Shown: positions 1 to 64,000 of the stretch, one piece after another
How positions within the stretch are numbered: the stretch's first letter is position 1
How the letters are laid out: every line of letters starts with the position of its first letter
Source: Roseburia intestinalis L1-82
GTDB lineage: Bacteria > Bacillota > Clostridia > Lachnospirales > Lachnospiraceae
Direction of reading: 5' to 3'
Assembly: GCF_900537995.1 (NCBI RefSeq)
Contig: NZ_LR027880.1
Location: 3,418,001-3,482,000 of the forward strand
DNA: 64,000 nt
The notes under the pieces: model-generated
Databases searched by the model: none
What the model was told of the DNA's origin: nothing
Seen by the model: the letters and a program-made list of their open reading frames with translations, nothing else
Position numbers and translations under genes: made by a program

Positions 1-47
1 ATTAAATTAGGGAAAGGAATTAACAAAATGATTTTGTCGTAATTTTA

Positions 48-1073
48 TTATCTCTGAACACGTCCAGAAGCATCTCCGCCAGCTAATTTCTTAACTTCGT
101 CAACGCTTACCATGTTGAAGTCACCTTCTACGGAATGTTTCAGACAGCTTGCTGCTACTGCGAACTCGATGGTATCCTGTGGAGCATAATCGTTTAAGCA
201 TGCGTAAATTAATCCGCCGCCGAAAGAATCACCGCCACCAACACGGTCAACGATGTGCATTAAATACTCTTTGGAGAAGTAGCTCTGTCCATCCTCGTAA
301 AGCATTGCTGCCCAACGGTTATCATTTGCAGAGATAGATGTTCTTAATGTGATTGCAACTTTCTTGAATCCGAAACGGTCTGTTAATTTCTGTGCAACCT
401 CTTTGTATCCTTCTTTATTTAACTCGCCTGCAGTTACCTCTGTACCTTCAGACTTGATACCGAATACGTCGTTTGCATCTTCCTCGTTGGAGATACATAC
501 GTCTACATATTTGCAAAGTTCACCCATAACCTGGCCTGCTTTTTCTTTGGACCATAATTTATTACGGTAGTTTAAGTCGCAGCTTACAGTGATTCCTTTT
601 GCTTTTGCAGCTTTACATGCCTCTAAGCAGATTGCTGCCACATTATCGCCAAGTGCCGGTGTAATTCCGGTAAAGTGGAACCAGTCTGCACCGTCGAAAA
701 TTTTATCCCAGTCAAAATCAGCTGTTGTAGCTGTTGCAATGGAAGAACCTGCACGGTCATATACAACTTTGGATGGTCTCTGGCTTGCGCCCTTCTCCAA
801 GAAGTAGATACCAACACGGTCACCACCGCGAACGATGTCAGATGTGTCAACACCATACTGTCTTAACGCATTCACTCCAGCCTGTCCGATCTCATGTGCC
901 GGAAGCTTTGTAACAAAGCTTGCATCCATACCATAGTTTGCTAAGGAAACTGCAACGTTAGCCTCTCCTCCGCCGTATGTTGCGCCGTAGGATGTAGCCT
1001 GTACAAAACGATAATATCCTTCCGGTGCAAGACGAAGCATGATCTCACCAAATGTAACAACTTTCTTTGCCAT
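48..1073 (-). CDS. kdgK: 2-keto-3-deoxygluconate kinase (PfkB family)
   Basis: A 341-residue ribokinase/PfkB sugar kinase. Family knowledge: KDG kinase phosphorylates 2-keto-3-deoxygluconate with ATP to KDPG in the cytosol, feeding uronate and pectin catabolism into the Entner-Doudoroff aldolase. Seen: N-terminal FGEIMLRL, the sugar-binding YGGGEANVAVSLANYG near residue 33, and the C-terminal anion-hole/catalytic motif DRVGGGDSFGGG near 280, with the usual DTxGAGD altered to DRVGGGD as in KDG kinases. The ATG lies 7-8 nt after AGGAGG. It has its own sigma-A promoter at 1138-1165 with a palindrome downstream, and it is divergent from a second PfkB kinase at 1422. No KDPG aldolase is inside the window; it could lie beyond the left edge. 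Substrate is inferred; 2-keto-3-deoxygalactonate or fructose is possible. Confidence 0.85.
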   Translation of the reverse strand: MAKKVVTFGEIMLRLAPEGYYRFVQATSYGATYGGGEANVAVSLANYGMDASFVTKLPAHEIGQAGVNALRQYGVDTSDIVRGGDRVGIYFLEKGASQRPSKVVYDRAGSSIATATTADFDWDKIFDGADWFHFTGITPALGDNVAAICLEACKAAKAKGITVSCDLNYRNKLWSKEKAGQVMGELCKYVDVCISNEEDANDVFGIKSEGTEVTAGELNKEGYKEVAQKLTDRFGFKKVAITLRTSISANDNRWAAMLYEDGQSYFSKEYLMHIVDRVGGGDSFGGGLIYACLNDYAPQDTIEFAVAASCLKHSVEGDFNMVSVDEVKKLAGGDASGRVQR

Positions 1074-1097
1074 GATTTTAATCCTCCTAAAAATAAT

Positions 1098-1114
1098 GTT
1101 TCACATTGTGAAAC
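1098..1114. promoter_or_regulatory. 17-bp palindromic operator in kdgK leader
   Basis: GTTTCACA-T-TGTGAAAC is a perfect inverted repeat with one central base. It sits about 17-33 nt downstream of the predicted kdgK transcription start, where a bound repressor would block elongation. A half-site-like GTTTCA follows at 1118, and ATGAAAC occurs near 1315 on the side of the divergent kinase. Operators of KdgR-type (IclR or LacI family) regulators have similar TGAAAC/GTTTCA arms; the regulator is not in this window. Confidence 0.6.
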
Positions 1115-1137
1115 TGCGTTTCAAAATTTATATTTTT

Positions 1138-1165
1138 ATTATAACACCGAAAAACAGAATGTCAA
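1138..1165 (-). promoter_or_regulatory. sigma-A promoter of kdgK
   Basis: Read on the minus strand: TTGACA (1165-1160), 16-nt spacer, TATAAT (1143-1138). Both hexamers are perfect consensus, so the gene should be strongly expressed when the adjacent operator is free. Confidence 0.8.
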
Positions 1166-1421
1166 ACATGTTTTTACTTTAATGCAATTTTTATAGGTTC
1201 TGTTATTTTGGTTCAAAAAAATTGTGAAATATTTGCAATTATCTCTTTTTTATTTTTGAAATATGTTATATAATACATATGTATTGGTTCATAATATAGA
1301 ACTTAGTTTTGTAATATGAAACCATTGGATATGATAACACTGATTTATGTTTTTCAAAATGTTTTGTCGTAAATCAGGCATACATATATATCACACTATC
1401 TATTTTTAAGGAGGATTTTCC

Positions 1422-2441
1422 ATGGACCGCAAATATGATGTCATCACATTAGGAGAGATTCTGCTTCGTCTTTCCACCCCGATCAACGGACGTCTTGCAC
1501 AGGGCGATACTTTAATGAAACATTTAGGAGGTGCCGAGTTAAATATCGCTTCCGAGATCGGACAACTCGGCTTAAAGACAGCAATGATCTCTAAGATTCC
1601 TAACAATCTGCTCGCCGCATTCATCAAAAACCAGATGAACGCTTCCCGCGTCAGTGAAAATTACCTGATCTCCGACACTGCAGATGACAGCCGCATCGGT
1701 GTTTACTATTACGAATATGGTTCCTATCCGCGCAAACCGCGTGTCGTCTACGACAGGAAACATTCTTCCATCAATAACATAGACATCAAAGATGTGCCGG
1801 AAACCATGTTTTATAACACACGCCTGTTCCACACCAGTGGGATCACCTTAGGTCTTGGCGGCAACGCACAGAAATTTGCGATCGAATGTATCCGCAAATT
1901 CAAAGAGCAGGGAACCCTGATCTCTTTTGATGTCAACTACCGTGCCAATCTCTGGACCGGCGAGGAGGCAAGAGCCTGCATCGAGCAGATTCTTCCTTAT
2001 GTAGATATCTTCTTCTGCTCCGAAGATACCGCACGCCTGACTTTCGGCAAAACAGGCACGATCGAGGAAATCCAGAAGTCTTTCTGCGAGGAATATCCTA
2101 TCTCTGTGGTTGCCTCCACAGAGCGCACGGTCATCACTCCAAAGAAACACAATTTTACTTCCATTATCTATTCTGCAAAAAATGATTCTTACTACCGCGA
2201 GGAACCATACAACAACATTGATGTGGTCGACCGTATCGGAAGCGGTGACGCCTATGTTTCCGGTGCTCTCTACGGCTACTTAAAACACAAGGACTGCAGA
2301 AAAGCATTAGAATATGGAAATGCCATGGCAGCGATCAAGCACAGTGTCATCGGAGATATGATCACGACCGACCTTGAGGAGATCGACAGTATTATTGCAG
2401 AACACAAAAATACGGGGTATCATTCGGAGATGAACCGATAG
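1422..2441 (+). CDS. PfkB-family sugar kinase, KDG-kinase-like paralogue
   Basis: A 339-residue PfkB kinase, homologous to the divergent kinase at 48-1073 (shared GEIxLRL start, GGxExNxA sugar-binding loop, FHxxGIT...LG and DxNYRxxLW segments). The C-terminal motif VVDRIGSGDAYVSG near residue 270 carries the catalytic Asp and anion hole. Start ATG follows AAGGAGG by 7 nt. Expected to phosphorylate a 2-keto-3-deoxy sugar acid or a related ketose in the cytosol. It is monocistronic, ended by the bidirectional terminator at 2481-2530. Two divergent paralogous kinases suggest either different substrates or differently regulated copies; the sequence does not decide which. Confidence 0.75.
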   Translation: MDRKYDVITLGEILLRLSTPINGRLAQGDTLMKHLGGAELNIASEIGQLGLKTAMISKIPNNLLAAFIKNQMNASRVSENYLISDTADDSRIGVYYYEYGSYPRKPRVVYDRKHSSINNIDIKDVPETMFYNTRLFHTSGITLGLGGNAQKFAIECIRKFKEQGTLISFDVNYRANLWTGEEARACIEQILPYVDIFFCSEDTARLTFGKTGTIEEIQKSFCEEYPISVVASTERTVITPKKHNFTSIIYSAKNDSYYREEPYNNIDVVDRIGSGDAYVSGALYGYLKHKDCRKALEYGNAMAAIKHSVIGDMITTDLEEIDSIIAEHKNTGYHSEMNR

Positions 2442-2480
2442 AATGCACGCTCTATGAACATTCTATTGTCGTGAATTAAA

Positions 2481-2530
2481 AAATCGGAATATCCATATCA
2501 GTTTTCCCTGGATATTCCGGTTTGTTATTT
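2481..2530. terminator. bidirectional terminator between converging genes
   Basis: CGGAATATCCA (2485-2495) pairs perfectly with TGGATATTCCG (2509-2519). An A-run lies on the left flank and T-rich sequence on the right, so it can act for both the kinase (+) and the dipeptidase (-). Confidence 0.85.
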
Positions 2531-2587
2531 CATTACAAGATGTTGAAGTTTGTATGCACTATTTGGTGTCAACATCTTTACATTTTC

Positions 2588-3598
2588 TCACATCACTTCA
2601 CGGATCACACGCTCCACATTTTTGTATGCGATCTTTTCGAGTGCATCCTCACTGAACCCTGTTTTCTGCAGTGCATCAAATAATTTTTTCATATCCGTGC
2701 AGTCAGCGATCTCAAATTTTCCCTCAATCCCATCAAAATCCGTCCCGATTCCGACACACTCAATCCCGCCAACATTGACCAGACGCTTTACATGTTCACA
2801 CATTGTTTCGATCCGGCTCACTTTATCCACAGGATCTGTATTTAAAAACGGTGGATAAAAATTAAGCCCCGCCACACCACCATGTTCCGCTAATACCCGT
2901 ATCATATCATCCGTCAGATTTCTCGTTGCAGGAGCAAGTTCCCTGCAGTTTGAGTGTGATGCCACAAACGGGCCCCTCACAAGTTCTGCCACATCATAAA
3001 AACCACCATCGGACAAATGGGACACATCCACAAGGATTCCACGCTCTGCCATATATGTAACAGCTTTCCTGCCAAACGGTGTCAGTCCAAGCTGCATCCG
3101 TTCTGCCTCTTTTGCATGCGGATGACCGAAACAGTTATCATCATTCCAGGTCAGCGTAATCAGCCGGACTCCCATCTGATAAAGCTTATCGATCCGTTCC
3201 ATTTTTCCATCCACAATACATCCGTTTTCAACAGTCAGAAAGGCAGAAACTTTTCCCTGCCGCCAGTTGCACTGTAATCCTTCGTAGTTATAAGCCGGTG
3301 CAATAATGTCCGAACAGGTTTCCATGGTATTTTGGTATACTTCGTACATATCCTGCATCTGTTTCCGGATCTCTGCATCGGTATACCAGAGATTATTTTT
3401 TTCCGTATATGCCAGTCCCGGATCACTCCAGTTTTCTTCTCTTTTCTGCTGTAAAAACATGGCAAAAAACTGTGCCTTTGCGCCACACTGGTGCAGTCTT
3501 TTCGCATCCACCATCGTGTTTCTTAGTTCCCCTGCCGTCTTTTTTTGCTGTGCGGCTGCCTTCGCTAACGTATCGCAATGCATATCGATGTAATTCAT
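2588..3598 (-). CDS. membrane dipeptidase (peptidase M19)
   Basis: A 336-residue renal-dipeptidase family metallohydrolase. Family knowledge: binuclear zinc TIM-barrel enzymes that hydrolyse dipeptides, often with a C-terminal D-residue. Seen: zinc-binding HCD at residues 7-9, VENG near 123, DVSHLSDGGFYDV and FVASHSNCRELAPATRN with the later ligand histidines, and GIGTDFDG near the end, all in family order and at normal length. No signal peptide, so it is probably cytosolic. ATG preceded by AAAGGG. It starts 27 bp after the HAAS/FtsW-like gene and is the last gene of the PadR operon, which suggests a cell-wall dipeptide substrate; that is inference. Confidence 0.88.
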   Translation of the reverse strand: MNYIDMHCDTLAKAAAQQKKTAGELRNTMVDAKRLHQCGAKAQFFAMFLQQKREENWSDPGLAYTEKNNLWYTDAEIRKQMQDMYEVYQNTMETCSDIIAPAYNYEGLQCNWRQGKVSAFLTVENGCIVDGKMERIDKLYQMGVRLITLTWNDDNCFGHPHAKEAERMQLGLTPFGRKAVTYMAERGILVDVSHLSDGGFYDVAELVRGPFVASHSNCRELAPATRNLTDDMIRVLAEHGGVAGLNFYPPFLNTDPVDKVSRIETMCEHVKRLVNVGGIECVGIGTDFDGIEGKFEIADCTDMKKLFDALQKTGFSEDALEKIAYKNVERVIREVM

Positions 3599-3625
3599 GT
3601 CGGATATACCCTTTCTTTCTGATCT

Positions 3626-4948
3626 TTAAACCGTCGCATTTTTCTTTTCGCTGCGCGGTTCTTTTAATATCATTTTATTCCGCAGCACACAAAATAGCAA
3701 CCCGACGTAAATCCCGTTGACTGCCGCTAAGATCACATTTGTGGAAAAAAAAGGAACTGCCACTGTATAAATTACGCCATATCCAAAATTTACCATAATA
3801 TAAATTACCATCACACGCACGATCAACCCGATACTGCACGCCATCCCCAACAGAAAGCCCATCCGGTTGCCCTGTAGTAGAGACTGACGCAGCGCATGGA
3901 TCAAAAACCACACAAATGCTGCAACGACAAGAACACCTGCTATGATCCCAAAATAACAAAATATATTTCCCAGCAGATATTCGCCGTCCGATCCTGTCCC
4001 CTGCATCAGAAATGTCCGGTTTCCAAACAGGCTGTATCGAGCAACTGCATCTTTTATCATTCTGTTCTGATATCCAAATTCACCTGTATGCGTAAGCCTG
4101 GCGAGCACATAGCCGCTTGGCAGAAACGTATACTTATAAAAGAAAGCCACACCAGCCCCCAGAATACCAGCCACAAGCAATGCCAGCTCTACAAGGTATT
4201 TTTTCTTTTCGTTTCCAAATATTCCACGAAGCACAGATGCCACCAGCAGGAACAGACAGACCACGGCATTTTCCACAACCGCCCCATTACTCTTCGGCAG
4301 TGAAATGAGCCCTGCTGCTAATACCATAAACGGGATAATGATCCAGCCGGCTGATTTTAAAATTCCCCGAAATCCCTGTCCCCGGTACTGATAAATAATT
4401 CCCGCAAAGATCACTGGCAGCAGCACCTGTACACTGTAACTTGCCAGCAGCGCTGTCTGATAGTTTCCAAGGAGGCCGCCCGACCACACCAGACACAGGC
4501 AGATCATATACAAAGCATATACCGCACGGATATGCAAAAACAGCCATGTGTAATCGAAATACATGATCACAAAGATCATTGCAAAGCTGACACCATTTAT
4601 CACAAGTAATGCTCTAAGCTGTTCTGCCTGTGATGCCCCACCTTCTGTTTTTCCGGAAATAACAACTGACATGAGTATAGATGCCGCCGTTAAAAGAACC
4701 GCCAGCACAAAAAGTTTCCATGGAAATGCCGGTCTGTGGATACGGTTTAATGCACATCCTGTTTCCACCGGATCTCCCATCTGCCGCACTGCCTCTCTTT
4801 TTGCATCTTCCCTGCTCATTCCTTCTTCCTCATAGCCTTGTGCCTGTTCTTCTATATGCCCGTTTATTTCTTCTGACACAAGCGCTCTGGCACGCTTATT
4901 TTGAATCTGTTCTTCCAGAGTCTTCATATATTCTTTGTAATCTGTCAA
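3626..4948 (-). CDS. HAAS-domain plus FtsW/RodA-like polytopic membrane protein
   Basis: 440 residues. Residues 1-70 form a charged helical domain (EEINGHIEEQAQGYEEEGMS, then AVRQMGDPVETG) matching the HAAS/permease-prefix domain found next to PadR regulators. About ten hydrophobic segments follow. The C-terminal third (YQNRMIKDAVARYS, MQGTGSDGEYLLGNIFCYFG, a long TM, then VNFGYGVIYTVAVPFFSTN) resembles the conserved end of FtsW/RodA/SpoVE glycan polymerases, with the PLPFxS motif degraded to VPFFST. The start is TTG with GGGAGGG 7 nt upstream. It sits between padR and an M19 dipeptidase in one operon. Inference: a PadR-controlled envelope protein sensing or making peptidoglycan; polymerase activity is not proven, since catalytic residues are uncertain. 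Confidence 0.7.
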   Translation of the reverse strand: MTDYKEYMKTLEEQIQNKRARALVSEEINGHIEEQAQGYEEEGMSREDAKREAVRQMGDPVETGCALNRIHRPAFPWKLFVLAVLLTAASILMSVVISGKTEGGASQAEQLRALLVINGVSFAMIFVIMYFDYTWLFLHIRAVYALYMICLCLVWSGGLLGNYQTALLASYSVQVLLPVIFAGIIYQYRGQGFRGILKSAGWIIIPFMVLAAGLISLPKSNGAVVENAVVCLFLLVASVLRGIFGNEKKKYLVELALLVAGILGAGVAFFYKYTFLPSGYVLARLTHTGEFGYQNRMIKDAVARYSLFGNRTFLMQGTGSDGEYLLGNIFCYFGIIAGVLVVAAFVWFLIHALRQSLLQGNRMGFLLGMACSIGLIVRVMVIYIMVNFGYGVIYTVAVPFFSTNVILAAVNGIYVGLLFCVLRNKMILKEPRSEKKNATV

Positions 4949-5037
4949 TGTATTCCCTCCCGGCTCTTTCTGCCATGTTTGCTTTTTTCATCCCTGCATT
5001 TTTTACACATTTCACTGCCTGATGCCATTTCATTTTT

Positions 5038-5379
5038 TCAAATACACATTTCCATGGCTTTACATGACAATACATTTGTAACTGCTGCGGCATACGTATT
5101 CCATTCGTCTTTTTTCTCTTTTAAAATACGTTTTCCTTCTCCGGTAATGTGATAATATTTGCGCATTTTCCCACTTGCATCATCCTCATAAGCCGTAACA
5201 AGATTGTTTGCCTCTAAGGCATGCAAAAGCGGATAAAGCGATCCCGCTTTTAATTCAAATACATTTTCCGATCTTTTCCTTAATGTTTCGATCATTTCGT
5301 AACCATACATGTCTTTCTCGTCTAAAAGCCGTAAGATCAGCATGGAAAGACTACCCTGAATCAATGATTTGTTTAACAT
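5038..5379 (-). CDS. PadR-family transcriptional regulator
   Basis: 113 residues from the ATG at 5379, chosen because AAGGAGG lies 7-8 nt upstream and the family begins at this point (LNKSLIQGSLSMLILRLL); the open frame extends further upstream only through repeat DNA. The winged helix shows MYGYEMIETL, then AGSLYPLLHALEANNLV and the wing ending RKYYHITGEGK. PadR proteins are dimeric repressors of membrane and transport genes. It is the first gene of an operon with a HAAS/FtsW-like protein (89 bp downstream) and a dipeptidase. Two TATAG-N5-CTATA palindromes at its own promoter suggest autorepression. Confidence 0.9.
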   Translation of the reverse strand: MLNKSLIQGSLSMLILRLLDEKDMYGYEMIETLRKRSENVFELKAGSLYPLLHALEANNLVTAYEDDASGKMRKYYHITGEGKRILKEKKDEWNTYAAAVTNVLSCKAMEMCI

Positions 5380-5499
5380 AAAATCCTCCTTGTTTTCCGA
5401 AGGAAAATGCGAGCCCTTTGGCGAGCAGAGGATTTTCCTCCTTGTTTTGCGAAGCAAAATCCGAGTCCCTTGACGATGAGAGGATTTTCCTCCTTGTTA
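5380..5499 (-). repeat. tandem leader repeat carrying Shine-Dalgarno sites (padR)
   Basis: Two full units (5449-5499, 51 bp; 5397-5448, 52 bp) and a 17-bp partial unit (5380-5396) lie between the promoter and the padR ATG. On the minus strand each unit begins ACAAGGAGG followed by AAAATCCTC, a small self-complementary arm, and ends with a TTTTGC-TTC-GCAAAA-type hairpin. The partial unit supplies the actual padR ribosome site. The same module precedes proC at 32972-33113. Confidence 0.8.
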
Positions 5500-5550
5500 T
5501 ATAGTCTATCTATATATCTAAAGTATATAGTCTGTCTATATATATGTCAA
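5500..5550 (-). promoter_or_regulatory. padR operon promoter with two palindromic operators
   Basis: Minus-strand TTGACA (5550-5545), 17-nt spacer, TATACT (5527-5522). Two 15-bp palindromes of form TATAG-N5-CTATA occur: 5526-5540, between -35 and -10 and touching the -10, and 5500-5514, just past the start point. The spacing of centres is 26 bp. Position and symmetry fit binding of a dimeric PadR protein to its own promoter. Confidence 0.75.
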
Positions 5551-5660
5551 GTTTTTTCTCATTTTTTGATCTTACATATTTGTTCGTAAGAATAAATACT
5601 GCATTCCCCTTCACTGTCGACCTTATCCCGGAAATACTTTGGATCATTAAATATACAAAA

Positions 5661-5697
5661 ACAGGTTATCCATAGTTTAAATCTATGGACAACCTGT
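5661..5697 (-). terminator. intrinsic terminator, minus strand
   Basis: ACAGGTT-A-TCCATAG pairs with CTATGGA-C-AACCTGT (one mismatch), followed on the minus strand by TTTTTGTATATTT. It would end transcription of whatever once lay at 5732 and beyond; only a gene remnant is left there. Confidence 0.6.
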
Positions 5698-5731
5698 CCT
5701 GATGTCTGTCTGACATTTAAAAATCATTCTT

Positions 5732-5809
5732 TTATTTTTCTGCAAGATTTTCGAGGATTACATCCATATCATACCCCGGTACCACCTTCATTACAGCTTC
5801 AAATGCTTT
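5732..5809 (-). pseudogene. 3' remnant of an unidentified gene
   Basis: About 25 in-frame codons ending in TAA (5734-5732) encode a protein-like tail, AFEAVMKVVPGYDMDVILEN and then LAEK. Two stop codons lie in frame immediately upstream (about 5811-5816), and the tail is followed at normal distance by a terminator at 5661-5697. It looks like the C-terminus of a lost gene; the family is not recognised. Confidence 0.35.
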
Positions 5810-6011
5810 TCTTTATTATATAGAACCCCAAAAACATCTTCAAGTCATTCCTACATATTTTTGTTTTGTGAAACTTGCTGCTGATGTGGCATAGAATTAC
5901 TGAGTTGTCAGAACTATTTTTATAGTATACTACAAGAAGCCGCATTATTCAATCACAAAATAAAAGGAACTCTGCTATCCGGTTAAATGCTGATTTGTTT
6001 ATGAAATAAAT

Positions 6012-6373
6012 CGCCCGCTCAAATGGTGTGTCGCAGGTCTGTGAGTGGCATCTTGCGCAAAGCCGGAGTTAATTTTGGTTCCATTGTACGAAAATAAGAA
6101 AAGTCTAAGTGTGTCTGAGTTAGATTTTCTCGGAGTGACGTGACCGGCGTTCAACGAGCCATCCGTGGCTCGTGAAGCCTTGTTCTGCCATCCGTGGCAG
6201 AACATCACTGTGTATCTACAGACACACAATCTCAATCTGACCATTATCAGATTGAGATAGATTTTCTAATTTTCTCCCAAAGTCACAAAATCAGCTCAGG
6301 CTTTGCGCAAGATGCCAGCCTCCAGATTATGAACACCATTTGGGTGGGCGGTTCATCTCAAAATTGGGGGCGT
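6012..6373 (-). repeat. palindromic structured element, copy A (inverted relative to copy B)
   Basis: An imperfect inverted repeat. Outer stem 6047-6064 / 6299-6316 (GGCATCTTGCGCAAAGCC and its exact complement, 18 bp); inner stem 6109-6117 / 6219-6227 (GTGTGTCTG/CAGACACAC); two internal hairpins at 6154-6173 (ACGAGCCA...TGGCTCGT) and 6181-6204 (TGTTCTGCC...GGCAGAACA), both with the loop core TCCG. A further hairpin CTCAATCTGA...TCAGATTGAG follows. The right end carries TTGGGGGCGTA. No gene is visible inside. It aligns end to end with the reverse complement of copy B at 6678-7020. Confidence 0.75.
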
Positions 6374-6677
6374 AGGTGTGGATTTTTGATATTCGCACGA
6401 ATGAAAATATGCTTAAAATCCTAATATGCTGTATCATTAATATTCAGCCTGATGACTTTCCAAAATTTCCATCTGCTACATTGTACTACATGAATTGTTT
6501 CGTAAATTGTCAGACCAATAACACAAAATATTCTTCAAATGTGTATGGCAATAAATATGGGCATAGTGGTATATATCGAGGTTTTTGCCAGTGTTGTCAA
6601 ACAAATAATAAACCATTGAATATAGTTATTTGGAAATCTTTTTTTAATCAGATTCAGACACAAAACACTAAAAATTT
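6374..6677. other. AT-rich spacer between the two palindromic elements
   Basis: About 300 bp between facing TTGGGGGCGTA / TACGCCCCCAA ends. Open frames exist but have no ribosome site, no recognisable domain, and run into the repeat elements. I see no supportable gene here. Confidence 0.5.
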
Positions 6678-7020
6678 ACGCCCCCAAGGTTGTAAAATGA
6701 GTTCCCACGCGAAGGGTGGTTCACAACCTTGCGGCTGGCAAATCGCATCAAGCCGGGATCCGTTTTGTGACTTTGGGAGAAAATTAGAAAGTCTTTGTAT
6801 GCCTGTTCACAATACAGTGTTGTGCTGCCACGGACGGCAGCACAAGTCTTAATGTGCCCGGATGGCACATTTAAGACGCACACGTCACTCCGCCACAATA
6901 TAAATCAGGCATACTTAGACTTTCTTATTTTCGTACAACGGAACAAAACGAGTCCCGGCTTGATGCAATTTGCCAATCGTAACCCCCCAGAACCACCCTA
7001 CACAAGGAAACTCATGTCAC
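6678..7020 (+). repeat. palindromic structured element, copy B
   Basis: Same architecture as copy A but opposite orientation. Outer stem 6737-6758 / 6953-6974 (22 bp, one mismatch), stem 6780-6794 / 6917-6931, stem 6797-6805 / 6906-6914 (GTATGCCTG/CAGGCATAC), hairpin 6821-6844 (TGTGCTGCC...GGCAGCACA) and hairpin 6851-6871 (AATGTGCC...GGCACATT), again with loop core CGGA. Stem sequences differ from copy A but pairing is kept by paired changes. Unpaired blocks such as GACTTTGGGAGAAAATTAG and CTTATTTTCGTACAA are conserved between copies. Confidence 0.75.
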
Positions 7021-7060
7021 CCGCAAACCAATATTTATCAGATAACGCGTTCTATAAAGC

Positions 7061-7101
7061 AAAAAAGGAACCACAAAACCATTCTAAGTTTTGCGGTTCC
7101 C
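7061..7101 (-). terminator. glgP terminator
   Basis: On the minus strand GGAACCGCAAAAC (7100-7088) pairs with GTTTTGTGGTTCC (7079-7067), with a single G-U, and is followed by TTTTTT. It lies about 130 bp after the glycogen phosphorylase stop codon. Confidence 0.85.
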
Positions 7102-7181
7102 AATTAGGAAGAATTTGTAATTTAAATATTGTGAATTAACTGCTGCTCTGCAAGCCACATAATCGCTTACAAGATTTTACA

Positions 7182-7236
7182 AGACGCATGGCACCTTACG
7201 AGATGCATGGCATCTTACAGATGCATGGCATCTTAC
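7182..7236. repeat. 18-bp tandem repeat over the glgP stop codon
   Basis: AGATGCATGGCATCTTAC occurs at 7201-7218 and again at 7219-7236, preceded by a diverged copy at 7182-7200. The copy at 7219-7236 includes the glgP stop codon (7235-7233) and the repeats extend into the 3' untranslated region. On the minus strand each unit can form GGCATCT-gta-AGATGCC. Confidence 0.8.
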
Positions 7237-9485
7237 AGATGCCAGATATCCTCATTGTACTGTGCAATGGTACGGTCTGATGAGAAGAATCCTGCCTTGC
7301 TGATGTTGACAAGCATTTTCTTAGCCCATGCCATACGGTCTTCGTAATCTGCGTAGATACGTTCTTTGGTTGCAACGTACTCCTCGAAATCCGGGAGAGT
7401 CATGAACCAGTCTTTGTTTAACAGCTCGTTGTAAAGACGCTCTAAGTTCTCTGCACATCCAACTGCTTTCATCTGGTCGCTTACGATAAAGTCGATCGCA
7501 CGTTTGATGTTTGCATCATTCTCGTAGTAGCTTCTGGAAACGTAATCTGCTTTCTCGTAGTGTTTGATAACTTCCTCAGAAGACTCACCGAAGATATAAA
7601 TGTTATCATCGCCAACGAACTGATGCATCTCAACATTTGCTCCGTCCATGGTTCCGATTGCAACGGCACCGTTTAACATGAATTTCATGTTGGATGTTCC
7701 ACTTGCCTCTTTGGAAGCTAAGGAGATCTGCTCATGGATATCTGCTGCCGGGATCAGTTTCTCAGCTAATGTTACGTTGTAGTTTTCTACCATTACTACT
7801 TTTAAGTATGGTGCGACTTCCGGATCATTTGCGATCAGTTCCTGTAAGCAGAGGATCAGATGAATGATGTCCTTTGCAATGATATATGCCGGAGCAGCTT
7901 TTGCACCAAAAATAACGGTGATCGGACGTGCCGGTTTCTTTCCTGCTTTGATCTCGAAATATTTGTGGATCACATAGAGAGCATTCATCTGCTGTCTCTT
8001 GTACTCGTGTAATCTCTTGATCTGGATATCGTAGATGGAGTTGTCATCTAACTCGATGCCCTGTGTTTTTACAAGATAATTCTTTAACTCTGTCTTTCTT
8101 GTACCTTTTACTGCAAGAAGTTTCTTTAATACTTCCTCATCATTTACATATGCGCCGAGTTTCTCTAACTCTTCTGCGTTTTTCTTAAATCCAGGTCCGA
8201 TTAAGGATGTGATAAATTCGGTCATCTCCGGATCACAGTGTAATAACCAGCGGCGGAATGTGATACCGTTTGTCTTATTATTAAACTTCTCCGGATAAAT
8301 CCTGTAGAAGTTATTTAACTCTGTATTCTTTAAAATCTCTGTGTGCAGGTAAGCAACACCGTTGACACTGTATCCGTAATGAATATCCATATGTGCCATA
8401 TGAACGCGTTTCTCATCATCAATGATTGCTACGGATCTGTCATCATATTTCTTTGTCACACGGCTGTTTAACTCATAAATAATCGGCAGTAACTGTGGAA
8501 CAGCTTTCTCTAAGAAATGGATCGGCCATTTTTCAAGTGCTTCGGCTAAGATCGTGTGGTTTGTGTAAGCACAGGTCTTAGATACAATGTCGATCGCCTC
8601 ATCCATTAAGATGCCGCGCTCCATCAACAGACGGATCATTTCCGGAATCACCATACTTGGGTGTGTATCGTTGATCTGGATCACTGCATACTCGTTTAAT
8701 TTGTGAAGATCTCCGCCTCTTGCAAGTGTCTCATCAATAATCAGGCGCGCTGCATTGCTGACCATGAAGTACTGCTGGTATACACGAAGGATTCTTCCCT
8801 TATCATCGGAATCATCCGGATATAAGAATAATGTTAAATTCTTTGCAATATCCTCTTTGTCAAAATCGATGCCCTCACCAACTAAACTCTCATCTACTGT
8901 TTCAACATCGAACAGATGAAGTTTTGTGGTACGATTCTCATAACCAATCACATCGATATCATATAATCTGGACTGTAACGTAAAACCGCCGAACTGAATC
9001 GGGTAAGTAACGTCTGTTTTTGTCAGCCAGCTTTCTTTTTCGATCCATGGATTTGGTGTCTCATTCTGCAGGTTATTTTTGAATACCTGTTTGAACAATC
9101 CGTAATGGTAATTTAAACCAACACCGTCACCGTTTAAACCAAGGCTTGCGATAGAATCAAGGAAGCATGCTGCAAGACGTCCAAGTCCGCCGTTTCCTAA
9201 TGACGGCTCCGGCTCAACCTCCTCGATCTCTGCAAGGCTCTTGCCGTTGTCTGCTAAAAGTTTTTTCACATCCTCATAGATGCCAAGGTTGATCAGGTTG
9301 TTGGATAATAATTTACCGATCAGGAACTCAGCGGAAATGTAATATAATTTACGTTTTCCCTGATTGCTGACTTTTTCTTCTGCCATTCCTTTTGTCATCT
9401 CAAGCAGTGCATAGTAAAGTTCCTCATTTGTGCACTGTGAAATCTCTTTGCCACATCTGTTTGCTACGATTTCCTGTAATTTCAT
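7233..9485 (-). CDS. glgP: glycogen/starch/alpha-glucan phosphorylase
   Basis: 750 residues from the ATG at 9485, chosen because GGAGG lies 5-6 nt upstream; the frame is open further upstream but without a better site. Family knowledge: a PLP-dependent GT35 enzyme releasing glucose-1-phosphate from alpha-1,4-glucans in the cytosol. Seen: N-terminal [44 protein letters not shown] active-site region (INDTHP), [12 protein letters not shown], and the PLP-lysine motif [14 protein letters not shown] followed by GTMDGANVE. Length is typical for Firmicutes. It is monocistronic with its own terminator; an AraC gene diverges from it. Confidence 0.95.
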
Positions 9486-9655
9486 GTTTTCCTCCATGTT
9501 CCGCGCCCCCGGCGCTGTTTTCATTATGTTCCCCAACCAATGTTTATGCATGTTCCTGTTGTCCTGATTTCGCTTTTTTTCGCAAAATCATTGTTTATGA
9601 TGTTATTATAGTTTCTGCAATCACTTTTTTCTTGTAATATTGACTCAAAAAGTGG

Positions 9656-9661
9656 TACAAT
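9656..9661 (+). promoter_or_regulatory. possible -10 box for a near-leaderless araC mRNA
   Basis: TACAAT at 9656-9661 with TTGTAA 18 bp upstream places the start point around 9667-9669, only a few bases before the ATG at 9671. No Shine-Dalgarno sequence precedes that ATG, which fits a nearly leaderless transcript. A weaker alternative is a promoter further upstream. Confidence 0.35.
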
Positions 9662-9670
9662 CCTATCATT

Positions 9671-10558
9671 ATGAATATTTTAGAATATGAAAACTATCAG
9701 GAAAAAATTTTACATGGCGATCCTTTATTCCCTTATATTACCTATCTCTGTTCAATTCCGCTGGATTTTGGGTATGTGCCGATGCACTGGCACGATGAAA
9801 TGGAAATTATCTATATAAAAAAAGGAAACGGCACGATTACGGTCGATTTTACACAGCACACGGTCTCTGCAGGGGATATCGCACTGATCCTTCCGGGACA
9901 GCTTCACTCGATCGGTCAGTTTGAATCCGAATCCATGGAGTACGAAAATATCATTTTTCATCCAAACATGCTGATCTCCAAGAAAACAGATACCTGCAAC
10001 ACGGACTATCTGGTTCCTCTACTGTCCGGTAATGTCTCTCTGCCGCTTTTATATACCCCGGACAGTCCACACTATGCGGAGATTTCTGCCTGCATCGACG
10101 CGAACGATGAAATCTGTAAAACTTATCCGTCCGGTTATCAGCTCTTTATCAAAGGGCAGTTATTTCTGCTGTTTTATATTTTGTTTCACAAATGCAGCAC
10201 AAAGGAACCATCCGGGAAAGACCGCAGCAAATCCTTAGAAAAAATGAAACTGATCTTAAAATATGTGGAAAACAATTATATGGAAAAGATCACGATCGAA
10301 GATATCGCAAATGAAGTAGGACTGAGCCAGTCCCATTTTATGAAATATTTTAAAAATACCATGGGAACCTCTTTCGTCGATTATCTCAACGAATACAGGC
10401 TCACCATGGCATCAAGACTTCTGATCTCCTCCGACTCCTCGATACTTGCAATTGCATCGGAAGTCGGTTTTGAAAATCTTTCTTATTTTAACCGTATTTT
10501 TAAGAAACGCTTTGGGCAGACACCTCGTGAGTACCGCAGGCGGCAATCGCCGGCTTGA
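9671..10558 (+). CDS. AraC-family transcriptional regulator (cupin + AraC HTH)
   Basis: 295 residues. N-terminal AraC-type cupin (MHWHDEMEIIYIKKGNGTIT at about 38-57, then GDIALILPGQLHSI) for sugar or effector sensing; C-terminal double HTH from about residue 190 with IEDIANEVGLSQSHFMKYFK and SEVGFENLSYFNRIFKKRFG ending TPREYRR. It diverges from glgP, so it may control alpha-glucan use, but no target is proven. No ribosome site is visible before the ATG. Its last 59 bp overlap the 3' end of the convergent EAL gene. Confidence 0.88.
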   Translation: MNILEYENYQEKILHGDPLFPYITYLCSIPLDFGYVPMHWHDEMEIIYIKKGNGTITVDFTQHTVSAGDIALILPGQLHSIGQFESESMEYENIIFHPNMLISKKTDTCNTDYLVPLLSGNVSLPLLYTPDSPHYAEISACIDANDEICKTYPSGYQLFIKGQLFLLFYILFHKCSTKEPSGKDRSKSLEKMKLILKYVENNYMEKITIEDIANEVGLSQSHFMKYFKNTMGTSFVDYLNEYRLTMASRLLISSDSSILAIASEVGFENLSYFNRIFKKRFGQTPREYRRRQSPA

Positions 10559-12293
10559 TGAGATTCTCATAGAATTCTTCCGCCGGCTGTGGTTTGCCGA
10601 ACAAAAATCCCTGGATATAATCCGGGTCTAATTCGGAGATCTTTGCAAATTCATCCTCTGTCTCAATTCCCTCAACACAGATCGTCAGATCAAGTTTATG
10701 CGTCATCGTGATGATCTGTGTCATCAGATCATGTTCATACTGATTATTCAGTGCTTTTAATGTGAACGACCGGTCAATCTTGATATAATTCGGTCTTAAA
10801 TCGCCAAGACAGTGCAGATTCGAATAACCGGTTCCAAAATCATCTAAAATGACAAGCACTCCGTTTTTCTTTAATCCGTCCCACAATTTCTGAAAATGTG
10901 TATTGGTATCCAGATAACCGCTCTCTGTCAGCTCAATTCCCACCGCGGAAGGCTCTAATCCATACAGGCGCAGCGCTGTCAGTATCTCCGTCAGGACACG
11001 GCTCTTCATGACCTGCACATAGGAAAGATTGATATTGATGCGGAAATTCGGAATGTATTTCTGCCACCTGCTGCAGGTCGAGATTGCCTGATGCAGCATC
11101 CATTTTCCTGCCGGAATGATCAGACCGGTCTCCTCTAACAGAGGAATAAACTCAACCGGTGAAATACGCTCCCAGTGCACTTTCTCATCTGCATCATGAC
11201 CATCCTCACCCACACATACCGCTTCTTTTTTCGTTTCTCCATCCTCACATCTCTCCGGCATGGAAAAACGCATCAGTGCCTCCGCACCAACCAGCCGGCG
11301 TGTCTTTGTGTCCACGATCGGCTGATAATAAGTCTCAAACCCTTCAAACCCATGGTTTACCGCATGATGCAGCTGCCGTGTGATCTGCTTTTTGCGCAAA
11401 AAAACGTCATAATCTTCCTGCATATATATATAACAGCGGTTCTTTCCCTGCTCTTTTGCTGTATTTAATGCATACTCTGACAATTTCATGATATTTTCAT
11501 AGGTCCCGGATGTTTTTGCAGTATCGACTGCACCCGCAGATATGGTAAACACAGATTTATAACCGTTTTCCTCGATAAATGTATCCAAACTCTTGCGAAT
11601 ATTTTTATAAAGTTCCGTTGCTGCTTCCATATCTCCGCCCGAAAAATCGACCACCATAAATTCATCCGCTAATATCCGGTACAGCCTCTGCGACGGTTTG
11701 ATATTTTCCGCGATACAGTCTGCTGTACTCTTTAAGATATAATCTCCGTACTCCATTCCGAAGTCACCGTTGATATCACGAAAATCATCGATTCCGATGC
11801 GGAGGAAAAATCCATCCGGCAGTCCATCCTCAAACTGTTCTACATAAGCGGAAAGACTTGATTCGCCAAGCAGTCCGCTGACATTGTCTGCCTTCTGTTT
11901 CTGACCGATCTCATTGATGCATCCGACTAAAAAATGCGGTTTCCCGTCAGCATCATTTAATACACGCCCCCTGCAGTTGATCCACACCGGTTTCCCAGCG
12001 CGGTCTAACCACCGGTAATGCATGTTATGAAAAACAATCTCCCCGCTCATAATACGCCGGAATTCATCATCCAGGCGCGACTGGTCTTCCGAATATACAA
12101 ATGTATGATGTGCTTTTGCCGCATCATCAAAATTATCCCCCGGTAAAAGGAAACGCTCTGTCGCATGTTTTGAGATCTTATAGCAGTCTTTCTGCAGATC
12201 AAACACATACAGATAATCATCCATACACGGATTAAACAATTCCACGATATATTCCATCTGTTCTCTTGAAAAACTATTCATTATAGGGTCCAT
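10500..12293 (-). CDS. PAS-GGDEF(degenerate)-EAL cyclic-di-GMP phosphodiesterase
   Basis: 597 residues from the ATG at 12293 (GGAGAAG upstream; the TTG four codons earlier overlaps that site). Domains: PAS with PAC-like region about 20-130 (HYRWLDRAGKPVWINCRGRV), GGDEF about 140-300 with the signature degraded to LADEF, so it probably does not make c-di-GMP; EAL about 320-585 with EALMRF, LTESG, LDDFGTGYSNL, KIDRSF and EGIE intact, so phosphodiesterase activity is likely. An acidic, charged insertion of about 30 residues separates EALMRF from SPVEFI. No TM segment, so cytosolic. Inference: lowers c-di-GMP and favours motility in a flagellate. Confidence 0.88.
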   Translation of the reverse strand: MDPIMNSFSREQMEYIVELFNPCMDDYLYVFDLQKDCYKISKHATERFLLPGDNFDDAAKAHHTFVYSEDQSRLDDEFRRIMSGEIVFHNMHYRWLDRAGKPVWINCRGRVLNDADGKPHFLVGCINEIGQKQKADNVSGLLGESSLSAYVEQFEDGLPDGFFLRIGIDDFRDINGDFGMEYGDYILKSTADCIAENIKPSQRLYRILADEFMVVDFSGGDMEAATELYKNIRKSLDTFIEENGYKSVFTISAGAVDTAKTSGTYENIMKLSEYALNTAKEQGKNRCYIYMQEDYDVFLRKKQITRQLHHAVNHGFEGFETYYQPIVDTKTRRLVGAEALMRFSMPERCEDGETKKEAVCVGEDGHDADEKVHWERISPVEFIPLLEETGLIIPAGKWMLHQAISTCSRWQKYIPNFRININLSYVQVMKSRVLTEILTALRLYGLEPSAVGIELTESGYLDTNTHFQKLWDGLKKNGVLVILDDFGTGYSNLHCLGDLRPNYIKIDRSFTLKALNNQYEHDLMTQIITMTHKLDLTICVEGIETEDEFAKISELDPDYIQGFLFGKPQPAEEFYENLIKPAIAACGTHEVSAQSVS

Positions 12294-12384
12294 ATTCTTC
12301 TCCAATTCTGTAATCTACAAAAACGTTATCTTAATTTTATAATTCGTTGCTTTTATTTTTTCAAAAATATACGGTAATATTCGC

Positions 12385-12472
12385 TCAAAATCCCTGATAC
12401 GGCAGCATATAGTATCCGATCACACCACTCAAAATCCCCGATATGGCAGCATATAGTATCCGATCACACCGC
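12385..12472. repeat. 44-bp tandem duplication at the 3' end of the PAP2 gene
   Basis: 12385-12428 and 12429-12472 are two head-to-tail 44-bp copies with only a few differences. The second is the true 3' end of the PAP2 gene, including its stop codon; the first is a non-coding duplicate just beyond it. Confidence 0.85.
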
Positions 12473-12938
12473 TTAAAATCCCGACAGCAACTCCTGCAGT
12501 GACATCCCATACGGTATGCACGCCCCCGATCACACGGATCACGGCAATCATAATTCCGATCATTGCTAAAATACAGCCCGCCACTGGATTGCGCACAAAT
12601 ACCGTGACGGCGATCACAAATACAGAAAAAACATGACGGCTTGGAAATGATTTTCCTCCCGCATCTTTATCGATCACCGGCGGTAGATCATATTTCTCAT
12701 ACGGGCGCGGTTCATTGACGATCTTGCGGAACAATGTCACGACCACAAATGAAACTGCAGGAACAAGCACTGCCTGCGGCAGTAACGTATCTCTCTTAAG
12801 CAGCAGCGAGATCAGATAAAGCGGATAGCTCACAAAAACAATTCCGGTAAGCAGCCGGTTTGCCAGAATAATCCTGCGGACTTTTTTTTCATCCTGTAAA
12901 AAATACCCGGTCATCTTCCGGTAAGTCTCCCGTGTCAT
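12429..12938 (-). CDS. PAP2-family membrane phosphatase
   Basis: 169 residues with about five hydrophobic segments. The phosphatidic-acid-phosphatase signature is complete: RKIVNEPRPYEKY (motif 1), FPSRHVFSVF near 97 (motif 2, PSxH) and RVIGGVHTVWD near 135 (motif 3, with catalytic His and Asp). Family knowledge: integral membrane lipid phosphatases acting on undecaprenyl pyrophosphate or phosphatidyl-glycerophosphate. Its ATG overlaps the stop codon of the upstream lspA by 4 bp, so the two are translationally coupled. A 44-bp duplication sits over its 3' end. The exact lipid substrate cannot be told. Confidence 0.88.
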   Translation of the reverse strand: MTRETYRKMTGYFLQDEKKVRRIILANRLLTGIVFVSYPLYLISLLLKRDTLLPQAVLVPAVSFVVVTLFRKIVNEPRPYEKYDLPPVIDKDAGGKSFPSRHVFSVFVIAVTVFVRNPVAGCILAMIGIMIAVIRVIGGVHTVWDVTAGVAVGILSGVIGYYMLPYRGF

Positions 12939-13402
12939 GATGAGGCCTCACTTCCCACAACGGATAAAAATGCACCTATAAAAATACAAAAATCTGAAAT
13001 ATTAAATATAATCCCTCTCAGCCATTTCGGTCCAAAGTTAAATTTCACATAATCGACCACATATCCTTTTGTATAGCGGTCGAGCAGATTATTTAATCCA
13101 CCGCCAACCAATAGAGATGCGCCTGTTTTACTAAGACGGTGTCCCGGCATACGGAGCAGGAAATAATATAAAATTCCGACAAAAAACATAATCACTGTAT
13201 GAAGTGCGCGCATCACACGCGGCTTTTTAGCAAGAAAATTAAGTGCTGCTCCACGGTTATAATATTTTTCGATCAGAATCTTATTCCGACGTCCCGGATG
13301 CACCACGTACCTGGCATATTTCCTGTCCATGTGACGTTTGATCCAGAAATCAGAACCGAAAGCAATCCCTGCTATCAATATATATGGCATATTTTTTTTC
13401 AC
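12935..13402 (-). CDS. lspA: signal peptidase II (lipoprotein signal peptidase)
   Basis: 155 residues from a GTG start at 13402, chosen because GGAGG lies 6 nt upstream; an ATG seven codons earlier has a poor site. Family knowledge: an aspartic membrane protease cleaving the signal peptide of prolipoproteins. Seen: FGSDFWIKRH near the start, YNRGAALNF (LspA NxGxAF-like), GGGLNNLLDR...GYVVDYVKFN with the first catalytic Asp, and FNISDFCIFIG with the second. It is more basic and diverged than typical LspA, and a second housekeeping copy elsewhere is possible. Coupled to the PAP2 gene downstream. Confidence 0.8.
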   Translation of the reverse strand: MKKNMPYILIAGIAFGSDFWIKRHMDRKYARYVVHPGRRNKILIEKYYNRGAALNFLAKKPRVMRALHTVIMFFVGILYYFLLRMPGHRLSKTGASLLVGGGLNNLLDRYTKGYVVDYVKFNFGPKWLRGIIFNISDFCIFIGAFLSVVGSEASS

Positions 13403-13452
13403 ATTTTTCCTCCGCACTGTCATATTTCTTTCTAATTATAGTACTTTTTGAT

Positions 13453-13905
13453 CTATTTTCCAAGCACCTGATTGCGGTATTCGTTCGCCGATACCCCAAC
13501 CTGTTTTTTGAACACGCGCGAAAAATGCGCCAGATTCAGGTTGGCGCACATGCACTCGATCGCCTCTTCTAACTCGTCCATATTCGACGGCTTCAGCAAA
13601 AAACGCGTCACACCAAGCCGTATCGCTTCCTTGGCATATTCAAAATCGCGATACCCGGTAAGCACGCTCACTTCAAGATCCGGAAACTGTGAATTTAATG
13701 CTGCAATCATCTGCAGACCATTCATCTCCGGCATACAGATATCCATAAAAACAATATCAGGTCTTTCTTTTTCAATCAGATTCTTTCTTTCCGTTCCATC
13801 ATTTGCGGTCGCAACAACACGGCAGTTCCAGCGCTCCCACGGAATACTTCTTGAAAGTCCCTCCACAATGATCGGCTCATCATCTACCAGCAATACCTTA
13901 TACAT
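13453..13905 (-). pseudogene. YesN-type response regulator with internal deletion
   Basis: 150 residues from the ATG at 13905 (AAGGGGAGAAC upstream). Residues 1-115 are a complete receiver domain (VDDEP at 7-11, phospho-acceptor Asp55 in FMDICMPEMNG, Lys105 in LLKPS). From about residue 123 the chain jumps to the last helix-turn-helix of an AraC domain (LAHFSRVFKKQVGVSANEYR). The middle region and first HTH of a ~500-residue YesN protein are missing, in frame. No sensor kinase partner is adjacent; an IS200 remnant lies upstream. DNA binding is unlikely; it could be a dead fragment or a receiver-only decoy. Confidence 0.75.
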
Positions 13906-14042
13906 GCATTGTTCTCCCCTTCTCTTTATATACCAAAATCGACGATCCCAAAGGGCTCGCCGATTCTGATTCATGGGCTTTAGCCTGTTGAGTGCATCGG
14001 AGTTTCTCCCAACGGAGAAATGGAGATGTGCGAAACAATAAA

Positions 14043-14147
14043 CCACCTGCTATGCGGGTGGTGCAACAAATTTGTTATACAAAAAAATCACCTTTCCGCT
14101 AAAATAGAGTTGTTCAGGCTACTATTTAACGAAAGGAAAGGTGATTT
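14043..14147 (+). mobile_element. IS200-type left end and tnpA leader hairpin
   Basis: CCACCTGC-tat-GCGGGTGG (14043-14061) is a subterminal hairpin typical of IS200/IS605 ends. AAATCACCTTTCC (14085-14097) pairs perfectly over 13 bp with GGAAAGGTGATTT (14135-14147), enclosing the tnpA ribosome site. In IS200 such hairpins are known to restrict transposase translation. The right end of the element is missing. Confidence 0.7.
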
Positions 14148-14149
14148 TA

Positions 14150-14455
14150 ATGGCAAATCAAACAAATTCTATGGCACATACAAAATGGATGTGCAAATAT
14201 CATATTGTATTCACACCAAAATACAGAAGAAAAGTAATATACAATCAGTACAAAGAAGATATCAGAGATATTATCAAAGCATTGTGTAAGTATAAAGGTG
14301 TGGAAATAATAGAAGGACACTTAATGCCAGATCATATCCATATGTTGGTAAGTATTCCACCGAAATATAGTATATCACAGTTTATGGGATATTTAAAAGG
14401 AAAAAGTCACATTGTCCTTGCACTCCAGGTAAAAAGCGTTTACTATAACAATTGA
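14150..14455 (+). pseudogene. tnpA: truncated IS200-family transposase TnpA
   Basis: From the ATG at 14150 the product matches HUH-family IS200 TnpA (MAHTKWMCKYHIVFTPKYRRK, GVEIIEGHLMPDHIHMLVSIPP with the HxH metal motif, FMGYLKGKS). Homology stops near 14409. The remaining residues are unrelated, so the C-terminal helix with the catalytic tyrosine (about 45 residues) is lost and the protein should be inactive. The break coincides with the promoter of the next gene. Confidence 0.85.
14418..14446 (+). promoter_or_regulatory. sigma-A promoter for the 14499 deacetylase
   Basis: TTGCAC (14418-14423), 17-nt spacer, TACTAT (14441-14446), about 45 bp before the AGGAGG of the next gene. It begins within 10 bp of the IS200 breakpoint. 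Confidence 0.6.
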
Positions 14456-14498
14456 TTTTAAAAGTAATTACCATGTAACCTGCAGGAGGATTTTATCA

Positions 14499-15311
14499 AT
14501 GAAAGTTTATGTATGTTTCCCGGAAGGAAAGGCGAAAGCACTGACTATGAGCTACGATGACGGCAAAATTCAGGATGAGCGCCTTGTTTCCATTTTTAAC
14601 CGCTATGGTATACGGGGAACTTTTAATTTAAATTACGGAATGATCGATAAAGAAGGTCTCATTCCGCCGCGCATCAAAAGTTCACGGATCAATGAACTTT
14701 ACGCCGGACATGAAATCGCAACCCATACCATGACCCACCCGACCATTGCACGCTGTCCAATGACGGAAGTTGCCGAAGAAATTTTAGCTGACCGCAAAGG
14801 CTTAGAGCAGATCACCGGCCGCATCATCCGCGGACATGCTTATCCAAACGGATCTTACAATGAAGAAATCAAACAGTTATTCCGCCAGCTTGGCATTGCA
14901 TATGCCCGCGTCGTAGAACCGGCAGCTGACTTTACACTTCCAACCGACCCTCTTGAATGGCATCCGACCTGTCATCATGATGCACCGGATCTGATGGAAA
15001 AAGCTGAATTTTTTGCAGAATTCAAGAAAAAACAATATTTAAAATTAATGTATGTCTGGGGACACAGTTATGAATTTGACAATCATGATAACTGGAATGT
15101 CATTGAAGATTTCTGTGCCTATATGGGCGGCAGAAATGATATCTGGTATGCAACCAACATCGAGATCATTGATTATATGGATGCCGCCAGACGTCTGATT
15201 TTCTCAGCAGACTGCAGAAGAGTCTACAATCCGAATGCCATCAGTGTCTGGCTTGAAATTGACGGAGATACTGTGATAGAAGTAAAAGGCGGCACCTGCC
15301 TGGAAATTTAA
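14499..15311 (+). CDS. polysaccharide deacetylase (CE4/NodB-like), cytosolic
   Basis: 270 residues, no signal peptide. NodB motifs: MSYDDG with the catalytic Asp pair at 20-21, EIATHTMTHP with the two metal histidines near 74, and AYPNGSYN near 117. Further matches are a WHPTCHH segment and a late MYVWGHSYEFDN. Family knowledge: CE4 enzymes de-N-acetylate glycans with a divalent metal, but cytosolic members act on other amide substrates. Start ATG has AGGAGG 9 nt upstream. It is monocistronic behind an IS200 scar. Specific substrate unknown. Confidence 0.82.
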   Translation: MKVYVCFPEGKAKALTMSYDDGKIQDERLVSIFNRYGIRGTFNLNYGMIDKEGLIPPRIKSSRINELYAGHEIATHTMTHPTIARCPMTEVAEEILADRKGLEQITGRIIRGHAYPNGSYNEEIKQLFRQLGIAYARVVEPAADFTLPTDPLEWHPTCHHDAPDLMEKAEFFAEFKKKQYLKLMYVWGHSYEFDNHDNWNVIEDFCAYMGGRNDIWYATNIEIIDYMDAARRLIFSADCRRVYNPNAISVWLEIDGDTVIEVKGGTCLEI

Positions 15312-15322
15312 TCATAACCTTC

Positions 15323-15799
15323 TTAATCATCATGCTTTTTTCGCTCTGTCGTTTTTCGTATAAACTGTTTTACCAGTTCATAAACAAGAAATCCAAACAG
15401 TCCGCCAATCGTATTTAAGATCAGGTCATCTACATCAAGACTTCCGACCTTGAACACAAGCTGCAGTATTTCCACAACAAGACTCAATTCAAAGCTGTAA
15501 AGCACCGTATACCGCAGTTTTCTGCACCGTTCATAGTAGATTGGCAAAAAAGTTCCAAATGGCATGAATGCAATGATATTTCCCACAAGGTTTAAAACCA
15601 CTGCATAAGTACCGAGAACTTTTCGATAACGTATGAAACGCATGATTTCTTTTAATGGCACAAGATTATAGTGATATGCTCTCTCACTGTAAGTCCGTCC
15701 CATTTTTTCTGAAAAGAATAAGAAATAAAACAACACCGCAAAATAAACAGTGAACAATACGCCGGCAATCAGCCGGCGTCTTTTTTTTCTGTCATCCAT
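15323..15799 (-). CDS. VanZ-like membrane protein
   Basis: 158 residues from the ATG at 15799, chosen because it starts 4 nt after the pyrE stop codon, suggesting coupled translation; upstream in-frame starts at 15838 and between overlap pyrE and have no better ribosome site. About four TM segments. VanZ-family pattern: YNLVPLKEIMRFI, LNLVGNIIAFMPFGTFLP, ELSLVVEILQLVFKVGSLDVDDL, NTIGGLFGF. VanZ confers low teicoplanin resistance in Tn1546, but most family members are of unknown function. The gene converges on the deacetylase at 14499. Confidence 0.85.
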   Translation of the reverse strand: MDDRKKRRRLIAGVLFTVYFAVLFYFLFFSEKMGRTYSERAYHYNLVPLKEIMRFIRYRKVLGTYAVVLNLVGNIIAFMPFGTFLPIYYERCRKLRYTVLYSFELSLVVEILQLVFKVGSLDVDDLILNTIGGLFGFLVYELVKQFIRKTTERKKHDD

Positions 15800-15803
15800 C
15801 GCA

Positions 15804-16484
15804 TTATTTACATCCATACTGTTCATAGTATGCATCAATTGCTTTTTTTATCTCATCATTAATGACAATTTTGCCCTGACACTCCTTATTGTAAAGATGT
15901 TCTACGACCTCTTCCATTGTTACAATCGCATTTGTCGGAAAACCATAAGTTTCCCGGATTTCATCAAGTGCACTCATTTTACCGCCAAGTCCCATTTCCA
16001 TACGGTTTAAAGAAACCATCAGGCCAACGATCTCAACATTTGCAGCTCCTCTTACTTTCGGAACTGTCTCCTCCATGGATTTACCGGATGTTGTAACATC
16101 CTCGATCATGACAACACGGTCACCATCTTTTAAACTGCTTCCAAGGAAACTTCCCTTATCTGCTCCGTGGTCTTTTTCTTCTTTTCTATCCGAACAGTAA
16201 CGGACTTCTTTTCCATACAATTTGCTGAATGCAACTGCTGTTACAACACTGATCGGGATTCCCTTGTATGCCGGTCCGAATAATACATCAAAATCATCTC
16301 CATACTTCTCATGGATCGCCTTTGCGTAATACTCACCAAGACGCATTAACTGTGAACCTGTCACATAAGCTCCTGCATTCATAAAAAATGGGGATTTGCG
16401 TCCACTCTTTAATGTAAACTCTCCAAATTTGAGCACATCACTCTCAACCATAAACTCGATAAATTCCTGCTTGTACTGTTCCAT
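15804..16484 (-). CDS. pyrE: orotate phosphoribosyltransferase
   Basis: 226 residues from the ATG at 16484 (AGGAGG about 10 nt upstream; the frame is open further but lacks a site). Family knowledge: converts orotate and PRPP to OMP in pyrimidine synthesis. Seen: FGEFTLKSGRKSPFF near 20, FGPAYKGIPI near 70, YCSDRKEEKDHG near 95 and the PRPP-binding VVMIEDVTTSGKS near 125. A C-terminal helix of about 40 residues extends beyond the core. No other pyr genes are nearby; it has its own promoter at 16564-16592 and is followed by VanZ. Confidence 0.95.
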   Translation of the reverse strand: MEQYKQEFIEFMVESDVLKFGEFTLKSGRKSPFFMNAGAYVTGSQLMRLGEYYAKAIHEKYGDDFDVLFGPAYKGIPISVVTAVAFSKLYGKEVRYCSDRKEEKDHGADKGSFLGSSLKDGDRVVMIEDVTTSGKSMEETVPKVRGAANVEIVGLMVSLNRMEMGLGGKMSALDEIRETYGFPTNAIVTMEEVVEHLYNKECQGKIVINDEIKKAIDAYYEQYGCK

Positions 16485-16563
16485 TTTATCTACGACCTCC
16501 TGTTTAACTTCCTTAATATCGATTGTTTGCACCTGATTCTCTCGTGTCTTCACAATTATTTTT

Positions 16564-16592
16564 ATACTATCATAAGTGTCTTGGAATCTCAA
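16564..16592 (-). promoter_or_regulatory. sigma-A promoter of pyrE
   Basis: Minus-strand TTGAGA (16592-16587), 17-nt spacer, TAGTAT (16569-16564). The leader of about 70 nt contains no obvious PyrR-type attenuator. Confidence 0.65.
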
Positions 16593-16688
16593 TCTCTTTT
16601 AACTTCATTTTTTAACCTGTAGAAAAGACATTAGAATTTTTATCAGACAAGACCCTATTTTAAATCTTCTGTTTCATAACATATCTGT

Positions 16689-17528
16689 CTATTCCGTCAG
16701 TTCTCCTATCACTGTGATAAATCTTTGCTCTGTAAGACCGGAACTTTCTATGGTAAATATAACTCCATCTTTTTCAAAAACAGCGACATAACTATACCCG
16801 CCAGTCTGCCCGATCGGATAACATCCCGCTGTGACCGTAATCCCATGCACCAGAGACGTGGCTAAATGTGTATCTGTAAATCTTGTCACGATCCCGGATT
16901 CCGTTGTACGAACTCCGATTTTCAATGTACGTTCTCCACTTTCATCCGAATAGATCAGACTATTATTATCATCCACTGCTTCTCCTGCTTTATCATATCC
17001 AACATGATAAACACCATCCGACAGAATGAATCCATCCGGAATGGAAGTCGGACAGATCTTTGTTCCAAAATATTCTTCCAGCCCTGCTGCATCATAAGAA
17101 ACAATCTGATACGGTTCTGCTACATCATAGGCTATACTTTCCATTTCGCGAATCTCATTAAAGATCAGACCGGTATCCTCTTCTGCTTTTTCCACCCCTG
17201 CCTCATCCGCTGATCCGGCTGCTGTACTTCCATACATACCATCATAATCATTGAAAACCGTATCCACAGAGTTATTTTTGTTTCCTGAATATCCATTCCT
17301 GATCCTTCCATAAAACATTCCTGCACCGATGATCAGCACAAATGCTGTCATACACATCGCCGCCGAAATAGTGATATGCGCAGGCTGTTCCTTCTCTAAA
17401 GGGATTTTTTCTCTTATAACATAAAACATCCGCTTCATCCGTGATTTTGATTTTATCTCAACTTCCGCATCTGAAACATACTTTGGATCAATATGCCCGA
17501 ATGCATCAATCAGATCATCTGCTTTCAC
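16689..17528 (-). CDS. membrane anti-sigma-like protein (DUF4367-type C-terminus)
   Basis: 279 residues, GTG start 3 nt after the sigma factor stop codon, with GAGGTG inside the last sigma codons. Residues 1-50 are a charged cytosolic region (DLIDAFGHIDPKYV), 52-75 one TM (AAMCMTAFVLIIGAGMF), then a linker rich in D, G and S, and an extracytoplasmic beta domain from about 145 (SIPDGFILSDGVYHVGYDK ... GYSYVAVFEKDGVIFTIES), the pattern of DUF4367 domains. The cytosolic part lacks a clear zinc anti-sigma motif. By position it should restrain the ECF sigma factor upstream and pass an envelope signal to it. Confidence 0.7.
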   Translation of the reverse strand: MKADDLIDAFGHIDPKYVSDAEVEIKSKSRMKRMFYVIREKIPLEKEQPAHITISAAMCMTAFVLIIGAGMFYGRIRNGYSGNKNNSVDTVFNDYDGMYGSTAAGSADEAGVEKAEEDTGLIFNEIREMESIAYDVAEPYQIVSYDAAGLEEYFGTKICPTSIPDGFILSDGVYHVGYDKAGEAVDDNNSLIYSDESGERTLKIGVRTTESGIVTRFTDTHLATSLVHGITVTAGCYPIGQTGGYSYVAVFEKDGVIFTIESSGLTEQRFITVIGELTE

Positions 17529-17531
17529 TGC

Positions 17532-18101
17532 TCACACCTCGATTCCTTCCTGAGCAAGACATTTCCGTAAACTTTCCCTTGAACGCATCAGAGACGATTT
17601 TACCTTGCTCTCACTGACGGAGAATCTCTTTGCGATTTCAGCTATACTGTCAAAATACCAGTACCTCCGCACAAAGATCCTGCGGTTTTCTGTCTTCATC
17701 CCAGCCAGAAAACGGTTAATCATCTCCGCAAGTTCCATATTTTCCACATGTAACTCCATATTTTCACCGGAAATACAGTCCTGCATCTCTTCATATATGT
17801 AAGAAATTTCACCCTCTCCACGCTTTTTCGAATGATTTTTCCGGTAGCGGTCTAAGGATAGATTTCTTGTAATCGCTCCTAAAAACGCCTGCAATATCCC
17901 CGGCCGCTCTGTCGGCATGGAATTCCACGCCCGGAACCATGTATCATTCATACACTCTTCACAATCACTTTCATTGTGCAGTACATTCTGTGCTATCTTG
18001 TGACAATATGCTCCGTATTTCTGCTGTGAGCATGTAATTGCCCTCTGATCTCTGACCCAGTATAACTCAATAATCTTTTCATCCTCTAAAAACTGCCCCA
18101 C
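17532..18101 (-). CDS. ECF-type RNA polymerase sigma factor
   Basis: 189 residues. Region 2 shows QKYGAYCHKIAQNVLHNESDCEECMNDTWFRAWNSMP and ITRNLSLDRYRK; region 4 shows FVRRYWYFDSIAEIAKRFSVSESKVKSSLMRSRESLRKCL. The separation and length fit a group 4 (ECF) sigma. The start is GTG, 14 nt from AGGAGG, which is long; a non-standard start closer to the site cannot be excluded. Coupled to the anti-sigma-like gene 3 nt downstream; the lipoprotein serpin lies 48 bp upstream on the same strand, so all three may be one unit. Confidence 0.85.
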   Translation of the reverse strand: MGQFLEDEKIIELYWVRDQRAITCSQQKYGAYCHKIAQNVLHNESDCEECMNDTWFRAWNSMPTERPGILQAFLGAITRNLSLDRYRKNHSKKRGEGEISYIYEEMQDCISGENMELHVENMELAEMINRFLAGMKTENRRIFVRRYWYFDSIAEIAKRFSVSESKVKSSLMRSRESLRKCLAQEGIEV

Positions 18102-18149
18102 GATCCGAATTATATCCTCCTGTAATGTTTATCCTGTTCTGTTATGATT

Positions 18150-19454
18150 TTACAGAGCATCTGCCGCACCAATAAAAACAGGTATCCCATTCTCCCTGTC
18201 TATGATCGCATAGACAAATGGCCTGTCCAGCACAACATTTTCCACTGCCTCCAGACACCCCATTGTTTCCACTTCCACAACTGTTGCCGCCCCGGCCTTT
18301 GTACCAAGTTCATTCACTTCAATCTTTGTCCGGTGCAATACCCGGCTGATATACAGATTATCCCCATTTTTACAATTCCCCATCTGTGAAAAATCTGCTA
18401 ATTTCTCATCAAATGCATCATGCATTCCCATTCTGTCTAAAACTTCCGCTAATTCTTTCTGCGTCTCCGCCTTAAACTTTGGCATACCTGTTTGCACTAT
18501 TGTATCATTTGCCTGAGCAATTGTCTTTAGAAAAGTTTCTCCATTCATCTGACTGATATAATCTCTGATATCCATATTCTCATCCGGAAGCAGTGCAACA
18601 AAGTCAAAGCCTTCTTTATACGGCTTGATAAATCCAACGGCATGCTCTTCCTTCAGAAAAGAATATTCCTCCGAATACATCATTGATACTGTTGAATGAT
18701 TACCATCAATATCATAAAAATCAGCATCATGCACCTGTTCCTTTTCATACGGGTCCTTCCACTCCCCCTCAAATGCCACTGCATTTACAAGATACATAAT
18801 AGCATATGGCGGTATCTGATCCATGATATCTTTGATCATTCCATCCGTGCGCCGGTCGATCCAGCGATTGATATCCTTTGTCGTTTTTTTATCAAAAGCC
18901 GAGGCAAAGATATCTGCCTGATAAAATTCAGCGTTTAACTTCAGAAAATCATCTGCCGGTACAAAGTTCTCATCAGAATCTTTGTACCAGATAGAATTCG
19001 CTGTATATAAATGATTATTTTTTTCCTTTGGCATGGAACTTTGCAGACGCTGCAGCTCCCGATTGAGAAGATCAAGCGAGCAGTCTGCCGTACCGCAAAG
19101 TACACTCTCCATCTGTTCCAAAGTCTCGCCTGATGCTCCGTTTGCAGTCATGGCAAGCGCATTTATCACGGAATATGGTGATATCATTGTATTTTTTCCA
19201 GCTTCATAGCTATTTTGAAAAGCCTTTATTGCAAAATCAGCATAACTGTCCGCAAATATTTTGTCTGATTTTTCATCCGATGGCAGCATCTGAACATTAT
19301 CTCCGGATTTTCCAGTATCTTCTTTCGTTACATTCAATTCCCTTGTCGATCCTGAAAGATGCATGCCTTCTACATTAGAACACGCAGCTGTCCCTGATAA
19401 CAGAATACCAGCTGTTAAAAATAATGCTACTATCTTTTTTGCTCTTTTTTTCAT
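18150..19454 (-). CDS. lipoprotein serpin (serine protease inhibitor)
   Basis: 434 residues from the ATG at 19454 (GGAGGAAGAG upstream). Signal peptide with lipobox GTAAC, acylated Cys25. The serpin fold starts near 75 (FAIKAFQNSYEAGKNTMISP) with NAVAFEGEWKDPYE near 240 and the breach/shutter segments. The hinge before the reactive loop, ELGTKAGAATVV, has small residues at P15-P9 as in inhibitory serpins. Alignment puts P1 at or near the Met of ETMGCLE, though the loop is about three residues longer than in alpha-1-antitrypsin, so P1 could shift to Cys or Leu. DRPFVYAI and PVFIGAA close the fold. Expected to sit on the cell surface and trap elastase- or chymotrypsin-like proteases of host or neighbours. 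Confidence 0.9.
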   Translation of the reverse strand: MKKRAKKIVALFLTAGILLSGTAACSNVEGMHLSGSTRELNVTKEDTGKSGDNVQMLPSDEKSDKIFADSYADFAIKAFQNSYEAGKNTMISPYSVINALAMTANGASGETLEQMESVLCGTADCSLDLLNRELQRLQSSMPKEKNNHLYTANSIWYKDSDENFVPADDFLKLNAEFYQADIFASAFDKKTTKDINRWIDRRTDGMIKDIMDQIPPYAIMYLVNAVAFEGEWKDPYEKEQVHDADFYDIDGNHSTVSMMYSEEYSFLKEEHAVGFIKPYKEGFDFVALLPDENMDIRDYISQMNGETFLKTIAQANDTIVQTGMPKFKAETQKELAEVLDRMGMHDAFDEKLADFSQMGNCKNGDNLYISRVLHRTKIEVNELGTKAGAATVVEVETMGCLEAVENVVLDRPFVYAIIDRENGIPVFIGAADAL

Positions 19455-19505
19455 CTTCTCTTCCTCCATTGTATCTGTTTCCTGTTGTTTCATTGCTCTT
19501 CTATA

Positions 19506-19546
19506 GAAAAAGACGCAAATGGGTAACTGCCCGTTGCGTCTTTTTC
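19506..19546. terminator. intrinsic terminator in the serpin leader
   Basis: GAAAAAGACGCAA (19506-19518) pairs perfectly over 13 bp with TTGCGTCTTTTTC (19534-19546). It can act on either strand because the T-run is part of the stem. It lies about 50 bp upstream of the serpin ATG. Confidence 0.7.
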
Positions 19547-19549
19547 CAA

Positions 19550-19703
19550 TTTTTTCCAGCATAGAATTTGCCTTACTATATTTTCCAGTCCCCATGTAAC
19601 ACATCGCTGTAAGACAATCTAATTCGTCATTTTCTACTGAAATCTTCTTTCTGATCTTTTCCAGCTCTTTCGGTCTCAACATCATTCGCGATAAGTATAT
19701 CAT
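19550..19703 (-). pseudogene. TPR-like coding remnant upstream of the serpin
   Basis: The frame from 19703 encodes a protein-like stretch (MIYLSRMMLRPKELEKIRKK, then DELDCLTAMCYMGTGKYSKA) ending in MLEKIGK just before the terminator at 19506-19546. The pattern resembles one tetratricopeptide repeat. It then reads through the hairpin in frame with the serpin, which is probably accidental. It could be a decayed gene tail or a short leader peptide. Confidence 0.3.
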
Positions 19704-19746
19704 ATTTCACCAGTCGTTTTCCACATAACCGTAAAAAAGTAAAAAA

Positions 19747-19779
19747 CCATATGATACATTTTCTATATGTATCACATGG
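19747..19779 (-). terminator. terminator after the small lipoprotein gene
   Basis: CCATATGATACAT (19747-19759) pairs with ATGTATCACATGG (19767-19779) with one mismatch. On the minus strand it is followed by TTTTTTACTTTTTT. Confidence 0.75.
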
Positions 19780-19780
19780 C

Positions 19781-19828
19781 TTTACTTATTACTTTACTTA
19801 TTACTTTACTTATTACTTTACTTATTGC
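19781..19828. repeat. 12-bp tandem repeat, four copies, at a stop codon
   Basis: TTTACTTATTAC three times, then TTTACTTATTGC. The last copy contains the stop codon of the lipoprotein gene (19824-19822), so the array starts at the gene end and runs into the 3' untranslated region. Read on the coding strand each unit contains an in-frame TAA. Confidence 0.85.
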
Positions 19829-20259
19829 TTTTCAACTGAAACAATTGTTCCCGAAAATGCATCCACTTCTGAAAGTTCCCCGGTATATGTTACTTTTACT
19901 TTATCTCCAACAGAAACATTTTCCAATCCCTGTGGTTTTGCATCAAAACTTAATTCATAGGAAGCACCACTATCATCTGTCACAATAAACATAAAATCTT
20001 TGATCTCGTCCACCGTTCCATTCAGTGTTTTCTCTTCGCCTGTTACCGCTTCAGCTGTATTTTCCGGTACAGATTCAGTCTGTATCTCTGTTTCAGCGTT
20101 ACCCTCTGCACCAGCCTGCTGTTCTTTCTGCATATTATCCTCTGCCTGTACTTCCTGCTGCACTTCATTTCCGGAATCAGCACGATTCGTGCTTCCACAT
20201 GCTGTAAATATGGACATACACATTACCGTTGCTAATACATAAATTGTTTTTTTTCTCAT
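19822..20259 (-). CDS. small lipoprotein with a C-terminal beta domain
   Basis: 145 residues. Lipoprotein signal peptide with lipobox FTAC (Cys21). Residues 25-75 are a Q/E/N-rich, low-complexity linker. Residues 78-145 form a beta-rich domain (LNGTVDEIKDFMFIVTDDSG, then VSVGDKVKVTYTGELSEVD) with an OB-like pattern seen in small surface lipoproteins. ATG has AGGAGG upstream. Function unknown; likely surface-exposed. Its 3' end carries the 12-bp repeat array. An A8T8 palindrome lies in its upstream region near 20347. Confidence 0.75.
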   Translation of the reverse strand: MRKKTIYVLATVMCMSIFTACGSTNRADSGNEVQQEVQAEDNMQKEQQAGAEGNAETEIQTESVPENTAEAVTGEEKTLNGTVDEIKDFMFIVTDDSGASYELSFDAKPQGLENVSVGDKVKVTYTGELSEVDAFSGTIVSVEKQ

Positions 20260-20487
20260 TCTGAATATCCTCCTGCGTGTTCTTATTACTTATCATTTGT
20301 AAGTTTCATTTATTTAGATAAAATAATAGTGAAAAAAGTTTCATAAAAAAAATTTTTTTTCACGTTTCCTCGTTCTGCAGGTTCATCCCAGTCCGTTCCG
20401 CTAAAATGAGAGGCATTCCAATGAAATGACGAATACTGACCTCTCCTGCCCGGAAAATAATAATTTGCTCCGCAGATGCATAATTTT

Positions 20488-21216
20488 TCACTCCATCAGA
20501 ATCTCCTCCACCGTCACAAACGTATACCCCTCTTTTCCCAGTTCATCAATGATCGCAAATGCCGCTTTCACCGAAGATTCCGACGCATCGTGAAGCAGAA
20601 TGATATCATTTTCCCCGACCTTGTCGATCACTCTTTTTGCGATCACCCCGGAATTGTCCGTCGCCCAGTCTTTCGGATCAACGTCCCACAGCACCTCGAT
20701 CATTTTTGTCTCATAATCCAGATTACATTTCCAGCAGCCATACGGTGGTCTTATGTACTCCGGGTATTTCCCGGTGATATCATAGATAGCCGCGTTTGTC
20801 TTATCCACCTGCTCGATCGCCGCCGCATCGGAAAGGTTGCTTAAGTTGACATGTTCGTAAGAGTGTGTGCCGATCAGATGACCGCCGTCAGAGATGTCTT
20901 TTACAATCTCCGGATATTTTTCAACCTCTTTTCCCAGCAAAAAAAACGTGGCATTTACACCACGTTCTTTTAACCCCGTAAGAAGTTCTTCTGTATAATC
21001 CGGATTTGGGCCATCATCAAAAGTGATCGCCACCTTTTTTTCTGCGATATCTTCCAGTGCCGCAAAAGAAACGGTTTCTGCCGCCTTTCCATGATTTCCG
21101 CCCCACTGACAGACTGCTGCCGCGAAAATAACTGCGGCGATCAGAACATCTTTCGGATAACTATGTATTTTTTTATTATGAACCTCTCTCATAAATAAAA
21201 GCAATTTTTCTATCAC
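20488..21216 (-). CDS. exported polysaccharide deacetylase (CE4)
   Basis: 242 residues, GTG start with AGGGGCG upstream (an ATG eight codons later has no site). One N-terminal TM near 22-38 acts as anchor or uncleaved signal. NodB motifs complete: ITFDDGPNPDYT near 64 with the catalytic Asp and metal Asp, THSYEHVNLS near 117, RPPYGCW near 154, DVDPKDWATDN near 179 and ILLHD near 206. Full conservation suggests an active metal-dependent de-N-acetylase of peptidoglycan or another surface glycan (PgdA/PdaA-like). Whether it acts during growth or sporulation cannot be told. Confidence 0.88.
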   Translation of the reverse strand: MIEKLLLFMREVHNKKIHSYPKDVLIAAVIFAAAVCQWGGNHGKAAETVSFAALEDIAEKKVAITFDDGPNPDYTEELLTGLKERGVNATFFLLGKEVEKYPEIVKDISDGGHLIGTHSYEHVNLSNLSDAAAIEQVDKTNAAIYDITGKYPEYIRPPYGCWKCNLDYETKMIEVLWDVDPKDWATDNSGVIAKRVIDKVGENDIILLHDASESSVKAAFAIIDELGKEGYTFVTVEEILME

Positions 21217-21355
21217 AACGCCCCTGAACCGTTTGCTTTTCTCTTATTTGTAATATATGACTGGTGTTGTGGCTTTTATACATACTATTTTCTACCAAAA
21301 AGGCAGTTACCACTTCCTTGATAATCTCTATTCCTGCGCTGTTTTTTGCGCATCT

Positions 21356-21408
21356 CAAGTTTGTGCGTAAGCACAAATCTTGCGTGTGAAAAATCTTATT
21401 TTTCACAC
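21356..21408 (-). terminator. two tandem hairpins after the NatB-like gene
   Basis: GTGTGAAAAAT...ATTTTTCACAC (21384-21408, 11-bp stem) is followed on the minus strand by CAAG-A-TTTGTGC...GCACAAA-CTTG (21356-21382). The first is terminator-like with T-rich stem but little T-run after it. They separate the ABC operon from the deacetylase. Confidence 0.55.
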
Positions 21409-21433
21409 TAACTGCCCCATATCCTGTTCCCAC

Positions 21434-22639
21434 TCAACTATACATAATCTTCTCGCTGTCAAAAATCTTTGCTAACCCGGCCGTCATAACCAGTGCATAC
21501 AAAAGGTTTGCCACGATTGTTACCACAAAATTAACAGGCACAAGATCAAAGGAAAAAATTCCATTCATACACTGTACACTGTTATAAAACGGGATCAGAT
21601 ACCAGTAAACCTCCTTCGGCGCACCATCCCCGAACATCGTCGACACACCGATCAGCATGACGACGATCATCAGAGGCGAAACCATCGTTCCTGCCTCTTT
21701 GACGCTCTTTGCCAGGCCGGACATCAGGGAGATTGCACCGATAATTACCAGAACCGTACTTAAAATGACAAATAACAACAGTACATAATCCGTTCCACTG
21801 TAAACTGCAGCGCTCATCGCACCCGTCATACTGTCATCCTCAAGCGCCGCACCGCCCATCAGATTCGGAAGTGCCAGCATCGTGCCGATAAAGCTGGAAA
21901 CTCCGCCCAAAAGTCCGATGACACTCAGACTTAAGACTTTTCCGACGGCAAGCTCGCTGCGTTTCATCGGTGTGACAAGCAGCGTTGCGATCGTTCCGCG
22001 CTCCTTTTCCCCGACGATGGATTCCGGGGCAACCGCCATACAGCCACTGAATAAAAATGACATCAAAAGCATCGGCAGAAGCATGGAAAAAAGCTGTGCA
22101 GAAGTATCTTTTTCCGTTGCAACATCATATTTCACACCTTCTTCGGCATTGATATCAAACTTATTTGCCAGAGAAGATTCATAATCATCAAAAACCTGAT
22201 ACATCTGATTGTAGATCGTCGACGATTCCGTCGAAACTGAATTATAGTACATGTTGATATCCGGTGCTGCCTGCGTGGTATCTAACGGATCATATGCAGC
22301 GACAGCCGCATCAAAATCCGACTGGAACACCATCAAAAGATCTGCTTCCTCCGCCTCGATCTTTTCTAAGACATCAGACTCTTTTTCTACTGTAATTTCC
22401 GTCACTTCCAGATCAGACTCTGTCTTTAAATAAGAAAACGCCTCCGGCAGATCCACCGTATAGATCTGATATACATAATCCTCCGAAGCGGCAAACTGCT
22501 TCATAATTCCCTGCCCCAGAAGCGTATACAAAATATAGATCATAAGCCCCGGCATTAAAATTGTGGTAAACACCAGTCTCTTATCTCCGAAAAAGCGGGC
22601 AAACTCTTTTTTCATGATTGCAATCATTTTTTTACTCAT
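21434..22639 (-). CDS. natB: ABC-2 type permease, NatB-like
   Basis: 401 residues. One N-terminal TM (VFTTILMPGLMIYILYTLLG), an extracytoplasmic region of about 150 residues, then five to six TMs starting near 190 with the conserved PESIVGEKERGTIATLLVTPMKRSE signature of ABC-2 permeases. Family knowledge: pairs with NatA to export Na+ or other cations, or hydrophobic compounds. Its start overlaps the ATPase stop by 4 bp, so they form one transporter. Substrate is inferred only from the NatAB-like architecture. Confidence 0.85.
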   Translation of the reverse strand: MSKKMIAIMKKEFARFFGDKRLVFTTILMPGLMIYILYTLLGQGIMKQFAASEDYVYQIYTVDLPEAFSYLKTESDLEVTEITVEKESDVLEKIEAEEADLLMVFQSDFDAAVAAYDPLDTTQAAPDINMYYNSVSTESSTIYNQMYQVFDDYESSLANKFDINAEEGVKYDVATEKDTSAQLFSMLLPMLLMSFLFSGCMAVAPESIVGEKERGTIATLLVTPMKRSELAVGKVLSLSVIGLLGGVSSFIGTMLALPNLMGGAALEDDSMTGAMSAAVYSGTDYVLLLFVILSTVLVIIGAISLMSGLAKSVKEAGTMVSPLMIVVMLIGVSTMFGDGAPKEVYWYLIPFYNSVQCMNGIFSFDLVPVNFVVTIVANLLYALVMTAGLAKIFDSEKIMYS

Positions 22640-23412
22640 ACTATCTCACCTGCCGTTTCCCGATAGATTTCAAAGAACTTATCCTCAAGTGGCATTTCCG
22701 CCGTCACATGGGAAAGCGTGTCACACAAAACCATTTTTCCGTTGATGATAATGCCGACACGGTCGCAGATCTTTTCGATCAGTGAAAAAATATGTGTTGA
22801 TACAATGATCGTTTTTCCTTCTGCTTTCAATTCCTGCAGAAAATCGGTCACAACCTTCGCCGTGATAACATCAAGTCCGTTTGTCGGCTCATCAAAAATA
22901 ATGATCTGCGGATCATGCACCAGTGAAATGATCAGGGATACTTTTTGTTTCATACCAGTGGAGAGATTTGCAACCTTCACTTCCGCAAACTCATCCACAC
23001 CAAATTTCTGAAACAGGATACGTTTTCTCTCATCCCGCTCTGCCTGATCGACACCGTATAATTCTGAGAAAAAATCAAACAGATAGTTCGGAGTAAAAAA
23101 TTCTTCCAGTTTTAATTCACTCGTCAGAAATCCGATCTTTTTCCGAACACCGTTCGGATCTGTCACAATACTGCTTCCGTCAATCAGAGCATCACCTTTA
23201 TCCGGTTTGATCAGCGTTGCTAACATGCGAAGCGTTGTTGTCTTTCCCGCTCCATTGGGCCCTAATAATCCAAAAACTTCCCCCCTGTAAGTACAAAAGG
23301 AAAGATCATCCACCGCAACCTTAACTTTTTCCGTTGTCTTTTCTAATTTCTGCTGTTTTTTTGACAAGTGAAATGTCTTGGATAATCCACTGACTGTCAA
23401 TAACTCTTCCAT
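22636..23412 (-). CDS. natA: ABC transporter ATP-binding protein, NatA-like
   Basis: 258 residues from the ATG at 23412, preferred over the ATG four codons earlier because GGAGAGG lies 6 nt upstream. Walker A GPNGAGKTTT near 50, signature LSTGMKQKVS near 143, Walker B IIIFDEP near 164, and the H-loop STH. An N-terminal basic stretch (SKKQQKLEKTTEKVK) lengthens the first strand region. Powers the NatB-like permease encoded by the overlapping downstream gene. Confidence 0.9.
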   Translation of the reverse strand: MEELLTVSGLSKTFHLSKKQQKLEKTTEKVKVAVDDLSFCTYRGEVFGLLGPNGAGKTTTLRMLATLIKPDKGDALIDGSSIVTDPNGVRKKIGFLTSELKLEEFFTPNYLFDFFSELYGVDQAERDERKRILFQKFGVDEFAEVKVANLSTGMKQKVSLIISLVHDPQIIIFDEPTNGLDVITAKVVTDFLQELKAEGKTIIVSTHIFSLIEKICDRVGIIINGKMVLCDTLSHVTAEMPLEDKFFEIYRETAGEIV

Positions 23413-23478
23413 AACCCTCTCCATTAAAAATTTCTATATCATGATCGTGATCTACACTCGCTTCGCTCGGCAGTCTTA

Positions 23479-24120
23479 TTATATCGTTCCGTCATCCATA
23501 CTGTCTTCAATATCATCATAGATATCATCGTAAATATGATCATAGATGTCATTATAGCTGCTATAAGATCCAAGTCCTGTAAAAAAAATCAGGATATACA
23601 GAATAATCGATGCTGCAAAACCGATTCCACCTGTGATCAAACCAACGATCGCCATTCCTTTTTTGTTTCCTTTTACAAGCTGTATGATACCAAAAATAAT
23701 CGCAAGAATACCGGTGATCCAGCTGATACAGGTACAGAACAGCAAAACCGTAATGATTCCAAGTACTAACGACGCAATACCAAAGCCTTCACTTTCTGAC
23801 TTATTACTTCCATACCTGCCAGCCGGTTGTCCGTAATTATATTCTGTACTTCCGTTTGACTGTCCATAGTTATAACCTGCACTGTCATTTGACTGTCCGT
23901 AATTATAATTTGTATTGCCGTTTCCATATGACGTATTTGTATAATACGGATTGTCTGTCATAGTCTTTTCTGAATTTACACGCTCTTCATTTCCGGTCAC
24001 AGTCTTCTCTAAATTTACACCTGCTGTACCATCAGTCGTACTTTTCTCCAGGCTGACAGGATTTCCCTGATTTACATTCGGCTCATCATTTCCATAATTC
24101 CAGTTATTTTCTTCACTCAT
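23479..24120 (-). CDS. DUF4190-like membrane protein with NYGQ repeats
   Basis: 213 residues. Residues 1-105 are disordered, rich in N, S, T, Y and G, with three NYGQ(S/P) repeats near 72-98. Two TM segments follow (FGIASLVLGIITVLLFCTC and ITGILAIIFGIIQLVKGNKK, then GLITGGIGFAASIILYIL), the pattern of DUF4190 proteins. The tail is an acidic Y/D repeat (IYDDIYDDIEDSMDD). Function unknown. It follows the GT2-glf genes by 14 bp on the same strand, so it is probably in their operon. Confidence 0.7.
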   Translation of the reverse strand: MSEENNWNYGNDEPNVNQGNPVSLEKSTTDGTAGVNLEKTVTGNEERVNSEKTMTDNPYYTNTSYGNGNTNYNYGQSNDSAGYNYGQSNGSTEYNYGQPAGRYGSNKSESEGFGIASLVLGIITVLLFCTCISWITGILAIIFGIIQLVKGNKKGMAIVGLITGGIGFAASIILYILIFFTGLGSYSSYNDIYDHIYDDIYDDIEDSMDDGTI

Positions 24121-24134
24121 ACTCTCACTACCTC

Positions 24135-25148
24135 TTAATTAAATCCGACCACTTTCTGTGACAGTCGATATGCCGCAACCGAAATCTTTCTGCCTCCCTT
24201 GCCCGGCAGATTCATTGCATTTCCCATAATTCCGGCGCGCAGATGATGGAATAAACGGATGTCGTGATCCTTAATATATTTCCATAGTTCACGTTTTTTC
24301 AGAAGATTTTCCTCAGTGCCGGAGCGGATCAACATAATCGTGGAAATGACCGTGATGATTTCCAGATAATTAAACATGTAATGACGCAGTTTTCGGTTTG
24401 GAATCTTCCAGAGATCAAATTCATCTACCATAATCTTATTTACATTGATCTGCTGGTCGATACGGCTGATCATCACTTTCTCATTGACCGACTGATCTTC
24501 CCTGCCAATAAAGTAACGGTAAAAATCTACATCCATATAATACAGTGTTTTTACACTTGGTAATGGTTTGTACACATAAATATTATCCACATAAAATGTA
24601 TGTTTCGGCAGCTCTAATCCACATTCACGCAGCAGTTTTGTACGATAAATCACAGAATGCATCAAAATGTACTGACCCTTTCTGAAACGTGACACATCAT
24701 TCCAGGTAAAAATCTGATTTTGGGGCAGGTTCGTGTAGTGCATCACTTTTTTATGATGCGCACCTTCTTTTTCATATACATAATTGGCAATAAACATATC
24801 CAGGGTCTGATTGCCGCCGGTCAGCTCACGAAGTTTATCTAAAATCTTCTTATAAGCCTCCTCATCTACCCAGTCATCGCTGTCTACCACTTTAAAATAA
24901 AGTCCTGTCGCATTGCGGATTCCAGCATTGACAGCCTCTCCGTGTCCTCCATTTACCTGATGGATTGCACGGATGATTCCCGGATATTTCTTCTCATAGG
25001 CATCTGCTATGTCACCGGTGCTATCTTTTGACCCATCATCAATGATCAGGATCTCAACATCATCGCCACCCGGCAGCAGGGATTTGATACAGTTTTCCAT
25101 GTAATCCTGTGAATTGTAACACGGGATCGCAAATGTCAGTAATTTCAT
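24135..25148 (-). CDS. glycosyltransferase family 2
   Basis: 337 residues. GT-A fold: TFAIPCYNSQDYMENCIKSL at the start, ILIIDDGSKDSTGDIA near 33, VNGGHGEAVNAGIRNA near 64, and the metal-binding VDSDDWVDEEAY near 88. No TM segment; a basic C-terminal region (GKGGRKISVAAYRLSQK). It lies 15 bp after glf, so the natural prediction is a galactofuranosyl or related transferase acting on a surface glycan. The acceptor is unknown. Confidence 0.85.
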   Translation of the reverse strand: MKLLTFAIPCYNSQDYMENCIKSLLPGGDDVEILIIDDGSKDSTGDIADAYEKKYPGIIRAIHQVNGGHGEAVNAGIRNATGLYFKVVDSDDWVDEEAYKKILDKLRELTGGNQTLDMFIANYVYEKEGAHHKKVMHYTNLPQNQIFTWNDVSRFRKGQYILMHSVIYRTKLLRECGLELPKHTFYVDNIYVYKPLPSVKTLYYMDVDFYRYFIGREDQSVNEKVMISRIDQQINVNKIMVDEFDLWKIPNRKLRHYMFNYLEIITVISTIMLIRSGTEENLLKKRELWKYIKDHDIRLFHHLRAGIMGNAMNLPGKGGRKISVAAYRLSQKVVGFN

Positions 25149-25163
25149 ATATGAATCCTCCGA

Positions 25164-26327
25164 TTATCTTTTTGTATTTTCTGCCATGATCGCATCAGCA
25201 AGTTCCATCGCTTTTTTCGTCATCGCATCGATATTATAGTATTTGTATTCTGCCAGTCGTCCGAGCAGATAAAAATGTGGCAGTCCACCTGCAAGCGCAT
25301 GATATTTTTCATAGAGTTCCTGGTTCTTTGGCTCTAATATCGCATAGTAAGGAATTTCTCCCTCCGCTCCTGTGTAGGCAAACGGATACTCTTTCACGAT
25401 TGTGGTTCCGTCCGTGTTCTTTTGTCCGGTCAGATACTTAAACTCTGTGATTCTTGTAAAATCCTCACTGACCGTGTAATTGACCACGCTGTGTCCCTGA
25501 TAAGATTCTTTCTCATAATGTTCAAAGTCAAATCTTAAGGAACGATATGGAAGCCTTCCAAACTGACAGTCAAACAACTCATCCAGTGCGCCCGTATAGA
25601 TAACCTCTCCGTCAAACGGTGTTCCATCAAAATAAATCTGATTTTCTTCAAAACGCAATCTCTCTTTACAGTCAACACCTGTCTCAACCGTGATGTTCTC
25701 ATGGTCTAACATGCGCTCAAACATCGGTGTGAAACCTTCCTTCGGCACTCCCTGATATTTGTCCTGAAAATAGCGGTTGTCATAAGAAACCAGCACCGGC
25801 ACACGGCCTGTCACTTCCGGGCTGATATCCTCCGGTTTTTGTCCCCACTGCTTCATGGTATATTTTAAAAATACATTTTCGTACACAAACTGTGCGATCT
25901 CGCGGATGTCCGGATCTTCATTTTCCCGCAGTTTCATGATCGGCACGCGGCTTCCCTCTCCGTATGCAGCAATCAGTTTCTGCTCTAATGCATCTGCTTT
26001 TTCCTTTTCATATACCATATGAAGCGTATTTAAATTAAACGGAACCGGGATCAGACGATCCCCGACCTTTGCTACCACCTCATGTCCGAATGCATACCAG
26101 TCCGTAAATCTTGAGAGATACTGATATACTTCTTCTATTCCTGTATGAAAAATATGTGGTCCATAATTATGTATTAATATTCCATGTTCATCCGGCTCAT
26201 CATAGCAGTTACCTCCGATATGACTGCGTCTCTCTAAAACCAGTACTTTCTTTCCTGCTTCCTCTGCAAGCTTTCTCGCACTGACAGCACCCGCAATTCC
26301 TGCGCCGATCACGATACAATCGTACAT
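25164..26327 (-). CDS. glf: UDP-galactopyranose mutase
   Basis: 387 residues from the ATG at 26327, preceded by AAGGAGG; the seven codons further upstream are leader sequence. Family knowledge: a flavoenzyme converting UDP-Galp to UDP-Galf. Seen: FAD-binding CIVIGAGIAGAVSARKLAE, RRSHIGGNCYDE near 39, HNYGPHIFHT near 60, FNLNTL, KYTMKQWG near 165, RVPVLVSYDNRYFQDKYQG near 185 and Y-rich C-terminal NYTV, LGRLAEYKYYNID. First gene of an operon with a GT2 and a DUF4190-like protein. Indicates galactofuranose in the surface polymer. Confidence 0.95.
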   Translation of the reverse strand: MYDCIVIGAGIAGAVSARKLAEEAGKKVLVLERRSHIGGNCYDEPDEHGILIHNYGPHIFHTGIEEVYQYLSRFTDWYAFGHEVVAKVGDRLIPVPFNLNTLHMVYEKEKADALEQKLIAAYGEGSRVPIMKLRENEDPDIREIAQFVYENVFLKYTMKQWGQKPEDISPEVTGRVPVLVSYDNRYFQDKYQGVPKEGFTPMFERMLDHENITVETGVDCKERLRFEENQIYFDGTPFDGEVIYTGALDELFDCQFGRLPYRSLRFDFEHYEKESYQGHSVVNYTVSEDFTRITEFKYLTGQKNTDGTTIVKEYPFAYTGAEGEIPYYAILEPKNQELYEKYHALAGGLPHFYLLGRLAEYKYYNIDAMTKKAMELADAIMAENTKR

Positions 26328-26370
26328 GTAATCCTCCTTGTTTTCCACTTTGTTTTACCATAGCCATTCT

Positions 26371-26399
26371 ATTATACACATTTTCCTACCGCAAACCAA
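26371..26399 (-). promoter_or_regulatory. sigma-A promoter of the glf operon
   Basis: Minus-strand TTGGTT (26399-26394), 17-nt spacer, TATAAT (26376-26371), about 45 bp upstream of the glf start codon. Confidence 0.6.
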
Positions 26400-26564
26400 T
26401 CAAATTTTTCTTTAGATATTCTTAATTTCTGCCAAAGTATGTAGTTGTTCATATTTTATTTACATAATTCTCACAAACAGGGCATACGGCGGTCACAATT
26501 CCCCGATATACTAAATTCAAAGTTAAGGCAACAAGTTAAAATTTTTCATAGAACTTTTTTTCAT

Positions 26565-26700
26565 ACCTGATGTAAGTCAGGTAGCCTTGCTTATCCGATA
26601 AGCAAGGTTCCTCCCAGCAAATAGTGAATTACTTCACTTTTCATACACACTCTTTTTCATAATGAATAGCCGGTGCTGTTGCACCGGCTCCCTCTTTTTA
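26565..26700. ncRNA. cluster of four hairpins, candidate small RNA
   Basis: Four inverted repeats in 125 bp: ACCTGA...TCAGGT (26565-26582), CCTTGCTTAT-ccg-ATAAGCAAGG (26585-26607), AGTGAA-ttac-TTCACT (26623-26638) and AGCCGGTGC-tgtt-GCACCGGCT (26668-26689). The last is followed on the plus strand by CCCTCTTTTT, a good intrinsic terminator; on the minus strand the same hairpin could serve mutY but lacks a T-run. No ORF is credible. A plus-strand transcript would need a promoter that I cannot assign with confidence. Confidence 0.4.
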
Positions 26701-26713
26701 TAAATATTTTCTT

Positions 26714-27901
26714 TTAAGCTTTCTTTTCATTTCCAAGAAGAATGTTCATATATTTCGCATACGCAGCAAAAGCGGACGGAATAGCATATTTTTCTTTTGC
26801 ATCTTCTGCTTCCACAAATAATAATCCATCTGCACGATTTTTTTCACACTGCACCTGTGGATGCATTTCCGGCTCCTCTACACGGACTGCATAACCTGTC
26901 ATGTGCCATTCGATATGGGAAAAAATATGTTTCGCCTCACCTAACGGCTGAATACGGATCGGTGCATACCCCATCTCTTTTACCATGGAAAGTACTTCCT
27001 CCTGTCCCATATTTCCTTCCACATTCGGAAGCTCATACAGTCCTGCCAAAAGTCCCTTTGCCGGTCTTTTCCGGATTGCAACCTTCTCATCATCCCTTAA
27101 AATCAGAACCGTTTTTTTCTCGATCTTTCGCGGTTTTGCCTTGCTCTTGACTGGTATCTGTCCGATCAGTTCCTGTTTTTTTGCCTCACAAAAATCCTTC
27201 CATGGACATTCGGTACAAAGCGGTGCACCGTTTGGCACACAGATCGTTGCTCCAAGTTCCATGAGTGCCTGGTTAAACGCACCGGCAAGATTCTGATGAT
27301 ATACCTTTGCCCTCAGATCATCTGCATCCTCCATCCATGGAAATACATTTTTTTCATTTCTGCCGTCTGCCCCATGCATCAATTTTTCTAATAATTTTTC
27401 CATCTCATTACGGAATGACTGTTTCATGATATCCGTATCATCCGCAGAAACGCGCGTTAAAACACGGAGCACATTTCCATCGACCGCCGGAACCGGGATT
27501 CCGTATGCGATAGATGCGACCGCTCCCGCTGTATAATGGCCGATCCCCTTTAGTTTCAACAGTTTCTCATAATCTGCCGGAAGTTGTCCACCATAATTTT
27601 CCACAACTTCCACAGCCGCTTTTTGCATGTTCCTGACACGGTTATAATAACCTAACCCCTCCCAAAGCTTTAAAAGTTCATCCTCCGGACACACTGCAAG
27701 TGCCTTTGCATCCGGCAGTGCCGTGGTAAACCGCTCAAAATACGGCTTTACCGCCTCCACTCTCGTCTGCTGGAGCATGATCTCCGAAACCCACACCCGG
27801 TATGGAGTCGGTTTCTCTCGCCATGGCAATACACGGGCATGATTTAAAAACCATTGCAATAATGGGGATACCAGTTGCTTTAAGTCGTAATCTTTTAACA
27901 T
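26714..27901 (-). CDS. mutY: A/G-specific adenine glycosylase
   Basis: 395 residues. Family knowledge: removes A mispaired with 8-oxoG. Seen: LPWREKPTPYRVWVSEIMLQQT with catalytic Glu near 40, helix-hairpin-helix LKGIGHYTAGAVASIAYG, VPAVDGNVLRV with catalytic Asp near 138, a [4Fe-4S] cluster CVPNGAPLC-TEC-PWKDFC (C-x7-C-x2-C-x5-C), and a C-terminal NUDIX-like domain for 8-oxoG recognition (LAGLYELPN, IFSHIEWHM). An extra stretch of about 25-30 residues (HGADGRNEKNVFPWMEDADD) sits between the catalytic Asp region and GAFNQALMELG and is absent from typical MutY. Confidence 0.93.
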   Translation of the reverse strand: MLKDYDLKQLVSPLLQWFLNHARVLPWREKPTPYRVWVSEIMLQQTRVEAVKPYFERFTTALPDAKALAVCPEDELLKLWEGLGYYNRVRNMQKAAVEVVENYGGQLPADYEKLLKLKGIGHYTAGAVASIAYGIPVPAVDGNVLRVLTRVSADDTDIMKQSFRNEMEKLLEKLMHGADGRNEKNVFPWMEDADDLRAKVYHQNLAGAFNQALMELGATICVPNGAPLCTECPWKDFCEAKKQELIGQIPVKSKAKPRKIEKKTVLILRDDEKVAIRKRPAKGLLAGLYELPNVEGNMGQEEVLSMVKEMGYAPIRIQPLGEAKHIFSHIEWHMTGYAVRVEEPEMHPQVQCEKNRADGLLFVEAEDAKEKYAIPSAFAAYAKYMNILLGNEKKA

Positions 27902-27970
27902 GTATGTCTCAAACTTTCTTTGTTATATAGCAGCCTTCATGTCTGCGCTTATTTTTTTCAAACCAGTACC

Positions 27971-29149
27971 TTATTTGAGGTCAAACTGGCTGACAAATAC
28001 TGCGATCTTCTCTAAACATTTCTTAATAATGTCTTTGGAATAAGCATAAGAGCAGCGGATGTAACCCTCTGCACAACTTCCAAATGCGTCTCCCGGAATG
28101 ACTGCCACCTTCTGTTCCTGCAGCAGACGGTTACAAAATTCCATGCTGGTAAGTCCTGTTTTTTTGATCGACGGGAATACATAAAATGCACCTTCCGGTT
28201 CTGTCACATCCAGTCCCATATTCCGGAACCCGTCCACCATGATCTTTCGTCTCTCATCGTATTCTTTACGCATCACATCGATCTCTTCGTCACGAACCGG
28301 ACTCGTCAGTGCTTCAAGCGCCGCCACCTGTGACGTTGTTCCTGCAGACATGGTCGTAAACTGATGGATCTTATTCATATGAAAAATAACTTCCGCAGGA
28401 CCCGCTGCAATACCCATACGCCATCCGGTCATTGCAAATGCTTTTGAAAAACCATTTAATACCACACAACGCTCATACATATCCGGCAGCGCCGCAATAG
28501 ATGCATGCTTTTTGCCATAGGTCAGCTCTGCATAAATCTCATCTGTAATCACAAAAATATCATGTGCGGTCACAACCTCACGGATTGCTTCTAAATCCTC
28601 TTTTTCCATGATCGCTCCGGTAGGGTTGTTGGGGAATGAGATCAGCAGTACTTTTGTTTTATCTGTAATTTTTTCTTCAAGTTCTTCCTTCGTCAGGCGG
28701 AATTTATTCTCTGCCTTTAACGGGATGGAAACCGGAATGCCGCCACACAATTCCACACACGGAATATAGGAAACATAGCAAGGTTCTACAACTAACACCT
28801 CATCCCCCGGATCCACCAGTGCACGAAGCGCCAGATCAATACCCTCACTTGCTCCCATCGTGATCAGGATCTCATTTTCCCTGTCATAATGAAGTCCAAA
28901 CTTCTCTAAATACTCTGCAGCTGCCGCACGGAGTTCGACCGTACCGCGATTATCGGTATACTTTGTCTCACCTCTTTTGATTGAAGCAATCGCTGCCTCC
29001 CTGACATGTTCCGGTGTCGGAAAATCCGGCTCGCCGACACCAAGTGACAATGCTCCCTCCATCGTATTTGCAATATCAAAAAAGTCCTTGATCCCTGAAT
29101 CCGGCATCTCCTTTACTACCTTAGATAAGTATGATTTGCTTGTGTCCAT
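27971..29149 (-). CDS. PLP-dependent aminotransferase, class I/II
   Basis: 392 residues from the ATG at 29149 (AGAGG 7 nt upstream). Fold type I: SLGVGEPDFPTPEHV near 40, YTDNRGTVELR near 64, FPNNPTGA near 170, DEIYAELTYG near 202, and the PLP-lysine motif NGFSKAFAMTGWRMG near 236. Closest in pattern to the Firmicutes aspartate/aromatic aminotransferases often called PatA or AspB-like. Amino donor is not determinable from sequence. Monocistronic, divergent from crt. Confidence 0.88.
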   Translation of the reverse strand: MDTSKSYLSKVVKEMPDSGIKDFFDIANTMEGALSLGVGEPDFPTPEHVREAAIASIKRGETKYTDNRGTVELRAAAAEYLEKFGLHYDRENEILITMGASEGIDLALRALVDPGDEVLVVEPCYVSYIPCVELCGGIPVSIPLKAENKFRLTKEELEEKITDKTKVLLISFPNNPTGAIMEKEDLEAIREVVTAHDIFVITDEIYAELTYGKKHASIAALPDMYERCVVLNGFSKAFAMTGWRMGIAAGPAEVIFHMNKIHQFTTMSAGTTSQVAALEALTSPVRDEEIDVMRKEYDERRKIMVDGFRNMGLDVTEPEGAFYVFPSIKKTGLTSMEFCNRLLQEQKVAVIPGDAFGSCAEGYIRCSYAYSKDIIKKCLEKIAVFVSQFDLK

Positions 29150-29244
29150 GGTTTTTCCTCTTTTCTGTGTCTTTGTCAAAATATCATACCACCTATCATA
29201 GCACTTTTTCTACCAAATTTATAGTGAATTTTTCCCATAATCTA

Positions 29245-29273
29245 TTGACAAATTCAGGGAAAAGCTGTACGCT
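29245..29273 (+). promoter_or_regulatory. sigma-A promoter of the crotonase gene
   Basis: TTGACA (29245-29250), 17-nt spacer, TACGCT (29268-29273). A long AGGAGGG ribosome site follows at 29313. Confidence 0.6.
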
Positions 29274-29328
29274 ATTAATAACGTATATTGTTAATTTTTT
29301 ATCAAACTATTCAGGAGGGTTCCAAACG

Positions 29329-30132
29329 ATGAGCGATTTTAACAATTTAAAACTGGAAGTTGCTGAGGAGATTGCTGTTCTTACAATTTCAAGACCAGCA
29401 GCATTAAACGCATTAAACAGCGAGACATTAGACGAGTTAAACACAGCATTAACTGAGATCGAAGCAAGAGACGACATCAAAGTCGTAATCTTAACCGGCG
29501 GTCCTGACAAGAAAGGCAACGAATTCAAATCTTTCGTAGCAGGCGCTGATATTTCTGAGATGGTAAACTTTACCGCAGCTGAAGCAAGAGCTTTCGGTAT
29601 GAGAGCTTCCGTACCATTCTTCAAATTAATGAACATGCGTCAGGTAACGATCGCAGCTGTTAATGGTTTTGCACTTGGCGGTGGATGTGAAATTTCCATG
29701 GCATGTGATATCCGTATCGCATCTGACAACGCTACTTTCGCACAGCCAGAGACAGGTCTTGGAATCATTCCTGGATTCGGCGGTACACAAAGACTTGCCC
29801 GTTTAGTAGGCATGGGACGCGCAAAAGAGATGATCTTTACCTGCGATTCCGTTGATGCAGCAGAAGCTTACCGCATCGGTCTTGTTAATAAAGTAGTTGC
29901 TCCGGAAGAGTTAATGAACACAGCAAAAGCTATGGCTAAGAAAATCATCTCCAAAGGAAGCTACGCTGTTTCCGTTGCAAAAGCAGCAATCAACAACGGT
30001 TATGATATGGACATCAAGAACGCTGTTGAGATGGAAGCAAACTTATTCGGCGTAACCTGCTCTACTCATGACAAAACAGAAGGTATGACTGCTTTCTTAG
30101 AGAGAAGAGCTGCTGATTTAACAGATTTCTAA
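29329..30132 (+). CDS. crt: enoyl-CoA hydratase / 3-hydroxybutyryl-CoA dehydratase (crotonase)
   Basis: 267 residues from the ATG at 29329 (AGGAGGG upstream). Crotonase fold: LTISRPAALNALNSETL near 18, oxyanion hole SFVAGADISEM near 65 and AAVNGFALGGGCEISMACDI near 105, with the catalytic Glu in the GGGCE segment and the second in AQPETGLGIIPGFGGTQRL near 142. Family knowledge: hydrates crotonyl-CoA in butyrate metabolism. Regular, GCA/GAA/AAA-rich codon use and a strong promoter, ribosome site and terminator suggest high expression. It stands alone, without thl, hbd, bcd or etf in the window, which is unusual for a butyrate-pathway crotonase. Confidence 0.9.
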   Translation: MSDFNNLKLEVAEEIAVLTISRPAALNALNSETLDELNTALTEIEARDDIKVVILTGGPDKKGNEFKSFVAGADISEMVNFTAAEARAFGMRASVPFFKLMNMRQVTIAAVNGFALGGGCEISMACDIRIASDNATFAQPETGLGIIPGFGGTQRLARLVGMGRAKEMIFTCDSVDAAEAYRIGLVNKVVAPEELMNTAKAMAKKIISKGSYAVSVAKAAINNGYDMDIKNAVEMEANLFGVTCSTHDKTEGMTAFLERRAADLTDF

Positions 30133-30143
30133 AAAAACATATC

Positions 30144-30179
30144 AAAAAAAAACGGGCTGATAATTCAGTCCGTTTTTTT
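30144..30179 (+). terminator. crt terminator
   Basis: AAAAAAACGGgCTGA-taat-TCAGtCCGTTTTTTT, a stem with one G-T pair flanked by A and T runs; strong on the plus strand and usable on the minus strand. Confidence 0.9.
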
Positions 30180-30238
30180 GATATACTCATATTCCAAATT
30201 TAATGTGCAGGTAATCTCTGATTACCTCTACGCATTTT

Positions 30239-30494
30239 TCACGCCCCCATCAAAACCGACACCACCGGCATCGTCACCACAGCAAGAATTGCCGTAAGCG
30301 CAACTCCTCTTGCCGCCAGATCATAATTTCCATCATATTGCTGTCATACTGCCGACAGGCGTTGCGAGCATGACCATACACACGCCTAAAATCATCGGAT
30401 CATCAACAAACTGCTTTATGATCCATGTGCCTGCAATCAAAAAAAGCGTCAGAACCCTCTTAGTTCCAACGCCTTTGTCAATAATTTTTATCAT
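30239..30494 (-). pseudogene. remnant of an auxin-efflux-carrier (AEC) family transporter
   Basis: The minus strand from the ATG at 30494 encodes MIKIIDKGVGTKRVLTLFLI, then a TM-like IKQFVDDPMILGVCMVMLAT, stopping after GSMTAI. A +1 shift resumes the family pattern (YDGNYDLAARGVALTAILAV, then TMPVVSVLMGA) to a stop at 30239-30241. This is the C-terminal part of an AEC permease; the N-terminal domain is gone and a frameshift or small deletion breaks the rest. Not functional. Confidence 0.7.
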
Positions 30495-30516
30495 TTGTAT
30501 GTAATATAGTCGATAG

Positions 30517-31386
30517 CTATATTTTTGTCAATATCCCGCTGTTTCTATATTTCAGTGGAGAAATGCCATATGCTTTTTTGAAACTTCTGATAAAATAGCT
30601 TACATTCTGGTATCCGCTCTGCATAGCTGTCTCCGTCACTGAAAGATCGGTGTCCTGTAACAACTGTTTTGCATTCTCCAAACGTAAATATGTTATATAT
30701 TGCGACAATGTAATATGGAAATGTTCCTTAAAATACCGCGATATATATTTTTCCGAAAGATGAAACTGTTCCCCAAATTCCTTTAGCGATATCTTTCCTG
30801 TAAAATTCTGCTGTATATATGAAACCATCTCTTTTTCTACAATATTTCTGCCGCTTGTATCATTTTCTATTACAAATCCTTTCTTCCACATTTCAAGAAT
30901 AAATTGTAAAAGAATTATTTTTGTCTTTATCTGCGCAGTTATTTTTGACTCAGTTTCATCATTTTCTGCCATATATATATCAATCAGCTGCTCACACAGT
31001 TCTTTTGCCGAGTCTTTTACTCTTGGGTTTATCATCAAATGACCGCTATTTAATGGTTCAAGCAATTTATCATCTAACATGTCATCGGTCCGAAAAGATA
31101 TATATTTTAACGGAAACAAAAATGTAAAATAATCCACAGTGCCGGTCTGTGAGCCCATAAGATGCAGATTGCCCGGCGATACAACGAACGCATCCCCTGC
31201 TTTTCCAATATAACTCTCTCCTGATATACTTACCGTCAGCAAACCACTTTTTACATATATAATCTCAAATTCATCATGCCAATGTACCGGTATCTGAAAT
31301 GACCGCCCCGCATTCTCTATGTGATATATACTAAATGGATTGTCCTTTGTACCATGTGGTTTATTTTCCTTTAATTCAAAGTACAT
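30517..31386 (-). CDS. AraC-family transcriptional regulator
   Basis: 289 residues from the ATG at 31386, chosen because TAGGAGAGAG lies just upstream and it begins 8 nt after the MATE stop codon. N-terminal cupin (IPVHWHDEFEIIYVKSGLLTV, AGDAFVVSPGNLHLM), C-terminal AraC HTH from about 190 (LKEFGEQFHLSEKYISRYFKEHF and MQSGYQNVSYFIRSFKKAYG, ISPLKYR). Co-transcribed behind the MATE pump, so it may regulate that pump or a linked stress. Isoleucine is often ATA here, unlike most neighbours. Confidence 0.87.
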   Translation of the reverse strand: MYFELKENKPHGTKDNPFSIYHIENAGRSFQIPVHWHDEFEIIYVKSGLLTVSISGESYIGKAGDAFVVSPGNLHLMGSQTGTVDYFTFLFPLKYISFRTDDMLDDKLLEPLNSGHLMINPRVKDSAKELCEQLIDIYMAENDETESKITAQIKTKIILLQFILEMWKKGFVIENDTSGRNIVEKEMVSYIQQNFTGKISLKEFGEQFHLSEKYISRYFKEHFHITLSQYITYLRLENAKQLLQDTDLSVTETAMQSGYQNVSYFIRSFKKAYGISPLKYRNSGILTKI

Positions 31387-31394
31387 ACTCTCTC

Positions 31395-32717
31395 CTACAA
31401 TTCTACAAGGCTCTTGCTTTTCCATTTTCCGCTCTTCCATCTAAGAACCATTCCAACAGCTCTCGCGCACTCATCACCTGCCATGGCAATATATGCTCCT
31501 ACTGCCTGAAGTCCCATATGTATTCCAAGAAAATATGTTCCACCAACTGCAAACAGATACATAAATATCGCACCCATTATAACCGGAAAAACCGCATCTC
31601 CACTGGTTTTTAATGCCTGACCATATACAAGATTTGTCACCCTTCCAAATTCAAGGAATATATCTACTATTAACAGCCTTACCACAAGATTTATCATTTG
31701 CGCATCATCCGTAAATATATGAACTATAAAATGTCCGGACATCGCAAATGTCACAGAGAAGCACGTCGCTGTTATAAGACCATATACCACAGCTTTCCGC
31801 GTACCCCTGTCACATTCTTCAAACTCCTTTGATCCAATTCTCCAGCCAGTCATAATAGCATTAGCCTGTGCAAGTGCAGCTCCTATACAATACGAAAAAT
31901 TTGCTATCTGCATAGCATATGAACGGGCTGTAACATTCATTCCGACTGCATCCATCTGATTCATGAATCTTACTATAAGTGTCATTGCAACATTATAAAG
32001 TGCTGTTTCAAATGCAGAAGGAAAACCTATCTTAACAATCTGCGCAAGTATCTTCCGTGGCGGAATGCGCTCCGGACTCTGCTTTGCCTTTATCAGTACA
32101 GCACCCATGCCTGCTACAATGATAAGGTTCACAACTTTTGAAATAACTGTGGCAATAGCAACGCCCATTACTCCCCAATGAAATACAAACAGGAACACTG
32201 AATTAAATATTATATTAATGGCATTTCCTGCAATCGTTCCTATCAAGGAATGCTTTGTATATCCAAACACTCTGAGATAGCTGGAAAAAATGGGAATAAG
32301 CGCATTTAAAACACATGCACCTCCAACAATTTTAAGGTATGTTTCTGCCGGCTCAAGCAAAGCCGGAGAAATACTTACGATTCTAAGTATTTCTCCAGAA
32401 AAAAAAGCAATAATAACCGACATAAGGATACCTGTCAGAGCGTTAAACATAAGTCCAAGCTGTCTGGCCTGATATGCAATTCCAGGTCTCCCCGCTCCGA
32501 TATTTTGTGACATAACTGCTACCATACCGGATGATATTACCCCGAACATGATGATAAAAACACTTATATACGTATTTGCTGTTCCGACAGCTCCCACAGC
32601 CTGGTCGCTTACAGACGATAACATAAGTGTATCGACCATGCCTGAAAGCATATAAAATAAAGTCTCTAAGCATATTGGCACAGCCAGCTGTGTCAATGTT
32701 TTTCTTTCAGTTGCCAT
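31395..32717 (-). CDS. MATE-family multidrug/toxin efflux transporter
   Basis: 440 residues, 12 TM segments in two similar halves. MATE pattern: LAVPICLETLFYMLSGMVDTLMLS near 12, GAVGTANTYISVF, MSQNIGAGR near 75, and in the second half GFPSAFETALYNVAMTLIVRFM near 240, QANAIMTGWRIG. Expected to expel cationic compounds by Na+ or H+ antiport. First gene of a two-gene unit with an AraC regulator; RBS GGAG before the ATG. ATA codons and lower GC than neighbours, with a decayed carrier next door, hint at a turnover-prone region. Confidence 0.9.
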   Translation of the reverse strand: MATERKTLTQLAVPICLETLFYMLSGMVDTLMLSSVSDQAVGAVGTANTYISVFIIMFGVISSGMVAVMSQNIGAGRPGIAYQARQLGLMFNALTGILMSVIIAFFSGEILRIVSISPALLEPAETYLKIVGGACVLNALIPIFSSYLRVFGYTKHSLIGTIAGNAINIIFNSVFLFVFHWGVMGVAIATVISKVVNLIIVAGMGAVLIKAKQSPERIPPRKILAQIVKIGFPSAFETALYNVAMTLIVRFMNQMDAVGMNVTARSYAMQIANFSYCIGAALAQANAIMTGWRIGSKEFEECDRGTRKAVVYGLITATCFSVTFAMSGHFIVHIFTDDAQMINLVVRLLIVDIFLEFGRVTNLVYGQALKTSGDAVFPVIMGAIFMYLFAVGGTYFLGIHMGLQAVGAYIAMAGDECARAVGMVLRWKSGKWKSKSLVEL

Positions 32718-32819
32718 GTTTTTCTCCTATGAAAACTAATATAACATACATTATCAATAATATGGTATTTTTCTGCATATTTCTTGTATAATATTATGCA
32801 AAAATTGCATTATTTCTAC

Positions 32820-32943
32820 TTATTTACGAAGTGAATCAGCAAGTCTGTTAATTTTGCCCTGATCTGCATTATCATAGGAAAATATTTTATGATTCCACAT
32901 TCTCATCTCTGCATAAAATGTTGACGTTTCCCCCCAAATAGAC
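32820..32943 (-). pseudogene. possible 3' gene remnant upstream of the MATE gene
   Basis: An open minus-strand stretch ending in TAA at 32822-32820 gives a protein-like tail (TFYAEMRMWNHKIFSYDNAD, then QGKINRLADSLRK). No ribosome site or family match is evident, and its upstream part overlaps the proC promoter on the other strand. Probably the tail of a lost gene. Confidence 0.25.
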
Positions 32944-32949
32944 TAGGAT
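32921..32949 (+). promoter_or_regulatory. sigma-A promoter of proC
   Basis: TTGACG (32921-32926), 17-nt spacer, TAGGAT (32944-32949), directly upstream of the leader repeat array. Confidence 0.55.
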
Positions 32950-32971
32950 AGAATTTGAATGATAAATACGC

Positions 32972-33113
32972 AAAACAAGGAGGAAAATCCTGCCCAATGT
33001 GTTGGGCATTGCTCCTGCAATGGCAGTCGCATTTTGCTCCGCAAAACAAGGGGGAAAATCCTCTGCTCCTGCAATGGCAGTCGCATTTTGCTCCGCAAAA
33101 CAAGGAGGATTTT
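32972..33113 (+). repeat. tandem leader repeat carrying Shine-Dalgarno sites (proC)
   Basis: Unit 1 at 32972-33042 (71 bp), unit 2 at 33043-33096 (54 bp) and a 17-bp partial at 33097-33113 that provides the proC ribosome site AAGGAGG. Each unit begins AAAACAAGG(A/G)GG and AAAATCCT and ends with TCGCATTTTGCTCCGC, which folds with the next AAAAC. Unit 1 carries an extra hairpin, GCCCAA-tgtg-TTGGGC. The module is the same as at padR (5380-5499). Confidence 0.8.
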
Positions 33114-33923
33114 ATGTTAGATAAAATGATTGGTTTTATCGGTGCCGGCAATATGGGAAGCGCCATGATCGGCGGTATTCTGGATGCATCTTTAGTGACG
33201 ACCAGCCAGATCATCGCAAGTGCACACTCTCCTGAGACACTTGATAAGATCCGGACAAAATTTTCCATAGAGACAACCCAGTCAAACGAGGTCGTTGCAG
33301 AACGAAGCGATATTTTGTTTCTCGCTGTAAAACCAAATAAATTTTCCGAAGTACTTCCGCAGATCAAAGGTCATTTAAAACCGGACTGTATCGTAGTTTC
33401 AATTGCAGCCGGACAGCCGATCGCAAATATCGAGGCTCTGCTCGGTGAGGTCAGACTGATCCGCGCCATGCCAAACACCCCGGCGCTTGTAGGCGCTGCG
33501 ATGAGTGCACTCTGTCCGAATGACAAGGTAACACCAGAGGAAGTAAAGCTCGTTGAGTCCTTATTCAACAGCTTCGGCCGTGCAGAAGTTGTACCGGAAA
33601 GCATGATGGATGCCGTTGTCGGCGTTTCCGGTTCTTCCCCTGCCTATGTCTATATGTTTATTGAGGCAATGGCAGACGCCGCCGTTGCAGACGGCATGCC
33701 GCGCGCACAGGCTTATAAATTTGCTGCCCAGTCTGTTTTGGGCGCCGCAAAAATGGTATTAGAGACCGGAAAGCATCCGGGCGAATTAAAAGATGCTGTC
33801 TGCTCTCCGGGCGGTACGACCATTGAGGCAGTTGCAGCTTTAGAACATGGCGGTTTCCGTGATACTGTGATCAGTGCACAGCGCGCATGTTCTAAAAAAT
33901 CATATGATATGAGTCAAAAATAA
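33114..33923 (+). CDS. proC: pyrroline-5-carboxylate reductase
   Basis: 269 residues from the ATG at 33114 with AAGGAGG 7 nt upstream; the long open frame before it is repeat DNA. Family knowledge: NAD(P)H-dependent last step of proline synthesis. Seen: Rossmann IGFIGAGNMGSAMIGG, LFLAVKPNKF near 66, VSIAAGQPI, RAMPNTPALVGA near 120, GVSGSSPAYVYMFIEAMADA near 165 and CSPGGTTIEAVAALE near 233. Followed 15 bp later by a GH13 gene, probably co-transcribed. Confidence 0.95.
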   Translation: MLDKMIGFIGAGNMGSAMIGGILDASLVTTSQIIASAHSPETLDKIRTKFSIETTQSNEVVAERSDILFLAVKPNKFSEVLPQIKGHLKPDCIVVSIAAGQPIANIEALLGEVRLIRAMPNTPALVGAAMSALCPNDKVTPEEVKLVESLFNSFGRAEVVPESMMDAVVGVSGSSPAYVYMFIEAMADAAVADGMPRAQAYKFAAQSVLGAAKMVLETGKHPGELKDAVCSPGGTTIEAVAALEHGGFRDTVISAQRACSKKSYDMSQK

Positions 33924-33938
33924 TTTGGAGGTTTTCTT

Positions 33939-35249
33939 ATGTGGGCTTACGAAAGTGTTTTTTATCAGATATATCCGCTTGGATTCTGCGGTGCTCCGTT
34001 TGAGAATGACGGCGTTTTAGAGCATCGTATTTTAAAGGTCAATGACTGGATTCCGCACATCAAAAAACTTGGCGCCAACGCCATCTATTTTTCCCCGGTC
34101 TTTGAGTCTGACACACACGGTTACAATACCAGGGATTATACAAAGATCGATACCAGACTCGGTACGAATGAAGACTTTGCCACAGTCTGTGACAATCTTC
34201 ATAAAGAAGGCATCAAAGTTGTATTAGACGGTGTATTCAACCATGTTGGCCGCGGTTTCTGGGCATTTCAGGATGTTTTGGAGAAAAAATGGGATTCCCC
34301 GTACAAAGACTGGTTCCACATCAGTTTTGACGGCAACTCAAACTATAACGACGGTCTGTGGTATGAGGGCTGGGAAGGTAACTACGATCTGGTCAAATTA
34401 AATCTCAGAAATGAAGATGTCATCCAGCACATTTTTGCAGCGATCAAAGGATGGGTGGAAGAATTTGATATCGACGGCCTGCGCCTCGACGTTGCATACT
34501 GTCTTGACCATGATTTCTTACGCCGCCTGCGCAGCTTCTGCGACAGTTTAAAACCGGACTTCTTCCTGGTCGGCGAGACATTACACGGCGATTACAACCA
34601 GTGGATGAATGATTCCATGCTGCACTCTGTGACAAACTATGAGTGCTACAAAGGACTTTATTCCAGCTTCAACAGCATGAATATGTTTGAGATCAACCAC
34701 TCCCTGCTGCGCCAGTTCGGACCGGACAACTGGACACTCTATAAGGGCAGACACCTGCTCTGCTTTGTGGACAATCACGATGTCACAAGAATCGCAAGTA
34801 TTTTAACCAACGAAAAACATCTGCCGCTGATCTACGGCATGCTGTTCGGTATGCCAGGTATCCCGTGCGTTTACTACGGCAGTGAATGGGGTGCAAAAGC
34901 GAGAAAAGAAGAAGGCGATCCGGCTCTGCGCGCATGTTTTGACGCACCGGAATGGAACGATCTTTCTGAGACGATCAGCCGGCTTTCCGAGATCAAAAAG
35001 AACTCGGAAGCATTAAATTACGGTTCCTTCCGCTCTGTGCTCCTGACAAACCGCCAGTGCATTTTTGAACGTAAAAGTGAACATGAGCGCATCTATGTAG
35101 CGATCAACGCGGATGAAAACAGTTTCCACGCAGATTTCGATGCCGGATGCGGCACGGCACAGGAACTGATCACCGATACCCCGCACGACTTTGGCGGTGG
35201 AACAGACCTGCCTGGCTATTCTGTGGCAATATGGAAGATGGAACATTAA
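33939..35249 (+). CDS. GH13 alpha-amylase-family glycoside hydrolase
   Basis: 436 residues, no signal peptide, so cytosolic. GH13 regions: DGVFNHVG near 97-104, GLRLDVAY with nucleophile Asp184, GETLHG with acid/base Glu213, and FVDNHDVTR with Asp281. YGSEWGAKARKEEGDPALR resembles cyclomaltodextrinase/neopullulanase-type enzymes, but the usual N-terminal domain is absent and the C-terminal beta domain is short. Likely cleaves imported maltodextrins. ATG preceded by TGGAGG. Its linkage to proC looks incidental. Confidence 0.88.
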   Translation: MWAYESVFYQIYPLGFCGAPFENDGVLEHRILKVNDWIPHIKKLGANAIYFSPVFESDTHGYNTRDYTKIDTRLGTNEDFATVCDNLHKEGIKVVLDGVFNHVGRGFWAFQDVLEKKWDSPYKDWFHISFDGNSNYNDGLWYEGWEGNYDLVKLNLRNEDVIQHIFAAIKGWVEEFDIDGLRLDVAYCLDHDFLRRLRSFCDSLKPDFFLVGETLHGDYNQWMNDSMLHSVTNYECYKGLYSSFNSMNMFEINHSLLRQFGPDNWTLYKGRHLLCFVDNHDVTRIASILTNEKHLPLIYGMLFGMPGIPCVYYGSEWGAKARKEEGDPALRACFDAPEWNDLSETISRLSEIKKNSEALNYGSFRSVLLTNRQCIFERKSEHERIYVAINADENSFHADFDAGCGTAQELITDTPHDFGGGTDLPGYSVAIWKMEH

Positions 35250-35268
35250 TCTTTTATGCTGTATAAAA

Positions 35269-35336
35269 GGACGGGAATCCGCAGTCCGGATGTCATTTTC
35301 GTGACATCCGGACTGTGCTTTCCCGTCCTTTTTTCT
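35269..35336 (+). terminator. long terminator after the GH13 gene
   Basis: A 60-nt hairpin: outer GGACGGGAA pairs with TTCCCGTCC and inner CAGTCCGGATGTCA pairs with TGACATCCGGACTG, with TTTTTT following. AAAA on the left also allows use by the convergent DUF1934 gene. Confidence 0.9.
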
Positions 35337-35791
35337 CATTCTGCCCCTGTGATCCGGAAATCTCCCGCATCTTTTGACTTAATATTCATTGTGATACAGC
35401 AGTCTGCCATATGCTCATAATTGACCTCGAGTTCGTAATTGACCTTGACATCAATATCATTTTCTGTCTCCTGCACATCCACACTTTTTGCGTCGATCCC
35501 GATCAGAAGGCTTCCATACGGCGTATAATAATAGGTCACATTCTTCCGGTTTTTCTCAAACATCATATGTACATTCGATACACCTCTCCTGGTGATATCC
35601 ATAAAATCATCATTCAGTTTGATGATATTTCGTGTTGTCTCGGAAAATCCCTCGTTGACTTCATCATAGATGATATAATGTTTTCCATTTTTTTTATAAT
35701 AACTGCCGGATGTGATCAGTTCCACGGATTCACTCTCAGTTTCCGGTGAAAACTGAAGCCCGCTGATGGTTACCAGTACTTCTTTTGTCAT
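35336..35791 (-). CDS. DUF1934 family protein (YwiB-like)
   Basis: 151 residues from the ATG at 35791 (GAGG 6-7 nt upstream). A single beta-barrel-like domain: VLVTISGLQFSPETESESVELITSGSYY at the start, HYIIYDEVNEGFSETTRNIIKL, then TYYYTPYGSLLIGIDAKSVDV and a regular string of beta strands, the pattern of DUF1934 (lipocalin-like fold). Cytosolic; function not established. Its 3' end abuts the terminator of the convergent GH13 gene. Confidence 0.8.
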   Translation of the reverse strand: MTKEVLVTISGLQFSPETESESVELITSGSYYKKNGKHYIIYDEVNEGFSETTRNIIKLNDDFMDITRRGVSNVHMMFEKNRKNVTYYYTPYGSLLIGIDAKSVDVQETENDIDVKVNYELEVNYEHMADCCITMNIKSKDAGDFRITGAE

Positions 35792-35861
35792 TCTAATCCT
35801 CATTTCCTGTTGTTTCTTTACATCAGAACTATATTATACGCTTTTCGCCTGATATTCAATA

Positions 35862-36509
35862 CTATTTTTCATCATACAGCCCTTTTAAAATTTCAAATGA
35901 CTTAAATTTTACCTGATAATCTCCGGAGGCAAGTACCTGCTGATATTCATCTTCCGACAAAACTCTTTTTAGCGAACTTCTTGCATCCTCATCGATCACC
36001 TCATACATGGTATCCGAAAAGCACATGTTCGGGTACATCACACACCACCAGTTGTGTCCCTTTCCCGCTCCGATCACGATCTCAAGCGCCTCATAATTTC
36101 CCGCCGGAAATGTATACGCACCATACGTTTTTACCGGAAAATCCGTATCTGTCAGACAGATATCCACATCATAGTCATAACCTCTCTCCGCAATGACTTT
36201 CTCTGCCGTCTGCTTCATGTCCTCCATATTTTTCCGGATCACAGCCTCCGACCGGCTCCGGTCGGCTGCATCTTTTAAAAGCCCTGACATTTTGATTCCG
36301 ACTGCATCACGCACAGCAAGTTTTAAATTCTGATCCGCTTTCGTATCACTGTTTGCGATCACATGAAAACGTATAATCTTTTCTGCGATGCCTTTTTGCA
36401 TCTCAAGCCGCTGCTCGTACCGTAACCCGGCAATGCAGGCAATGGAAAATAAAAAAAACAGGGTTATGTAAAGGGAATCTTTTTTTGATTTTATGGTTGG
36501 AAATTTCAT
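35862..36509 (-). CDS. spoIIR: stage II sporulation protein R
   Basis: 215 residues from the ATG at 36509. N-terminal TM/signal (LYITLFFLFSIACIAGL) for export from the forespore. The core matches SpoIIR: IRFHVIANSDTKADQNLKLAVRDAV near 48, DTDFPVKTYGAYTFPAGNYEALEIVIGAGKGHNWWCVMYP near 125-165. Family knowledge: made in the forespore under sigma-F, it triggers processing of pro-sigma-E in the mother cell. A 12-bp perfect inverted repeat covers its ribosome site. It lies 80 bp downstream of the gerBC fusion on the same strand. Confidence 0.93.
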   Translation of the reverse strand: MKFPTIKSKKDSLYITLFFLFSIACIAGLRYEQRLEMQKGIAEKIIRFHVIANSDTKADQNLKLAVRDAVGIKMSGLLKDAADRSRSEAVIRKNMEDMKQTAEKVIAERGYDYDVDICLTDTDFPVKTYGAYTFPAGNYEALEIVIGAGKGHNWWCVMYPNMCFSDTMYEVIDEDARSSLKRVLSEDEYQQVLASGDYQVKFKSFEILKGLYDEK

Positions 36510-36550
36510 TGGAATACTCCTTTTTTTTGTTTGATAGGAGGAGTATTCCA
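36510..36550 (-). promoter_or_regulatory. hairpin sequestering the spoIIR ribosome site
   Basis: On the minus strand TGGAATACTCCT (36550-36539) pairs perfectly with AGGAGTATTCCA (36521-36510). The second arm contains the AGGAG Shine-Dalgarno and ends immediately before the ATG at 36509. The 17-nt loop is A-rich. Folding would hide the ribosome site completely. Confidence 0.75.
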
Positions 36551-36589
36551 CTTATCTGGGTTTTTATACAGTGTTAAATAATCCCTTTT

Positions 36590-38683
36590 TCACTCACCCA
36601 TATTTACCCAGTCAACCTTCACCCGGTAAATGATTTCCATATCTTTTTCATACTGCTCCGGCTGCTTCTGATAAAGCAGATACCAGTCCCTGCGCTGTCC
36701 GCCAAGTTTTTTATAACTGTTCGCGCAGTCGACTTCCACTTTCTGTGCAGTTTGCTGAAAATAATCTTCAAGTTCCTTTTCCAACATCTTTTTTATATCC
36801 CCAGATTTTAAATTCTGACCATATTCAGACTGCAATTTCTGTCTCCATCCCGGTTTTTCATACAGGATCTCTCCGCTGCAGCTTATTTCTACGATAATCT
36901 GTTTTTCTTTTGTCTGTGAAAAGACAACCTGATTATGCGGTGCAAACAAACGCACATCCACTCCGTCCGCAAGTGTCAGTGTGTATTCTTCCTTCTGATT
37001 CTGTGTAAAAAAAGAAAGCAGCGCCGTCTGGCTGTCAAACATTCCTTCCGCCTCCCCGCGTTTCCAGACATAATACTTTGTCACGGCAGGCTTTTGGTCC
37101 ACTTCTTCCACATAGGGGATAAACAGGGTTTCCATTTTGTTTTCCTGCTCCTGATAAAGCATCCCGAGTGTCGGATAGGCAGTTTTTTTGATCTCGGACA
37201 CATTTTCAAAATAATCTTCAAGATAAGTGCCAACGGACTCTTCCATATTTTTCTGTAATTTTAATACAGCCTCTGCATCCTCTGCCACCGCAAGATAGGT
37301 GTTTCTCGGCACGTCACTCTTTTTTTCCAGAATTTCCAGAAATGCATCCATATTTTGGGCATCTTCCAAAAATTTCTGATCCAGTAAAATGACTTTCATG
37401 TGGCTGTAATCCACCATGCGGTTCCCGGACTCGTCGGCATTCAGCCATTCCCTGTCAAACTGCTCCATGTCACTGACTGCCATCTCGATCGGAAAATTGC
37501 GCTCCTCAAGTTCTGCCGTCGCACAGCCGGAAAGCCCCATCAGTCCTAACAGGACACAAATAACCGCTCCGGATCTCAGATGTTTTTTTCTCTGTCCTGC
37601 ACACCGTATGATCGCCAACACTACCGGGACAAGCACCAGAAATGGTGTTCCGATATACCACAGAAATTTTTCATACAGCACGGTATTTTCTTTCGAGTTA
37701 TACAATAACACTGCCACACCAAAAACTGCTGCAAACACCGCCGCCCGCTCCCACTTTTTCCACAATGCCTGTCTTTTTTTTGCATGATATAAACCATTTA
37801 ATAACATTTCTGCATAAAATACTGCACTGTTTAGCAGTGCATACAGTGTAAAAAACCAGATTCCAAACATAAATGCATCAGCACGCTTTAAAAATCCACC
37901 TGTGATTTTGATCGTGCTCATCAGTGTGATCGCCGGAGTCTGCATGTCTGAGAGCGCAGCACCACCAAACACCCCCAGTAAGATCAGATAAAGTCCTGCC
38001 TCTAAGCATCCGGTAAAAATCAACGCAAGCCTCCCCACTTTCATCAGGCTTTCCCGCTTTCGCAGATACCCTCCCAGAAACAAAATCAGAAAAATAAGTG
38101 ACGAACAGATAAACACATAATAACTTCCCGCAAAAAAATCTCTTTTTCCCGTAAAAAATACAGGATTCCAGTAATCTGTTTTCACTTCATCCAGTGCGGA
38201 CGCTAACATGATAAAAAGCGGTATCAGGATAAACCAGAATAGCAGTTCGTAGACACGCGCCCGCCCCTCAATCCCGCTTAACAGCCCATACCAGACAAGC
38301 CCAAGGATCAGCACCAGTACAAGATAAAAAGACTCCCCCCGCAGCAGGTTGTTTAACACCGTCACAGAAAACAGATACGCCGTATACCCTGCTAACAGCA
38401 TCAGATACAGAAAATATCCCGCCTGTATGGTCTTTCCGAAAAATGTCCCGCACATTTTTTCCGTATATTCTGCAAAGCTGCCCTGCATATCCCCCACTGC
38501 ATACACCAGAAGGCGTAAAAATAAAAGTCCAAGCACTGTTCCCACAATAATGCAGAAAATGCCGTCCCGCCCGCAGAACCCGGCGACCGCAGCCGGGATC
38601 AGAAGCGTGCCAAGTCCTAAAAGATCAAATACCAAAAGGCGGAATGCCTGGCGGCCTGAAATTTTTTCGTTTGATGAAAACAT
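36590..38683 (-). CDS. spore germinant receptor: GerAB-like permease fused to GerAC-like lipoprotein
   Basis: 697 residues. Residues 1-365 form ten TM segments of the GerAB/APC-like permease (RLLVFDLLGLGTLLIPAAVAGF at the start). Residues 368-387 are an internal lipoprotein-type signal with lipobox LSGC (Cys387), and 388-697 match the GerAC fold (ERNFPIEMAVSDMEQF, ... SGDIKKMLEKELEDYFQQTAQKVEVDCANSYKKLG). In Bacillus these are two proteins of the germinant receptor. Here they are one chain with no stop between. Whether Cys387 is processed is open. Follows gerA by 48 bp; with it forms a complete receptor. Confidence 0.88.
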   Translation of the reverse strand: MFSSNEKISGRQAFRLLVFDLLGLGTLLIPAAVAGFCGRDGIFCIIVGTVLGLLFLRLLVYAVGDMQGSFAEYTEKMCGTFFGKTIQAGYFLYLMLLAGYTAYLFSVTVLNNLLRGESFYLVLVLILGLVWYGLLSGIEGRARVYELLFWFILIPLFIMLASALDEVKTDYWNPVFFTGKRDFFAGSYYVFICSSLIFLILFLGGYLRKRESLMKVGRLALIFTGCLEAGLYLILLGVFGGAALSDMQTPAITLMSTIKITGGFLKRADAFMFGIWFFTLYALLNSAVFYAEMLLNGLYHAKKRQALWKKWERAAVFAAVFGVAVLLYNSKENTVLYEKFLWYIGTPFLVLVPVVLAIIRCAGQRKKHLRSGAVICVLLGLMGLSGCATAELEERNFPIEMAVSDMEQFDREWLNADESGNRMVDYSHMKVILLDQKFLEDAQNMDAFLEILEKKSDVPRNTYLAVAEDAEAVLKLQKNMEESVGTYLEDYFENVSEIKKTAYPTLGMLYQEQENKMETLFIPYVEEVDQKPAVTKYYVWKRGEAEGMFDSQTALLSFFTQNQKEEYTLTLADGVDVRLFAPHNQVVFSQTKEKQIIVEISCSGEILYEKPGWRQKLQSEYGQNLKSGDIKKMLEKELEDYFQQTAQKVEVDCANSYKKLGGQRRDWYLLYQKQPEQYEKDMEIIYRVKVDWVNMGE

Positions 38684-38731
38684 AATTCCTTGTACTCCTT
38701 TTTATTTGGTGTTTGTTTCAAACATTCATCC

Positions 38732-40210
38732 TTATTTCAATTTCAGTTTCACCCGCTCCTCCCGCCGGGCGTAGATCGGACGTTTTGTCAGTTTGCGGAT
38801 CGGCCATCTCCACAGGAAATCACGTTCGTCTTCATAGTCCGTCAGATCTGCCCCGACAAACGGCATCAGATATGGGATGCCAAAGCTTTTTAAATGCGCA
38901 AGATGGATCAGTACAAAGAGCAGTCCAAGCAGCATGCCAAAGTAGCCTAACCACGCACACATTCCGATAAAGAAGAACTTCAACAGACGGAATGCCGTCG
39001 CAAATTCCTCATTTGGAATTGCAAAGGAACAGAGCGCAGTAAATGAGATGACGATCACCACGATCGGGCTGACAAGATTTGCCTCGACCGCCGCCTGTCC
39101 GATGATCAGTCCTCCTACAATACCGATCGTATTTCCCATGGCGCCGGGCAGACGCACGCCTGCCTCTCTTAATAGTTCAAATGAAAGTTCCATCAAAATC
39201 ACCTCAACCACCGCCGGGAACGGCACACCGCTCCTCGCATCCGCAAAAGACAAAAGAAGCATCGTCGGCAGAATCTGCGTATGGAAATTTGTCACGGCAA
39301 GATAAAATCCCGGCAGAGTCATGGCAAAGAAAGATGCGACATAGCGCAAAAGCCTGCCGAAACTTGCGATTTCCCACCGGTTGTAATAATCATCGCTCGT
39401 CTTAATGAACGAATTATAATCAGTCGGCAGGATCAGCCCCACCGGGGAATTGTCAGAAAGCACAACCACCCTTCCCTCCAAAACAGCCATTGCTGCACGA
39501 TCCGGCCGCTCTGTCGTCTGAAACTGTGGAAATGGGGAATACCACTTCTCCTCAGTGAGCTGTTCGATCACACCACTGTCTAACACCCCGTCGATCTCAA
39601 ATCCCTCCAGCCTGTGCCCGATCTCCCGTACCAGTCCCGGATACACCAGATCCTCCATAAAAACAAGATAAACATTGGTATTCGAGCGCATACCACATTT
39701 TTTCTGCTTCACCTTGACTTTCGGGGAACGGATACGCTTTCTAATCAGCGCCGCATTCTGTTTTACCGAATCACAAAACCCCTCGTTTGAACCCCTTATG
39801 ACCTTTTCAGAATCCGCCTCCGTGATCCCCATATTCGGATAACCGTCGTCCGGTATCTTTACCGCCCTGTCAAATCCGTCCACAAACAGGATCACCTCTC
39901 CGGTCAAAAGCCCGTCCACCGCATCCTCTATCGTATCAAAATAAGTTGCATCCGAAATTCCCAGCGCATTCTGCTCCAATGCCTGATAAATTTCTTCCTT
40001 CCCAAGCCCCTTTAAATACTTCAGCACCTCACTCAGTGCCGAAGTCCCCATGTCCACCGACACCTCAATAAACGTCAGATAACATGCCACATCCATCTGC
40101 CTGCCAAGCATCAATTCCTTCTTTTTAATATCATCGCACTCATGAAAAAACTCCTCCATCTGCGCGATATTCTCACTTAATCTCTTTGAAACCGCTACCT
40201 TTTCCTTCAT
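38732..40210 (-). CDS. gerA: spore germination protein, GerA family (A subunit)
   Basis: 492 residues from the ATG at 40210 (GAGGG 5-6 nt upstream). Soluble N-terminal part with the GerA pattern (ILFVDGFDRAVKIP, VIRGSNEGFCDSVKQNAALIRKRI near 140, PVGLILPTDYNSFIKTSDDYYNRW near 260), then about five TMs (LLRYVASFFAMTLPGFYLAV, IGIVGGLIIGQAAVEANLVSPIVVIV). Family knowledge: nutrient-sensing subunit in the inner spore membrane. Downstream lies the gerB-gerC fusion. Could alternatively be of the SpoVAF type, which lacks B and C partners; the linked gerBC argues for a receptor. Confidence 0.9.
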   Translation of the reverse strand: MKEKVAVSKRLSENIAQMEEFFHECDDIKKKELMLGRQMDVACYLTFIEVSVDMGTSALSEVLKYLKGLGKEEIYQALEQNALGISDATYFDTIEDAVDGLLTGEVILFVDGFDRAVKIPDDGYPNMGITEADSEKVIRGSNEGFCDSVKQNAALIRKRIRSPKVKVKQKKCGMRSNTNVYLVFMEDLVYPGLVREIGHRLEGFEIDGVLDSGVIEQLTEEKWYSPFPQFQTTERPDRAAMAVLEGRVVVLSDNSPVGLILPTDYNSFIKTSDDYYNRWEIASFGRLLRYVASFFAMTLPGFYLAVTNFHTQILPTMLLLSFADARSGVPFPAVVEVILMELSFELLREAGVRLPGAMGNTIGIVGGLIIGQAAVEANLVSPIVVIVISFTALCSFAIPNEEFATAFRLLKFFFIGMCAWLGYFGMLLGLLFVLIHLAHLKSFGIPYLMPFVGADLTDYEDERDFLWRWPIRKLTKRPIYARREERVKLKLK

Positions 40211-40234
40211 AATATCCCTCATTTCCCGGCAACT

Positions 40235-40262
40235 AAAAAAGGATAAGCCTACGGCTTATCCT
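40235..40262 (-). terminator. gntR terminator
   Basis: GGATAAGCC-gta-GGCTTATCC (40261-40241 and inside), followed on the minus strand by TTTTTTAG. It lies between gntR and gerA and separates the two units. Confidence 0.85.
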
Positions 40263-40317
40263 CAAAAATTCATTTCCCTTATTCTATGCAATTTTAACCA
40301 GATTATACAAAGCTCCC

Positions 40318-41010
40318 TTACTCCTGCTCTCTGATCATTTCCTTGACCGCCACAACCTGATTTTTGACATGCTTATGCATTGCTTCTGTCACACGTCCCT
40401 TATCCTTTGTCATCAATCCTTCCACGATCTCACTATGTTCCCGCATCAGTGTCGGATAATTTCTCTCATCCTTTAAATATTCCACACGGTAACGGTACAT
40501 CTGCTCTCTCAAATTATTGAGCATATTGACGAGTTTTGGATTGCCGGTCGCCTGATAAATAATATCGTGAAACTGCACATCCGCAGCGGCGATCTTTTTC
40601 AAATCCTTTGATTTGGTAGATTCCTCAAACTCATGCATTGTTTCCGTCAGAGTATCTAACTGTTCCTTTGTCATCTGCTCACATGCAATCGATGCTGCAA
40701 GTTCATCTAACGCATCACGGATCTGAAGCACATCCTCCATATCCTTTTCTGTCATCTTGGCGACTTCCGCACCTTTTCTCGGAATCGTGACCGCTAAGCC
40801 CTCCTGCTCTAACATGCGGATCGCCTCACGGATCGGTGTACGGCTGACGCCTAACTTTGCAGCAAGCTGCAGTTCCATCAGACGCTCTCCGGGTTTTAAC
40901 TCTCCTTTTAAAATCGCCTCACGCAGTGTGTTAAACACCACATCCCGAAGTGGCAGATACGCATCCATATTCAGCGTCAAATCGTCTGTCATAAACCTGT
41001 TTTCCTCCAT
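40318..41010 (-). CDS. GntR-family regulator (FadR/FCD type)
   Basis: 230 residues. N-terminal winged helix (PLRDVVFNTLREAILKGELKPG, LAAKLGVSRTPIREAIRMLEQEGL) and C-terminal FCD effector domain (IRDALDELAASIAC, DVQFHDIIYQATGNPKL, REHSEIVEGLMTKDKGRVTEAMHKH) with the Asp/His metal-ligand pattern. Starts 8 nt after the ispE stop; ATG at 40992 is an alternative. FCD regulators respond to organic acids; target unknown. Co-transcribed with ispE, which is a common clostridial arrangement. Confidence 0.9.
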   Translation of the reverse strand: MEENRFMTDDLTLNMDAYLPLRDVVFNTLREAILKGELKPGERLMELQLAAKLGVSRTPIREAIRMLEQEGLAVTIPRKGAEVAKMTEKDMEDVLQIRDALDELAASIACEQMTKEQLDTLTETMHEFEESTKSKDLKKIAAADVQFHDIIYQATGNPKLVNMLNNLREQMYRYRVEYLKDERNYPTLMREHSEIVEGLMTKDKGRVTEAMHKHVKNQVVAVKEMIREQE

Positions 41011-41018
41011 TTCTTCGC

Positions 41019-41888
41019 TTATCTCATGTTGTTGTAAATACTGGTCAGGTAAACCTGCTTTGCCAGTCCGGATGCCTGCATCGCCTCATATGCCGCAACC
41101 GCTTTCTCCTTATCATCAAACAGTCCGAATACCGTCGGACCACTCCCGCTCATCATAGCTCCCGCAGCTCCATGTTCCATCATATGTTCTTTGATCTCTG
41201 CGATTACCGGATAATTCGGAATCGTCACAGTTTCTAAAACATTTCCCATATCTGAGGTAATGGCTGCAAGGTCTTTTCGTCTGATGTCTTCCACCAGACG
41301 GTCAATATCCGGATGAACTGTATTTTCATCCAGCTTCAGATTCTCATATACAAACTTTGTCGATACAGAAATCTGTGGTTTTGCGATCAGTATCGGACAT
41401 TTTACCATCGGTGGAAGTGCGGTAAGCTGCTCACCAATTCCTTCTGCAAGTGCGGTTCCACGCATAATGCAGTAAGGAACATCTGCACCGATCTTAACCC
41501 CACGCTGCATCAGTTCTTCTTTGGACAGTCCAAGTTCAAACATACGGTTCATACCATAAAGTACCGCTGCAGCATCTGTACTTCCACCGGCCATTCCCGC
41601 TGCGACCGGAATATACTTGTGCAGCTTCACATCGATACCGTCCCTGATCTGAAATTCATCCATCAGAAGTTTTGCTGCCTTGTAGACAAGATTATTCTCA
41701 TTTGTCGGCAGAAAGGACAGATTTGTCATCATTGTAATCCCGCCTGCTGTCTTTTTCATTTCAAGACGGTCAAACAGGTGGATGGTCTGCATGACCATTT
41801 TCACTTCATGGTACCCATCCTCACGTCTGCGCACAACATCAAGCCCAAGATTTATTTTTGCAAGTGCTTTTACTGATATTTCCTTCAT
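41019..41888 (-). CDS. ispE: 4-diphosphocytidyl-2-C-methyl-D-erythritol kinase
   Basis: 289 residues from the ATG at 41888 (GGGG upstream; an ATG three codons earlier is possible). GHMP kinase of the MEP isoprenoid pathway: SVKALAKINLGLDVVRRREDGYHEV at the start, the ATP loop PVAAGMAGGSTDAAAVLYG near 92, and MMSGSGPTVFGLFDD near 255. Supplies isoprenoid precursors, including undecaprenyl carriers for the envelope genes elsewhere in the window. First gene of an ispE-gntR pair; divergent from the sigma-28 gene at 42076. Confidence 0.95.
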   Translation of the reverse strand: MKEISVKALAKINLGLDVVRRREDGYHEVKMVMQTIHLFDRLEMKKTAGGITMMTNLSFLPTNENNLVYKAAKLLMDEFQIRDGIDVKLHKYIPVAAGMAGGSTDAAAVLYGMNRMFELGLSKEELMQRGVKIGADVPYCIMRGTALAEGIGEQLTALPPMVKCPILIAKPQISVSTKFVYENLKLDENTVHPDIDRLVEDIRRKDLAAITSDMGNVLETVTIPNYPVIAEIKEHMMEHGAAGAMMSGSGPTVFGLFDDKEKAVAAYEAMQASGLAKQVYLTSIYNNMR

Positions 41889-41975
41889 AATCCCCATACC
41901 ATCGTCATGTATTTTCGTTGTTTTTTGTATACAACATAAATCTTATCATTTTAAAGCAAAAAGGTCAATTCCATC

Positions 41976-42003
41976 TAAATTATTTTTCCCGAAAAGCCGA
42001 TAT
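41976..42003 (+). promoter_or_regulatory. sigma-28 (SigD/FliA-type) flagellar promoter
   Basis: TAAA (41976-41979), 16-nt spacer, GCCGATAT (41996-42003), an exact match to the sigma-28 consensus. It drives the gene starting at 42076, with AATGGAGGAAT as ribosome site. Confidence 0.7.
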
Positions 42004-42075
42004 ATTTTACAGAAGAAAAAGGAAAAAATACATGAACAAATCAGTCATTCATTTACTGGAATGGAGGAATTATTT

Positions 42076-42699
42076 ATGACTATGAATGCAATTAACAGCG
42101 TAAATTCAACAACTAACAGCTATCAGACAGGCACAGCTTCTAAGACAGCTTCTACATCTACAGACAAAACCACAACATCTGATAAGGCAGAAACCGGTGT
42201 CGTATATGAGAAATCTTCTCAAACAGACAAGGATACCGTTACCAAAAAAACTGACTATGCAATGGTTGCAAAATTAAAAGCAGATGCTGAGCAGCGTACT
42301 TCCCAGTTACGCAGCCTGGTTGAAAAAATGATGACCAAGCAGGGAACCGCAATCGCAAATGCCGATTCCATGTGGAGCTTCTTAGCAGATGGTAACTTTA
42401 CCGTTGATGAGGAAACACAGAAACAGGCTCAGGCAGATATCGCTGAGGACGGCTACTGGGGTGTAGAGCAGACCTCTGACCGTATCCTTGATTTTGCAAA
42501 AGCCCTTTCCGGCAACGATCCGGAAAAAGCAGATCTTCTGATCGACGCTTTCAAAAAAGGCTTTGAAGATGCAACAAAATCCTGGGGCAAAGATCTGCCG
42601 GATATTTCCCAGCGTACCTATGATGCTGTTTTGGAGAAATTTGACAAATGGAAAAACGGTTCTACCACCGAAACTGCCGGAACTGAAACAGAAAATTAA
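42076..42699 (+). CDS. uncharacterised protein, sigma-28-driven, DUF5610-like
   Basis: 207 residues from the ATG at 42076 (GGAGG upstream). Residues 1-60 are S/T/K-rich and disordered; 63-190 are helical and conserved-looking: AKLKADAEQRTSQLRSLVEK, DGYWGVEQTSDRILDFAKAL, LLIDAFKKGFEDATKSWG and SQRTYDAVLEKFDKW. The last blocks resemble DUF5610. No signal peptide or TM. The sigma-28 promoter places it in the late flagellar/motility regulon, so a role in flagellar assembly or motility is inferred. Own terminator downstream. Confidence 0.65.
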   Translation: MTMNAINSVNSTTNSYQTGTASKTASTSTDKTTTSDKAETGVVYEKSSQTDKDTVTKKTDYAMVAKLKADAEQRTSQLRSLVEKMMTKQGTAIANADSMWSFLADGNFTVDEETQKQAQADIAEDGYWGVEQTSDRILDFAKALSGNDPEKADLLIDAFKKGFEDATKSWGKDLPDISQRTYDAVLEKFDKWKNGSTTETAGTETEN

Positions 42700-42719
42700 T
42701 ATGTAAATTCTATCACATG

Positions 42720-42762
42720 AAAAAAATGCAGGAATCATATTTTATGGTTCCTGCATTTTTAC
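42720..42762. terminator. bidirectional terminator
   Basis: AATGCAGGAA and TTCCTGCATT form a 10-bp stem flanked by A7 on the left and T5 on the right. Serves the sigma-28 gene (+) and the convergent aminotransferase (-). Confidence 0.85.
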
Positions 42763-42775
42763 TTACAAACTTTTT

Positions 42776-42820
42776 CGCTGCGGTAATTCCTGTATTCCAA
42801 ATAATAATGTTACCGCAGCG
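42776..42820. other. 11-bp inverted repeat between converging genes
   Basis: CGCTGCGGTAA (42776-42786) and TTACCGCAGCG (42810-42820) are exact complements separated by 23 nt. No T-run follows on either strand, so it is not a plain terminator. It lies 17 bp past the aminotransferase stop. Confidence 0.5.
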
Positions 42821-42836
42821 TGTGTAATCTAATCTG

Positions 42837-44123
42837 TTATTTTTCTTCTAAGATCTTCTCAATACTTGCTAATTTCACACAAACAACAAAGATTTCTGCT
42901 GCTGTTGTCAGATCCTCTAAGCTTGGATAAGACGGTGCGATACGGATTACGGAATCTTTCGGATCCTTTCCATACGGGAACGGTGCACCTGCCGGAGTCA
43001 TCACAACACCTGCTTTTTTTGCTTTTGCAACAACATTCTTTGCACAGCCCTCTAAAGTCTCATAAGTGATGAAGTATCCTCCCTTTGGTTTGTACCAGGT
43101 TCCTACGCCCAAATCGCCAAGTTCTTTGTCAAACATGTCTGTGATCATCTCGAACTTCGGACGTAAGGATGCAGCATGTTTGCGCATATGCTCTGTGATG
43201 CCGTGAATGTTCTTAAAGAAACGTACATGGCGGAGCTGGTTTACCTTATCATGACCAATGGTCTGAACCTTTAACTGTTTTTTGATATCCTCCAAGTTGT
43301 TTGCGGAAGTTGCGATCGCAGCAACACCGGAACCAGGGAATGTGATCTTACTGGTGGAACAGAATTTGTATACCATATCCGGGTTTCCTGCACGCTTACA
43401 CTCTGCAAGGATCTCAATCAGATGATCCTGATCGATATCATATAAATGATGTACACAGTAAGCGTTATCCCAGTAGATACGGAAATCTTTTGCAGCCGGT
43501 TTCAATCTTGCAAAACGGCGCACAGTCTCATCTGAATAGGTGATACCCTGTGGGTTGGAATATTTCGGAACACACCAGATACCTTTGATTGCCTCATCTT
43601 TGCTGACTAAATCTTCTACCATATCCATATCCGGACCGGTTGGCAGCATTGGTACATTAATCATTTCAATGCCAAAATATTCTGTGATGGCAAAATGTCT
43701 GTCATATCCCGGAACCGGGCATAAAAATTTTACTTTATCTAATTTGCACCATGGAGTACTTCCCATAACACCGTGTGTCATGGAACGTGCAATCGTATCG
43801 TACATGATATTTAAACTGGAGTTGCCATAGATAATGATATTATCCGGGTTGCACTCGATCATATCGCCGATGAGCACTTTCGCCTCATGGATACCGTCAA
43901 GCACACCGTAGTTGCGGCAGTCTGTTCCGTCTTCACAGGTCAGATCCACATAGGATGCTAAGACGTCCATCATTCCCATTGACAGATCAAGCTGTTCCTG
44001 GGATGGCTTTCCTCTGGACATGTCAAGTTTTAATCCACGCTGCTGGAATTTCTTGTACTCTGCCTCGAGTGATTTCTTTTCGGCTAACAGTTCTTCCTTT
44101 GTCATTTCCTGGTAAGATTGCAT
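42837..44123 (-). CDS. aspartate aminotransferase, class Ic-type
   Basis: 428 residues. The Asp_aminotransf (PF12897-like) pattern: LKLDMSRGKPSQEQLDLS near 31, NSSLNIMYDTIARSMTHGV near 101, VPKYSNPQGITYSDETVRR near 185, YWDNAYCVHHLYD near 218, and the PLP-lysine region KFCSTSKITFPGSGVA near 253. Family knowledge: fold type I transaminases distinct from classical AspC, shown to make aspartate in actinobacteria. Monocistronic, 38 bp after rarA on the same strand. Confidence 0.88.
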   Translation of the reverse strand: MQSYQEMTKEELLAEKKSLEAEYKKFQQRGLKLDMSRGKPSQEQLDLSMGMMDVLASYVDLTCEDGTDCRNYGVLDGIHEAKVLIGDMIECNPDNIIIYGNSSLNIMYDTIARSMTHGVMGSTPWCKLDKVKFLCPVPGYDRHFAITEYFGIEMINVPMLPTGPDMDMVEDLVSKDEAIKGIWCVPKYSNPQGITYSDETVRRFARLKPAAKDFRIYWDNAYCVHHLYDIDQDHLIEILAECKRAGNPDMVYKFCSTSKITFPGSGVAAIATSANNLEDIKKQLKVQTIGHDKVNQLRHVRFFKNIHGITEHMRKHAASLRPKFEMITDMFDKELGDLGVGTWYKPKGGYFITYETLEGCAKNVVAKAKKAGVVMTPAGAPFPYGKDPKDSVIRIAPSYPSLEDLTTAAEIFVVCVKLASIEKILEEK

Positions 44124-44161
44124 TGTTTGCTTCCTCCTCTTGGTTCGCTATACATTATTTA

Positions 44162-45493
44162 TCATTCATGGGAATATTCCCCTTTGATCTTGTGGAAATA
44201 TTCTCTGATCTGCTTTTCATAACCGTTTTCTGACGGTCTGTAAAACTTCCGGCCGGTCAGTCCGTCCGGCAGATACTGCTGCTCTACATAATGATTCGGA
44301 TAGTCATGCGCATATTTATAGCCTACGCCGTGACCGAGCTTCGATGATGATTTGTAGTGGGCGTCCTGTAAATGTGGCGGAACCGGAGCTGTCATCGTAT
44401 TTTTGACTGTCTCCATCGCCTCGCTGATCGCCGTAACGGCGGAGTTGCTCTTTGGCGCACTCGCCACATAGGTAACCGCCTGCGCTAAGATGATCTGCGC
44501 TTCCGGCATTCCAATACGTTCTACCGCCTGTGCCGCTGACGTTGCAACCACGAGTGCCATCGGATCTGCATTGCTCACATCCTCTGAGGCACAGATCATG
44601 ATCCTTCTTGCAATAAACTTGATATCCTCCCCCGCATACAGCATCCGCGCTAAATAATAGACTGCCGCATCCGGATCGGATCCGCGCATACTTTTGATAA
44701 ACGCAGATACGGTATCGTAATGGTTATCGCCGGACTTATCGTACTTTACCACACGCTTCTGGATACATTCGGAAGCAACGGAAAGCGTGATATGTATCAG
44801 ACCGTCCCCGCTGCGCTCAGTTGTAAGGATTCCAAGCTCCACCGCAGTCAATGCGGCACGCGCATCACCATTTGAGATATCTGCAAGGAAATCTAAGGCA
44901 TCCTCATCAATCACGGCATGGTATGCACCCATACCTTTTTGCGTATCATTTACCGCCCGCAAAATAAGAGTTTTGATATCCTCTTTTTCTAAGCTTTTCA
45001 GTTCAAAAATGATCGAACGGGAAAGAAGAGCCCCATTGACTTCAAAATAAGGATTCTCAGTCGTCGCACCGATTAAGATGATGGTTCCATCTTCCACGAA
45101 CGGCAGAAGATAATCCTGCTGTCCCTTATTAAAACGATGGATCTCGTCGATAAACAGGATCGTCTTTTTTCCAAACATCCCCATGTTATTCTTCGCCTTA
45201 GCAATGACATCTTCCATGTCTTTCTTCCCGGCAGAAGTTGCATTCATCTGTAAAAATTCTGCGCTTGTGGAATTGGCAATAACCTTCGCAAGCGTTGTCT
45301 TTCCGGTTCCCGGAGGTCCATAGAGGATGATGGAGCTGAGCTTATCCGCCTTGATCGCACGGTACAGTAACTTGTCCTTCCCGATGATATGCTGCTGTCC
45401 GACCATCTCATCTAAAGTCGTCGGCCGCAGACGCGATGCAAGCGGTGACTCCGTCTCTTTTTTCTGTTCTCTCATATATTCGAATAAATCCAT
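44162..45493 (-). CDS. rarA: replication-associated recombination protein A (MgsA/RarA)
   Basis: 443 residues. Clamp-loader-like AAA+ ATPase: PTTLDEMVGQQHIIG near 25, Walker A LYGPPGTGKTTLA near 58, Walker B LFIDEIHRFNKGQQD near 112, sensor 1 GATTENPYFEV near 137, and the C-terminal tetramerisation domain with SDGDNHYD-like KSGDNHYDTVSAFIKSMRGSDPDAAVYYLARML near 255. Acts at stalled replication forks. Weak ribosome site before the ATG. Upstream gap to murD (229 bp) holds no gene that I can support. Confidence 0.95.
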   Translation of the reverse strand: MDLFEYMREQKKETESPLASRLRPTTLDEMVGQQHIIGKDKLLYRAIKADKLSSIILYGPPGTGKTTLAKVIANSTSAEFLQMNATSAGKKDMEDVIAKAKNNMGMFGKKTILFIDEIHRFNKGQQDYLLPFVEDGTIILIGATTENPYFEVNGALLSRSIIFELKSLEKEDIKTLILRAVNDTQKGMGAYHAVIDEDALDFLADISNGDARAALTAVELGILTTERSGDGLIHITLSVASECIQKRVVKYDKSGDNHYDTVSAFIKSMRGSDPDAAVYYLARMLYAGEDIKFIARRIMICASEDVSNADPMALVVATSAAQAVERIGMPEAQIILAQAVTYVASAPKSNSAVTAISEAMETVKNTMTAPVPPHLQDAHYKSSSKLGHGVGYKYAHDYPNHYVEQQYLPDGLTGRKFYRPSENGYEKQIREYFHKIKGEYSHE

Positions 45494-45722
45494 GTTTCAA
45501 CCTGTCTTTCTGTTGCGTACATTTGCTCTTTTTGCATTTTTCATTCTGCAATCTTGCATTTTAAAGTTTAAAAAAACATTCTTTTGCAATAATTCCTGCA
45601 AATATGACAGATTCGCTTTTCAAAAATTCATTCATCTATTACCATACAGGAATTTTTCCGCTTTTGCAAGATGTAAAATTATTTTCTCTGTTCTGTATGT
45701 TTTTCCCTGAAAATCTGTCACC

Positions 45723-46916
45723 TTACTGTGCAAAAGCATGGACATACTTCTGAAATGTTTCTCCACGCTCCTCAAAGTTTTTAAAATAACCGTAAGATGC
45801 TGCTGCCGGTGAAAGGATACATGCGCCTCCCGGTTCGGTCATCTGTACTGCTGCTTCAACTGCCTGCTCTAAATCTTCCGCATAGACACAGTTCTCACAG
45901 TCGCCGACTTCCCCGAAAATACGTTTTCCGGATGCGTATGCACAGATAAACTGAAATTCTTTATGCTCCCTGATAAATGCGACCAGAAGATCATAATTAA
46001 TTCCACGGTCCATACCCCCGATCAGGACCGTCTTTGCATCCGGAATACTCATCGCCGCATTGATGGCAGCCTCCGGGATCGTTGAAATCGAATCGTCATA
46101 ATATCTGACGCCCCGATAAGTTCCGACATACTGCAGGCGGTGCGGCAGACCTTCAAAGTCTGCCATGCTCTTTAACACAGCCTCTTTTTCGCATCCAAGC
46201 AGTTCTGCCACACGCTCCACAAACTGTGCATCATACTGATTATGCTCTCCGGCAAGTTTCAATTCATAATGCACACCTTTGGGCTGATGAAGCACTGTCC
46301 TTTGCGCCTTTGTATCGATCTGCGGTACATTTTCTCCCACAAAGAAATAATCTCCGCTCTTCTGATACGCCGCAATATGGCTCTTTGCCTCAAAATATTT
46401 TTCTACCGTTCCATAATAATCAAGATGCTCCTCATAGAGGTTTAAAAAGATTGCAATGTGCGGTGACACATTCGTATGTGCAAGCTGATGGCAGGACATC
46501 TCATAAACAATGATCGTATCTTCAGTCACTTCCTCGAAATAATCAAGACAAGGCTGTCCAATATTTCCGAGCAGTAACACAGGTCTGCCGCTGCATGCCT
46601 TCAAAACAGTATAGAGCATTGCAGACGTCGTACTTTTCCCTTTGGTTCCGGTGATTCCTATTACCTGGTCACGAAACTGCTGTAAAAATAATTCTGTCTC
46701 TGAGGTATATTTTGGATTTTCCTCATTCATCACAATGCCAGGACTTTTTATGATAAAATCGTAATCATCCTCGTCGATCTCTTCTTTCTTCCCCTCAAAT
46801 ATATCCACGGACGCCGGTTTTACGCATCTCTGAAGAAAGTGCTCTGTCGCCTTTCCTTCTCTGCCGTAACCCCAGATCAAAATCCGTTTTCCATTCAACT
46901 CACTGATGATGTCCAT
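45723..46916 (-). CDS. murD2: Mur ligase, MurD2-like (UDP-MurNAc-L-Ala--L-Glu ligase candidate)
   Basis: 397 residues from the ATG at 46916 (GGAG upstream). Mur ligase fold: N-terminal Rossmann (LIWGYGREGKATEHFL), P-loop GTKGKST at 90-96, HLDYYGTVEKYFEAK near 164 and C-terminal SPAAASYGYFKNFEERGETF. In classic MurD the D-Glu site includes lysines in NDSKATN and GGDGK motifs; here these are DSISTIPEA (275-283) and GGMDRG (300-305), so substrate recognition differs. It is shorter than MurD (about 450). The MurL-type epimerase gene lies 49 bp upstream in the same operon, so addition of L-Glu is inferred. A canonical but diverged MurD is the alternative. Confidence 0.75.
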   Translation of the reverse strand: MDIISELNGKRILIWGYGREGKATEHFLQRCVKPASVDIFEGKKEEIDEDDYDFIIKSPGIVMNEENPKYTSETELFLQQFRDQVIGITGTKGKSTTSAMLYTVLKACSGRPVLLLGNIGQPCLDYFEEVTEDTIIVYEMSCHQLAHTNVSPHIAIFLNLYEEHLDYYGTVEKYFEAKSHIAAYQKSGDYFFVGENVPQIDTKAQRTVLHQPKGVHYELKLAGEHNQYDAQFVERVAELLGCEKEAVLKSMADFEGLPHRLQYVGTYRGVRYYDDSISTIPEAAINAAMSIPDAKTVLIGGMDRGINYDLLVAFIREHKEFQFICAYASGKRIFGEVGDCENCVYAEDLEQAVEAAVQMTEPGGACILSPAAASYGYFKNFEERGETFQKYVHAFAQ

Positions 46917-46965
46917 CTTAATCTCCATTCCTGCCCGTTCCCCAGGGCATCTCTATTCCTGCTGT

Positions 46966-48291
46966 TTATGCCCGATTCATAAAATCCTTTAAAATCTCTA
47001 AGAAATGCTCCGGCACCTGGTTTTCGGATACCCACTCGGAAAGCATCTCATCTAACTCTCCCGGAGCAGCTTCGATCGTTTCTTTATAGCGCTCGGTTAA
47101 AAGACTCTTTCCACCACGTGCAATAAATGTCTTTAATGCAACAAGGACTTCGCGTCTGGTTCCCACGCACTCAAACGGTTTGTTCTCCTCAATGCCGGTC
47201 AGCTCTCTAAAATCAAGATCAAGCGAATCTTTTTCCAACAGGTTCTCTCCGAAAATGTGCACCAGTTCTTCCTGTGATAAAAACGGAGTTAAAATGATAT
47301 AGACAAACAGACATTTCGGGCAGTTGCAGCACCAGATTCCCTGTTTGCTTCCCGCATTACAGCTCCGGAATACTTCATGATAACTCTTACATTTTGAAAA
47401 CAGCCATGCAATCTGCATCTCAGTGAGCGGACGTAAGAGACTGAAATAATGGATATCGGAATCTGTCACTTTCTTTATATATGATACAAAATCCTGCTCA
47501 AACTCAAAGCTCTTTGAATATTGATGGTTGACAAAAGAATCTTTTACCGTCGTCTCGTTTGCACTTGTCTCATTCGAAAGCACGATATAGCGGTTGCCAC
47601 TCAAAAATGCTGAAATAAAGGATGAAAATGCAACGACTGCAGAGAACGGAATGTGTCCGTTTAAATATCCCTCTGCATTAAGTTCTAAAATCTTTTTGTC
47701 GAGAATACGTTTTGCAGCGTAGTCTCCCTGTTTGTGGTCACAGACTGCAATGACATTTTTTGTGGTCGCATTGCCATTGATACTGTAAGTAGTAATCTTT
47801 TCTCCCTTTAACACCTCAAGGGAAACCACGGAATCCTTTCCACCGCCGACAGACACCAGGCATCCATCATAGGACTTTGTATCATGCAGTGGTGCGCACG
47901 CTTTGTCCTCACATTCGATCGTAACAAGATCCTCTTTTGAAACCACGATTCCATTGCGGTACATAAACTCGCCAAGTCCGTTGTAATATAACTTTTTCCA
48001 CCATTTTTTCTGTTCTGCGGAAAGTGTTCCACACAAAATTTTTAACTGCTTCGGGCAGGCACATTTCCAGTAGCTGATTGTCTCTGCCATTCCAAGATGA
48101 AATGCAAGCGCCTTTAAGATTGTCTCATCCACGCGCTCCTTTGCCGGGAACTCCCACTTTGACTGAAATTCACACAGCCCCGGTATCTCAAAATGATACA
48201 CGATCCGATATGCACTTTCGATATACTCTACGGAATAATCTTTATATAAAAAAGAATTGTATTGATTTCTGAAATCCTCAAACTTTGACAA
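46966..48291 (-). CDS. murL: MurL-type UDP-MurNAc-L-Ala-L-Glu epimerase candidate
   Basis: 441 residues from a TTG at 48291, preferred because GGAGG lies 7-8 nt upstream and no good site serves the ATGs further up. PP-loop-like SVGGGKDS at 147-154, NHQYSKS at 255-261, YFSLLRPLTE near 283, a cysteine cluster SCN...WCCNCPKC at 311-327 and KPFECVG at 371-377, the set I associate with the MurL family of Xanthomonas. Family knowledge: MurL epimerises the terminal L-Glu of UDP-MurNAc-L-Ala-L-Glu to D-Glu using ATP, after MurD2 has added L-Glu. The adjacent MurD2-like gene fits exactly. Assignment is by remembered motifs, so alignment is needed. Confidence 0.75.
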   Translation of the reverse strand: MSKFEDFRNQYNSFLYKDYSVEYIESAYRIVYHFEIPGLCEFQSKWEFPAKERVDETILKALAFHLGMAETISYWKCACPKQLKILCGTLSAEQKKWWKKLYYNGLGEFMYRNGIVVSKEDLVTIECEDKACAPLHDTKSYDGCLVSVGGGKDSVVSLEVLKGEKITTYSINGNATTKNVIAVCDHKQGDYAAKRILDKKILELNAEGYLNGHIPFSAVVAFSSFISAFLSGNRYIVLSNETSANETTVKDSFVNHQYSKSFEFEQDFVSYIKKVTDSDIHYFSLLRPLTEMQIAWLFSKCKSYHEVFRSCNAGSKQGIWCCNCPKCLFVYIILTPFLSQEELVHIFGENLLEKDSLDLDFRELTGIEENKPFECVGTRREVLVALKTFIARGGKSLLTERYKETIEAAPGELDEMLSEWVSENQVPEHFLEILKDFMNRA

Positions 48292-48449
48292 CGTAAATCC
48301 TCCATTCCGGACGCGATACGCCCCAGACCTATTTTTATTATATGAAATCATCATCTGCGATAAACATTATTACACAGCAGACTCTGAAATATCATAGCAC
48401 ACATCCTAGCAAAAGTCGATAGCGGAGGGACGCACAAACGGCGTTCACC

Positions 48450-48480
48450 AAAAAAGGAGTGGGCATTTCGCCCACTCCCT
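48450..48480 (-). terminator. htrA terminator
   Basis: GGAGTGGGC (48456-48464) pairs with GCCCACTCC (48470-48478); on the minus strand TTTTTT follows. It lies 15 bp after the htrA stop codon. Confidence 0.9.
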
Positions 48481-48494
48481 ATACAATCATTCCA

Positions 48495-50033
48495 TTAATT
48501 TTTCTTGCCAAGTGTTACAGAAATCGTCTGCTCCTGATACTCACCATTCGTAGAACGCTCAATCTTCACATCAACCGTTGTACCTGCTTTATAATACTCC
48601 ATTGTAGATGAAAGTTCTTCCATGGAACCAATCAGTTTTCCGTCAAACTCTGTGATGATATCACCTTTCTGGATACCTGCCTGCTCTGCTGCCGAACCTC
48701 CGGTTACCTGTGCAACATAGACACCGGATGGCATGTTATAAGTTTTTGCAACATCATCTGTTACATCGACACCTGCAATACCAAGGTATGCGCTGTCAGA
48801 CTCATCTACTTTTTCTTTCGTGATCAGATCATTGATAATCGGTGCTGCCGTATTGATCGGGATTGCATATCCAATACCCTCTACGGAAGTATCGGAATAT
48901 TTTACGGAGTTGATACCGATAACCTCACCGTTTGCACTGAGTAATGCACCACCACTGTTACCAGGGTTGATTGCTGCATCTGTCTGGATCAGATCTGCAG
49001 TATAGCTTGTGTCACTCTCTGAATCACTGACAGATACCTGACGGTTCAATGCACTGATATAACCAACGGTTACAGACTGTCCATAACCAAGTGCGTTACC
49101 GATTGCGATACAGGAATTACCAGCTTTTAAGCTGTCAGAATCACCAAGTGTGGCTACTTTAATATTATTCATCGTATCACTTTCAATGCTGCTTAACGCT
49201 ACACGGATGACTGCAAGATCTGTAGAAGGATCTGTTCCTTTTACCTCTGCGCTGACTGTTGACTCATCATTAAATGTAACTGTCAGACTGTTTGCACCGT
49301 TTACTACGTGATTATTCGTTGCAACATAAAGATAATTATCATCCTGACTTACGATGATACCGGATCCACAGCTTGTGCTCTCATAAGTCTGTGGCATACC
49401 GCCCCAGAAACTCTGGTATTCGGTCTCGCTCACATTTGTGATTGCCACGATGGACGGCATTACGGATGATACGATGTCAGATACATCCGTTGCTACATAA
49501 TTCGACGATGTGGAAGTTGCCTCCACCTTGTTGTCTGCTTTGGTCAGTGCATTCTGACTGCCGCTGTCTGATACTGCGGTTTCATCATTGCCAAATGCCT
49601 TGGACGATACAAGATGTACACCCTCAAATGCAGTGCCTGATACCAGTCCAAAGACTAACGCGATGGCTGCGCATTTTGCAAGTTTCGTTCCAAATCCACC
49701 CGGTTTTCTTTCTCTCTTTTTCTTTTGTTTTTTACCAGTCGTCTGTGCGTTCTGATAAAATGCACCGTTGGTATTCTGATATCCACCATTCTGGTAAGCA
49801 CCGTTCTGCTGATATCCTGTGTTCTGGTATGTGCCATTCTGATATGCACTGCCCTGCTGATATCCTGCGTTTTGTGAATAAGAATTTGTGTTCTGATAAG
49901 AATTGTTGTACTGGTTTACGTTTCCTTCATTTGCATGTTCTGTCTGCTGATTGCTCTGGCTGCCGTTATTGTATGAATAGAAGGAATCCGAAGACCCATT
50001 CTGATTGTTGTTGTTATAATTGTTACCATCCAT
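48495..50033 (-). CDS. htrA: HtrA/DegP-like membrane serine protease with Q/N/Y-rich N-terminus
   Basis: 512 residues. Residues 1-98 are cytosolic, very rich in N, Q, Y, G and S with YQN repeats, a prion-like composition. A basic patch (KKQKKKRERK) precedes one TM near 118-138. The trypsin-like domain has His in ATNNHVV, Asp in STDLAVI and Ser in NPGNSGGAL; one PDZ domain at the C-terminus (YLGIAGVDVTDDVAKTYNMP ... IQKGDIITEFDGKLIGSMEEL). Family knowledge: degrades or refolds damaged envelope proteins. AGGAGA before the ATG. Monocistronic with terminator. Confidence 0.93.
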   Translation of the reverse strand: MDGNNYNNNNQNGSSDSFYSYNNGSQSNQQTEHANEGNVNQYNNSYQNTNSYSQNAGYQQGSAYQNGTYQNTGYQQNGAYQNGGYQNTNGAFYQNAQTTGKKQKKKRERKPGGFGTKLAKCAAIALVFGLVSGTAFEGVHLVSSKAFGNDETAVSDSGSQNALTKADNKVEATSTSSNYVATDVSDIVSSVMPSIVAITNVSETEYQSFWGGMPQTYESTSCGSGIIVSQDDNYLYVATNNHVVNGANSLTVTFNDESTVSAEVKGTDPSTDLAVIRVALSSIESDTMNNIKVATLGDSDSLKAGNSCIAIGNALGYGQSVTVGYISALNRQVSVSDSESDTSYTADLIQTDAAINPGNSGGALLSANGEVIGINSVKYSDTSVEGIGYAIPINTAAPIINDLITKEKVDESDSAYLGIAGVDVTDDVAKTYNMPSGVYVAQVTGGSAAEQAGIQKGDIITEFDGKLIGSMEELSSTMEYYKAGTTVDVKIERSTNGEYQEQTISVTLGKKN

Positions 50034-50142
50034 AACGATTTCTCCTTTCGTATTCGGAATTTCTTTTCCTTTTCTGATTATGAGTGTACAGAGAAATTGT
50101 GTTCTATTTGTGACAAAACAATCAAAAAATTATGTTTTCTTC

Positions 50143-51513
50143 TCAAATATAATTGATAACCTGATATAGCAGATTCCAAACGCCAAGACCTGCCACGATA
50201 GAATAATACAGATCTCTCCATTTCTTACCCGGCATTTTAAATGCCAGAACCAATATAATAAACATACACATCCAATCCGTCAGATAATAAACGCGCGCAC
50301 CGGACGCATAGATCGTCGGTGAGAAATGCATGATCGCCTCACTTGCAATTCCGCCAAGCCACACCAGCATAAGGACTACGTTATGTTTTGAAACTTTCCA
50401 TATCAAGATACAGGTAAACAAAAGTGCCGCGATCCACCAGCACATTGCAAACCAGTTTGCCGCCTGCATCTCTTCGATCCGCGGTACCTGCTCCAGCCGT
50501 ACTGTAATATCTGCGATATGAAGACCACAGTCTGAAAACACCTTGATTCCGGCAAACGGCAGTAATGCAGCTGCAGAAAACAGTCCTGCAGCCGTCATAC
50601 ATGCCACATCTGATGCTTTTCTTTCATTTTTACATATAATATGCAGGATTCCCGCCAGCCAGATTCCAAACAGCAACAGGCGGTTTTCATTTGCAAAAGA
50701 AGAAACCAGCCATTGAACTGTAACAAAAAGATGCTCCCCAAAAGAAAGTTCCTCATACTGCGGCATCCAGTTCTGTACTTCCGATGCAACACGGATATCA
50801 TTTCCCGGTGCTAAAAACAGAATCACAAACGCCACGACCGTCACTGCTGTCTGTATGATAAGAAGAATGGTTCTTTGCTTTTCATGCTTTCTCAGTATCA
50901 CCACCAGTACCGCCAGCACCTCAAACGTCACAAGCACCGCCGCCATCTGTTCGATCGACATACTTGCGAGAACTGCGCAGGGAATGGAATAAAAAAAATG
51001 CCAGGTATTATGATCCCCTGAACCACCATCTCCCGTGTCAAATACAATATCTGCAACCGGAACCAGTGCCCAGATCCCACAGGTAAATGACCATGTATAA
51101 AAAATGGAACCGTTGATCCAGATTGCCGCATATCCAACGGTCATAATCGCCATCAGAAGATAACCGCTTACTACTGCAACCGACTCGCCCGGCAGAAAAT
51201 TTTTTGTCCGGATACCCGCTGCTTTTTCTGCCAGTTTCAACACGCCGCATGGAAGAAGCACAAGCATCATGGCATTTACGATACGCCAGAACCAGATTCC
51301 CAGTGAAAATGCAATGTACACCATTGCTTCCCCGGACATCCTGCCGACCCACGTCTGATAGCGCCAGCTTAAATACTCGAAAAATCCCATTTCATGTGTA
51401 TACTGATAAAAAAAGGCATCGTCGCCATCGGAATATCCCACCTGTGTCAACAGGAGGAATGCTCCGAAAAACATCAATGCCCAAAATAAAACTTTTTTAG
51501 AAGTCTCTCTCAT
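50143..51513 (-). CDS. polytopic membrane protein (DUF6056-like), glycan-cluster linked
   Basis: 456 residues with about 11 TM segments. An N-terminal signal-anchor is followed by GYSDGDDAFFYQYTHEMGFFEYLSWRYQTWVGRMSGEA, a short acidic D-D motif in the first outer loop as in GT-C-type glycosyltransferases and DUF6056 proteins. It begins 3 nt after the upstream GT2 stop codon, so it belongs to the surface-glycan operon. Possible roles are a lipid-linked sugar transferase adding side residues on the outside, or a polymerase. Not proven. Confidence 0.65.
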   Translation of the reverse strand: MRETSKKVLFWALMFFGAFLLLTQVGYSDGDDAFFYQYTHEMGFFEYLSWRYQTWVGRMSGEAMVYIAFSLGIWFWRIVNAMMLVLLPCGVLKLAEKAAGIRTKNFLPGESVAVVSGYLLMAIMTVGYAAIWINGSIFYTWSFTCGIWALVPVADIVFDTGDGGSGDHNTWHFFYSIPCAVLASMSIEQMAAVLVTFEVLAVLVVILRKHEKQRTILLIIQTAVTVVAFVILFLAPGNDIRVASEVQNWMPQYEELSFGEHLFVTVQWLVSSFANENRLLLFGIWLAGILHIICKNERKASDVACMTAAGLFSAAALLPFAGIKVFSDCGLHIADITVRLEQVPRIEEMQAANWFAMCWWIAALLFTCILIWKVSKHNVVLMLVWLGGIASEAIMHFSPTIYASGARVYYLTDWMCMFIILVLAFKMPGKKWRDLYYSIVAGLGVWNLLYQVINYI

Positions 51514-51516
51514 AAT

Positions 51517-52488
51517 TTACCTATTCCCGTCTGATACTTCCTGATTCCACAAACGTTTCCAGTACTCCGGACTCATCGTACATTTTAAGATCTGTTTCCT
51601 GCTCAGCTTTTTATACCGTTTGCCGAGCCGGTAACCAGCATACTTTCCAACACACTGGATTCCAAGTTCAAAGATAAGATACGGCTTTCCAATTGAGCAC
51701 AGATACTTCATCGTACTCTTTACCAGCTTCATTCCCTCCGCTTCCGAACTGATCTGCTCAAAGATCTCCGGATGCATGGTCTGTGAGACAGCCAGATCAA
51801 AATTGCGGTGAAACTGCTGTCTTACCGTATAGTTGTGGGAGTGAATGACTTTTGCTTCTGCCTCATATTTTACATAATATCCCGCAAAAACTGCTTTTGC
51901 GGCAAAAAACATATCTTCATTAAAAATAACCGGTGATTCGAATCCGCCAAGTTTATGAAACAGATCCACTCTGTAAGCCGCACATACATCGGAACAGAAA
52001 AACGTCTTGATCCCCATTTCTTCTATATCCGCTTTTCCCTTTTTCCTGCTTTCATCCGGATAATTAAAAGATCTTGTATAGCGTTCCACAATGCGGCAGT
52101 TTTCATTCGGAAGCTGTCTTGCATAACAGACAGCCGTATCCTCCTCTTCCAAACCCTTTACCAGATTTGCAACCAGATTTTTATCTGCCGGAACCGCATC
52201 CTGTGTCATAAAGATAACAATATCCGCATCGGAATGTTTCACGCCACACATTCTGGTACCGCCATGATCAAACATTTCTTTGCTGATATGATACAGCGTA
52301 TACTCACATGGAAGTCCACAAAGACTCTGTTCGATCGGATACTTTTCCACAGCTTCTTTCCACAATTTTTCTTCTGTGTTTAAAATAATGACCCTATGAA
52401 CGACAAAGGTCTGCTCCTGCAGTTTTTGCAGGAGCAGACAAAATGTGTCATCCGGTCTGTAAGTCGGTATGATCAGATCTGCTTTCAT
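51517..52488 (-). CDS. glycosyltransferase family 2, rhamnosyltransferase-like
   Basis: 323 residues. GT-A fold: DLIIPTYRPDDTFCLLLQKL at the start, YHISKEMFDHGGTRMCGV near 67 (the FDHGGTR motif typical of bacterial rhamnosyltransferases), IVIFMTQDAVPADKNL near 92, GGFESPVIFNEDMFFAAKAVFAGY near 180. No TM. Its ATG overlaps the stop of the LCP gene (TAATG), so the two are coupled. Likely transfers rhamnose or a similar deoxysugar to a lipid-linked surface glycan; donor is inferred. Confidence 0.85.
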   Translation of the reverse strand: MKADLIIPTYRPDDTFCLLLQKLQEQTFVVHRVIILNTEEKLWKEAVEKYPIEQSLCGLPCEYTLYHISKEMFDHGGTRMCGVKHSDADIVIFMTQDAVPADKNLVANLVKGLEEEDTAVCYARQLPNENCRIVERYTRSFNYPDESRKKGKADIEEMGIKTFFCSDVCAAYRVDLFHKLGGFESPVIFNEDMFFAAKAVFAGYYVKYEAEAKVIHSHNYTVRQQFHRNFDLAVSQTMHPEIFEQISSEAEGMKLVKSTMKYLCSIGKPYLIFELGIQCVGKYAGYRLGKRYKKLSRKQILKCTMSPEYWKRLWNQEVSDGNR

Positions 52489-53591
52489 TAATATCCTTCT
52501 CCCTGATGGAATCCGGTATCATTGACAATCTGAGCACTGTTATTCTTGACTGTATCGGTCGGTGCATATTCATTATCATCGTATAAAAATACATGAAGCT
52601 GTTTTACGTTGGATTCAAGATCACATGGTACAACAACGCTTCCCTTATTTCCAAGTGTTGTCGTATTCTTCTCAAACGGGAAACCTATTGTCTCACCAAG
52701 GCTGTAATTGAATACTTTTGCGGCAAGAGAAATCAGTTCTGTATTTGAAAAACTTGTCTTGATATCACCAAATAATTCGTCGATCAGGCTGTTGATCGTA
52801 GTAAGATTTGCCTTCTGCGCTTTCTGTACCATTGCAGTAAGAACAGTACGCTGGCGTTCTGTACGCTTATAATCATCTCCTGCAGTATAACGGATACGCG
52901 CATACGCACATGCCTGAACACCATCCATCTCTACATTTGTTCCGCCACCGGATAAGTACTTGGAATTATTTTTGGTCAGTTTATTGATCTCATCCATATA
53001 ACCATGCATCAGCACAGCCTCTTCATCAGACACCTCCGGGATCGTAACTCCGCCCAGAAGATCTACACATTCAACAACTGCATTAAAGTCCACTGTTACA
53101 TAATCGGTAATGTCCATATCCAGGTTTTTATTTAACATGGTAATTGCCTGCTCCGGACCACCTTTTGCATATGCGGAATTACATTTCTTAAAAGTACCGC
53201 CTCCGATATCCAGATAACTGTCTCGATATACAGATACCAGCTTTACCGCATGTGTATCATTATTGATACTTGCGATCATGATAACATCACTGTTACCTTT
53301 GGAGAGATTACCGTTTGAACGGTTATCAAGACCAAACAGTGCGATTGTTGTATAACCTGCCATGATTTCCTGTGACTCCGAAGATAATCCCTCATTTACC
53401 TCGATATCTTCTTTATTGAAGCTTGTGTCTTTCTGGATCTTTGAAAGTTTTACCGTAACAAACAACACTGCTGCTAAAATCAGCAATACAAGAATCTCAA
53501 TTACAACGATAATGAGTCTGTTTTTCTGCTTCTTTCTTCTTTTTGACGCTTTGCTGTGTGCCCCGCTTCTTCCCTGTACTGTTTTACTCAT
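52488..53591 (-). CDS. LytR-CpsA-Psr (LCP) family glycopolymer transferase
   Basis: 367 residues. Short basic cytosolic tail (SKASKRRKKQKNR), one TM near 25-48, then the extracellular LCP domain: LFGLDNRSNGNLSKGNSDVIMIASIN near 84, VSVYRDSYLDIG near 118 with conserved Arg, NSAYAKGGPEQAITMLNKN near 137, ACAYARIRYTAGDDYKRTERQRTVL near 230. Family knowledge: transfers undecaprenyl-linked glycopolymers to peptidoglycan. Sits between the priming sugar transferase (12 bp) and the GT2 (1-bp overlap), so it probably anchors this cluster's polymer to the wall. Confidence 0.93.
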   Translation of the reverse strand: MSKTVQGRSGAHSKASKRRKKQKNRLIIVVIEILVLLILAAVLFVTVKLSKIQKDTSFNKEDIEVNEGLSSESQEIMAGYTTIALFGLDNRSNGNLSKGNSDVIMIASINNDTHAVKLVSVYRDSYLDIGGGTFKKCNSAYAKGGPEQAITMLNKNLDMDITDYVTVDFNAVVECVDLLGGVTIPEVSDEEAVLMHGYMDEINKLTKNNSKYLSGGGTNVEMDGVQACAYARIRYTAGDDYKRTERQRTVLTAMVQKAQKANLTTINSLIDELFGDIKTSFSNTELISLAAKVFNYSLGETIGFPFEKNTTTLGNKGSVVVPCDLESNVKQLHVFLYDDNEYAPTDTVKNNSAQIVNDTGFHQGEGY

Positions 53592-53603
53592 AAATGTTTT
53601 CTC

Positions 53604-55022
53604 CTAATATGCATTTTTATTTATAAAACCCTTGAAGACGGTAAGAAACAAGATTTTAATATCCAGCCCTATCGTCCAGTTTTCAATATAGTAAAGATCA
53701 TGTTCGATCCGCTTGCGGATGGATGTATCTCCCCGATATCCATTGACCTGTGCCCATCCGGTCATGCCGGGACGTACCTGATGTTTGATCATATAACGCG
53801 GTATCTCTTCCCGGAATTTTTCCACATACTGCGGCCGCTCCGGTCTTGGTCCAACAAGGCTCATATCACCTTTTAACACGTTAAACAACTGGGGAAACTC
53901 ATCAAGGCTCGTCTTGCGCAGAAATCTGCCAATCTTTGTGATCCGCGGATCATCTTTATGTGTCCAGCCTTTGCGTTCTTCTTCCTCAGTCTGCACATAC
54001 ATGGTGCGGAACTTATACATGCGGAATGGTTCATTATGCAGTCCGACACGCTCCTGCTTAAAGATCAGCGGTCCTTTTGAAGTCACTTTGACTGCAATTG
54101 CTGTAAGCAGCATAATGGGCGAAAAAAGCACGATACAGATCAGTGAACCCACAATATCCATACACCGTTTTACAAGTGCATTAAACGTGTTTGACAACGG
54201 TACATAACGGATATTAATAACAGGAAGTCCCAAAAGATCCTCCGTGTACGGCTTCGTCGGAATAATATTTCCATAATCCGGAATAAATTTGGTATGAACT
54301 CCGGATTTTTCACATTCCGCAACGATCTTTTCCAGCTTATAATACTCTTCCAGTCCAAGTGTGATCGCAATCTCGTCTAACTTGTTCTCCGGCAGGATAT
54401 AAAGCAGATTGCCAACGCTTCCAATGACCTTTACCCCTTTATAAGTCGTCCCTCTCGCTATATTGTCGTCTAAAATTCCCCTGACATTGTATCCCCACTG
54501 CGGATTCTGCTGTATCCGGTCTATATACTGCTCCGCAGCACGGGAATATCCCACAAGGAGTACATGCTTCAGATTATAACCGTTTTTGCGTATTGTGCGC
54601 AGAAACTGACGTATCAGCAGACGGAACGACTCTTCTAATACCGTGTTGATCGCAAAGAAATAAAAGAACATCTCACGGGAAAAATTTCGAAACTGATCCA
54701 CATAAGACTGCAGGTTGTACAATACTGTAAAAATCAACAGAAAACCTACAATGTTCGCCATCACGACATTGGAAAACTCTAACCGCCGTCCCTGTACCCG
54801 CTTTGGCGTATACAGGTTAAACGCATAATACAAAATCAGATACAACGGAACAATCACGACCAGTGCCTTCATGTAAAATCCAAATGACAGTGCACCACCC
54901 GGTGAGTCCAAAATACCGCTCGAAAACTTCAGCCACCATGCCAGGATATATGATACCACAATGACAAACGCATCTATGATCACATGCAGTCTGTTAAAAT
55001 GCTGTTGATTATCTTTTATCAT
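53604..55022 (-). CDS. polyprenyl glycosylphosphotransferase (priming sugar transferase, WbaP/CpsE type)
   Basis: 472 residues. Four to five N-terminal TMs, a Rossmann-like CoA-binding domain (VLLVGYSRAAEQYIDRIQQN near 156), a further TM near 290 and the C-terminal catalytic domain with KGPLIFKQERVGLHNEPFRMYKFRTM, SLDEFPQLFNVLKGDMSLVGPRPERP and RPGMTGWAQVNGYRGDTS. Transfers a hexose-1-phosphate to undecaprenyl phosphate, the first step of polymer synthesis. Own promoter at 55063-55091; first gene of the downstream half of the glycan cluster. Confidence 0.95.
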   Translation of the reverse strand: MIKDNQQHFNRLHVIIDAFVIVVSYILAWWLKFSSGILDSPGGALSFGFYMKALVVIVPLYLILYYAFNLYTPKRVQGRRLEFSNVVMANIVGFLLIFTVLYNLQSYVDQFRNFSREMFFYFFAINTVLEESFRLLIRQFLRTIRKNGYNLKHVLLVGYSRAAEQYIDRIQQNPQWGYNVRGILDDNIARGTTYKGVKVIGSVGNLLYILPENKLDEIAITLGLEEYYKLEKIVAECEKSGVHTKFIPDYGNIIPTKPYTEDLLGLPVINIRYVPLSNTFNALVKRCMDIVGSLICIVLFSPIMLLTAIAVKVTSKGPLIFKQERVGLHNEPFRMYKFRTMYVQTEEEERKGWTHKDDPRITKIGRFLRKTSLDEFPQLFNVLKGDMSLVGPRPERPQYVEKFREEIPRYMIKHQVRPGMTGWAQVNGYRGDTSIRKRIEHDLYYIENWTIGLDIKILFLTVFKGFINKNAY

Positions 55023-55062
55023 AATGTCATCCTTTTTTCATTTTCAAGCTACCATAAAAATA

Positions 55063-55091
55063 ATAATACAATAATTTTCCAGAAAGCACAA
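55063..55091 (-). promoter_or_regulatory. sigma-A promoter of the sugar-transferase/LCP operon
   Basis: Minus-strand TTGTGC (55091-55086), 17-nt spacer, TATTAT (55068-55063), about 40 bp before the start codon. Splits the glycan cluster into two transcription units. Confidence 0.6.
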
Positions 55092-55169
55092 CTTCTTTTT
55101 CTTAAAACTCTTGTCACAATTTCTTAATTATTTCTTTATTATTCTTTGATGCTCAAACGTTTTTTCCCG

Positions 55170-56126
55170 TTATCTGTGCGATAATACGCGAAATATATTT
55201 GTAATGAGTTCCCACTCAATTTTTACATAATTGCGAAGATTTCCAACCTTAAAGCGGACTTTTCTGCATGTTCTGCACTGCCCGATTCCCTCTGCAATGC
55301 CCTCTAAATAACGGCGTCCAAATCCTTTTTTGCAGAAAAACAGCCATTTTACCAAAACACCGGCAAATAAAAACGGCAGATTGATCAAAAACTGCAGCAA
55401 CGGCATATTTTTATAGATCACAAACATGGAATTGCGTGCGGCAAGAAATACTTTTTTTTCATTGTAGCGCGAACCTGTCGTCGCACTCCCGACATGATAC
55501 ACTTTTGCATCCGGGATATAACGGTTGCGGTATCCTGCGATCCTTGCACGGTAACCGAGATCGAGATCCTCAAGATAAGCAAAATGTTTTTCATCCATCA
55601 CACCAATCTGTTTTAACACGGACATCCGGTAGATGACCGCTCCTCCACAACAGGAAAAAACATCCGTCTGTTTTCCATAATCTGCGGCAGGTCTGCCCTT
55701 TCCACGCGCAACTGCCCAGCCCGGCAGCGTATAGAGATCCCCCGCATTGTCAAGCAGCTCTCTCTGTTTAAAATCAAGCATCTGCGCGCCACAGGAAAAA
55801 ATACGTTCCGACTGCCGGATTCCTTTTAACAGCTCCTCCACAAAATGCGGCTCTGCCTCGGTATCATTGTTCAGTAAGATCGCATATGGTGTTGTTGTCA
55901 TTTCAAAGCCAAGGTTTACCGCACCACAAAATCCGGTATTTTCCGGCAGTGCGACCATTTCCATGTAAAGGCTCTCCGATGTCACGTCCGTGCTGCCATC
56001 CTTAGAGCCATTGTCGATCACAAGCAGTTTAAATTCCTGACAGGTCTGCCGTTCGAGTGTCTTTATGCAGTTTTCCAAAAGCTTTTTTCCGTTGTAGTTC
56101 GGAATGATAATCGTAACTTCCGTCAT
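55170..56126 (-). CDS. glycosyltransferase family 2
   Basis: 318 residues. VTIIIPNYNGKKLLENCIKTL, LLVIDNGSKDGSTDV near 33, ENTGFCGAVNLGFEMT near 61, ILLNNDTEAEP near 78, and YLEDLDLGYRARIAGYRNRYIP near 186 in the acceptor half. One hydrophobic segment near 250 (LINLPFLFAGVLVKWLFF). Starts 11 nt after the upstream tandem-domain GT, so same operon. Pattern resembles rhamnosyl- and N-acetylglucosaminyl transferases of O-antigen clusters; sugar unknown. Confidence 0.87.
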   Translation of the reverse strand: MTEVTIIIPNYNGKKLLENCIKTLERQTCQEFKLLVIDNGSKDGSTDVTSESLYMEMVALPENTGFCGAVNLGFEMTTTPYAILLNNDTEAEPHFVEELLKGIRQSERIFSCGAQMLDFKQRELLDNAGDLYTLPGWAVARGKGRPAADYGKQTDVFSCCGGAVIYRMSVLKQIGVMDEKHFAYLEDLDLGYRARIAGYRNRYIPDAKVYHVGSATTGSRYNEKKVFLAARNSMFVIYKNMPLLQFLINLPFLFAGVLVKWLFFCKKGFGRRYLEGIAEGIGQCRTCRKVRFKVGNLRNYVKIEWELITNIFRVLSHR

Positions 56127-56137
56127 CTATCCTCCAT

Positions 56138-58078
56138 TCAGCTGTTATCCTTCAGAGAATAATTATTATAAACCGAAGAAAAATTTGGATTGTAATACGG
56201 ATCTCCGTTTTTTAAGATACCGATCCAGTGATTTCTCATGTATTCGATCTCACGCTGGAAACGCGCTGTTTTTTCCGGTGAATCTTCCGCCCCGCGGGAT
56301 TTCGATTCATAATGATATGCCTGCACATGCGGCTCGTAGACAACTAATTTCCCGAGTCTGCGCACCTTCAGACAGAAATCCACATCATTAAACGCAACTG
56401 CAAGCTGCTCCTCAAAACCGCCTGCCTGCTCATAAATCTCTCTTTTTACCATCAGACATGCCGCCGTGACTGCGCTGTAATCAAGCTGGAGGGATGCCTT
56501 ATGCATGTACCCGCTCCGGTCCCCGGCAAGACCGACAAACATGTTATCTCCGATGCCGCGCGCACTTCCGCCAATTCCCACTACGATCCCGGCATGCTGG
56601 ATCGTGTGATCCTGATAAAACAGTTTTGCGCCGACGATTCCTACTTCTTCCCGCAGGCAGCTTCCAAGCATCCGCTTCATCCAGTCATTTCCGATCATTT
56701 CAATGTCATTGTTCATCAGAAGGTAATAGCTGCCTTTTGCAAATTTTACACCGAAATTATTTAACTTCGAATAGTTAAATCCTTCCATATAGACTGCAAC
56801 ACAGATGCGCTGTCCGCCTGCAAGTTTTCCCTCCATGCAGCGTGTTCCATCAACGGTCGTTTCCTGCGGCGCAATGTCCCCATAATAACGGAAAGTATCT
56901 TCGCAGCTGTTGTTTTCCACCACAATAACTTCATAATTGCCATACGAAGACTTTTCGATCGCAGCAATACATTTCCGTAAGGTTTCCACCTCATCCTTAC
57001 TTGGTATGATGATCGACACAAGCGGCTGCTCTGTCAGAGGATACTCCACCTCATAAAATCCCATATCCTTCGTCGGCGTCACGACAGCATCCACGCCAAG
57101 GCGTTTTAAATGTTCCCCGATCGCACGTTTTCCCGCATCCACTGCATACTGCTTGGAAAACGGATTCTCAGAGGTCGACTCTTTGTGGCATCTCCAGTGG
57201 TATAAGATCCTTGGAATGTGCCCGATCGCCCCTGCCTGTTCCGCACAGCGGAGAATAAAATCATAATCCTGTGCCCCGTCAAAATCAGAACGGATTCCGC
57301 CAACCCGGTCGAGAAGTGATCTCTTTACTGCAAGGAAATGCGTGATGTAATTATTTGAACGGAGCAGATCGATGTTAAAGTCCGGCTTTAAATGCGGCTG
57401 AAAATGTGTTTTTCCATCCATATCGACTTTGTCTTCATCCGTATAAAGCATCTCGTAGTCATTACCGTCTTCCCGGTAGACCGTCGCTGCAAGCCCATCC
57501 TCATCGTGGAATCCCTGCCGGATCATTTTTACCATCTCAAACAGTGCATCCGGCGCAAGCAGATCATCATGATCCATAAATGCGATCCAGTCTCCGTCCG
57601 CCAGTGCGATCGCCGCATTTGTATTTCCCGCGATCCCCTGATTTTCGGTCAGACATTCATACTTGATCCGCGCATCTGCAGATGCATATTCATTTGCAAT
57701 ACTCTGCACCAAAGACGCTTTCGGATCCGCATCTTCATCCCCGGCTCCGCTTCCATCCGCAAGGCATAACTGCCAGTTGCCATAGGTCTGCGCCTGTACG
57801 GACTCTATCATCGCGCGCAGAAAAGTTTCCGGTGTCTTAAAAAGCGGCACCACGATACTGATCTTTGGCGCATCGTTCCATTTTTCTGCCTGCTTTTTCT
57901 GTTTCTCTATCTGCTCCGCTGTCGCCTTATGTTTTTCATACCATGGCTCATACGGAACATTTTCTGCCTCCATCTTTTCCTGGAGACGGATGATAAATTC
58001 TTTCCATCCATAATGTTTCAGATAGCGGAATCCCTTCACAACTTTCTGAACGGTTATTTTCTGAAAAATTGACTTCAT
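56138..58078 (-). CDS. tandem-domain glycosyltransferase (two GT2 domains)
   Basis: 646 residues from the ATG at 58078, which lies just after the stop of the zinc-ribbon gene; upstream starts overlap it. First GT2 about 75-330 (ISIVVPLFKTPETFLRAMIE, TYGNWQLCLADGSG, MDHDDLLAPDALFEMV, HWRCHKES), second about 360-640 (VSIIIPSKDEVETLRKCIAA, VIVVENNSCEDTFRYYG, LLMNNDIEMIG, HAGIVVGIGG, AFNDVDFCLKVRRLGKLVVY). Close paralogue of the larger enzyme at 58313-60802. Bifunctional enzymes of this kind add two sugars in turn. Confidence 0.87.
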   Translation of the reverse strand: MKSIFQKITVQKVVKGFRYLKHYGWKEFIIRLQEKMEAENVPYEPWYEKHKATAEQIEKQKKQAEKWNDAPKISIVVPLFKTPETFLRAMIESVQAQTYGNWQLCLADGSGAGDEDADPKASLVQSIANEYASADARIKYECLTENQGIAGNTNAAIALADGDWIAFMDHDDLLAPDALFEMVKMIRQGFHDEDGLAATVYREDGNDYEMLYTDEDKVDMDGKTHFQPHLKPDFNIDLLRSNNYITHFLAVKRSLLDRVGGIRSDFDGAQDYDFILRCAEQAGAIGHIPRILYHWRCHKESTSENPFSKQYAVDAGKRAIGEHLKRLGVDAVVTPTKDMGFYEVEYPLTEQPLVSIIIPSKDEVETLRKCIAAIEKSSYGNYEVIVVENNSCEDTFRYYGDIAPQETTVDGTRCMEGKLAGGQRICVAVYMEGFNYSKLNNFGVKFAKGSYYLLMNNDIEMIGNDWMKRMLGSCLREEVGIVGAKLFYQDHTIQHAGIVVGIGGSARGIGDNMFVGLAGDRSGYMHKASLQLDYSAVTAACLMVKREIYEQAGGFEEQLAVAFNDVDFCLKVRRLGKLVVYEPHVQAYHYESKSRGAEDSPEKTARFQREIEYMRNHWIGILKNGDPYYNPNFSSVYNNYSLKDNS

Positions 58079-58080
58079 GT

Positions 58081-58281
58081 TTATTTTTTCGCTTTCTGAT
58101 GGATATAGAGCCATCCGTTTGCGTAATCCTTTCGTTCCTCCTCCGACATTGAGGTGAATGCGTCAAAATCCACCTTTGCCAGCGTCATCTGCTCGTTTCC
58201 ACATTTAAAGCACTCCACATCTTTGCGTCTTGATACGACACGCATCCATCCGCATTCCGGGCAAATAAATACTTTCATCAT
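58081..58281 (-). CDS. small zinc-ribbon protein inside the glycan operon
   Basis: 66 residues with two CxxC knuckles: CPECGWMRVVSRRKDVECFKCG. The rest (FDAFTSMSEEERKDYANGWLY) is helical and acidic. GAGG precedes the ATG. It lies between two paralogous tandem-domain glycosyltransferases, 31 bp from one and 2 bp from the other, so it is clearly part of the operon. Function unknown; a metal-binding partner or small regulator of the transferases is a guess. Confidence 0.7.
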   Translation of the reverse strand: MMKVFICPECGWMRVVSRRKDVECFKCGNEQMTLAKVDFDAFTSMSEEERKDYANGWLYIHQKAKK

Positions 58282-58312
58282 AGGAACTGCTGCCTCTCTT
58301 CTTTCTTACTGC

Positions 58313-60802
58313 CTATTTGCGCAGGGAAAAATCTGAATTATCCAGTGTCAGGTTCGGATTATAATACGGATCTCCCTGCTCAATGATCTCTCTCCATGAA
58401 CGAAGCAGTGTATCCACCTCGTCATTAAACCGCTCCACTTTTTCCGGTGAATCCTCATATCCTCTGGATTTCGACTCATAATGGAACCACTCTGCATATG
58501 GATCATAGACCACAAGCTTTCCTGTTTTGCGCACTTTCAGACAAAAATCAATGTCATTAAATGCAACCGCAAGTTCTTCCGTCAGTCCGCCGACCTCATC
58601 AAACACACTGCGCTTTACCATCATACAGGCCGCAGTGACAGCCGAATAATCCTGCGCACACAAAATTCTGCCAAAATAACCGGTATCGTAACGCGGTTTG
58701 CCGATAAATGCATGTCCCGCGGTCCCGCCAAATCCTAAAACGACTCCGGCATGCTGGATCGTCTCATCCTCGTATAACAGCTTTGCACCGACAATTCCAA
58801 CATCCCCGCGCATACAATAACCTAACATCTCACCGATCGCGCCACCGTCGATCATTTCCGTATCATTGTTGAGGAGTAACAGATACGAACCCTTTGCGGC
58901 ATCCGCACCGAAATTGTTGATCTTTGAATAATTAAAGCCACCCTCATAAAAAACAACATGTACATTTTCACGCATTGTCTCAAGATCTTTGTAATAATCA
59001 AAGGTTTCCTGCTCGGTACTGTTATTTTCTACAATAATAAACTCGATGTTCGGGTAAGTGGTTTTTTCGAGAATGGAATTAACGCATGTTTCTAAATCTT
59101 TCCTGTGATCTTTATTTGGAATAATGATCGATACCAGCGGTTTTTCCTTCCAGTCATATTTTGTCCGGTACATCCCGTAAAATGCTGCATTTTCCACAGC
59201 TGCCGGAACCCCAATCCTGCTATAATGTGCCTCTATCGCACGTCTTCCTGCCTCGAACGCATACAGCTTGCTCTCCGGATTTGCAGCCGTAGACTGCATA
59301 TGACATCTCCAGTGATACAAAATCTTTGGAATATGTCTGATATTCTTCGCATTCTCACAACATCTTAAGATAAAATCAAGATCCTGTGCCCCGTCATATT
59401 CACTGCAAAATCCACCTGCCATATCCACAAGCTCTTTTTTAGCCGCAAACAGGTGACAGATATAATTGACACTGCACAAAAGATCGAGATCAAAATCCGG
59501 TTTAAAATGAGGTTCAAATCTCTTTTTTCCATCCATGCTGATCTTATCTTCGTCTGAATATAAGACATCAATACTGCGATCCTGATTTAAGGCATCTGCC
59601 AGTTCATAGAGCGCATTCGCAGGAACAATATCATCATGGTCAGCCAGGACGATATAGTCACCTGCTGCCAGTGCAAGCGCTGCGTTCGTATTGCCGGATA
59701 TTCCAAGATTCTTTGGAAGTGTTGTAAATGTAATCCTTTTATCCGCTTTCGCATACTGCTCTAAGAGCGGTGTCAGCTCCGTTACAGGTGCCTGTCCGTT
59801 TTCCGCAGTCCCCGCATCATCCCCTGACAGACTGCCGTCCGCTAAGCATAACTGCCAGTTACCATAAGTCTGTGCCTGTATGGATCCGATCATTTCTTTT
59901 AAAAATTCCGGTTTTGTCCGATACAGCGGCACGACGACGGAAAACAAGGGCTGATAAGAAAATGTCCGTTTTCTCTGTTCCTCAAGTTCTTCTTTTTTTA
60001 CATCATATTTTTGACACCATGCGTCATAGGAGGTTTCCGATTTCCCCCCTAATTTATTTTCGATCTTGTGGATCGTTGCAGACAGTCCGTTCCGCTCTAA
60101 ATAGCGGAGTGCATCCTGTGATTTTTCCAGAATATACTGCCATCTGCCTCCATCATCCCACTTTCTTAACCGGGTGCGGGAGTAATGTTCTGCATTGCGC
60201 ATTTCAAGGAAAAACTTTTTGTTATCATCCTTTCGCGGAATCGACGCCTGGATCATAAACCCTGGTTTTGCCTGTATGTCGCATTCCGGAAATACAGAGA
60301 GCAGATCTTTCCGGAAATAGTGATCCGTCTTTACCTGAAGCTTCTGTCTGCGGTTATCCAGCAGATAAAGATTCACTTCTCCTGCCCCCATGCACCAGCC
60401 GGTCACCGTCACGGTGTCCTCATCGCGGTGGCAGTTTTCAATATAATATTCCAGTCTGCTTTCCCTTACGCGCAGTTTTCCGGTTGAAACAGCATACGCT
60501 CTTTTTTTACTTTCTCCGTCATCCGTAAAAATTTCAAACTTCTTTTTTTCACGCCAGTCTTTCGGCAGCGTCACGATCCCGACAACTTCCTCATTGATTT
60601 CATTGATCGTCCCAAGATATTTCTGGCGAACCTCAGCACCTTTGTTTACTGTAAGGGCAGCCGGCAGCTTTTCGCCATCCAGATAAGCCTGAACTTCCCT
60701 GCCGGATGCTTTTCCGTCATAAAACCAGCCGACGAACACCAGCATATCCGGCTCATTCAGATGGAATCTGAGTTTTTCCACAAAAAATTTATGTGTATCC
60801 AT
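58313..60802 (-). CDS. large glycosyltransferase: N-terminal beta domains plus two GT2 domains
   Basis: 829 residues from the ATG at 60802 (GGAAGG 7 nt upstream). Residues 1-220 form two beta-rich modules (FVGWFYDGKASGREVQAYLDG; VTGWCMGAGEVNLYLLDNRRQ) like those seen before GT2 domains in clostridial polymer enzymes. First GT2 about 285-560 (FSVVVPLYRTKPEFLKEMIG, TYGNWQLCLADGS, LADHDDIVP, HWRCHMQS), second about 565-829 (VSIIIPNKDHRKDLETCVNS, FIIVENNSTEQETFDYY, LLLNNDTEMIDG). Paralogous to 56138-58078 and encoded between it and UDP-glucose dehydrogenase. Confidence 0.87.
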   Translation of the reverse strand: MDTHKFFVEKLRFHLNEPDMLVFVGWFYDGKASGREVQAYLDGEKLPAALTVNKGAEVRQKYLGTINEINEEVVGIVTLPKDWREKKKFEIFTDDGESKKRAYAVSTGKLRVRESRLEYYIENCHRDEDTVTVTGWCMGAGEVNLYLLDNRRQKLQVKTDHYFRKDLLSVFPECDIQAKPGFMIQASIPRKDDNKKFFLEMRNAEHYSRTRLRKWDDGGRWQYILEKSQDALRYLERNGLSATIHKIENKLGGKSETSYDAWCQKYDVKKEELEEQRKRTFSYQPLFSVVVPLYRTKPEFLKEMIGSIQAQTYGNWQLCLADGSLSGDDAGTAENGQAPVTELTPLLEQYAKADKRITFTTLPKNLGISGNTNAALALAAGDYIVLADHDDIVPANALYELADALNQDRSIDVLYSDEDKISMDGKKRFEPHFKPDFDLDLLCSVNYICHLFAAKKELVDMAGGFCSEYDGAQDLDFILRCCENAKNIRHIPKILYHWRCHMQSTAANPESKLYAFEAGRRAIEAHYSRIGVPAAVENAAFYGMYRTKYDWKEKPLVSIIIPNKDHRKDLETCVNSILEKTTYPNIEFIIVENNSTEQETFDYYKDLETMRENVHVVFYEGGFNYSKINNFGADAAKGSYLLLLNNDTEMIDGGAIGEMLGYCMRGDVGIVGAKLLYEDETIQHAGVVLGFGGTAGHAFIGKPRYDTGYFGRILCAQDYSAVTAACMMVKRSVFDEVGGLTEELAVAFNDIDFCLKVRKTGKLVVYDPYAEWFHYESKSRGYEDSPEKVERFNDEVDTLLRSWREIIEQGDPYYNPNLTLDNSDFSLRK

Positions 60803-60817
60803 ATGCGGTCCTTCCAA

Positions 60818-62002
60818 TCAGTCTCTGAAATAAATGTCTCTTGTATACACCTTTTCTTTTACATCTGACAACATGTTATCCATACGGTTTGCCACGATCA
60901 CATCACTCATATTACAAAACTCATCAAAATCACGGATCACTTTGGAATTTTCAAACGTATCTGTCTTTAATGACGGATCATAAATGACAATGTTCACACC
61001 CTTTGCACGAATACGCTCCATAACCCCTAAAATAGAACTCTGCCTGTAATTATCCGAATTTGCCTTCATCGCAAGACGGTAAATGCCGACCGTCTTCGGA
61101 TTTTTCTCAAGGATCTGTTCTGCTATAAAATCTTTTCTTGTCCGGTTTGCATCTACGATCGCACCAACAATATTATTCGGCACATTGTCATAGTTTGCCA
61201 GAAGCTGCTTGGTATCTTTCGGCAGACAGTAACCGCCATATCCAAAGGAAGGGTTGTTATACTGCATTCCGATTCTCGGATCAAGTCCGATTCCCTCAAT
61301 GATCTGCTTTGCGTCCAGTCCTTTCATGGCAGCAAACGTATCAAGTTCATTGAAAAATGAAACACGGAGTGCAAGGTATGTGTTTGCAAAAAGTTTCACT
61401 GCCTCCGCTTCCGTAAGGTTCGTCAGAAGTGTCGGGATATCTTCCTTGATTGCACCCTCCTGCAGCAGATGTGCAAATTTCTCCGCTGCTTTTTTCATCT
61501 CACTGCTTCCCTCTTTCGAACCGACAATGATCCTTGAAGGATAAAGATTATCTTTTAACGCCTGTCCTTCCCGTAAAAACTCTGGTGAGAAAAGAATACG
61601 ATCCGTGTGATACTTCTCACACACAGACTGTGTATAACCGACCGGGATCGTGGATTTGATGACAATCACCGCATGCGGATTTACCTTTAAGACCAGTTCT
61701 AATACTTCCTCAACGGATGAGGTGTCAAAATAATTTTTCTTTTCATCATAATTTGTCTGTGTCGAGATAATAACATAATCTGCGTTTTCATATGCATGTA
61801 CACCGTCTGTCGTTGCAGTCAGATCCAGTTTTGCATTTGCCAGATAATCCTCAATCTCACGATCCACCAGCGGTGATCTGCGCTGATTGATCATCTCCAC
61901 TTTTTCTTCTATTATATCAACTGCAGTCACCTCATGATGCTGCGCTAATAAAATTGCATTGGACAAACCAACGTATCCTATTCCTGCGATTGCAATTTTC
62001 AT
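60818..62002 (-). CDS. ugd: UDP-glucose 6-dehydrogenase
   Basis: 394 residues from the ATG at 62002 (AGGAGG 7 nt upstream; the open frame further up includes the promoter region). N-terminal NAD domain [33 protein letters not shown] near 128, [11 protein letters not shown] near 152, catalytic Cys in [14 protein letters not shown] near 255. Compact size and motifs fit the HasB/streptococcal-type UGD; a UDP-ManNAc dehydrogenase is less likely. Makes UDP-glucuronate for the cluster's polymer. First gene of the operon 62002 to 55170. Confidence 0.92.
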
Positions 62003-62054
62003 CGTATTCCTCCTGCCTTTCCATTCAAAAGTCAAAAATACTCCATATTGTTTT

Positions 62055-62083
62055 ATACTACCATTTTCTGTAGTATCATGCAA
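62055..62083 (-). promoter_or_regulatory. ugd operon promoter with an inverted repeat over the -10
   Basis: Minus-strand TTGCAT (62083-62078), 17-nt spacer, TAGTAT (62060-62055). ATACTAC (62055-62061) and GTAGTAT (62070-62076) are exact complements, so a 22-bp palindrome covers the -10 and most of the spacer, an operator-like placement. Confidence 0.6.
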
Positions 62084-62207
62084 GTTTGAGATTTTAACCA
62101 TGTCTGCAATTTACAACACGCCTGTTTTTTGCTAATGTATAAAGAAGCATTGAGGAGTATTTGGAATAAAGAGAAAATGGTAAACAACCCAGGAAATGAG
62201 GATTTTT

Positions 62208-63131
62208 ATGAAGAAGAAAAATTTACTGTCCACCATTCTTTTAATTTTATCTGCCCTGCTGCTTAGCGGTGCAGCATGGTTTTCTTATCAGAAGAGCCGG
62301 ATGGACTCTACCGGCCACATACCGGATCCTGCCACGGAATATCTCATCACGCAGTATGCGGATGCGACCGGTGTCCAGGGCACTTTTTATACGATTTCAA
62401 ACGATGACACTTTGATCATCATCGACGGAGGCTGGGCAGGCAATGCCGATGCTGTCCGGAAAGTGATTGCGAAACACAACAACACCGTAGACGCATGGAT
62501 CATTTCCCATCCGCACCAGGATCATGCCGGTGCATTCAATGTTATCTATGCCAATCCGGGAGATATCACCATAAAAAATATTTATGACAACGGTTTTGAT
62601 TATGATTTCATCGAAGCTGCCGGTGAACCTTACGATGATATCACCGTCATGGAAACGTTCCACGCGCTGACGAAAGATGCTGATAATCTCACACATTTAA
62701 AACGCGGCGATGTGATCACACTTGCCGGTCATCTGACACTCTCTGTTTTTAATGCATGGGATGAATCTGTTCTTTCTAATGTCGGGGATGAAAAAGACTA
62801 TCAGAACAATGCCTCTTTGCTGTTTAAGATCAGCGGTGCACAAAACAGTATGTTATTCTGCTCTGATATCAAATATGATATGAACGACTATCTGCTTGGT
62901 ACTTACCGGAACGATATCTCCTGCGATTATATTCAGGCCGGACATCACGGAAACTGGTCATTTTCCGATGAATTTTACGAGGCTGCAGGCGCCTCCTATG
63001 CCTTTATCGATGCGCCTTCCTCCATCACGGACAACCCGGATTTTCCTGCCAGTACCTTAAAAAGTTCTTTGCAGAAAAAAGGAACGGTATTTGATTTTTC
63101 TACCGCTCCTAATTCTGTTACTTTGAAATAA
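62208..63131 (+). CDS. membrane-anchored metallo-beta-lactamase-fold hydrolase (ComEC-like domain)
   Basis: 307 residues from the ATG at 62208 (GAGG upstream). N-terminal TM anchor (LLSTILLILSALLLSGAAWF). MBL motifs: TLIIIDGGWAG near 70, the metal site SHPHQDHAG near 100, FCSDIK near 223 and AGHHGNWSFS near 245, the arrangement of ComEC-type MBL domains without the competence membrane part. Faces outside the cell. Substrate unknown: nucleic acid, phosphodiester or lipid-linked glycan are possible. Divergent from ugd. Confidence 0.82.
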   Translation: MKKKNLLSTILLILSALLLSGAAWFSYQKSRMDSTGHIPDPATEYLITQYADATGVQGTFYTISNDDTLIIIDGGWAGNADAVRKVIAKHNNTVDAWIISHPHQDHAGAFNVIYANPGDITIKNIYDNGFDYDFIEAAGEPYDDITVMETFHALTKDADNLTHLKRGDVITLAGHLTLSVFNAWDESVLSNVGDEKDYQNNASLLFKISGAQNSMLFCSDIKYDMNDYLLGTYRNDISCDYIQAGHHGNWSFSDEFYEAAGASYAFIDAPSSITDNPDFPASTLKSSLQKKGTVFDFSTAPNSVTLK

Positions 63132-63221
63132 CTGATGAAATCTCCCGGATTTCGCCCGGTTATATTTTTCTACATAAGTTGTTGTTGAACTTCGATTTCA
63201 GTTGTAGTGTGTTGAGTCAAA

Positions 63222-63253
63222 AAGATAAGAGGTTCTATGCCTCTTTCTTTTTA
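63222..63253. terminator. bidirectional terminator
   Basis: AAGAGG-ttctatg-CCTCTT flanked by AAAAAGAT on the left and TCTTTTT on the right; lies between the MBL gene and the convergent M56-like gene. Confidence 0.6.
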
Positions 63254-63270
63254 GATTATGAGTAATTTAC

Positions 63271-64000
63271 CTACTCAAAATAGTAGTATCCACCCGCTGA
63301 TACATTTTTCGTTCCACGGTTCTGTACAAATACACGGTATTTTCCTGTCTCAGAAACAGCAAACGAATGTCCAAATGCACCTTTTCCCTCTACATAACGC
63401 ACATTATTGTGAGGATCCATGATACCGATCCAACAGGTCTGTGTACTTGGAGCTATTGATGCAGAAATTAAAATCTTTTGTCCACTTGACACCTTAAATT
63501 TACCGGAGCAGAAACGTGTTCCCGGCTCTACTGTCCAATTAAAATTTGTCAGCTCTCCAGCATCCAATAATGGTGCCACCGGACTGAAGTCCGGTTTTGC
63601 ATATTTGATGCGGGAATAATCATTATTCTCAGATGCCGGAACAAACACCTCTTCTAATTCCGGTGTTTCTAAACTTTCTCCCTGCGTAGCTTCTGCTTCC
63701 TGATACAATTCGTCATGCACACCCGCTGCTCCATAACTTGCTGCATAGGTTGTGGTCATTGAAGTTACCACAAATAAAAACGACAGTACAAATGCTGATA
63801 TTTTTGCCCCTCTTTTGGCTTTCACATATTTTTTCATATACTCTATTCTCCTTCCCAAACTCTGCTGGCTCTCATATAGGGTAGAAAAAATATAATCCGG
63901 CTTTGAATCCTCCGGCATGCGCTCCATCAGATCTACGATCACTTCAAAATAACGTCTGGGCGTTATCACATCACGCAATGCGCAGACTGCCGACACGTCA
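63271..64000 (-). CDS. BlaR1/M56-like membrane protein, 3' part only, with extracellular C-terminal domain
   Basis: The frame is open to the right edge of the window, so the 5' part is missing. Visible: VSAVCALRDVITPRRYFEVI, then ESQQSLGRRIEYMKKY and a TM (ISAFVLSFLFVVTSMTTTYA), which matches the end of the M56 peptidase domain of BlaR1/MecR1-type sensors. A linker is followed by a C-terminal beta domain of about 110 residues (GTRFCSGKFKVSSGQKILIS, TGKYRVFVQNRGTKNVSAGGYYY) resembling a pre-peptidase C-terminal (PPC) fold rather than a penicillin-binding domain. Likely senses something outside the cell and signals to a BlaI-type repressor, which should be encoded just beyond the window. Confidence 0.7.
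   Translation of the reverse strand, partial: DVSAVCALRDVITPRRYFEVIVDLMERMPEDSKPDYIFSTLYESQQSLGRRIEYMKKYVKAKRGAKISAFVLSFLFVVTSMTTTYAASYGAAGVHDELYQEAEATQGESLETPELEEVFVPASENNDYSRIKYAKPDFSPVAPLLDAGELTNFNWTVEPGTRFCSGKFKVSSGQKILISASIAPSTQTCWIGIMDPHNNVRYVEGKGAFGHSFAVSETGKYRVFVQNRGTKNVSAGGYYYFE

What the first reader, a model, noticed from the sequence alone, without database searches (positions are those of the whole stretch)
6012..7020. Two inverted copies of a palindromic element whose stems covary
Copies A (6012-6373) and B (6678-7020) share order, size and unpaired blocks, yet stem sequences differ by paired changes. Hairpin TGTTCTGCC/GGCAGAACA in A is TGTGCTGCC/GGCAGCACA in B; ACGAGCC/GGCTCGT becomes ATGTGCC/GGCACAT; GTGTGTCTG/CAGACACAC becomes GTATGCCTG/CAGGCATAC; the outer stem GGCATCTTGCGCAAAGCC is replaced by a different but equally paired 22-bp stem. 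Loops keep a CGGA core. Pairing is being maintained while sequence drifts, which points to a folded RNA or single-stranded DNA with a function. It could be an undescribed structured RNA family or a non-autonomous mobile element that moves as a hairpin. I recognise no known family.
Basis: partly seen in the sequence, partly recalled or inferred. Interest (0 to 1): 0.78.

Follow-up and report, generated by a model that had tools for sequence, protein, structure and literature searches.

The report
Jumping-gene hairpins carrying a CsrA-type RNA
The two folded repeats are copies of a catalogued bacterial RNA of unknown job (TwoAYGGAY); this genome holds 24 of them, many related copies are packaged as small jumping elements that seem to borrow another element's enzyme, and their RNA part looks like bait for the regulator protein CsrA.

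Summary
Both copies are Rfam RF01731 (TwoAYGGAY): window 6083-6246(-), 101 bits; 6772-6939(+), 133 bits. Rfam files it in the clan of CsrB, and CsrA binding was proposed in print (PMC4333381, passages). New here: (1) RF01731 is a dispersed repeat: 24 copies in this genome, 28 of 116 genomes positive, own included. (2) 9 of 12 solo copies here, and many elsewhere, are ~315-bp foldbacks whose ends match those of IS1182-like transposase elements, with 7-bp target duplications (40 of 95 end-bounded elements at >=6/7, null 2.8%): MITEs. (3) Loops keep GGA while stems covary; csrA is present in 49 of 51 positive against 236 of 347 negative genomes. (4) In 3 of 10 orthologous insertions the core is inverted. 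The window pair is a 1,052-bp composite, one of six, with different ends and no target duplication found. Transcription and CsrA binding are inferred.

The parts
5985..7036 (.). composite unit: copy A (-), ~300-bp spacer, copy B (+); inverted end repeats AAATGCTGATTTGT / GCAAACCAATATTT
   Evidence: six such units aligned; ends found at these six units plus one weaker place in the genome; boundaries
5999..6363 (-). copy A, full foldback including outer stem
   Evidence: inverted repeats I5 and I7
6083..6246 (-). copy A, TwoAYGGAY core RF01731, 101.1 bits
   Evidence: cmscan
6181..6204 (-). copy A hairpin 1, loop ACGGAT (CsrA-type)
   Evidence: sequence, model alignment
6154..6173 (-). copy A hairpin 2, loop ACGGAT (CsrA-type)
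   Evidence: sequence, model alignment
6229..6258 (.). extra hairpin inserted in one arm of copy A, absent from the other five A copies
6375..6676 (.). spacer of the composite, alignable over most of its length in 5 of 6 units, largely deleted in the sixth; no Pfam family above cut-off in the one frame searched
6692..7020 (+). copy B, full foldback including outer stem
   Evidence: inverted repeats I1 and I8
6772..6939 (+). copy B, TwoAYGGAY core RF01731, 133.2 bits
   Evidence: cmscan
6820..6845 (+). copy B hairpin 1, loop ACGGAC (CsrA-type)
   Evidence: sequence, model alignment
6851..6871 (+). copy B hairpin 2, loop CGGAT (CsrA-type)
   Evidence: sequence, model alignment
7233..9551 (-). 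neighbour: glycogen phosphorylase (glgP), whose 3' end faces the element
   Evidence: ORF, PF00343 E 1.7e-264

Best explanation
The two repeats are TwoAYGGAY (RF01731) elements. The family spreads as ~315-bp MITEs: foldback DNA whose terminal repeats match those of IS1182-like insertion sequences, cut and joined by that transposase acting in trans and leaving 7-bp target duplications (shared ends and duplications are shown; the act of transposition is inferred). The conserved cargo between the ends is an RNA with two hairpins whose loops C-A-N-GGA-N-G resemble the CsrA recognition motif. Most likely the copies are transcribed and bind CsrA, acting together as a dispersed CsrA decoy like CsrB (inferred). 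The window pair is a composite of two such elements pointing outward from a shared spacer; that unit is present six times in this genome, and how it was copied is not resolved.
For: The 18-bp end GATT[AC]GGGTGTCAAAAGG bounds TwoAYGGAY foldbacks (18 of 18 named ~300-bp elements given to Rfam, of 22 such, are RF01731 at 86-138 bits) and lies beside an IS1182-like transposase (L287, 472 aa, NF033551 E 2.8e-26; eight more loci show the same IS left end as far as the contig reaches). A complete IS in G020 (L333) has ends GATGTTGGGGTCAAAAGG/C and target duplication TTGGAAT: over about the first 14 bases the second end type of this genome's solo copies. Element interiors do not match the IS apart from the ends and one 23-base match at E 0.005. 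Target duplications: 26 of 95 elements 7/7 and 40 of 95 >=6/7, null 0.54% and 2.8%. GGA in both loops in 38 of 43 chosen cores with covarying stems. Clan shared with CsrB. csrA in 49 of 51 RF01731-positive against 236 of 347 negative genomes, p = 4e-6. Mismatches in the basal stem of the core favour G-U over A-C, 81 to 42 (copies taken as independent).
Against: No expression or binding data. The genome itself has no hit to the L287 transposase (9 of 116 genomes hit, own not), so its copies may be immobile now. The three transposases tested score below the NCBIfam IS1182 cut-off (92.5, 90.6 and 101.1 bits against 270), so 'IS1182-like' is the safe wording. No complete IS with the GATT-type end was seen: L287 lacks a right end. 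The composite of the window lacks these ends and target duplications; 3 of 12 solo copies here and 87 of 124 collected copies in all did not pass the two-ended TIR test, the sampled G016 copies among them, which have other ends. csrA association: weaker among relatives (27 of 28 against 71 of 88, p = 0.07); genomes are not independent; 17 of the 51 positives are below Rfam's cut-off; the scans scored few candidates per genome, so some negatives may be missed. Outer-arm mismatches do not favour G-U (389 to 543).
Confidence: 0.62

Rival explanations
1. Purely selfish foldback MITE: palindrome and loops are kept by DNA-level processes (template switching, arm-to-arm recombination, a need of the transposase), with no RNA function.
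For: Arms seem to recombine as DNA: the core is inverted between unchanged flanks in 3 of 10 orthologous G014/G016 insertions. Outer-arm mismatches show no G-U preference. Short 54-161-bp foldbacks with the same ends, of which six loci gave no RF01731 hit, also show 7-bp duplications.
Against: The most constant columns include the unpaired GGA of both loops, which a palindrome process does not explain; basal-stem mismatches prefer G-U (81 to 42) and recent changes lean the same way (19 to 8, p = 0.05); in orthologs single changes (51) outnumber changes on both sides (7 Watson-Crick to Watson-Crick, 5 other), unlike concerted template switching; csrA association.
Confidence: 0.22
2. Cis-regulatory RNA of neighbouring genes (Rfam's type label).
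For: Rfam type Cis-reg; no called ORF spans any of the 24 cores (crude ORF call); a divergent pair sits by glgP in three genomes.
Against: Neighbour orientation is mixed; 3 of 10 orthologs are inverted; glgP proximity in only 3 of 19 close glgP orthologs with a 1,500-base 3' flank, two of them from close genomes; Weinberg et al. 2010 list it as 'n' for cis-reg (PMC2864571, passage).
Confidence: 0.08
3. The composite is a pair of divergent sRNA genes sharing a central promoter, kept for function rather than moved as a unit.
For: All six pairs here and five further close pairs seen in four other genomes (G004 twice, G014, G016, G051; the listings are capped) have the (-,+) outward order; the region 5700-7250 has an excess of promoter-like sites, four of the ten inside the spacer.
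Against: Six near-copies with common ends in different places argue for copying of the unit; one unit lost most of the spacer; the promoter-like excess is modest (10 against 4.4 +/- 1.9).
Confidence: 0.15
4. Single-strand hairpin transposition, IS200/IS605-like.
For: No target duplication was found on the composite, which has strong hairpins.
Against: Elements with recognisable ends have 7-bp duplications, and those ends are shared with transposases that match DUF772/IS1182 models.
Confidence: 0.04

Closest known systems
TwoAYGGAY RNA (Rfam RF01731)
   Same: Window copies are members: 101 and 133 bits, cut-off 43.
   Different: Rfam covers only the 168-nt core; the element goes on into a long outer stem and, in many copies, terminal repeats. 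I found no statement of its mobility in the passages read.
CsrB/CsrC/RsmYZ-type CsrA-sequestering RNAs
   Same: GGA-in-loop hairpins; same Rfam clan CL00106 as CsrB; CsrA binding by TwoAYGGAY already proposed in PMC4333381 (passages).
   Different: Two sites per RNA but up to 24 dispersed copies counted in one genome, many with transposable ends; no expression shown.
MITEs of IS1182-like elements
   Same: Terminal repeats shared with transposase-bearing elements, 7-bp target duplications, no transposase of their own.
   Different: Interior is a conserved, covarying RNA, not an internally deleted IS: apart from the ends only one 23-base match at E 0.005 between 124 elements and three IS stretches.
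Other bacterial foldback repeats with RNA roles (Correia/NEMIS, ERIC, RUP, BOX; recalled, not tested)
   Same: Short dispersed palindromes, some cross-mobilised by IS transposases.
   Different: I recall none with paired CsrA-type loops.

Membership tests
TwoAYGGAY RF01731 | covariance-model score above 43 bits | tested here: met
   133.2 and 101.1 bits
TwoAYGGAY RF01731 | two hairpins with AYGGAY-type loops | tested here: met
   copy A twice ACGGAT, copy B ACGGAC and shortened CGGAT
MITE of an IS1182-like element (solo copies) | terminal repeats shared with a transposase-bearing element | tested here: met
   9 of 12 solo copies of this genome have one of two end types, matched to IS loci L287 and L333; the other 3 do not
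MITE of an IS1182-like element (solo copies) | target duplication of constant length | tested here: met
   40 of 95 elements with >=6/7 against 2.8% null; of the 9 solo copies here 3 are 7/7
MITE of an IS1182-like element (window composite) | IS1182-type ends and target duplication | tested here: not met
   ends AAATGMTGGTTTGT; no perfect direct repeat of 4-10 bases within about 3 bases of the ends at any of the six units
IS1182 family transposase (helper) | NCBIfam equivalog score above 270 bits | tested here: not met
   92.5, 90.6 and 101.1 bits; best-scoring family but below cut-off
CsrA-sequestering RNA | GGA exposed in hairpin loops, more than one site | tested here: met
   both loops GGA in 38 of 43 chosen cores
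CsrA-sequestering RNA | csrA in the host | tested here: met
   two csrA matches in this genome; 49 of 51 positives in the phylum sample
CsrA-sequestering RNA | transcribed and bound by CsrA | not testable with these tools
   needs RNA-seq and CLIP or gel shift
Cis-regulatory element | fixed orientation to a conserved downstream gene | tested here: not met
   mixed neighbours, 3 of 10 orthologs inverted, glgP 3 of 19 with flank
IS200/IS605-type hairpin element | no target duplication | tested here: not met
   elements with recognisable ends duplicate 7 bp; for the composite no duplication was found

The most novel reading that the evidence does not exclude
CsrA control in gut Lachnospiraceae is tuned by a transposon-borne RNA: MITEs spread dozens of CsrA-binding decoys over genomes and a plasmid, the decoys flip in place by recombination between their arms, and copy number sets the level of free CsrA, making a global regulator's titration a mobile and evolvable trait.
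Probability: 0.3. Interest if true: 0.85.

Novelty: new variant of a known kind. Interest (0 to 1): 0.6.

Why it matters
TwoAYGGAY has been an RNA family of unknown function since 2010. Showing that it is the cargo of IS1182-like MITEs explains its multi-copy, patchy spread, extends the element beyond the Rfam model, and turns the CsrA proposal into something testable in culturable gut bacteria. It would join transposable elements with a global post-transcriptional regulator; apart from the TwoAYGGAY proposal itself, the listings and abstracts I saw show no CsrB-like RNA described in Clostridia.

Tried and rejected
Pristine empty sites: flanks of 11 of the 21 sampled G016 copies were searched in G014; three sites looked uninterrupted or nearly so, but on inspection they keep arm or end remnants, so they are internal deletions, not empty sites. 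A script looking for two GGA hairpins by regular expression missed all 92 end hits of 80 named loci, and I first read those elements as lacking the loops; the covariance model then found RF01731 in 18 of 18 of the ~300-bp ones given. A second hairpin parser was also crude (both loops in 87 of 124 and 6 of 25); I rely on the alignment columns instead. Quasi-palindrome correction as the cause of covariation: tested by G-U against A-C and by ortholog changes, mixed result, not adopted as main cause. Seven further weak, one-sided inverted flank matches between genomes (68-85% alike) were not counted as orthologs. Autonomous version of the composite: its ends occur, among 116 genomes, in this one and once, singly, in G042. 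Phages: no match to one solo copy (L001); plasmids: one record, 4 places. Spacer frame: no Pfam family above cut-off. MIR5998 in the low-threshold Rfam scan is far below its cut-off and rejected.

Full report
What is there. The window holds two divergent foldbacks. Both cores match Rfam RF01731 TwoAYGGAY well above its cut-off of 43 bits: 6083-6246 on the minus strand (101.1 bits) and 6772-6939 on the plus strand (133.2 bits).

The pair is a unit. The genome (G000, 4,493,348 bases in one contig) holds 24 RF01731 matches; 12 form six pairs, each minus then plus, with starts 463-689 bases apart. The six pairs align over both copies, and the spacer over most of its length in five of six. Their common ends AAATGMTGGTTTGT occur at those six units, with one weaker extra hit. 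Units are 824-1,052 bp and show no perfect direct repeat of 4-10 bases within about 3 bases of the ends. The A copy of the window has an extra hairpin at 6229-6258 that the other five lack.

The family is a dispersed repeat. RF01731 is found in 28 of 116 genomes (own included), 27 of them with a match over the cut-off, and with many copies in several; that scan scored at most 21 candidates per genome with strict filters, so counts are lower bounds, and the own genome gave 21 instead of 24. In a sample of 398 genomes of the phylum, at most 6 candidates scored in each, 51 are positive, 34 of them over Rfam's cut-off. Four places lie on a 242,774-bp plasmid of Roseburia sp. 831b, whose length equals contig C2 of G054. 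Phage records gave no match to the one solo copy used as query.

Many solo copies are MITEs. Of the 12 solo copies of G000, 9 have terminal repeats of one of two kinds, GATT[AC]GGGTGTCAAAAGG or GATGTTGGGGGCAAATAG-like; the other 3 do not. Of the 58 elements in these stretches with a partner end within 430 bases, 22 are 295-315 bp long; 18 of the 22 were given to Rfam and all 18 hold an RF01731 match. Shorter foldbacks with the same ends also exist; the loci of six of them gave no RF01731 hit. Pooling these 58 with the 37 of 124 collected RF01731 copies that have recognisable ends on both sides, 26 of 95 have identical 7-bp flanks and 40 of 95 at least 6 of 7, against 0.54% and 2.8% when flanks are dealt out at random; among the 37 alone it is 6 and 7.

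A helper exists. Locus L287 has the first end type, then a 472-aa transposase (DUF772, best NCBIfam model IS1182 at 92.5 bits, cut-off 270). Its right end was not found. Locus L333 of G020 is complete: GATGTTGGGGTCAAAAGG at one end, GATGTTGGGGTCAAAAGC at the other, target duplication TTGGAAT, a 541-residue open frame, best model IS1182 at 101.1 bits. G045 carries another (L332) whose contig stops at the right end. So both end types of the solo copies have a transposase-bearing counterpart. Apart from the ends, 124 elements and three IS stretches share only one 23-base match at E 0.005. The genome of the window has no hit to the L287 protein; 9 of the 116 genomes do.

The core looks like a CsrA target. 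In 43 cores that I chose from this genome and others, GGA is intact in loop 1 in 40, loop 2 in 41 and both in 38, while 22 of 23 stem pairs show changes on both sides; the covariation score is 0.709 against 0.192 shuffled and at most 0.159 slid. Rfam places RF01731 in clan CL00106, the clan reported for E. coli CsrB. The CsrA idea is not mine: PMC4333381 proposed it from motif matches (passages). The new test is co-occurrence: csrA is present in 49 of 51 RF01731-positive and 236 of 347 negative genomes (p = 4e-6). The two exceptions are G296 (94% complete) and G350 (75% complete, marginal hit). In the set of 116 it is 27 of 28 against 71 of 88 (p = 0.07), because csrA is common there. Shared ancestry is not corrected for.

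RNA or DNA? If pairing is selected as RNA, G-U mismatches should exceed A-C. In the basal stem of the core (its outer 48 bases on each side) they do (81 to 42, p = 6e-4 if copies are taken as independent); in the outer arms they do not (389 to 543, with large differences between genomes and much of it probably inherited). Changes between orthologous G014 and G016 copies, arms and basal stem together, lean to G-U (19 to 8, p = 0.05). In those orthologs single changes (51) outnumber changes on both sides (7 Watson-Crick to Watson-Crick, four of them in one copy, and 5 other). I read this as RNA selection on the core, with the arms undecided.

In-place inversion. Ten G014/G016 insertions are orthologous by flanks: seven in the same orientation (flanks matched on both sides for three and on one side for four), three with the core inverted between flanks that match at 97.6-99.0% on both sides, the cores being about 99% identical. 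G014 is a draft, so misassembly at the arms is possible. If real, the arms recombine, and function cannot depend on orientation to neighbours.

Position. No called ORF spans any of the 24 cores (crude). A divergent pair next to the 3' end of glgP occurs in G000, G014 and G016, 3 of 19 close glgP orthologs with a full 1,500-base 3' flank (22 orthologs, three cut short by contig ends). Given CsrA's role in glycogen metabolism in E. coli (recalled) this is worth noting, but it may be one old insertion.

Literature. 'TwoAYGGAY' is in 7 held papers (5 listed) and 'RF01731' in 4. Passages were read in PMC2864571, PMC11701678, PMC4333381, PMC7657543 and PMC11661157; none of these passages mentions copy number, transposition or inversion. 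Searches for IS1182 with MITE, Roseburia palindromic repeats (no paper) and CsrA with mobile elements listed nothing on this; I saw listings and starts of abstracts only. Most subscription papers are not held.

Names. That G000 is Roseburia intestinalis and G016 Agathobacter rectalis is recalled from genome size, not from a call. The CsrA loop consensus is recalled, apart from the match stated in PMC4333381.

Noticed in passing
window 5384-5487: Two tandem 52-bp repeats (85% alike) upstream of the PadR-like gene, containing a GAGGATTTTCCTCCTTGTTTT motif that also flanks the RF01731 copy in L005; perhaps another dispersed repeat family.
   Followed up: no
window 7182-7236: Three copies of an 18-bp repeat AGATGCATGGCATCTTAC (one at 89%) between the element and glgP.
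   Followed up: no
window 7066-7101 (-): Terminator-like hairpin with a T run just beyond the 3' end of glgP.
   Followed up: no
L028, L031, L037 (own genome): Short ~45-50-bp hairpins with the same terminal repeats but no core, likely internal-deletion products of the MITE.
   Followed up: partly
L249, L271, L279, L322 (named Lachnospiraceae/Clostridiaceae contigs): Foldbacks of 129-160 bp with the IS1182-type ends and 7-bp duplications (L249, L271 and L322 exact, L279 6 of 7); the two read (L249, L279) share a non-RF01731 interior.
   Followed up: partly
L103 left flank (G016): Tandem short hairpin repeats CACAGCAAGACGTAAGCACCGGCCACCGGTGCGCACACGTCACCCCA beside an RF01731 copy.
   Followed up: no
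G000:C1:172594-172737: A second, divergent csrA-like gene (57 bits) besides the canonical one; similar extra matches in a number of relatives.
   Followed up: no
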